A stretch of 26,058 bases of DNA from a virus, in the IMG/VR virus record IMGVR_UViG_3300030103_001046, positions 1-26,058 of that record; one strand, written 5' to 3'. A model generated the notes under the pieces. The model did not search any database, was not told the origin of the DNA, and worked only from the letters and a program-made list of their open reading frames with translations. This document shows positions 1 to 26,058 of this stretch, in pieces. Numbering within the stretch: position 1 is the stretch's first letter; the number at the start of each line of letters is the position of its first letter. The position numbers and the translations under genes are program-made.

Positions 1-296
1 CCTCTAAACGTACAATTTACCGTCATGTCCAGTCTGACGAGAAAGCATGGGAAATGTACTCAAAAGCCAGAGCAATCCAAGGAGAGGACTTAGAAGACCG
101 TATAATGGACATTATCAACGAACCATTACCAAGTGACCCTAAGATTGCAATGGCAACAGTACAGTACAAGAGATTAAAGGTAGATGCTTTGGACAAGAGG
201 AAGCGACAGTTGCAACCGCTAGGTGGTATACGAAACAATCCAAGTGATGCGTCGCCATCAGTGTCGGGGACAATACAGTTATCATGGAATGAGTAG
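1..296 (+). CDS. terS: Terminase small subunit, 5' partial
   Basis: The frame is open from the first full codon at base 3 to the TAG at 294-296, so the gene begins outside the window. The visible start (S-K-R-T-I-Y-R-H-V) looks like the end of a helix-turn-helix of the terminase small subunit type. It is followed by W-E-M-Y-S-K-A-R-A-I-Q, close to the Y-x-K-A-R-E-I-Q helix of Sf6-like small subunits, then an acidic helix (EDLEDRIMDIINE) and a basic helix with KRLKVDALDKRKRQ, the usual oligomerisation region. The small subunit recognises packaging sites on phage DNA and loads the large subunit. The terminase large subunit lies downstream, but 344 bases away, an unusually large gap. The assignment rests on remembered family patterns and position. 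An ATG at 54 is internal and not needed as a start. Confidence 0.72.
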   Translation, partial: SKRTIYRHVQSDEKAWEMYSKARAIQGEDLEDRIMDIINEPLPSDPKIAMATVQYKRLKVDALDKRKRQLQPLGGIRNNPSDASPSVSGTIQLSWNE

Positions 297-640
297 TGCT
301 GATGCAGTCTGTGTGTCACTGCTCGCACACGCGACCCCCCGCCCTGGCTTTTGCTGCGATTGATGCTTGGTTTTGTCAGCAGATTTGTCAGCAAACTATG
401 TAAGTCATTGTTTTTTCTAGCGTTGGGTACAGGAACTAGACCTGTGACTGCGTGTTTTGCAGCGCAAAGCGACCCCCTTACCCCCCCAAAACTGGTCGCC
501 GTTGCTATACGTATATAACCAAACACAAGAGTGTCTGCCACACACACTTGAAATGACCAGTAACTACACAAAAAACCAGGAAAACGCACGTAAGCGTAGG
601 GACTTCACGTTGCGCTTTATACGCAGAGAAGCGAAGAAAC
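297..640. other. Non-coding interval with attachment-site-like repeats
   Basis: No convincing gene fits in these 344 bases between the terminase genes. Two copies of TTTGTCAGCA lie at 372-381 and 384-393, a 12-base period. An inverted repeat follows at 429-445: ACAGG, seven bases, CCTGT. Read on the minus strand this has the 5-bp stem and 7-nt loop of a tRNA T arm, continued by a 7-base acceptor-like segment, one base, and CTA at 418-428. Upstream of it on that strand is CTGCAAA (456-462), shaped like a GCA anticodon loop. The T-loop bases do not match the tRNA consensus and no 5' half is present, so this is not a tRNA gene. A tRNA-derived phage attachment core with integrase arm sites is one reading. 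The 3' part supplies the 5' region of terL. Confidence 0.45.
372..393. repeat. Two direct copies of TTTGTCAGCA
   Basis: Exact 10-base direct repeats at 372-381 and 384-393, spaced 12 bases start to start, so both would lie on nearly the same face of the helix. Such pairs are typical of arm-type integrase sites or of repressor and terminase binding sites. They lie 36 bases from the inverted repeat at 429-445. Confidence 0.7.
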
Positions 641-1924
641 ATGGAAATCAAAATACCGTATACCCCCAGACCGCTGCAAAAGAAGCTACACGCAGATCTG
701 AAGAAGCAGAGATGGGCAGTACTGGTGATGCACAGACGGTTCGGCAAGACGGTGATGGCGATTAATCATCTTTTGCGTGATGCCATACTGAATACGCAAG
801 TTAACCCACGCTATGCCTACATAGCACCCACCTATCGCCAGGCGAAGATGATTGCCTGGGATTATTTGAAGCAGTTCGCGGGTACGATCCCGAACGCTCG
901 CTTTCACGAAACAGAATTGCGATGTGATCTACCGAACGGTGCAAGGATTATGTTGCTGGGTGCAGAAAATATTCATGGTATTCGTGGAATTTTTCTTGAT
1001 GGCTGCGTGATGGACGAATACGCAGATATGCCAGAGAGTATGTTCCCAGAGGTCATAAGACCCGCTCTATCAGATAGAAAGGGCTATGGCATAGTAATAG
1101 GCACACCACGGGGTATGTCGGCGTTCTACGAGCTTTATGAAGCAGCACAGTCCGATAAGTATTGGTATGTTAAGACGTACAAAGCGTCAGAAACAAAGAT
1201 CTTGGACGAAGAAGAACTGGAGAGTGCAAAGTCGGCAATGTCGACCGATCAGTACAACCAGGAATTTGAGTGCAGCTGGACCGCTAATGTCGCTGGCGCG
1301 ATATACGGGAAAGAATTAGAAAACATTATGGAGAAGGGGCAGATAAGTTCTGTACCCTATGACGAGAACTATAGGGTGGATACCTGGTGGGACCTAGGCG
1401 TGGGGGACAGTAATGTCATCATCTTCACACAAACGGTAGGTCGCGCAATCCACATAATTGATTGTTATGAAAGTCGTGGAGAAGGTCTGCCCCATTATTG
1501 TCGTGTCCTGGATCAAAAAGGATATTTGTATGGGACACATAATGCCCCGCACGATATTGAGGTGAGGGAACTAGGATCGGGAAAGAGTAGGCGCGAGATA
1601 GCGTATGATCTTGGTCTGAATTTTCGTGTAGTTCCAAAGCTACCACTTGAAGATGGGATACACGCAGCAAAGTTATTTTTGAGCCGATGTTGGTTTGATC
1701 GTGGACACTGTAAGCAAATGCTGGATGCGCTTAGACACTATCATCGTGCGTATAATGAAAAGAATAGAGTTTTTAGGGCAACACCCGTTCATTCCTGGGC
1801 AAGTCACTTTGCGGATGCTTTTCGCTACCTAGCCGTTGGACACCGTGAGTATGACGAGCATATAACACCGCCCCAGGAAATGGCAGACAACCAATATAAT
1901 CCATTAGGAACTTATGTAGCATGA
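641..1924 (+). CDS. terL: Terminase large subunit (DNA-packaging ATPase/nuclease)
   Basis: The 427-residue product is the packaging motor that pumps phage DNA into the prohead and cuts it. An N-terminal ATPase shows a variant Walker A (HRRFGKT, residues 31-37) and a Walker B ending in D125-E126 within C-V-M-D-E-Y. A coupling-type segment IGTPRGM follows. The C-terminal RNase H-like nuclease begins at W-W-D-L-G (D251) and ends with H-F-A-D-A-F-R-Y (D392), the usual positions of catalytic acidic residues. Length fits the Terminase_6-type family. The ATG at 641 follows GAGAAGCGAAGAAAC, a weak ribosome site, and places Walker A at the normal distance. The stop overlaps the next start by 4 bases. 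Terminase upstream of portal differs from T7, where it comes near the end of the late genes. Confidence 0.95.
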   Translation: MEIKIPYTPRPLQKKLHADLKKQRWAVLVMHRRFGKTVMAINHLLRDAILNTQVNPRYAYIAPTYRQAKMIAWDYLKQFAGTIPNARFHETELRCDLPNGARIMLLGAENIHGIRGIFLDGCVMDEYADMPESMFPEVIRPALSDRKGYGIVIGTPRGMSAFYELYEAAQSDKYWYVKTYKASETKILDEEELESAKSAMSTDQYNQEFECSWTANVAGAIYGKELENIMEKGQISSVPYDENYRVDTWWDLGVGDSNVIIFTQTVGRAIHIIDCYESRGEGLPHYCRVLDQKGYLYGTHNAPHDIEVRELGSGKSRREIAYDLGLNFRVVPKLPLEDGIHAAKLFLSRCWFDRGHCKQMLDALRHYHRAYNEKNRVFRATPVHSWASHFADAFRYLAVGHREYDEHITPPQEMADNQYNPLGTYVA

Positions 1925-2151
1925 GCAAAAACGCACCACAGATGCCCCCTATACCGCCCGCACCGCCACCAACACCCGTGAAGGCAATAAAACCAGAAAA
2001 AACGGTACGCATACAAGAGCAGAGAAAAATGCGTGATCCGAAGAAGGTAGGGCCAAAGCAAACGGTATTGACGGGTCCACAAGGACTAGGCACGGGAACA
2101 ACGACAACAAAAGCGGGTAAGGGGTTATTAAGTGGTAACACTAACAGTTAA
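1921..2151 (+). CDS. Small proline-rich protein with TLTG-type C-terminal motif (copy 1)
   Basis: A 76-residue protein starting at an ATGA overlap with terL. Residues 9-25 are a proline-rich segment (PPIPPAPPPTPV), followed by a basic stretch (KPEKTVRIQEQRKMRDPKK) and then T-V-L-T-G-P-Q-G-L-G-T-G. The same layout and a near-identical motif (T-T-L-T-G-A-R-G-L-S-G) occur in the protein at 2544-2825, so the two look like diverged copies. Short proteins with this motif sit next to portal genes in many podoviruses, but their role is not known to me. A minor virion or head-tail joining role is inferred from position only. It is probably disordered. Confidence 0.75.
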   Translation: MSKNAPQMPPIPPAPPPTPVKAIKPEKTVRIQEQRKMRDPKKVGPKQTVLTGPQGLGTGTTTTKAGKGLLSGNTNS

Positions 2152-2551
2152 TGATCCGAAACCTTTCGTTACCTGGCTAAAAAATCGTTTGATGCTGGAT
2201 AAAATCCAGGGTGAGGACGCAGCGCAAGCCTATGGATTTACAAAAGATGGTAAGATTGTGGGTGCATTTGTGTTTTCGGAGTACACGGGACACGACGTGC
2301 ATATGTATTGTGTGAGTGAAAACCCAAAAATTTTTCAGCGTCGCTACATAAAGCAGATGTTTGATTACTGTTTCACCATAATGGGTGTGCAGCGTGTATC
2401 GGCACTCTGTAACGAAAGCAATTTACGATCCCGAAAACTAATAACTGGGGTTGGATTTAAGCAAGAAGGACGACTACGGCGATACTTTGGAACGGAAGAT
2501 GCCCTGGTCTATGGATTATTGAAAGAAGATATGAGGTTAATCAATGGGTAA
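2132..2551 (+). CDS. GNAT-fold N-acetyltransferase-like protein
   Basis: A 139-residue protein whose layout fits the GNAT fold: K-I-V-G-A-F-V-F-S-E on beta strands, a central helix (RRYIKQMFDYCFTIM) and the characteristic C-terminal N-E-S-N-x-R-S-R-K-L-I-x-G-V-G-F-K-Q-E-G-R-L-R-R segment, as in acetyltransferases of the RimJ/RimL kind. The start is a GTG at 2132, supported by AAGGGG at 2119-2124 and by a 20-base overlap with the preceding gene. GNAT-like proteins are common in podovirus structural modules, and T7 gp13 is one. Whether this copy acetylates anything or is a structural relic cannot be told. A classical R/Q-x-x-G-x-G/A acetyl-CoA loop is not obvious, since the equivalent region reads N-P-K-I-F-Q-R-R-Y-I. 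Confidence 0.75.
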   Translation: MVTLTVNDPKPFVTWLKNRLMLDKIQGEDAAQAYGFTKDGKIVGAFVFSEYTGHDVHMYCVSENPKIFQRRYIKQMFDYCFTIMGVQRVSALCNESNLRSRKLITGVGFKQEGRLRRYFGTEDALVYGLLKEDMRLING

Positions 2552-2825
2552 AGCAGCACCACGAACACCACCACCAGCACCACAACCCGCACCAACACCA
2601 CCGCCCGAACCCGTAAAGCCAAAGGTAGAGCCGAAAGAAGTAGAAAAGGCAGCAGTAGATCCAAAAGCAGCGGTAGGGGCAGCTAGTGGGGGATATAAAG
2701 GCACAGGCAACGCATCACGAACCACATTGACAGGGGCAAGGGGTCTATCAGGGCAGACACCCGTACGTCGACCCATGCTAACGGGCAGCATGGGTACGGC
2801 ATACAAAACAACACTAGGTGGCTAG
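2544..2825 (+). CDS. Small proline-rich protein with TLTG-type C-terminal motif (copy 2)
   Basis: A 93-residue protein overlapping the previous gene by 8 bases and ending immediately before the portal ATG. Residues 5-25 are proline- and alanine-rich. A K/E-rich middle (KPKVEPKEVEKAAVDPKAA) follows, then T-T-L-T-G-A-R-G-L-S-G and a second similar element P-M-L-T-G-S-M-G near the end, closing with K-T-T-L-G-G. The closing motif is one I associate with short proteins beside podovirus portal genes. It appears related to the protein at 1921-2151, and the two flank the GNAT gene. Function unknown; a portal- or head-associated role is inferred. Confidence 0.75.
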   Translation: MGKAAPRTPPPAPQPAPTPPPEPVKPKVEPKEVEKAAVDPKAAVGAASGGYKGTGNASRTTLTGARGLSGQTPVRRPMLTGSMGTAYKTTLGG

Positions 2826-4424
2826 ATGTCAGATGAAATAGCAGAAATTCTTCACGATCACTTATCCCAGCTGCAAAACAAACGCACCACTTGGGAAAGT
2901 CATTGGCAAGAAATAGCGGATTTTGTAGTACCCCGAAAAGCGGATATTACAAAAAAACGTACACAAGGCGACAAGCGCAACGCACAGATCTTTGATGGTA
3001 CAGCAATTCACGCAGCCGAACTTCTAGCAGCGTCGTTGCACGGTATGTTGACCAATATGTCCACAAAATGGTTTACGTTGGAATACCGCGATCCGATGCT
3101 AAATGGTGATGATACCGCTAGAGAATGGCTGCTATCGGTCGAAGATGTGATGTATCGCACGTTTCAGCGCAGTAATTTTTCGGAACAAGTACACGAAATG
3201 TACCTGGATCTAATTACGTTTGGCACAAGTGTGATGTTTGTCGAGCAAGACGGCATGACCGATGTAAATTTTTCGACACGACATATAGGCGAATGTTACA
3301 TATCGGAGGACAAAAGAGGGCGTGTAGACACGGTATATCGTGTATTCAATATGCCAGGACACGCACTACGGGATCGCTTTGGTGTTGATAAATTAAGTAA
3401 AAAATTACAAGACAGAATAGACGAATATCCACACGATGCGGTCGAACTGGTACACGCAGTCTATCCACGCGATAACTATGATGTAACGATGGCAACAAAA
3501 GAAAATAAGCCATTTGCGTCCGTCTATTATGAACCAACAGAAACGGTTGTATTGTCCGAAGGCGGGTTTGATGAACTGCCCTACGTCGTGCCACGCTACC
3601 AAAAGAGCAGCACAGAGATCTATGGACGATCACCCAGCATGACAGCATTGCCCGATATCAAGATGCTTAACAAGATGTCGGAAACAACTATTCGCGCAGC
3701 GCAAAAGCAAGTCGACCCGCCACTGCTAGTTCCTGATGATAGCTTTATACTGCCAATAAAAACAGTACCCAGTGGGCTAAACTTCTACAGATCGGGAACA
3801 CGGGATCGAATTGAACCTTTGAATATAGGTGCGAATAACCCACTGGGACTGAATATGGAAGAACAACGGCGCGGTGCAATACGATCGGCGTTCTATGTTG
3901 ACCAGCTGATTATGGGACAAGGTCCACAGATGACGGCGACAGAAGTTGTGCAGCGTACGGAAGAAAAGATGCGCTTGCTGGGACCAAGTATGTTTCGAAT
4001 ACAAACCGAACTCCTACAACCTCTTATCACTAGGGTTTATGCAATTCTTGCCCGCGATCAAAAATTTATGCCCGCACCCGAAATGATACGGACAGCGGAT
4101 GTCGAGATAGAATATGTATCGCCACTGGCAAAAGCGCAGCGTCAAGTCGATGTAACATCGCTCACACAAATGCTGGAACTCATGGGACCGATTGGTCAAA
4201 TCAATCCGCAAGTGTTTGATTATGTTGATTTTGATGGTGTGGCAAAGCACTTGATAAAAACATTGAGCATACCCGCAACCATCATTAAAGGCGATGATGA
4301 GGTAGCACGAACACGCGAAGAACGTGCAGCGCAGCAACAACAGATGATGGAGCAGCAACAGCTGGCACAACAAGCGGAAGCACTAGGAGCAGCAGCACCA
4401 ATGGTCGCTGCGGTGAATAAATGA
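2826..4424 (+). CDS. Portal protein (T7-type head-tail connector)
   Basis: A 532-residue protein of the podovirus head-to-tail connecting family, equal in size to T7 gp8 (about 536). The N terminus has the family pattern W-E-S-H-W-Q-E-I-A-D-F-V-V-P-R, then I-F-D-G-T-A-I-H-A-A-E-L-L-A-A-S-L-H-G-M-L-T, and later Y-G-R-S-P-S-M-T-A-L-P-D-I-K with the long helix L-N-K-M-S-E-T-T. The C-terminal 45 residues are glutamine-, glutamate- and alanine-rich (residues about 493-525), a usual flexible or coiled tail. Twelve copies form the ring at one capsid vertex through which DNA enters and leaves. The start at 2826 directly follows the preceding stop, and the stop overlaps the next ATG. Confidence 0.95.
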   Translation: MSDEIAEILHDHLSQLQNKRTTWESHWQEIADFVVPRKADITKKRTQGDKRNAQIFDGTAIHAAELLAASLHGMLTNMSTKWFTLEYRDPMLNGDDTAREWLLSVEDVMYRTFQRSNFSEQVHEMYLDLITFGTSVMFVEQDGMTDVNFSTRHIGECYISEDKRGRVDTVYRVFNMPGHALRDRFGVDKLSKKLQDRIDEYPHDAVELVHAVYPRDNYDVTMATKENKPFASVYYEPTETVVLSEGGFDELPYVVPRYQKSSTEIYGRSPSMTALPDIKMLNKMSETTIRAAQKQVDPPLLVPDDSFILPIKTVPSGLNFYRSGTRDRIEPLNIGANNPLGLNMEEQRRGAIRSAFYVDQLIMGQGPQMTATEVVQRTEEKMRLLGPSMFRIQTELLQPLITRVYAILARDQKFMPAPEMIRTADVEIEYVSPLAKAQRQVDVTSLTQMLELMGPIGQINPQVFDYVDFDGVAKHLIKTLSIPATIIKGDDEVARTREERAAQQQQMMEQQQLAQQAEALGAAAPMVAAVNK

Positions 4425-4645
4425 CAATAGATGACTTACGACAAGCCTATCGTACATTGTTTGATAACGCAGATGGAAAGATAGTCCTGGACGACATGGA
4501 TATACGTTTTCACATGAAATCAAGCACCTATGTACCCGATAGCAACGAAGCAGCGTTCAGAGAAGGTCAGCGATCTGTACTGCTGTTTTTACATAATATG
4601 CTGGCAGATCAACCCGATAGAGAGGACATAGCACACGATGAATGA
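4421..4645 (+). CDS. Bbp19-like small phage protein
   Basis: A 74-residue acidic protein between portal and scaffold, beginning with an ATGA overlap and running 8 bases into the next gene. Its pattern Y-R-T-L-F-D-N-A-D-G-K-I-V-L-D-D-M, a middle F/Y-containing linker, and A-A-F-R-E-G-Q-R-S-V-L-L-F-L matches what I recall of the Bbp19-like phage family (F-R-E-G-Q-R is the strongest part). Members are found between portal and scaffold or capsid genes in many podoviruses. The molecular role is not established, and involvement in head assembly is inferred from position. Confidence 0.75.
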   Translation: MTIDDLRQAYRTLFDNADGKIVLDDMDIRFHMKSSTYVPDSNEAAFREGQRSVLLFLHNMLADQPDREDIAHDE

Positions 4646-5468
4646 AGAAGTACAGGTAGCGGAGCCGACAGAAGCGTCGACAACTCCGTCTGAAGCGACA
4701 TTCGATTGGAAAAATGAAATACCAGAAGAAGTCAGAGGTAACAAAGTTTTTGAAACACACAAGAATTTAGGATCTTTGTTAAAAAGTCATGCTCACCAGC
4801 AAGCCTTGATTGGTGCGGATAAAATACCCGTACCAGGCAACGACGCATCCGATGAGCAGTGGAATGAGGTATATACCCGCATGGGAAAGCCTACAGAAGC
4901 CACTGACTACAAACTTGATGTAAAGATGCCCGAAGGACAAACAGCTGATGAGGGGCTTCTTAATTGGTTTAGAGGGACCGCACACAAAGCGGGATTGAAC
5001 AACAGACAAGCACAAGCGATGCTCAATGAGTATCAAAAGGCAACCGCAGACCAGGTCAATCAGGGCAGTGTGGCTGCCGAACAACTTACAAACGAGGGTC
5101 GTACACAGATAATGAAAGAGTACGGCGCAGCGTTTGAGGACAAAGTTAAGGTTGGTAACGCAGCTATTGCTAAATTTAACGCAGCGGACCTTACGCAGCT
5201 AAAACTAGCAGATGGACGGACACTAGGTGATCACCCTGATTTTATTCGTGCGTTTGTGGGTGTTGGTGATTTTATCCAGGGACAAATAGGTGAAGATAGT
5301 CTTGATGGAGAAAAGACACAAGGCGGTATGACACCCGAAGTTGTCCGCGCGAAGCTGGCAGAACTAAAACGAATAAACGGTCCGTTCTGGAATAGATCTG
5401 ATCCAGAGCATGAATGGACAGTATCAGAAGCATTACGCTTACAAGAGATGCTTACACCAGAAGAATAA
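4638..5468 (+). CDS. Capsid assembly scaffolding-type protein
   Basis: A 276-residue acidic, alanine-, glutamine- and glutamate-rich protein directly before the capsid gene, the place of the scaffold in T7-like phages (gp9, 307 residues). An N-terminal disordered part (V-A-E-P-T-E-A-S-T-T-P-S-E-A) is followed by D-W-K-N-E-I-P-E-E-V-R and a segment with G-K-P-T-E-A-T-D-Y-K-L (residues about 82-92), a pattern frequent in podovirus scaffolds. Helical regions follow (N-N-R-Q-A-Q-A-M-L-N-E-Y-Q-K-A), and the end is charged. Scaffolds guide capsid shell closure and leave before or during packaging. No protease gene was recognised nearby, so exit without cleavage, as in T7, is likely. Confidence 0.85.
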   Translation: MNEEVQVAEPTEASTTPSEATFDWKNEIPEEVRGNKVFETHKNLGSLLKSHAHQQALIGADKIPVPGNDASDEQWNEVYTRMGKPTEATDYKLDVKMPEGQTADEGLLNWFRGTAHKAGLNNRQAQAMLNEYQKATADQVNQGSVAAEQLTNEGRTQIMKEYGAAFEDKVKVGNAAIAKFNAADLTQLKLADGRTLGDHPDFIRAFVGVGDFIQGQIGEDSLDGEKTQGGMTPEVVRAKLAELKRINGPFWNRSDPEHEWTVSEALRLQEMLTPEE

Positions 5469-5617
5469 TCGACAAGCAATCGCCCGATTAGTGCTGGTGT
5501 ATACATAACCTGGATAACCGTTCGCGGTCCAGTAGGTGCAGACCTAATACTGAAACCCTTCGTCTAACATTCCGTTAGGTAGCGATTTTCTTTTAACTTT
5601 AAACGTAGAGGTACGAA
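5469..5617 (+). promoter_or_regulatory. Structured leader of the capsid gene with alternative pairings
   Basis: This 149-base interval before the most highly expressed virion gene holds three consecutive hairpins. H1 (5512-5534) has CTGG/CCAG, a three-base bulge ATA, then ACCG-TTCG-CGGT with a UUCG tetraloop. H2 (5535-5548) is TAGGT-GCAG-ACCTA. H3 (5566-5580) is CTAAC-ATTCC-GTTAG, followed at 5588-5596 by a T-rich run. ACCTAA at 5544-5549 can instead pair with TTAGGT at 5577-5582, which would break H2 and H3, so two exclusive folds exist on paper. GAGGT (5610-5614) precedes the capsid ATG at the normal spacing. It may be an mRNA-stabilising or processing element, an attenuator, or part of a promoter region. 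No clear sigma-70 promoter is visible. Confidence 0.5.
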
Positions 5618-6481
5618 ATGAGTAATCAAATTACTACAGCGTTCGTGCAGCAGTTTTCAGCTAATATTACCACGTTGTCACAACAACAGGGGTCTATCCT
5701 CCGTGGCGCAGTTCGACAGGAAAGCGTTACTGGTGAGAAGGCTTTCTTTGACCAGGTGGGAAGCACAGCTGCTGTGAAGCGAACTTCGAGACATGGGGAC
5801 ACCCCCCTCGTTGAGACACCCCATTCCAGGCGAATGGTTACAATGGACAGCTATGAATGGAGCGACCTTATCGATGACGCTGATAAGGTAGCTATGCTTG
5901 CCGATCCAACCAACGTGTACGCACAATCAGCAAGTTTTGCTATTGGTCGTGCAATGGATGACGCAATCATCGAAGCTGCAACAGGCACAGCCAAGACGGG
6001 TAAGTCTGGTGGTACATCCACTACACTTCCAGCTGCACAGCAAATAGCAGCGGGTTCAGCCAACATGACTATTGCTAAACTCATTGAAACACGAAAAAAG
6101 TTCAGTGAAGCAAGTGTCGATCCATCTATCCCACTACACATCGTTGTAGGTCCAGATCAGATCGAAAGTCTGTTGAACACTACCCAGGTAACATCGAGCG
6201 ATTTTAATACGGTCCGTGCCTTGGTATCTGGATCGCTGACATCCTACATGGGCATGACATTCCATGTTTCTAACAGATTAGCAAAGTCTGGTAATAACAG
6301 AACATGCTTTGCTTTCGCATCCGACGGCATCACTATGGCTGTTGGTAAGGATGTTATGGCTAGGATCGATGAACGAGCCGATAAATCATACTCAACGCAA
6401 GTATATTACTGCGCTACATTTGGAGCCACCAGGATGGAGGAATCTAAAGTAGTTCAGATATTATGCGATGAGTCAGCTTAA
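5618..6481 (+). CDS. Major capsid protein
   Basis: A 287-residue protein following the scaffold-like gene. N-terminal F-V-Q-Q-F-S-A-N-I-T-T-L-S-Q-Q-Q-G-S-I-L and the sequence H-G-D-T-P-L-V-E-T-P-H-S-R-R, then M-D-S-Y-E-W-S-D-L-I-D-D-A-D-K, are typical of a capsid family found in marine podoviruses and other short-tailed phages with an HK97-like fold. The central part (I-A-K-L-I-E-T-R-K-K-F-S-E-A) fits the spine helix, and P-L-H-I-V-V-G-P-D-Q-I-E-S-L-L the A-domain entry. It is smaller than T7 gp10A (345 residues). The start has a good ribosome site (GAGGT) and a long leader. It is followed 16 bases later by the decoration-like gene with an even stronger site. Confidence 0.9.
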   Translation: MSNQITTAFVQQFSANITTLSQQQGSILRGAVRQESVTGEKAFFDQVGSTAAVKRTSRHGDTPLVETPHSRRMVTMDSYEWSDLIDDADKVAMLADPTNVYAQSASFAIGRAMDDAIIEAATGTAKTGKSGGTSTTLPAAQQIAAGSANMTIAKLIETRKKFSEASVDPSIPLHIVVGPDQIESLLNTTQVTSSDFNTVRALVSGSLTSYMGMTFHVSNRLAKSGNNRTCFAFASDGITMAVGKDVMARIDERADKSYSTQVYYCATFGATRMEESKVVQILCDESA

Positions 6482-6482
6482 T

Positions 6483-6488
6483 AGGAGG
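6483..6488 (+). promoter_or_regulatory. Strong ribosome binding site AGGAGG
   Basis: A full AGGAGG lies about 9 bases before the ATG at 6498, directly after the capsid stop codon. It is the best match to the anti-Shine-Dalgarno sequence in the window and suggests that the decoration-like protein is made in amounts near those of the capsid protein. Confidence 0.8.
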
Positions 6489-6497
6489 GTTTGAAAT

Positions 6498-6962
6498 ATG
6501 GCAACTGTATACTCAGACGTACAAACCCAACTTACTCAGAACGACCCCAGGGAGCATGTAAAGGCTAACGAAATTGGTGGTGAAGTACGAGTAGCGCGGG
6601 CAACCTATGAAGCATCTTCACTAGCATCTGGTGATGTAATCGAAATGTTTGCATTACCTGATGGCGCAAGAATAATCTCTGGTTTTCTTGCACATGATGC
6701 AATGGGTTCATCAACAACCTTGTCCGTTGGTTTTGCAGCACACAAAGACGCTGCGGGATCTGACGTATCCGCATCGGCAGCAGCTTACAAAGCAGCAGCA
6801 GCATCGACATCTGCACAGATCGTTGACGTTGCAGCGACTTTGGCTTTACTTAACGGTGAAGAAGTTGATGCAAATGAGGACGGCAAGACAATCACAGTGA
6901 CAATGGGCGGTGCAGCTGGCACTGGTACTATTGCGCTGACTATGATGTACGTCACAGCTTAA
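6498..6962 (+). CDS. Head decoration/stabilisation-like protein
   Basis: A 154-residue protein immediately downstream of the capsid gene. It is rich in small residues (alanine, threonine, glycine, serine) with alternating hydrophobics suggesting beta structure, for example R-V-A-R-A-T-Y-E-A-S-S-L-A-S-G-D-V-I-E-M-F-A-L-P-D-G-A-R-I-I-S-G-F. The C-terminal half is made of strands (K-T-I-T-V-T-M-G-G-A, T-G-T-I-A-L-T-M-M-Y-V). Small beta proteins in this position in podoviruses cement or decorate the capsid shell. The very strong ribosome site and the terminator directly behind it fit a high-copy head protein. The assignment is from position and composition; no catalytic signature is present. Confidence 0.65.
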   Translation: MATVYSDVQTQLTQNDPREHVKANEIGGEVRVARATYEASSLASGDVIEMFALPDGARIISGFLAHDAMGSSTTLSVGFAAHKDAAGSDVSASAAAYKAAAASTSAQIVDVAATLALLNGEEVDANEDGKTITVTMGGAAGTGTIALTMMYVTA

Positions 6963-6967
6963 CAATG

Positions 6968-6995
6968 AGAGGGGGGCAACCCCCTCTTTTTTTTT
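6968..6995 (+). terminator. Strong intrinsic terminator after the head genes
   Basis: A perfect 8-bp stem, AGAGGGGG/CCCCCTCT (6968-6975 with 6980-6987), is closed by a GCAA tetraloop, and the stem runs into nine T residues (6987-6995). It lies just after the decoration-like gene, so head transcripts would end or be reduced here before the tail genes, much as T7 has its terminator after the capsid gene. Confidence 0.93.
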
Positions 6996-7004
6996 GGAAT
7001 TATT

Positions 7005-7595
7005 ATGGCAAGTGAAGTAGATATTTGTAATTCAGCGTTGAACATGATTGGCGCAAGCAACATTACCTCTTTTACCGAAGATAGTAAGGCTGCGCGATTG
7101 TGTAACCAGCGGTATGATTTCATTCGTGATCGTGTGTTTCGATCGCATAATTGGAATTGTTTGTTGACCAGGGTACAGCTTACACCTGATGCAACCGCAC
7201 CCGCTTTTGAGTTTGCTAATCAATTTACGCTGCCAACCGATCCTTTTTGTCTGCGTCCCGTAAACCTGGATAGCACCACGATTGTGTTTAACCTGGAAGG
7301 ACGAAAAATTTTGACAGACGAAAGCGCATTAAACTTGGTCTACATAGCCAGGGAACTTGATGTAAATAAATATGATGCGGGTTTGATCGAAACATTGAGC
7401 GTCGCGTTAGCTGCGGACTTTGCGTATCCGTTGACAAATTCTGTGTCCCTGGGACAAGCGATGCAAGCCAAGTATGACACAACAGTCAGCGAAGCACGAT
7501 TTATGGATGCGGTCGAGGGTGCATCACCAAACAGCACAACTGCCACGGATCGTATGACATTGGAAGCAAACGAATTTATTAATGCGAGAATATAG
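7005..7595 (+). CDS. Tail tubular protein A (T7 gp11-like adaptor)
   Basis: A 196-residue protein, the same length as T7 gp11, which forms the dodecameric ring joining portal to nozzle. The family start is clear: V-D-I-C-N-S-A-L-N-M-I-G-A, then S-K-A-A-R-L-C-N-Q-R-Y-D-F-I-R-D-R-V-F-R-S-H-N-W-N-C. A later L-I-E-T-L-S-V-A-L-A-A-D-F-A-Y-P-L-T helix and Y-D-T-T-V-S-E-A-R-F-M-D-A also fit. The gene begins 9 bases after the terminator T-tract, with no visible promoter of its own, and ends exactly where the tubular protein B gene starts. Confidence 0.95.
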   Translation: MASEVDICNSALNMIGASNITSFTEDSKAARLCNQRYDFIRDRVFRSHNWNCLLTRVQLTPDATAPAFEFANQFTLPTDPFCLRPVNLDSTTIVFNLEGRKILTDESALNLVYIARELDVNKYDAGLIETLSVALAADFAYPLTNSVSLGQAMQAKYDTTVSEARFMDAVEGASPNSTTATDRMTLEANEFINARI

Positions 7596-9884
7596 ATGGC
7601 AAAAGCGTCACCAGCTTTTACGAATTTTACAGCGGGTCAACTATCCGATCGTCTGGATGGACGCACCGATATTGCCAAGTACGCAAACGGCTGCAAGAAG
7701 CTACAGAATTTTTTAGTACACGCACATGGTGGAGCAACACGTCGACCAGGCACAGAGTTTATAGCCGAAGTCAAAACCAGCGCAAACGCAACACGCTTAA
7801 TACCGTTTGAGTTCAACGTCGAGCAAACGTATATCCTTGAATTTGGTAATCAGTATTTTCGTATTTATCGCGATGGTGGGCAAGTGGTCAGCAGCGGATC
7901 TGCCGTAGAAGTTGCAACACCCTACACGTCAGCACAGTTAGCCGACATAAAATTTACGCAAAGCGCGGATGTTATGTATGTTGTGCATCCCGATCATGCG
8001 GTACGAAAGATATCACGCACAGGGCATACAGCCTGGACAATCACGGAAGTAGACTTTCGCCGTGGTCCTATGCTCGATCAGAACACCACAGCAACGACAC
8101 TTACAGCTAGTGGTCGTACGGGCAGCATCACAGTTACAGCATCAGCAGATACGTTTGCATCAACAGATGTTGGTCGACTAATAAAATTTTACGACGGGTT
8201 TGCAAAGATTACCGCGTTTACCAACGCAACAACGGTAACAGCGACCGTGCAAGAAAACGAGGATTTACGCACAGAGTTAATGCCAAGTTATACGGCAACC
8301 ACGATAGCTTTTGCTGAAGGCGATCCCAGTTCTACAGGACTAGAGCATAACGACAGAATAACAGACAGTAACGCAAACTTTATTCTTGAAGGATTTAAGG
8401 TCGGGCAAACGCTGACAATCAGCGGAGCCAGCAACAGTGGTAACAACGACAATAATTTAGTTGTCGTACAGGTAACAGCGGACACAATATTGTTTGCGCC
8501 AAGTAATGATTTAGTCGATGCCAACGCTGGGGCTTCGGTAACAATCACTGGAAACCTTGGTGCAACATCAGAATTTAGTCTAGGGGCATTTTCTACAACT
8601 ACTGGCTTTCCATCGACTGTTGTGTTCTTTGAGCAGCGTTTGGTTTTTGCAAATACGGCAACACAACCACAGACAATATTCTTTTCTGTGTCGGGTGACT
8701 TTGAGGATTTTAACGCGGGTACACTCAATTCATCGGCACTGACCTACACGATTGGGTCTAACCAGGTAAATGTTATTCGCTATCTGACAGCATCAAGAGC
8801 ATTGCTGATAGGTACGTCGGGTGGTGAGTTTGTTGTGAGGGCATCGAGTGATGAACCTATTTCACCAACAAACACACAGATCTTACGACAAGCCAGCTAC
8901 GGATCGGCAAACATACAGCCAGTAGCCGTGGCAAATGTTGTGCTATTTGTGCAACGTGCAAAACGTAAGCTGCGCGAGTTGGTCTATAGTTTTGGGTCGG
9001 ACAGTTACTTTGCACCCGATTTGACGATCTTGTCGGAGAATATTACCGAAGGATTGATAAAAGAAATAGCGTTGCAGCAAGAACCCGACAATATTGTGTG
9101 GTGTGTTCTGGAAAACGGCAAGTTTGTTGGCATGACGTATAGACGCGAAGAAGAGGTTGTCGCCTGGCACGATCACGAAATAGGTGGCACGTTCACGGAC
9201 AGCGGTACAACATTCAACTATGGTTTTGTTGAAAGCGTAGCCACAATACCGTCGTCAACTGGTACGGAAGATGAGGTCTATATCGTCGTCGCACGAACCA
9301 TAGGTGGCGCAACAAAGCGATATATAGAAAGACTGAAGCCGATTGATTTTGGATCGAATATAGAGGATGCGTTTTTCGTTGATAGTGGTCTGACCTACAG
9401 CGGAAGCTCCGCAACAACTATATCGGGTCTAACGCATTTAGAAGGGCAAACCGTTCGCATTGTAGCAAACGGGGCAACACATGCCGACAAAGTAGTCAGC
9501 AGCGGTGCTGTAACACTTGATCGCGCAACAACAAAAGCACACATAGGATTGCCATACACAAGTACGCTGCAAACAATGCGAATAGATGCGGGTGGCATGC
9601 AAGGCACGTCCCAGGCAAAGATAAAACGAATAAATGATGTAACCGTGCGATTGCACAAAAGTGTCGGTGTAAAGGTCGGCAGCAGCGAGAGTGTAACGGA
9701 TCTAATACCGTTTCGTTCATCAGCAAACGCTATGGACAAACCCATTGCGTTATTTAGTGGCGACAAAGAAGTCGAGTTTGATGGTGGGTATGAAACAGAT
9801 GGACACATAGTTGTTATTCAGGACCAGGCACTACCATTGACTGTTTTGTCGATCTATCCACGGATCACGACGTTTGACGAATGA
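7596..9884 (+). CDS. Tail tubular protein B (T7 gp12-like nozzle)
   Basis: A 762-residue protein (T7 gp12 has 794) that forms the hexameric nozzle of the short tail and contacts the fibres. The diagnostic N terminus reads F-T-N-F-T-A-G-Q-L-S-D-R-L-D-G-R-T-D-I-A-K-Y-A-N-G-C-K, then G-G-A-T-R-R-P-G-T-E-F-I-A-E. Further family pieces are Y-I-L-E-F-G-N-Q-Y-F-R-I-Y-R-D-G-G and W-H-D-H-E-I-G-G-T-F-T near the blade region. Long beta-rich threonine/alanine-rich segments (residues about 160-320) form the variable middle. It abuts gp11 and overlaps the next gene by 4 bases (ATGA). Confidence 0.95.
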   Translation: MAKASPAFTNFTAGQLSDRLDGRTDIAKYANGCKKLQNFLVHAHGGATRRPGTEFIAEVKTSANATRLIPFEFNVEQTYILEFGNQYFRIYRDGGQVVSSGSAVEVATPYTSAQLADIKFTQSADVMYVVHPDHAVRKISRTGHTAWTITEVDFRRGPMLDQNTTATTLTASGRTGSITVTASADTFASTDVGRLIKFYDGFAKITAFTNATTVTATVQENEDLRTELMPSYTATTIAFAEGDPSSTGLEHNDRITDSNANFILEGFKVGQTLTISGASNSGNNDNNLVVVQVTADTILFAPSNDLVDANAGASVTITGNLGATSEFSLGAFSTTTGFPSTVVFFEQRLVFANTATQPQTIFFSVSGDFEDFNAGTLNSSALTYTIGSNQVNVIRYLTASRALLIGTSGGEFVVRASSDEPISPTNTQILRQASYGSANIQPVAVANVVLFVQRAKRKLRELVYSFGSDSYFAPDLTILSENITEGLIKEIALQQEPDNIVWCVLENGKFVGMTYRREEEVVAWHDHEIGGTFTDSGTTFNYGFVESVATIPSSTGTEDEVYIVVARTIGGATKRYIERLKPIDFGSNIEDAFFVDSGLTYSGSSATTISGLTHLEGQTVRIVANGATHADKVVSSGAVTLDRATTKAHIGLPYTSTLQTMRIDAGGMQGTSQAKIKRINDVTVRLHKSVGVKVGSSESVTDLIPFRSSANAMDKPIALFSGDKEVEFDGGYETDGHIVVIQDQALPLTVLSIYPRITTFDE

Positions 9885-10336
9885 TTTATGTAGTACCCTT
9901 TCACACGGATCATATTTACGATATTATGAGAAGTGGCGAAGATTTTGGATCAATATTCGACCAGCAAAATTTTGTCGAGTTTACGCAGAATACGCATAAG
10001 CATTGGACAGCGTACACGGGATACGAAGATGGCAATGTTGTTGGTGTAGGGGGTCTGGTCGAGATCTATCCGCATCTAGCGGAAGCCTGGCTGGTACTGC
10101 CAAAACACCGAGGTGTTGGTTTAGGTACAACTCGTAAGATACTGAAAATATGGAATAAAATGCTTTCTGACCGGAGAAAGTATGAACGTATTCAAGCGAC
10201 CGTTCACCAGGAATTTGAAGAAGGTATTCGGTTCCTAGATTTTTTAGGATTTACCAACGAAGGTTTGATGCAAAAATTCGGACCCGATAAGAGTAATTTT
10301 TTTAGATATGCGTATATAAGACATGGACCCAATTAA
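9881..10336 (+). CDS. Internal virion protein A-like (T7 gp13-type GNAT-fold protein)
   Basis: A 151-residue GNAT-fold protein directly after the nozzle gene, the place of T7 gp13 (138 residues). Visible elements are V-G-V-G-G-L-V-E-I-Y (strand), A-E-A-W-L-V-L (strand 4), then H-R-G-V-G-L-G-T-T-R-K-I-L-K (acetyl-CoA-loop-like R-G-V-G-L-G and its helix), and I-R-F-L-D-F-L-G-F-T-N-E-G-L-M. Such proteins are conserved next to the ejection proteins and help virion assembly. The pyrophosphate-binding loop R-x-V-G-L-G looks better preserved here than in the other GNAT-like gene at 2132-2551, so it may bind acetyl-CoA. It overlaps the next gene by 14 bases. Confidence 0.85.
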   Translation: MIYVVPFHTDHIYDIMRSGEDFGSIFDQQNFVEFTQNTHKHWTAYTGYEDGNVVGVGGLVEIYPHLAEAWLVLPKHRGVGLGTTRKILKIWNKMLSDRRKYERIQATVHQEFEEGIRFLDFLGFTNEGLMQKFGPDKSNFFRYAYIRHGPN

Positions 10337-10823
10337 AGTAGCACTATCCGTTGCATCGACCGCTGCAAGCGCAGCGACATCCGTTGCACAAGGCAGACAA
10401 CAAGAAGCGGTGTATGATTACAACGCAAAGATAAACGAACGAAATGCACAAGTTGCTGACGTTGCAGCGGAACAGCTGTATCAAACCGAACGTCTGAAGA
10501 TACAAAAATTTCGCAAAGAGTTTGGTAAGTTACAAGCAGCGACAAAGCAAGGTTTTCGCTACAATGGTTGGATTGCTGATGGTGGTACACCGTTGCTGGT
10601 TGCCCTGGCAAACGCACAAGAAGCGGACGAAGAAATAGCCATACGCGATTACAACGCAAGAGTTGGTCGACAAGAATTAAAAGAAGAAGGTGTAGCACTG
10701 CGTATGGAAGCCGAACTCAACAGAATGTATGGCGACCAGGCACGAACAGCGGGTGTTATGAGGGCGGGACAATCGCTGCTTAGTGGCGCATCAGACATGT
10801 ATAATATTTATAGAAACGCATAA
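10323..10823 (+). CDS. Internal virion protein B-like (T7 gp14-type ejection protein)
   Basis: A 166-residue, alanine- and glutamine-rich, mainly helical protein. It starts with D-P-I-K-V-A-L-S-V-A-S-T-A-A-S-A-A-T-S-V-A-Q-G (hydrophobic/small helix), then a Y-D-Y-N-A-K-I-N-E-R-N-A-Q-V-A-D-V-A-A-E-Q segment and a glycine-containing turn F-R-Y-N-G-W-I-A-D-G-G-T-P. This is the pattern of short internal core proteins that are ejected into the host and form a pore in the outer membrane (T7 gp14, 196 residues). Position between gp13-like and gp15-like genes supports it. The stop overlaps the next ATG by one base (TAATG). Confidence 0.85.
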   Translation: MDPIKVALSVASTAASAATSVAQGRQQEAVYDYNAKINERNAQVADVAAEQLYQTERLKIQKFRKEFGKLQAATKQGFRYNGWIADGGTPLLVALANAQEADEEIAIRDYNARVGRQELKEEGVALRMEAELNRMYGDQARTAGVMRAGQSLLSGASDMYNIYRNA

Positions 10824-12562
10824 TGAAAGTACCTACATACACAGCACAGTCCGACGTGACCAATCGTACGGGGCAAACACCACTGCGTGTCCAGGCAAAT
10901 GTCGGAGCAGCTACGCAAGCAATATCGGCACAAGGTGATTTATTTCAACAAGCGCAGCGGACAAGTATGACGTTTCTGGAGCAAGAAACAAAGCTGCAAC
11001 GTGCCACAGAATTAGCAGCGTTGGAAAACCAGTTTGCTGCGCGATTACAAGAACACAGTCTTGCAGCGATCGACGACCGTAACCCAAGGTCCATGATGAC
11101 CAACTGGAACGAGAATGTAAAAAGAACACTCAATGATTTGGGTCGTGATATTGATGATCCAGTAGTGCGTCGTCGTTTCATTGCGAGTGCATCGAACGAT
11201 ATACTTGCTGGTCGTTTAAATATTATGAAGCAAGCACGGGCAAACCGTATCGATCAGTCTTTAGCGACGCATCTTGAAAAAGTAAATACACTTAAAAAGC
11301 AAGCGTACAACGGAAACTCTCTTGAGCGTATGAAGGCACTGCGTGAGTTGTATGGTTCACCAGGTGTTGATACTGGGGACGCAGCATTTCGATCGCCCGC
11401 AGTGGTTGGTGTGTTTCAACAGATGGAAAACCTTGGCTTAATTTCTGCTGCTAAACGTGTTGAATTAGAAAACGACACAAGAATAGAAGTAGAAAGCGGT
11501 GAGATATACCAGGATCTTAGTGCAGCTGCGGTGTCGGGCAATCCCGATCATGCCGATCAGATAGTCAACAATCTAGCCAACCCCGACCAGTATCCAAATA
11601 TAACGGGATCTGCGCGAAACACATTGATAAACAAAGCAATAACGCTTCGTGATAGTTTGACTGATGACGAACTAGCAAAAAAAAAGAAACAGCTTGATTA
11701 TAACAAAGCACAGCGAACTCTAAAACAAGAAGAAAATTATGCTGATTTCACGCTACGCTTGAGCCAGGAAAACGACAATCCAAACTTTGAAGGTGAGCCA
11801 GTAACACTGATAGAACTGCAAGAAGCACTTGATGACAATGAACTTACAGTCGCCCAATATGAAGCGTTAAAATCAACACGCTTAGAAACTGGTCTTACAA
11901 AATCAGATGCGTCGACATTATTTGAATTAAATCAAAAAATAGATCTGGCTGACAGCAAAGAAGATCTTGACGAAATACGCGAGGATATTCCGACATTTAT
12001 GCGAAATAAGCAGCTTACGGCTGGCGATGCAACCGTTCTGCTAAACCGTATGAAAACACAGCTGTCAAACACACCAAAATCTATCGCAATCAAACGCGAA
12101 AGACGTAATCTTCTCAGAACGCTTGGTGTCGATGTCAACGGTCGTTTCGATGATCCAGATCTAGTGGTGTCCCAAAAATTAGCCGTGACAGACGCTATCC
12201 GATCTTTTGATGATTTGGTTGAAAAGCATAACGTCAATCCAAGAGAAGCAGCAGATTACATTGGGTCGAATTTTTTAAAACAAGCAATATTTAATGAAAG
12301 CTTTGAAAACATTGGAATACTTGCACCAAATCAATTTATTTTTAATGACATCAATGACTTGCCCAAGGGTCCGATGTCTACTGAAAACTACAACATGATA
12401 AAACAAAAAATAAACACAAGCGGTCTAGGTCCAAACATGCAAGTCATGGAGTTAGAAACCTTAGACCTTATCAAAAAATTTAAAAGCAATGAACAAGCTG
12501 CGCCACCAGTTAACACCAACGACAATCAACCCACTTTTTTACAACGCATATTCGGGGGCTAA
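10823..12562 (+). CDS. Internal virion protein C-like (T7 gp15-type ejection protein)
   Basis: A 579-residue, charged, almost entirely helical protein, in the place of T7 gp15 (747 residues). The N-terminal region (V-G-A-A-T-Q-A-I-S-A-Q-G-D-L-F-Q-Q-A) and the L-E-N-Q-F-A-A-R-L-Q-E helix are typical of such proteins, followed by repeated helical hairpins. The protein would lie in the internal core and, after ejection, form part of the periplasmic conduit with the gp16-like protein. No enzymatic motif was seen. It overlaps the gp14-like gene by one base, and the next gene begins 3 bases after its stop, with GGGGG (12554-12558) as ribosome site. Confidence 0.8.
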   Translation: MKVPTYTAQSDVTNRTGQTPLRVQANVGAATQAISAQGDLFQQAQRTSMTFLEQETKLQRATELAALENQFAARLQEHSLAAIDDRNPRSMMTNWNENVKRTLNDLGRDIDDPVVRRRFIASASNDILAGRLNIMKQARANRIDQSLATHLEKVNTLKKQAYNGNSLERMKALRELYGSPGVDTGDAAFRSPAVVGVFQQMENLGLISAAKRVELENDTRIEVESGEIYQDLSAAAVSGNPDHADQIVNNLANPDQYPNITGSARNTLINKAITLRDSLTDDELAKKKKQLDYNKAQRTLKQEENYADFTLRLSQENDNPNFEGEPVTLIELQEALDDNELTVAQYEALKSTRLETGLTKSDASTLFELNQKIDLADSKEDLDEIREDIPTFMRNKQLTAGDATVLLNRMKTQLSNTPKSIAIKRERRNLLRTLGVDVNGRFDDPDLVVSQKLAVTDAIRSFDDLVEKHNVNPREAADYIGSNFLKQAIFNESFENIGILAPNQFIFNDINDLPKGPMSTENYNMIKQKINTSGLGPNMQVMELETLDLIKKFKSNEQAAPPVNTNDNQPTFLQRIFGG

Positions 12563-12565
12563 TTT

Positions 12566-15500
12566 ATGACTGAAATGAGAGTAGTTGACCCATTCACGGA
12601 TTACTTTGAGCAACTTGGACAAGAGTTTCAAGTCAATGGTAATCGTACCCGATACAAGCGCATGAAAACGGACTTTCTAAAAGAACAAGGATATGATCCA
12701 CAACTGATTGACCTGGACTATGCGTATGATGCGGGTAACGAGCAGAATACAGACATACTGCCAGCGATCAGCAAAAAAGAGGACGGCAGCGTCACGGAAG
12801 ATATTTTGCTGGATACGAACACCAGGGAAGGCATGGCATGGGCAGCAGCAAGCAAGGCTTTATACGATGCGTACGACATAAAAGAGAAACGAGAACAGCA
12901 GCTAAATAAATTGCCTACAGCTGGTCAAAGTTATCGAACTAGGCTTTATGAAAAATTAAAGAACAAAAAAGCACCAGAAACACCACAAGAGTTTGGGCAA
13001 TGGGGCATCGAGCATATTGGCTGGCTAAACTACAACTTGCCAGCATTTGGTTATGCGTCAATGAAATTGCCTGGAGTGGTGAAGCAAAACCCAAAAGCAG
13101 CCTATGCGTTTTTACATCTTCTCGACACTTACGGTAAATTACCAATGTTTACCTGGAACGGGACAAAGCGTTTTTTTAATGGTGTGTTAAAAGATCCATC
13201 GACCTACGCTGGATTGACGACTTTGGGTATTGGTCTATCGGGCAAAAAATTTACTTCACAAGCGGGTAAGGGTGGCTTGAAAAAAGCGTTAAGACTAGCT
13301 TTAGATCCCGCAGCACTTACTATGTATGAGGGTGCATTATACGCAGCATCTGATGATTTCTTTCGACAAAAGGTAGCTATTGAAGCGGGTCCAGAGGTAA
13401 AAGGCGGTCAAGAAAGTTATGATCCCGTACGAGGTCTGACAGCTGCGGGTGGTGGCGCATTGTTCGGCGGTGCGTTGTACGGCACTGCAAAGGTTGGTGC
13501 GGATGTTGCACCCTTGGCAATAGATGCGGTCAAAGGTGTTGTCAACAAAGGTGCTGAAAGTGCAAAGGCACGGATTAAAGAAAGAGCATCGGGAACGACG
13601 CTGTATTCTAATCCTATTGGTCCGATCGCTGATGAAGTTATTAGTCGAATGGGTGGCGGTGGCGAAGGTCCACCACCAGGTCGAAACTTGGACGAGTTTG
13701 GTTTCTACAGCAAAGCCGAAGAAGCACTTACCAAAGTCAAGCAAGAAAAAGGCACGGGCAAACAGTTCATCAATCAGATCAAAAACCAGTTTAATGTCAA
13801 AGAAAAAGAACTGTACTGGCTGGGACTAGATAAGTTTGACAATGATGAAAAGGTCGACAAGAAAACACTTATAGACACGGTAAAGCAAAACTACGTCAAG
13901 ATCCGTGAAAACAAGTATAGCTACAAACAATCGCCAACTGGTGATAACGCTGATATTACAGATGTAAACGAGCTTAGTTTTAATTTAACAGATGATACGA
14001 CATACGATAATTATGCTTCTGATGTAAATACTGCGATCGAAGAATTTGAACTGGGTCGGGCTGCTTCAGGAATAGAAGATAGTGTTTACGACGGTTTAGC
14101 AAATCTTATTGGCTATCACACACGATCACAAGTTGAAGCGTTTGAAAATAACCAGTTAGACGATTTTATAGTAGCGTCTATGACAGAAAAAGATGTGTTT
14201 AATTCAAAGGCTTTGTATCAAGCGTATGAAGAAGGGTACACAAACTTCAGGGATTTTGACGGTGAACTAATAGATTTTCAGTCTGAACGTAACGATTTCT
14301 TTGACGACTTGGCGCGAAATGAATACTTAAATAATCCAAATAGAAGTGGGTTTGATACGTTAGGTCTGAATTACAAGATTGAATATGACAGATATGACGA
14401 TCGCTTTACAGTGTATGATCCGCGTGGATTTGCACTTACGGCACATCCCAGTTCGCTTAACGAAGCACAAGTTTTGGCAACGCAAGATGCGTATGACCAG
14501 GGATATTTGTTAATGACAGATCCCGACGAAGCAGATGCAATTGCGGGTGCTGTAGAGCAACAACCTGGTGATCCAGCAAAGGACGCTGGGCAGCCATTAC
14601 ATGCGTCTTACAAGCTGGATGGTGGATCAAACTATAGAGAACTTGTGCTGGAAAATACGTCGTTCCAGGGCGATCCTGATAAAGACGCAATACTTAAAGA
14701 AGTGGGCGATGTTATTACGCAAGCAGAAAATACGGTGCTACAAAGGGACCAAGCCGACAATATGATTAGTAGATACGAAATCTTACCAGAAAGCGAGAAG
14801 CCAGAGTTTTTGAGAACAAACAACACCAGCGAAGCAACCATGAAAAGTGAGCGTGTAAATTTGCAACTTGCAGTAAACGCAGCTTTACAGAAGAAAAAAG
14901 AAGTGCTTGTAAAATATAATATGGACAATAATGCTTTAAAAAATCCATACAACGCATCAAATAGGGTTGCTGCCCTAGAAGCGGGACCACGCACACATTA
15001 CGGTTCTATAAAGAATGACATTGGACACATGCGTATAACGGACAGACGGACAAATGATGGCGAAAAAATTATGTTTGTCGAGGAGTTGCAATCCGATTGG
15101 TCACAGAAACGTGCTGCTATGCCGTCACCACAAAACATAGAACGTGCAGCAGATTTGCAAAGAACGGGTGAAATAGTTGGCGAAGCTATCGCAGCTGCGG
15201 ATAATTTATTGACGGGTTTTCTCGGTGGGACATTGCCAGGCGCAATCACTGAAAACACGGTACAGCTTTTTGATAACGTAAAAAATTCTATGAAACTGAT
15301 GCTAGATAATGACAGTAGGCTAAATCAATTTATCACTGATTTAAATGATGGTAGAAAAAATTCCCCCGATCTGGCGCAAATGGAGCAGCAACCTATTGTT
15401 GATGTATTGGATGATATTGAAATTAACGATTTCTATCAATTTATGGAAGATTATACACGGCAAATACTACAACCGCTTCAGTATCGTAAAAACATGTTGG

Positions 15501-16273
15501 AAGTTTTTGATGAGCAAACCGTCAGCGATGACATTTTTGAAAAGATAACAAATCCAATGATTGAAGCGTTTACAAATGCTTATGTAGAAAAAGCACAAGG
15601 CAAAGTAGTGGGCGATAATTTACTATCTGAAAGCAACATTCGTCCATTTATTAAAAGAAATCTCATACAAGAAAGAGAAAAACTACGTCCCTTTGTTGAT
15701 CTAATATCAAATTTTATGAAAGGTAACATGCAAGACGTAACTGCGGAACGTGCCAAGCTACAGCAAAACCAGAATTTTTTAGAAGCAAGGAAAAGATATG
15801 GGTTGGTTGCAAGAGGACCGTTTGTGCAAAAAAGTGATGATATTGTCGAACTACAACTAAAATCACTGATCCGTCGAGCAGTTGAGGAGGACCACAAGTT
15901 TATAGTTGTTGCGGGTGCAGATGTGCATATAGATCGCTGGGGTGATAGTTACACAGACGCTTTTAACACGCATTACGGTACAGTAGTGCCGAACGCAGCA
16001 GAAAAAGTGCTGAAGCAATTTGATAAGAAAGCAAAGGTTTTTTACAAACCAGTCGAAGAAATAAGCGACGAGTTAGATAACGCAGTGAAAGAAGTGTATG
16101 GCGTTGATCTACAAGAGCGAAACGATATGCTCATAATACCTATATCAGACGAAATGCGTAAAAGCGTTAAGCAAGGCATGTCGTTGTTTGAACTGGGTTC
16201 ACTTGCTGGAGGTGGCGCAGCGGTCATGGGATCACAAATGACACAACAAGAAAATACAGAACCTGGGATATAA
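12566..16273 (+). CDS. Large ejection protein (gp16-like position) with polyvalent-protein-type C-terminal domains
   Basis: A 1235-residue protein after the gp15-like gene, the site of T7 gp16 (1318 residues). Residues about 200-330 hold glycine/alanine-rich hydrophobic stretches (for example T-A-A-G-G-G-A-L-F-G-G-A-L-Y-G) that could insert into a membrane. The C-terminal part differs from T7 gp16: N-Y-R-E-L-V-L (about 688), then H-M-R-I-T-D-R and M-F-V-E-E-L-Q-S-D-W (about 836-845), and finally L-K-S-L-I-R-R-A-V-E-E...I-V-V-A-G-A-D with I-S-D-E-M-R-K-S-V-K-Q-G near the end. I recognise this combination (E-E-x-Q-S-D-W plus I-T-P-E-M-R-E-S-V-type ending) from very large polyvalent phage and plasmid proteins. 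No lysozyme-type transglycosylase motif was seen. Ejection into the host is inferred. Confidence 0.75.
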   Translation: MTEMRVVDPFTDYFEQLGQEFQVNGNRTRYKRMKTDFLKEQGYDPQLIDLDYAYDAGNEQNTDILPAISKKEDGSVTEDILLDTNTREGMAWAAASKALYDAYDIKEKREQQLNKLPTAGQSYRTRLYEKLKNKKAPETPQEFGQWGIEHIGWLNYNLPAFGYASMKLPGVVKQNPKAAYAFLHLLDTYGKLPMFTWNGTKRFFNGVLKDPSTYAGLTTLGIGLSGKKFTSQAGKGGLKKALRLALDPAALTMYEGALYAASDDFFRQKVAIEAGPEVKGGQESYDPVRGLTAAGGGALFGGALYGTAKVGADVAPLAIDAVKGVVNKGAESAKARIKERASGTTLYSNPIGPIADEVISRMGGGGEGPPPGRNLDEFGFYSKAEEALTKVKQEKGTGKQFINQIKNQFNVKEKELYWLGLDKFDNDEKVDKKTLIDTVKQNYVKIRENKYSYKQSPTGDNADITDVNELSFNLTDDTTYDNYASDVNTAIEEFELGRAASGIEDSVYDGLANLIGYHTRSQVEAFENNQLDDFIVASMTEKDVFNSKALYQAYEEGYTNFRDFDGELIDFQSERNDFFDDLARNEYLNNPNRSGFDTLGLNYKIEYDRYDDRFTVYDPRGFALTAHPSSLNEAQVLATQDAYDQGYLLMTDPDEADAIAGAVEQQPGDPAKDAGQPLHASYKLDGGSNYRELVLENTSFQGDPDKDAILKEVGDVITQAENTVLQRDQADNMISRYEILPESEKPEFLRTNNTSEATMKSERVNLQLAVNAALQKKKEVLVKYNMDNNALKNPYNASNRVAALEAGPRTHYGSIKNDIGHMRITDRRTNDGEKIMFVEELQSDWSQKRAAMPSPQNIERAADLQRTGEIVGEAIAAADNLLTGFLGGTLPGAITENTVQLFDNVKNSMKLMLDNDSRLNQFITDLNDGRKNSPDLAQMEQQPIVDVLDDIEINDFYQFMEDYTRQILQPLQYRKNMLEVFDEQTVSDDIFEKITNPMIEAFTNAYVEKAQGKVVGDNLLSESNIRPFIKRNLIQEREKLRPFVDLISNFMKGNMQDVTAERAKLQQNQNFLEARKRYGLVARGPFVQKSDDIVELQLKSLIRRAVEEDHKFIVVAGADVHIDRWGDSYTDAFNTHYGTVVPNAAEKVLKQFDKKAKVFYKPVEEISDELDNAVKEVYGVDLQERNDMLIIPISDEMRKSVKQGMSLFELGSLAGGGAAVMGSQMTQQENTEPGI

Positions 16274-16295
16274 TTTTGTTCCCAATGTAACAAAA
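16274..16295. repeat. Inverted repeat directly after the stop of the 1235-residue gene
   Basis: TTTTGTT (16274-16280) and AACAAAA (16289-16295) form a 7-bp perfect inverted repeat around an 8-base loop, partly extended by flanking A/T pairs. It is AT-only except for one pair, so it is weak as a hairpin. It may be an operator-like palindrome or chance in AT-rich DNA. It precedes the terminator at 16319. Confidence 0.45.
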
Positions 16296-16318
16296 ATAAC
16301 ATAAGATATTATATAATT

Positions 16319-16344
16319 GCAGCCGTTCGCGCTGCTTTTTTTTT
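16319..16344 (+). terminator. Intrinsic terminator between the two large ejection-type genes
   Basis: GCAGC and GCTGC (16319-16323 with 16331-16335) form a 5-bp GC-rich stem around a seven-base loop, followed directly by nine T residues (16336-16344). It ends only 9 bases before the next ATG, so the downstream gene must be served by read-through or by a promoter not visible here. The short stem suggests partial termination. Confidence 0.75.
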
Positions 16345-16353
16345 GGATAAATC

Positions 16354-19326
16354 ATGGCATTAACGGACGCAGAAAACACTGCGATCTCATCAATATTGAC
16401 TGGTGGGGTCGAAGAACCATTGACTGAACAACCAGGTGCAGAAGAAAAACCCGTGGAACTAGCGATGTTTGGTAAAGCTGGTGGTAAGGCTGGTACATGG
16501 CTTACAAGGATGTTGTTTGGCAAAGACTTATTTAAAAGCAGACAAATATTAGAGGATCTTAAAAAGGGTCGGAGAGAACCACTTAAATTAGAAGATATGT
16601 TTCTCGATCCCGAAGCAGACGCAGAAGATGCTGTCACCATACCAAAATTTTTAAGGGGTGTTGAAGATAAAGATGCTGGCGGTAAAGCAGATCTAGCAAA
16701 GCCAACAGAAGAACAATTCCAACAGTTTCAAGAAGAACGTCTATCAGATGCGAAGCCTATAAAAGGTTTACTAACAGATTTTCGTGTCCAGGGTTCGAAG
16801 GGCGACGATAAAATACCAGACGAGCAGTCGGTTCTAAATAGTATTGAAGCTATATCTAAGACACAAAGTGCGGAAATAGAACGCATAAAACGTGGCAAGA
16901 TGGACGATGATGTGGTGGGTGAGCTTGCGGATCTTGTCGGACTTGCCCCTAACGCACTAAAAAAAAGAATTTTAGGTAGAAAAAAAGGCGAAGCGATTAC
17001 GGTTAAAGGGTTCGGAATGTCAGAAGTTATGCTGGCATCGCGTACACTTATGGTTGAAGAAATTAGAAAATTAGATGAATTAGCGGAACTAGCATCGAGT
17101 GGCGGGGATCAAGCGTTAATATCGTTTCGCCAGCAGTTTGAGTTGGTAGGGCAGCTGCAAGCACAAATTAAGGGATCGCAAACAGAAATAGCTAGGGCAT
17201 TAGCGCAGTTCCGTATACCAACACGAAACGAGCAGTTTAATAGATTACGCAATCAAGATGCGTCGCTGCTACTTGATGAGTTTGGCGGTAGTGACGCTAT
17301 CAAAGATATTGCAAAAAATTATCTTAAATTGGGCAAAGATAATCTATCAGCAAAAGCACAGTTTACCAGGGGTCGTAAAGGTGTGTTTGGCAAAGTAGCA
17401 GACATGGCATACGAAGTGTGGATCAATGCGCTTCTAAGTTCGCCAGTTACACACACAAAGAATATGGTTGGTGCTTTTTTACAAACATTTGGTCATGTAC
17501 CCGAAGTGTATGTCGCTGCGGGTATGGGTGCTATGCGCCGTAAGCTGCGTGGGCAAACGGGTGGTGTAGAGTTTGGCGAAGCAAACGCAGCTTTGTTTGG
17601 TGCGGTGATGGCATATAAAGAAGCATGGACCATAGCAAGGCTTGCTTACAAAACTGGTGAAAAACCTATATTGGGTTCTAAAATGGAAATGACAAAAGGG
17701 CAGCGTCATTCTAGTGCGTTTTCCCAGGATGTAACTGGTGCAAGTGGCACTATGGGCAACGCGGTTGCTGCATTAGGTAAGTTTGCAACATTAGGTGGTG
17801 TCCCAACAAGTATGCTGGAGTTTGAAGATACATACTTTAAAGTCGTTGCCCAGCGTATGTCGTTATATCAACAAGCCTATCGACAGTCTAAACAGCGTGG
17901 TCTAGGTATCGACGACAGTGCGGAGTTCATAGCTAATTATGTTCATAACCCGCCAGAAAATGCAGAAATGATAGCAAATGCCCACGCACAATATGTAACA
18001 CTACAACAAGAAGTAGACGTTGTTGGAAAGCAGCTGAAGGGTATACGCAACGTGCCATCGCTACGTTACTTCATACCGTTCTTTAAGACCCCGTACAACG
18101 CTTTCAAATATGCGTTTGCGGAACGTACACCGTTAGGTGTTTTAAGTGCAAACATGCGTGAAACATTAGCTGCTGGTACACGACCCAATGCTACGCCCGA
18201 ACAAAAAGCAGCAAGAGATATGGCAGTCGCAAGAATGTCTATGGGATCTATGACGCTAATGGTTGTTGCTGCGTATACCATGCAAGGACGGATAACTGGC
18301 GCGGGTCCAGCGGACAGAGAACATAACAAAACATTAAGACGACAAAATTGGGAACCCTATAGTGTACGGATCGGGGACGAATACGTTAGCTATCTTGGTT
18401 TTGAGCCGTTTGCGTCGGTAATATCAATGGCTGCTGATATGTCAGAAACACTAATGGTTTACGGAAAAGGCAACGCAAAAACTGAAGAAATGGTTTCTGC
18501 GGCTATTCTAGCTTTTTCAAATCAATTAACTGACAAAACATTTATGCAAGGGTTCAGCAATTTCGTGTCGCTTATGCAAGACCCTATACGTTATCAAAAA
18601 GGTGTAATTGCTAATTTTGCCCGTAGTTTAGTTCCTCGCGCCGTATCGCAAGTTGAAAGGATTGTCGATCCTACAGTGCGTCAAACAAATTCTATAATAG
18701 ATGAAATAAAAAGTCAGATCCCAGGGTTATCGTCAACGCTGCCACCAGAAAGAAATATATATGGACAATCAGAGTTTCTTTCAGGTGCATTAGGTCCAGA
18801 CATTATTAGCCCAATGTATTCTAATACAGTCGGTCCAAACACAGCGTCGATAGATCCAGAAACATTAAAAATTGGAGGTCGAAAATTCGATCTTAATACA
18901 GAAGAAGATATTAACGATGCCTATGAATTCGATAAAGAATTTGCAACGATTGGGTACGGACCACGCGAGTTACCAACGGAAATTCACGAAGAAGTATCTT
19001 TGACACACGAAGAACGTGATCTGTTGCACCGATTGATGGGCGACATGACGCTGACACGTTTACGTAAATACTTTAATAAAAAATCAACAATGCGCCGATA
19101 CGAGGAAAGAAAAAAACTTTTTTTAGAAACAGGCAACAAGATTGCTTATGAAAGAATGGAGCGTGAGTTGAATTACGAAATCAACGCTGCCAGGGACACG
19201 ATCCTCGACATACAAGGTTTTGGGTACGGGGGTTTGTTTTTTAGAACAGAGTTAGGCAAGCAATTCAAACAACGATTAGACGATTTTAACGAGAAATCAA
19301 AAGCAGCGATGAAAGAAGTGAGATAG
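16354..19326 (+). CDS. Large virion-associated protein, putative second ejection protein
   Basis: A 990-residue protein. The first 150 residues are charged and probably flexible. From about residue 340 it follows a pattern I know from large uncharacterised podovirus proteins: L-L-S-S-P-V-T-H-T-K-N-M-V-G (about 361), F-I-P-F-F-K-T-P-Y-N-A-F-K-Y-A-F-A-E-R-T-P (about 573), a hydrophobic helix M-G-S-M-T-L-M-V-V-A-A-Y-T-M (about 630-643), then T-G-A-G-P-A-D-R-E and W-E-P-Y-S-V-R-I-G-D-E-Y-V-S-Y (about 648-680). Function of the family is unknown to me. The position between the ejection proteins and the fibre, and the size, suggest an internal, co-injected virion protein. It lies behind a terminator, with a weak ribosome site (GGATAAATC). 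Confidence 0.7.
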   Translation: MALTDAENTAISSILTGGVEEPLTEQPGAEEKPVELAMFGKAGGKAGTWLTRMLFGKDLFKSRQILEDLKKGRREPLKLEDMFLDPEADAEDAVTIPKFLRGVEDKDAGGKADLAKPTEEQFQQFQEERLSDAKPIKGLLTDFRVQGSKGDDKIPDEQSVLNSIEAISKTQSAEIERIKRGKMDDDVVGELADLVGLAPNALKKRILGRKKGEAITVKGFGMSEVMLASRTLMVEEIRKLDELAELASSGGDQALISFRQQFELVGQLQAQIKGSQTEIARALAQFRIPTRNEQFNRLRNQDASLLLDEFGGSDAIKDIAKNYLKLGKDNLSAKAQFTRGRKGVFGKVADMAYEVWINALLSSPVTHTKNMVGAFLQTFGHVPEVYVAAGMGAMRRKLRGQTGGVEFGEANAALFGAVMAYKEAWTIARLAYKTGEKPILGSKMEMTKGQRHSSAFSQDVTGASGTMGNAVAALGKFATLGGVPTSMLEFEDTYFKVVAQRMSLYQQAYRQSKQRGLGIDDSAEFIANYVHNPPENAEMIANAHAQYVTLQQEVDVVGKQLKGIRNVPSLRYFIPFFKTPYNAFKYAFAERTPLGVLSANMRETLAAGTRPNATPEQKAARDMAVARMSMGSMTLMVVAAYTMQGRITGAGPADREHNKTLRRQNWEPYSVRIGDEYVSYLGFEPFASVISMAADMSETLMVYGKGNAKTEEMVSAAILAFSNQLTDKTFMQGFSNFVSLMQDPIRYQKGVIANFARSLVPRAVSQVERIVDPTVRQTNSIIDEIKSQIPGLSSTLPPERNIYGQSEFLSGALGPDIISPMYSNTVGPNTASIDPETLKIGGRKFDLNTEEDINDAYEFDKEFATIGYGPRELPTEIHEEVSLTHEERDLLHRLMGDMTLTRLRKYFNKKSTMRRYEERKKLFLETGNKIAYERMERELNYEINAARDTILDIQGFGYGGLFFRTELGKQFKQRLDDFNEKSKAAMKEVR

Positions 19327-19335
19327 GGACACACC

Positions 19336-21576
19336 ATGACAGTATCAAGTAGCACAACAAAAAACAGCCGATCGGCAAATGGTACGCAGCACAGTTTTGC
19401 TTATGACTTCAAAATATTTGCAGCATCTGACCTAGAAGTCATTGTTAGAACAACTGCGGGTACAGAAACAATCCAAACTCTTGACACAAACTACATTGTA
19501 ACGGGTGCGGGTAACGCGAACGGTGGTAATGTTTTATTTAAATTTACAACAACGGACGCAAGTAACGCTCACCATGACGCATCGACAGATCACAGACCAG
19601 CTAACACAACCACTGTAATTATGCGACGTAAGCTTACGCTGACACAAGGCACAGACTACGTTGAGAACGACCCTTTTCCAGCAGCAGCACACGAAGATGC
19701 ACTAGATCGTTTGACGATGGTAACGCAGCAGATCCAGGAAGAAGTGGATCGCTCAATAAAAGCATCGACGGGTAACACGTTTTCGGGTGCAACATTTACA
19801 CTGTCAGCAACAGATCGTGCAAATAAGATCTTTGCTTTTGATAGTTCTGGTAATCTAGCAGTCACGCAAGAACTGGGTACATTTCGTGGCAACTTTGCAG
19901 CAAGCACAGCGTATGCCGTCCGTGACCTGGTAAAAGATACCAGCACAAACAACATCTTCATCGTCAATGAAGCGCATACAAGTTCTGGTTCACAACCACT
20001 TACCACCAACGCGAATAGCGCAAAGTATACACTTATTGTCGACGCAGCGTCAGCAACGACAAGTGCTACAAATGCAGCTGCTAGTGCTGCAACGGCTACA
20101 ACAAAAGCAAGTGAAGCTGCTACAAGTGCTACCCAAGCTGCAAACTCACTAACAACATTTCAAAATCAATATCATGGTGCATCCAGTTCTGATCCGACAT
20201 CAAATTTAGACGCTGGTGATCTGTACTTCAATACGTCATCGGGCATAAAAGTTTATAATGGATCTGCTTTTGAGGATGTAAAGCCAACGAGTACAGAGCA
20301 AACAAACATAAACACCGTAGCTGGCATATCTAGTGACGTGACAACAGTTGCTGGACTTAATACCACGCATCTGGCAAATGTATCAGGTCAAGCGTCTAAC
20401 ATAGGATCATTAGGACCAATATCATCTGACATTACGACGCTTGCAAATATATCAAGTGATGTAACGTCCCTGGCAAATTCTCTTGAGAAAACATATACAG
20501 TCACAGTGGCAAATGTTGGTGGCGTAAATGTATTTCTGCTCGATGGTGTAAACTATCCAGCCATAGAAATGTTTCGCGGTAATACATACATATTCAATCT
20601 AAACGATAGTACTGTTGATGGACACCCATTAGTGTTTAAGAATGGTAGTGCTGAATATGATGTTGGCGTTACTTATTTTTTAAATGGAGCATCAGCAACA
20701 AAATCAAATTTTGTCAATGTCACCACCTTTAACGCTGGTCGATCATCTGGTGATAGAAAAGTCCAGATCGAAGTAGCATCATCTGCACCAAGTAGCGGAT
20801 TGCGGTATTATTGTTATATCCACGGCAACGCTATGGGTAACACGATTACTGTTAAAGATAGTAACGTATCTTTGGTGGCTGGATCTATCGCAAATGTCAA
20901 TCTTACTGGTGCATCAATTGCAAACGTAAATACAACGGCAGCATCTATTGCAAATGTAAATTCGGTAGCAACAAATATCGATACTGTAAATTCGTTTGCT
21001 GCTAGGTATCGTGTCGAAACTGCACTTCCAAGTAGCAATAATGATGCTGGTGATTTGGTATTCAACACATCTAATAATACTTTAAATTTTTTTGATGGGT
21101 CTAGTTTTAATCCTTTTGTTGCTGGTGCGATGACATCACTGGTTGTTGATAGTTCTCCGCAATTGGGTGGCAACTTGGATGTAAATGGCAACTCAATTAT
21201 ATCGGCATCGAATGGCAACATAGCAATCACACCAAATGGATCTGGTAAAGTTATACTTGATGGTTTATCGCATCCAACTGCCGACGGGTCTGCTGGTCAG
21301 TTTTTAAAGACGGATGGATCTGGAACATTATCTTTTGCAACTGTAAATACAGATTTATCTAATGATAGTTCTCCACAATTAGGTGGAGATTTAGATGCAA
21401 ACAGTAATGATATATTAATGGGTAGCCAATCTGTTAAGTTTGGCACAAGCGCATGGGAAATAGTTCTTGATGGAACTGATTTAGATTTTAAGTACAACGG
21501 CACAACAGTATTTAAGCTTGCATCGAATGGTGCAGTAACGTCAGCAGATAACGTAACAGCCTTTGGGAGTCCATAA
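19336..21576 (+). CDS. T7-type tail fibre with internal cupredoxin-like domain
   Basis: A 746-residue tail fibre. Residues 1-150 match the T7 gp17 N-terminal, tail-binding domain (Q-H-S-F-A-Y-D-F-K-I-F, L-E-V-I-V-R, Y-V-E-N-D-P-F-P-A-A-A-H-E-D-A-L-D-R). An alanine/threonine-rich helical stalk follows (about 235-275). Residues about 387-511 look like a cupredoxin fold with H430 in D-G-H-P-L-V-F and C493-x2-H496-x3-M500, the spacing of type 1 copper ligands. Then come four 10-residue repeats (516-555) and two copies of D-S-S-P-Q-L-G-G-N/D-L-D with beta repeats. Two G-D-L-x-F-N-T-S units (about 295 and 571) are also repeated. Fibres bind host receptors. The stop overlaps the next ATG (TAATG). 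Confidence 0.9.
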   Translation: MTVSSSTTKNSRSANGTQHSFAYDFKIFAASDLEVIVRTTAGTETIQTLDTNYIVTGAGNANGGNVLFKFTTTDASNAHHDASTDHRPANTTTVIMRRKLTLTQGTDYVENDPFPAAAHEDALDRLTMVTQQIQEEVDRSIKASTGNTFSGATFTLSATDRANKIFAFDSSGNLAVTQELGTFRGNFAASTAYAVRDLVKDTSTNNIFIVNEAHTSSGSQPLTTNANSAKYTLIVDAASATTSATNAAASAATATTKASEAATSATQAANSLTTFQNQYHGASSSDPTSNLDAGDLYFNTSSGIKVYNGSAFEDVKPTSTEQTNINTVAGISSDVTTVAGLNTTHLANVSGQASNIGSLGPISSDITTLANISSDVTSLANSLEKTYTVTVANVGGVNVFLLDGVNYPAIEMFRGNTYIFNLNDSTVDGHPLVFKNGSAEYDVGVTYFLNGASATKSNFVNVTTFNAGRSSGDRKVQIEVASSAPSSGLRYYCYIHGNAMGNTITVKDSNVSLVAGSIANVNLTGASIANVNTTAASIANVNSVATNIDTVNSFAARYRVETALPSSNNDAGDLVFNTSNNTLNFFDGSSFNPFVAGAMTSLVVDSSPQLGGNLDVNGNSIISASNGNIAITPNGSGKVILDGLSHPTADGSAGQFLKTDGSGTLSFATVNTDLSNDSSPQLGGDLDANSNDILMGSQSVKFGTSAWEIVLDGTDLDFKYNGTTVFKLASNGAVTSADNVTAFGSP
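20881..21000 (+). repeat. Four 30-base tandem repeats in the tail fibre
   Basis: Four consecutive 30-base units encode ten-residue repeats: G-S-I-A-N-V-N-L-T-G, A-S-I-A-N-V-N-T-T-A, A-S-I-A-N-V-N-S-V-A and T-N-I-D-T-V-N-S-F-A. The first three share G/A-S-I-A-N-V-N exactly, and the fourth has drifted. The unit could form a regular helical or coiled shaft element. Such in-frame repeats expand or contract by recombination and may tune fibre length. Confidence 0.85.
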
Positions 21577-22703
21577 TGGTTTTACCGTCTTCAGGAAATT
21601 CAATCAGTTTAGATCAGATGCACGTCGAAGTCGGTGGTACAACTGGAACTACATGCTCACTTAATGATAGTGATATTAGAAGCATTATTGATAAAGGAGA
21701 TGGAGCATCATCATCTTTTCAAGAGTTCTTAGGACAAGCATTTCTAAAGTATATACAAGCAACTGGAGGAACTCCAACAGTATCAGGTAACTATACTTAT
21801 CGTTACTTCACATCATCAGGAACGCTTCAGATTACACAAACACCAGCTGGCTCAGCTTCAGCAACAGTGGACTATATTGTTATAGGCGGTGGCGGTGCTG
21901 GAGGATGGGGAGGCCCTGAAAGTGGCACATGGGTTACTGGAGGTGGCGGTGGCGGTGCTGGTGGTTATATAACTGGCTCATTCAATGTAAGTTCTACTGG
22001 AAGTTTAACTGTTACAGTTGGTGGTGGTGCATCAAGCAATAACAACGCTGGAAACAAAAGTGGCACACAATCTCGATTAGGTGCTGGGGCTGGAAACTCT
22101 TCAAACCGAAACGCTACTGGCGGTGGTGGAGGAGGAGGCGGTGGTGGAAGTGTTAGCCAAAGCGCACAACCCGCTAACAGCACTTTCCAACAAGGTAGTA
22201 ATGGAGGATCTGGCGGTGGTGGCGCAGCACAAGCTTTTGGAGGAGAAAGAACATCATCGTCACAAGGTAAAGATGGTGGTAGAGGCAATGTAAGCCCAAA
22301 CATGTATCAAAGAGGCGGTGGCGGAGGCGGTGGAAAAGGCTCTGTTGGTGCAAGTGCTAAAGATAATAATAGTCATGGCCTGAATGGAGGCACAGGCTCA
22401 AGTACTGGAAATGCAAATTACAATAACCAAGTAAGAGGTGCTGGTGGCGGTGGCGGTATGTGGAACCAAAATGGTGGGTATGGTGGTCGCGCTGGATCTA
22501 GCAATGCCACAAGTAATGCTGGTGGTGCTGGCAGAGGTGGTAGAGGTAATGGAAGCGCAGCAACGACTGGTGCTGCAAATAGAGGAAGTGGAGGCGGTGG
22601 CGGTGGCTCTGGAAAATTTGGGGAACAACCAGCTTCGCGTCGTCGTGGTGCTGCTGGCGGTTCTGGTATTGTCATGGTTAGGTATCAAACATCAGGAGCG
22701 TAA
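21576..22703 (+). CDS. Glycine-rich adhesin-like fibre protein
   Basis: A 375-residue protein translated from a TAATG junction with the fibre. Residues 1-60 (S-L-D-Q-M-H-V-E-V-G-G-T, F-Q-E-F-L-G) are a conserved-looking head, then Y-T-Y-R-Y-F-T-S-S-G-T-L-Q-I-T and V-D-Y-I-V-I-G-G-G-G-A-G-G lead into a long glycine-rich domain with runs of up to ten glycines. The end, G-S-G-I-V-M-V-R-Y, closes a beta sandwich in the way glycine-rich fibre domains do. Glycine-rich tips such as those of phage S16-type gp38 adhesins form polyglycine helices that bind receptors between loops, and a similar role is inferred. Glycine codons are varied (GGT, GGC, GGA), so protein-level selection rather than simple repeat slippage keeps the glycines. 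Confidence 0.8.
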   Translation: MVLPSSGNSISLDQMHVEVGGTTGTTCSLNDSDIRSIIDKGDGASSSFQEFLGQAFLKYIQATGGTPTVSGNYTYRYFTSSGTLQITQTPAGSASATVDYIVIGGGGAGGWGGPESGTWVTGGGGGGAGGYITGSFNVSSTGSLTVTVGGGASSNNNAGNKSGTQSRLGAGAGNSSNRNATGGGGGGGGGGSVSQSAQPANSTFQQGSNGGSGGGGAAQAFGGERTSSSQGKDGGRGNVSPNMYQRGGGGGGGKGSVGASAKDNNSHGLNGGTGSSTGNANYNNQVRGAGGGGGMWNQNGGYGGRAGSSNATSNAGGAGRGGRGNGSAATTGAANRGSGGGGGGSGKFGEQPASRRRGAAGGSGIVMVRYQTSGA

Positions 22704-22705
22704 AT

Positions 22706-23173
22706 TTGGGACACTATGCAAAAATTGATAGCAATAATATTGTTACTGAAGTAATTGTCGCAAAATCTGATTTTATAAATTCATTACCAGATAAAGATAG
22801 TTATATCAAAACAAGTTATAACACGAATGATGGAAAACATTATGTGCCTAAAGATTATCAAGATTTTTCTGAAGAAAGCGTAGATCAATCGAAAGCTTTA
22901 CGAGGTAGATACGCTGGCGTAGGTATGGTTTATGACGCAACACATAATATCTTTTATGATCCTGACGATCAATATTTTCCTAGCTGGACGCTTAACACAA
23001 CTACTGCAACATTTGATCCTCCTATTCCTAGACCTAATCTTACCGCAGAACAACGAGCAAAGAATGATAATGAAGAAAAATTAATAGCGTATCATTGGGA
23101 TGAGGATTTATATCAATCTGACAACACAAAGGGATGGGTGCTTACTGAAGAAGATTTTCCAGATGCATCATAA
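22706..23173 (+). CDS. Marine-phage fibre-associated conserved protein
   Basis: A 155-residue protein of a type common beside structural genes of marine phages: G-H-Y-A-K-I-D-S-N-N-I-V-T-E-V-I-V-A at the start, then Y-I-K-T-S-Y-N-T-N-D-G-K-H-Y, A-L-R-G-R-Y-A-G-V-G-M-V-Y-D, and F-P-S-W-T-L-N-T-T-T-A-T-F-D-P-P. Its function is not known to me; tail-fibre assembly or a virion role is inferred from position. The start is a TTG at 22706, chosen because AGGAG (22694-22698) lies seven bases upstream and because family members begin with the same G-H-Y-A-K. The C terminus is acidic. The DNA from here to about 24370 is noticeably AT-richer than the head and tail genes. Confidence 0.75.
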   Translation: MGHYAKIDSNNIVTEVIVAKSDFINSLPDKDSYIKTSYNTNDGKHYVPKDYQDFSEESVDQSKALRGRYAGVGMVYDATHNIFYDPDDQYFPSWTLNTTTATFDPPIPRPNLTAEQRAKNDNEEKLIAYHWDEDLYQSDNTKGWVLTEEDFPDAS

Positions 23174-23187
23174 AACGTAGGTAAATA

Positions 23188-23781
23188 ATGGAACAATACA
23201 AATTTGATGAAAGTAGTTTCATGGGTGGTTGGTTTATGCCAGGAGATTTGTGTGATAGCTTGATTGAGTATTATCATAGCAAAGAAGATCAACATACTGA
23301 TGGAATATCTGGTGGTGGAGTAGACCACAAAGTACGAAAAAATACAGACTTAGTAATTTATCCAGAAAACTTTGTAGATTTAGATAGATACTTATTTTTT
23401 CTTCAAGAGTGCTTAGATAAATATAAAGAAAAATATGAATGGTGCGATAATGTAAATGCTTACAGCATTATTGAGCCTATAAAAATACAGCATTATGCAC
23501 CAACTGAAGGTTATTATACGATGCACATGGAAAACTCTGGTCATCCAGATCCGTTTATCTTAAGGCATTTAGTTTTTATGACTTACTTAAATACATTAGA
23601 TAATGCTGGAACAGAGTTTTATTATCAAAAGTTGACTACAGAATGTAAGAAAGGATTAACGCTTATATGGCCAGCTGGTTGGACGCATGTTCATAGAGGG
23701 GTGACAAACAACGTCAGTGATAAATATATAACAACAGGGTGGTATAGCTTTGTAATGCCAGAAGAAATTAAAGTTGATTAA
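23188..23781 (+). CDS. 2-oxoglutarate/Fe(II)-dependent oxygenase, prolyl-hydroxylase-like
   Basis: A 197-residue protein with the double-stranded beta-helix pattern of 2OG/Fe(II) dioxygenases. Metal ligands appear as H113-x-E115 in Y-T-M-H-M-E-N and a distal histidine in G-W-T-H-V-H-R-G (H167 or H169). K179 in D-K-Y-I-T-T-G-W-Y lies where the 2-oxoglutarate-binding lysine or arginine is expected. The strand L-V-F-M-T-Y-L-N and the segment G-L-T-L-I-W-P-A-G-W-T also fit. The first acidic ligand is glutamate instead of the usual aspartate. These enzymes couple 2-oxoglutarate decarboxylation to hydroxylation of protein, sugar or nucleotide targets. Placed after the fibre genes and overlapping a second oxygenase, it may modify fibre or host surface components. 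The substrate is unknown. Confidence 0.85.
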   Translation: MEQYKFDESSFMGGWFMPGDLCDSLIEYYHSKEDQHTDGISGGGVDHKVRKNTDLVIYPENFVDLDRYLFFLQECLDKYKEKYEWCDNVNAYSIIEPIKIQHYAPTEGYYTMHMENSGHPDPFILRHLVFMTYLNTLDNAGTEFYYQKLTTECKKGLTLIWPAGWTHVHRGVTNNVSDKYITTGWYSFVMPEEIKVD

Positions 23782-24370
23782 GCAAAAGATAAAAGAAACA
23801 TTTGATCTTTTCAGTGTCCCTATTCATGCAGATTACCCAAGCTTAGATAATCAGGCAATGGCAGAGTATTGTTTAAAAATGATGCAAGACCAAGAAAGTC
23901 TTAAAAGATCTAACATGGGAGGGTGGCACTCTGAAGACTTGAAAGGATTACATGATCCTTTAAATGATTTGTTCATAACTATTACTGATACTGTAAATGA
24001 ATTTGTAACTGAACTAGGTATGCCCTTTCTTAAAATTAATAACATTTGGATAAACATAAACGGATATAAAGACTTTAATCAGGAACACACACACCCTGGT
24101 TCTATATTGTCAGGAGTGTATTATGTTCAAGCACATGAGAATTGTGGAGGTCTTGTTTTTAATAATCCAAACAGAGGTGAAATCGACGGGTACTGGTGGC
24201 CTTACGCGATGGAAGTAAAAGACAATACTAAAGTAAACTCAGCATGGATTATGCCAGCAGAAACAGGGAAGCTTTACATTTTTCCAAGTTGGCTAAGTCA
24301 TAGTGTAGAGCCTAATTTAGATAAAGAGAAAAAACGAATATCTATTTCTTGGAATAGCACAGTAGAATGA
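23774..24370 (+). CDS. 2-oxoglutarate/Fe(II)-dependent oxygenase, 2OG-FeII_Oxy_5-like
   Basis: A 198-residue protein of a second oxygenase family. The signature is Q-E-H-T-H-P-G-S-I-L-S-G-V-Y-Y-V (H105 and H107), followed by G-G-L-V-F-N-N-P, then G-K-L-Y-I-F-P-S-W-L-S-H-S-V-E-P-N (distal H176) and K-K-R-I-S-I-S-W-N with R188 as likely 2-oxoglutarate contact. This matches the family widespread in marine phages and bacteria. The most upstream start is the TTG at 23774, overlapping the previous gene by 8 bases, with GAAGAAATTAAAG ahead of it. Translational coupling of the two oxygenases is likely. The next gene begins with an ATGA overlap. The two enzymes share little sequence, so they are not a recent duplication. 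Confidence 0.88.
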   Translation: MIKQKIKETFDLFSVPIHADYPSLDNQAMAEYCLKMMQDQESLKRSNMGGWHSEDLKGLHDPLNDLFITITDTVNEFVTELGMPFLKINNIWININGYKDFNQEHTHPGSILSGVYYVQAHENCGGLVFNNPNRGEIDGYWWPYAMEVKDNTKVNSAWIMPAETGKLYIFPSWLSHSVEPNLDKEKKRISISWNSTVE

Positions 24371-24525
24371 CAAAGCTCACGGAACGTATAACGAAATTAG
24401 AAACTGAAAATCATATTCAGTTTAAAGAAATCTTTTACAGATTAAAGCGACTAGAGATGGTGCTGGTCGGTGGCATGGGTGCTGTTATGACAATGCTCAT
24501 TACAGTTTTATTTCAAATACATTAA
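24367..24525 (+). CDS. XhlA-like small coiled-coil/membrane protein (holin-type candidate)
   Basis: A 52-residue protein starting at an ATGA overlap with the second oxygenase. Residues 1-30 are a charged amphipathic helix with heptad spacing (L-T-E-R-I-T-K-L-E-T-E-N...F-K-E-I-F-Y-R-L-K-R-L-E). Residues about 31-50 are one membrane segment (M-V-L-V-G-G-M-G-A-V-M-T-M-L-I-T-V-L-F). This plan, coiled coil then a single C-terminal transmembrane helix, is that of XhlA-type haemolysin/holin accessory proteins. Its place at the head of a run of small membrane proteins supports a lysis role. It is short, so the family match is tentative, but reading frame, overlap and composition argue that it is a real gene. 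Confidence 0.65.
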   Translation: MTKLTERITKLETENHIQFKEIFYRLKRLEMVLVGGMGAVMTMLITVLFQIH

Positions 24526-24542
24526 ATTATCCTGGGGGACGC

Positions 24543-25022
24543 ATGTTTGGGTTTGGGGTTGGCGAAGCTATCGCAGCTGCGACAGCTTTCAAAGCTGCTG
24601 TGGATGGCATCAAAAAAGCTATAGGCACTGCAAAAGATGTACGTGATATCGCATCACAGATCGATGTGTTGCTCGACAGCAAGTCAAAGATTGATCGTGC
24701 TAAAAACAAAAAGGCTGCGCCAGGGCAGTTTTCTATAAGTTCCATTGCGTCAGAAACCATAGATGCGAAGCTTGCAGAGGAAGAATTATATTCTATAAAA
24801 CTACTTATCGATAATCGTTTTGGCTTTGGTACGTTTGCTGGCATCGAAGCAGAGCGTAGAAAGCGTATCAAAGAATTCAACGAAGCAGAACGCAAACGTC
24901 TTGCAGCAAAAGCAAAGCGTCGCAAAGAATTAATAAATGATCTTAAAATTTTTGGTTACATTATCGGTGGTAGTACTGTCGTTGTCGTGGCTATTATCTT
25001 GTATATTACCTTCACAGACTAA
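24543..25022 (+). CDS. C-terminally membrane-anchored protein of unknown function in the lysis cluster
   Basis: A 159-residue protein. Residues 1-35 are an alanine/glycine-rich amphipathic or weakly hydrophobic helix (F-G-F-G-V-G-E-A-I-A-A-A-T-A-F-K-A-A), residues about 100-133 are a strongly basic coil (E-R-R-K-R-I-K-E-F-N...K-R-R-K-E-L-I), and residues about 138-157 are a transmembrane segment (G-Y-I-I-G-G-S-T-V-V-V-V-A-I-I-L-Y). GGGGGAC (24535-24541) is too close to the ATG to be certain as ribosome site. I do not recognise a named family. The C-terminal anchor is the reverse of a standard inner-membrane spanin, so it is not called one. A second gene starts inside its 3' end in another frame. 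Confidence 0.7.
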   Translation: MFGFGVGEAIAAATAFKAAVDGIKKAIGTAKDVRDIASQIDVLLDSKSKIDRAKNKKAAPGQFSISSIASETIDAKLAEEELYSIKLLIDNRFGFGTFAGIEAERRKRIKEFNEAERKRLAAKAKRRKELINDLKIFGYIIGGSTVVVVAIILYITFTD

Positions 25023-25188
25023 GCTGCAATCGCACGATCGACCAGCTACTTACACTCTTATTAACACCATCAGAAATAATTCGCCTGGGCAAACACTCAA
25101 CGAATTTTTTTGTGTTTACATCACACAGGATGGTCAGACAAAAGTAACACTCAATAACAACAACACTTGCGCGAAAGAAATAGAATGA
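24937..25188 (+). CDS. Lipoprotein-like small protein nested in the preceding gene (outer spanin candidate)
   Basis: An 83-residue reading frame whose first 86 bases overlap the end of the preceding gene in a different frame. It opens M-I-L-K-F-L-V-T-L-S-V-V-V-L-S-L-S-W-L-L-S-C: one lysine, a hydrophobic core and a cysteine at residue 22 in a lipobox-like L-L-S-C. The mature part is polar and asparagine/threonine-rich (T-L-N-N-N-N-T-C near the end). Outer spanins (Rz1-like) are small lipoproteins often encoded overlapping another lysis gene, so this is a candidate. It is longer than Rz1 and not proline-rich. The stop overlaps the next start (ATGA), which argues that the frame is translated. 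The true start could lie further downstream. Confidence 0.55.
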   Translation: MILKFLVTLSVVVLSLSWLLSCILPSQTKLQSHDRPATYTLINTIRNNSPGQTLNEFFCVYITQDGQTKVTLNNNNTCAKEIE

Positions 25189-25412
25189 CACCAGAAAATT
25201 TAGATAAGTGGAAGATCGTGCCACGGCTAATGATGCTAGTGATGACGGGTGTGTATATCCGTTGCATCGAGTGGGCGTTGAGCCAGCCAGAATTATCGAC
25301 GCAAGAAGCGGGTCTAATATCGGTCGTCACGGGGGCAATGACTGGAAGCCTGGGACTGTTCTTAAACGCAGAAAGCAAAGGAAGCAGATATGATAGCGCA
25401 GATCCTAAGTAG
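25185..25412 (+). CDS. Holin-like two-transmembrane protein
   Basis: The 75-residue form beginning at the ATG that overlaps the preceding stop (ATGA) is preferred; an in-frame ATG at 25167 would add six residues. N-terminal L-D-K-W-K-I-V-P-R is followed by a first membrane helix (L-M-M-L-V-M-T-G-V-Y-I-R-C-I-E-W-A-L, about 15-32), a short polar turn (S-Q-P-E-L-S-T-Q-E), a second helix (G-L-I-S-V-V-T-G-A-M-T-G-S-L-G-L-F-L, about 43-60) and a charged tail. The design fits small phage holins with two membrane segments, and I recall similar short proteins in marine phages. Holins open the inner membrane at the end of infection. It overlaps the next gene by 23 bases. Confidence 0.7.
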   Translation: MTPENLDKWKIVPRLMMLVMTGVYIRCIEWALSQPELSTQEAGLISVVTGAMTGSLGLFLNAESKGSRYDSADPK

Positions 25413-25746
25413 TGTTGTCGGTCTAGGTACATCATACCTGGACAGCAAGGGAACGATTGCGAAAGCAAGAGCAGAAAAAGAATTAAAAATTGCATCGGGC
25501 GAACTGTCCTGGGAAGTGGCTGCGATGGAAGCCACAAAGAATTCCTGGAAAGACGAACTGTGGACCATCGTGTTTGTAGCCATACTTGTTGCCAACTTCA
25601 TACCTTTGTGGGGCATACAAGAACTGATGGCAAAAGGGTTCGCCAATCTTGAAACATGCCCCGACTGGGTGACGTACGGCATGTACGCATCCATAGCAAG
25701 TTCATTCGGATTGCGTTCATTTTCAAAACTAAGGAAAAACAAATGA
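25390..25746 (+). CDS. Membrane protein, holin-like or lysis-associated
   Basis: A 118-residue protein. Residues 1-50 are an amphipathic helical region (L-S-S-V-V-G-L-G-T-S-Y-L-D-S-K-G, then K-A-R-A-E-K-E-L-K-I-A-S-G-E-L). W-K-D-E-L-W precedes a clear transmembrane helix (T-I-V-F-V-A-I-L-V-A-N-F-I-P, about 59-72), and a second weaker hydrophobic segment lies at about 92-108 before a basic tail. The W-K-D-E-x-W...F-I-P arrangement recalls proteins annotated as gene-transfer-agent-type or 3TM holins, though this is from memory. With the preceding holin-like gene it could form a holin/antiholin pair. The stop overlaps the next start (ATGA). Confidence 0.65.
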   Translation: MIAQILSSVVGLGTSYLDSKGTIAKARAEKELKIASGELSWEVAAMEATKNSWKDELWTIVFVAILVANFIPLWGIQELMAKGFANLETCPDWVTYGMYASIASSFGLRSFSKLRKNK

Positions 25747-25916
25747 AGGTAAAAGGTGTCAACGTAGATAGTCTTTCGAAAAGACAACAACAAGCAATGA
25801 AGCGTCACGGTGAACATCACACTGGCAAGCACATCCGTGACATGTTGAAGCGCATGAAAAAGGGGTCCAGCTTTACAGCTGCACACCGTGCCAGTCAAAA
25901 GGCAGTCGGTCGCTAA
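25743..25916 (+). CDS. Small basic conserved marine-phage protein
   Basis: A 57-residue, lysine-, arginine- and histidine-rich protein starting from an ATGA overlap. The sequence V-K-G-V-N-V-D-S-L-S-K-R-Q-Q-Q-A-M-K-R-H-G-E-H-H-T and the ending F-T-A-A-H-R-A-S-Q-K-A-V-G belong to a short family I associate with many marine phages, often near lysis or structural genes. Its function is unknown to me. The basic, helical character would suit nucleic acid binding or a minor virion role. A longer in-frame start at 25656 exists but would lie deep in the preceding gene, so the ATG at 25743 is chosen. Confidence 0.75.
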   Translation: MKVKGVNVDSLSKRQQQAMKRHGEHHTGKHIRDMLKRMKKGSSFTAAHRASQKAVGR

Positions 25917-26058
25917 TCTGCGATATTTGTTTTCAATCGTTTGTAGATCGCTGCAAGCACTGCGAGTTGACCTACGAGCATGGCATCGATTGGATCGACT
26001 ACATCATTAGAAAGGAAGAACATGTGGAAGCTATCAAACAGAAGCAAGACCAGGCTAG
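25916..26058 (+). CDS. Cysteine-rich zinc-knuckle-like reading frame, start unclear, 3' partial
   Basis: The frame is open from 25841 to the window end. From 25916 it reads I-C-D-I-C-F-Q-S-F-V-D-R-C-K-H-C-E-L-T-Y-E-H-G-I-D-W-I-D-Y-I: C-x2-C-x7-C-x2-C followed by a charged helix (R-K-E-E-H-V-E-A-I-K-Q-K-Q). Another C-x2-C (25880 and 25889) lies upstream in the same frame, inside the end of the preceding gene. No ATG or GTG occurs in the open part before the cysteines, and the first TTG is after them. A non-standard start, a sequencing error near the preceding stop, or a chance frame are the alternatives. A zinc-binding small protein, perhaps nucleic-acid- or protein-binding, is the best reading. 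Confidence 0.4.
   Translation, partial: MCDICFQSFVDRCKHCELTYEHGIDWIDYIIRKEEHVEAIKQKQDQA

Follow-up and report, generated by a model that had tools for sequence, protein, structure and literature searches.

A split gp16-type ejection protein whose front half is a probable carrier of exchangeable cargo in marine podoviruses

The DNA analyzed here, referred to as the window, comprises 26,058 nucleotides (positions 1 to 26,058 of the IMG/VR virus record IMGVR_UViG_3300030103_001046), and all features described lie on its + strand. Its late genes are ordered TubB, GNAT, gp14-like, gp15-like, gene X, the 990-aa gene Y, and tail fibre. Tail tubular protein B (TubB; 7596..9884; PHROG 376, E 4e-231) anchors this T7-like late gene order and, at 50 to 59% identity, placed the HTVC010P-type pelagiphages, which are among the most abundant ocean virus groups (PMC10504331), as the nearest cultured relatives. 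The gp14-like internal virion protein (10323..10823) matched PHROG 418 (E 3.6e-11). The gp15-like gene (10823..12562), 5' of gene X, was assigned by its position and by homologues at the gp15 position in relatives; profile and phmmer matches to it were obtained across related loci and none by tblastn against the phage collection. Other HTVC010P-type phages have genes annotated "lysozyme" or "pesticin" at the gp15 position. Gene X (12566..16273), one unbroken 1,235-aa frame by ORF analysis, was located between the gp15-like gene and gene Y (16354..19326) wherever a contig held both neighbours.

Residues 1 to 375 of gene X (12566..13690) form a gp16-type N-terminal head that matched LUZ100 gp47 in tblastn searches (37% identity, E 4e-21) and was recovered by HMM (E 2e-44). 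HMM and contig comparisons also related it to the N terminus of single-ORF gp16-type proteins, and heads of this type were present in 60 viral contigs. The core shared with gp16-type proteins spans residues ~74 to 300, and a Gly/Ala-rich stretch covers residues ~210 to 330. Gene Y encodes the gp16-type body, assigned by HMM, by a match to the internal virion protein family PHROG 6651 (E 2e-47), and by tblastn matches to internal virion protein D/gp16 in 71 phage records. Head and body constitute a single ORF of ~1,200 to 1,400 aa in 19 related contigs and are split in others; in L230, L239, and L206, a bare head ORF is followed by a Y-type ORF. A direct sequence link between the head and T7 gp16 was not found, the homology running via LUZ100 gp47 and the single-ORF contigs, and gene Y had no detectable sequence match to the solved T7 gp16. 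Judged from these homologies, the gp16 N-terminal head and body are shown to be separate predicted polypeptides, encoded by genes X and Y and matching the N- and C-terminal parts, respectively, of single-polypeptide gp16-type proteins. The T7-type gp16 of marine Autographiviridae, LUZ100 (gp47), and P-SSP7 occupies the same position as X and Y together, between gp15 and gp17 (tail fibre). X and Y differ from T7-type gp16 in being divided between two genes, in having no recognized transglycosylase domain, and in bearing a cargo on the front half. Hence, the sequence-only reading, which had put gene X at the T7 gp16 position as a conduit protein fused to an effector, agrees with the gene order and with a cargo on a gp16-type head, but the slot holds two genes and the conduit-type body is encoded by the second. 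Sequence gave no support to the proposal that HTVC010P and its other relatives have these split gp16 halves, as their internal virion proteins match neither X nor Y.

Genes X and Y are separated by a conserved intergenic element (16274..16353), delineated by alignment of six relatives, that includes an intrinsic-terminator-like hairpin at 16319-16335 (one found in the terminator scan vs. 0.1 expected). The hairpin may cause the two halves to be made in unequal amounts. With this conserved ~80-base element and its hairpin lying between the genes, we did not retain a programmed frameshift as a link from X to Y.

Direct family searches of gene X against Pfam, PHROGs, NCBIfam, and PDB sequences returned nothing significant; LPD11 in Pfam (E 0.11) was at chance level and was discarded, and an initial tblastn search with the C-terminal region gave only chance-level matches. 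A profile built solely from proteins of other phages matched three collinear blocks in the C-terminal region (E = 1.4e-16), hereafter the QSDW domain. The motifs NYREL (residues 689 to 693), FVEELQSDW (837 to 845), and ISDEMRKSVKQG (1193 to 1204), which had been likened to elements of polyvalent proteins, are ordered blocks within this one polyvalent-protein domain, so that the resemblance held. Profile-profile comparison likewise matched the gene X C terminus to the Dfl-JY45/Manatee proteins (probability 97.6), a polyvalent-protein match rather than gp16-type core domains alone. By HMM, block 1 (YKLDGGSNYRELVL; 14597..14665) contains the first predicted strand and is followed by block 2 (H..N.IGH.RI.DR...FVEELQSDWSQ; 14981..15121), block 3 (PFVQKSDDIVELQLKSLIRRAVEEDHKFIVVAG...RWG; 15725..15946; iterations 0 to 4), and block 4 (HYGTVVP...LIIPISDEMRKSVKQGMSLFE; 15965..16204). 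A fast-evolving insert between blocks 2 and 3 (residues 860 to 1050; 15143..15715) is specific to the gene X lineage and helical in the AF2 model. Across the X family, conservation was 57 to 71% in the domain blocks, 32% in the insert, and 32 to 41% in linkers. Residues G686, G687, N689, Y690, R691, and E692 of block 1 and H811, H821, R823, R827, E840, Q842, D844, W845, and Q847 of block 2 were invariant in all six X proteins. The gene closes with a conserved C-terminal tail (the LGSLAGGGAAVMGSQMTQQENTEPGI region; 16205..16270; 71% conserved in the X family).

Upstream of the QSDW domain, residues ~380 to 455 (13703..13930) form a second module, FYS (FYS...VK.KEL.WLGL...), detected by an HMM with nonwindow seeds (E 4.6e-13). 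The sequence-only reading had overlooked this module, the exchangeability of the cargo, and the other effector-like domains found in the same slot. Both profiles were made without the lineage of the window, and membership tests used database sequences; on the window, QSDW scored 63.4 bits and FYS 51.5 bits, compared with top scores of 5.6 and 6.8, respectively, among 1,000 shuffles. The FYS module (~75 aa) precedes QSDW in 163 of the 178 QSDW proteins. In Dolichospermum phage Dfl-JY45, QSDW co-occurs with four ART-PolyVal domains in one protein, and in other phage proteins, it is found together with LPD3, LPD22, or InPase. X-type and other QSDW genes adjoin TubB, gp14, gp15, TerL/terminase, or portal genes. 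By these profile matches, FYS and QSDW are paired modules that recur widely among phage polyvalent proteins. Neither has a model in Pfam, PHROGs, or NCBIfam; the pair appears to be undescribed, although it may equal an LPD domain of Iyer et al. 2017 that lies outside Pfam.

Polyvalent proteins as defined by Iyer et al. 2017 (PMC5512222) are, like X, large, multidomain, and encoded among virion genes. Gene X shares the FYS and QSDW cassette with those bearing ART-PolyVal, LPD3, LPD22, and InPase, and its gp16-type head, FYS, and QSDW correspond to the at least two disparate domains by which such proteins are recognized. Unlike them, X is a single cassette on a gp16-type head, exchanged as a unit; the text of Iyer et al. 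2017 does not mention gp16, internal virion proteins, or ejection.

We also scrutinized the predicted fold of the QSDW domain. The model of a relative was confident (pLDDT 88.9, pTM 0.84), and nearly all of the 50 PDB matches listed for it were GNATs, albeit weak ones (best E 7e-3, none with E <= 0.001, and low TM scores). A fold search of a viral library (best E overall 2e-30) matched proteins annotated as "large polyvalent protein associated domain" and as "ART-PolyVal-like". The window's own AF2 model, from an alignment of six full rows and N-terminal pieces, was of moderate confidence (pLDDT 74.6) and without a significant fold match; two alignments of the window with its relatives were left out of folding because the ~200-aa insert shifted block 3 wrongly. 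At the level of sequence profiles, no link between QSDW and GNATs emerged from Pfam or from hhalign comparison with 18 phage GNATs.

Among contigs 80 to 95% identical on both flanks, the stretch from the head to the gene end was swapped for unrelated sequence. L205 and L214 share 95% identity across 7.8 kb on the upstream side and 94% across 3.6 kb on the downstream side, and L224 and L229 have flank identities of 93% and 92%, with unrelated cargo in both pairs; the heads of L259 (QSDW) and L260 (other cargo) are 81% identical, and the Y genes of L213 and L260 82.5%. The slot was occupied by the QSDW cassette, an ADP-ribosyltransferase-like domain (ART-PolyVal matches at E 2e-8 and 5e-8, under Pfam's curated cut-off), a DUF7178 domain (E down to 1e-15), or unclassified cargo. 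The gene X tail is analogous to the VANASEL tail, which was kept across the cargo swaps in L205, L214, and L216. Relatives that are nearly identical elsewhere thus exchange the cargo that lies between head and tail, and such swaps between near-identical flanks point to a split ejection protein with a slot for cargo and a polymorphic-toxin-like build.

We therefore favor, at a probability of roughly two in three, the reading that gene X encodes the front half of a split gp16-type protein for ejection and that this half also serves to carry cargo. Residues ~1 to 375 would be the gp16 N-terminal head and residues ~376 to 1213 the cargo of FYS module and QSDW domain, with the rear half, the Y-type body, supplied as a separate polypeptide by the next gene. 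X would be packaged in the internal core alongside gp14-, gp15-, and Y-type proteins and ejected at infection, so that its cargo would reach the envelope or cytoplasm before phage gene expression. Less certainly, QSDW, with its conserved E-x-Q-S/T-D-W-x-Q motif together with H, R, and Y residues, may adopt a GNAT-like fold and enzymatically modify a host molecule, and cargo exchange might reflect an arms race with the host. As the N-terminal part of T7 gp16 stays periplasmic (PMC8954989), the cargo of X might not reach the cytoplasm.

An unlikely alternative makes the cargo a structural component of the ejection channel, an inactive wing or spacer, as its place on a gp16-type head inside the virion gene block and its largely helical, fast-evolving lineage-specific sequence might imply. 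Such a role sits poorly with relatives of near-identical flanks that carry unrelated sequence there, ART-like domains included, with contigs that have no cargo at all (L230 and L239), and with an invariant polar motif. We consider it improbable that the cargo stands in for the transglycosylase of T7 gp16 and works on the wall or envelope from within the periplasm. No Pfam or PHROG match to a transglycosylase or lysozyme was obtained in gene X, the gp15-like gene, or gene Y, which leaves room for such a substitute and agrees with the sequence-only reading, where gene X showed no transglycosylase motif; the periplasmic part of T7 gp16 bears the transglycosylase, domains of this kind move between gp15 and gp16 homologues (PMC8954989), and the "lysozyme" and "pesticin" genes of other HTVC010P-type phages fit this pattern. 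In contrast, other cargos of the slot resemble ADP-ribosyltransferases, which depend on cytoplasmic NAD+, QSDW is partnered by intracellular-type domains such as ART and InPase, and wall hydrolases were absent from the structural matches of the QSDW model. Equally doubtful is an unpackaged X, a late product acting inside the infected cell in, for example, superinfection exclusion or assembly: the terminator-like element does part X from Y, but in 19 contigs the head forms the N terminus of a gp16-type protein encoded as one polypeptide, and the gene keeps its place between the gp15-like gene and Y on every contig that includes both.

Extending the cargo-carrier reading, it is possible, though tentative, that in marine podoviruses the split-gp16 front half is a polymorphic effector carrier, with a constant head and short tail around exchangeable cargos, and that FYS and QSDW, a recurrent cargo, are an undescribed GNAT-like-fold enzyme family delivered at the start of infection. 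Exchange of the cargo suggests a loading dock from which proteins would enter the host cell along with the viral DNA. Phage action before phage gene expression has so far been largely inferred from domain lists. Here, near-identical phage pairs differing in the cargo of one ejection protein make exchange visible at the DNA level and offer natural matched comparisons for the function of ejected effectors. Reading the slot is also a route to collecting new effector domains, and FYS and QSDW provide a widespread candidate for biochemical study.

MuF polymorphic toxins have a constant N-terminal virion-type part and exchangeable C-terminal effector domains, a design that X shares. Unlike these toxins of temperate phages (PMC5576092), X lacks a MuF domain (no Pfam match) and is built on a podovirus ejection protein of marine phages. 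The HTVC010P-type pelagiphage HTVC028P has the same layout in gp34-gp33, with a gp15-like gene, a 954-aa cassette gene, and a 985-aa Y-type gene. Its gp34 matched the Dfl-JY45/Manatee set in profile-profile comparison (probability 99.6 over 308 columns), while its head (residues 1 to 320) has no detectable similarity to the X head. Interrupted copies of gp34 in L020 and L023 are likely sequence errors, as adjacent genes (TubB, and in L023 also Y) are disrupted as well.

The gene at 12566-16273 (plus strand; hereafter X) is, by ORF check, a single uninterrupted frame of 1,235 aa, and the window holds the late-gene half of a T7-like podovirus in the order terminase (TerL), portal, scaffold/protease, major capsid, tail tubular proteins TubA and TubB, GNAT, gp14-like, gp15-like, X, Y (16354-19326, plus strand, 990 aa) and tail fibre. 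A protein identical to X is encoded on L002, a public contig that, at 34.8 kb, is longer than the window. TubB points to HTVC010P-type pelagiphages as the closest cultured phages (50-59% identity). SAR11 phages are expected to have lower G+C than the 40-47% of the window, hence the host is uncertain. The late region also contains two GNAT-type genes (2132-2551 and 9881-10336), the second holding the T7 gp13 position in close relatives seen, and, downstream of the tail genes, two adjoining 2OG-Fe(II) oxygenase-like genes (23188-24370; PHROG 61 and 81).

The sequence-only reading took X for an ejection protein at the gp16 position. This holds for its gp16-type N-terminal head (residues ~1-375), but the conduit body resides in Y rather than X. 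Y matched PHROG 6651 (internal virion protein) as well as proteins from 71 phage records, many of which bear the name internal virion protein D or gp16. In LUZ100, gp47 is one 1,210-aa protein assigned to gp16 by synteny (PMC10134795); its N-terminus matched the head of X and its C-terminus matched Y, so that head and body are joined in LUZ100 and separate in the window lineage. Searching viral contigs with the head of X yielded 60 loci, 19 of which encoded head and gp16-type body within one ORF. In two (L230 and L239) the head formed an ORF of its own, 340 aa long, with Y after it. Nine complete ORFs combined the head with the cassette found in X (an FYS module plus a QSDW domain), and several joined it to another cargo, with Y next on those contigs that extend far enough. 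In the window lineage, gp16 is therefore split and the cargo sits on the front half. An intergenic element of ~80 bases with a terminator-like hairpin separated X and Y in all six aligned relatives (window 16274-16353), suggesting that the amounts of the two halves are separately controlled.

Closely related loci were compared to delimit the exchange. L205 and L214, from different metagenomes, shared 95% identity over 7.8 kb upstream, a stretch that runs to about head-ORF residue 314, and 94% over 3.6 kb downstream, starting about 14 codons before the stop, but did not align between these points. L216 carried a third cargo between flanks shared with both (93-94% upstream, 80% downstream), and its recovery in identical form from four metagenome samples (L216, L218-L220) argues against chimeric assembly. 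Likewise, L224 and L229 differed in cargo between flanks 93% and 92% identical. The window-type cassette takes part in this exchange, since L259 (FYS+QSDW) and L260 (unrelated cargo) had heads 81% identical, and L213 (cassette) and L260 had Y proteins 82.5% identical. Conversely, L215 and L252 shared cargo (58% identity) on heads only 27% identical, and HTVC028P bears the cassette on a head unrelated to that of X. The cargo is swapped as a whole unit in these alignments; most of the contigs are uncultured and may be fragments. Proteins of L205, L214, L215 and L216, with cargos otherwise unrelated, share a seven-residue ending, VANASEL/M, with DNA conserved through this tail, which may serve as a tag for sorting or assembly or may simply mark a recombination junction.

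Cargos in this slot were diverse. Those of L205 (E 1.8e-8) and L229 (E 5e-8) matched ART-PolyVal just below the curated cut-off, and those of L207, L214, L215 and L252 matched DUF7178. The cargos of L216, L221, L224 and L260 matched no named family in the domain searches run; that of L216 shared 23% identity with that of L215 over 184 aa.

The C-terminal region of X matched no family in the curated libraries searched. Its motifs, which the sequence-only reading had attributed to polyvalent proteins, recurred in unchanged order in HTVC028P gp34; in a Dolichospermum phage Dfl-JY45 protein of 2,387 aa that contains four ART-PolyVal domains; in a Manatee Spring phage protein whose gene adjoins that of the portal; and in Pseudoalteromonas phage PH1 (adjoining TerL). 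A profile from Dfl-JY45, Manatee and HTVC028P-type sequences, built without the window family, matched X in three collinear blocks (E = 1.4e-16), bearing out that attribution, and profile-profile comparison of the X C-terminus with the Dfl-JY45/Manatee proteins gave a probability of 97.6. The FYS module (~75 aa, VK..EL.W.GL) preceded the QSDW domain in 163 of 178 proteins and was found at residues ~380-455 of X (E = 4.6e-13). In a shuffle control, X scored 63.4 (QSDW) and 51.5 (FYS) bits against best shuffled scores of 5.6 and 6.8. Relatives of the domain numbered at least 521 in viral contigs and 80 in prokaryotes (one genome per species). The gp34-type gene was interrupted in L020 and L023, where neighbouring genes were broken too, making low sequence quality likely.

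Across six X proteins, G686, G687, N689, Y690, R691, E692, H811, H821, R823, R827, E840, Q842, D844, W845 and Q847 were invariant and position 843 was S or T, while linker and inserts were 32-41% conserved; this is the pattern expected if a functional core is maintained amid fast-changing sequence. Confident structure prediction was obtained for one relative only, the L130 cassette (alignment of 92 sequences; mean pLDDT 88.9, pTM 0.84). Its best matches in a viral structure library were phage proteins (E down to 2e-30), several of them bearing large polyvalent or ART-PolyVal annotations. Against the PDB no match reached E = 0.001, but the 50 listed hits, the best at E 7e-3, were GNAT acetyltransferases almost without exception. 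Judged visually, the strand-strand-helix order of the cassette (VLAHVR / FIEEIQSDWHQ.GR..GY / LALKR..R.AAE.GYD.IAW / QQAERY) can be fitted to the GNAT core. Sequence-profile comparison of the QSDW domain with GNATs from these phages was negative, and the model of X itself (pLDDT 74.6, pTM 0.54) had no significant structural match. A GNAT-like fold is plausible, at slightly under even odds.

In T7, the internal proteins gp14, gp15 and gp16 are the first to exit the head and assemble into a channel, with a transglycosylase in gp16-N and gp16-C crossing the inner membrane (PMC8954989). By analogy, X and Y would be packaged together, Y would supply the body, and X would take its cargo into the periplasm or the cytoplasm along with the genome; the cytoplasm is favoured because ART-like cargos would need NAD+. 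Published accounts of HTVC010P-like phages mention a hypervariable region that includes an internal virion protein together with a putative ribonuclease (PMC10504331, PMC6487183), which would fit diversifying pressure on this part of the genome. Unlike the window, HTVC010P and most of its relatives, among them other HTVC010P-type pelagiphages (L188-L195), encode internal virion proteins with no detectable sequence relationship to X or Y. In Skadi-1 and Greip, also HTVC010P-type, a lysozyme or pesticin domain is annotated at the gp15 position. Polyvalent proteins (PMC5512222) and polymorphic toxins of temperate phages (PMC5576092) are already known, whereas a search of open-access literature turned up no account of a gp16-type ejection protein with exchangeable cargos.

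Shorter FYS+QSDW proteins (ORFs of about 550-620 aa), lacking giant multidomain architecture, occurred on prokaryote genome contigs (L154, L161-L187) from Gammaproteobacteria, among them the sulfur-oxidising symbionts Candidatus Thiodiazotropha and Sedimenticola, and could be prophage remnants or domesticated copies. Where the gene order was T7-like but of another type, giant proteins of about 2,500-3,000 aa (L133:5485-14073, L159, L070, L074, L094 and L099) contained the QSDW cassette and were encoded in the gp15/gp16 region, close to TubB/gp14-like genes; those of L133 and L099 contained LPD22, and that of L133 additionally LPD3.
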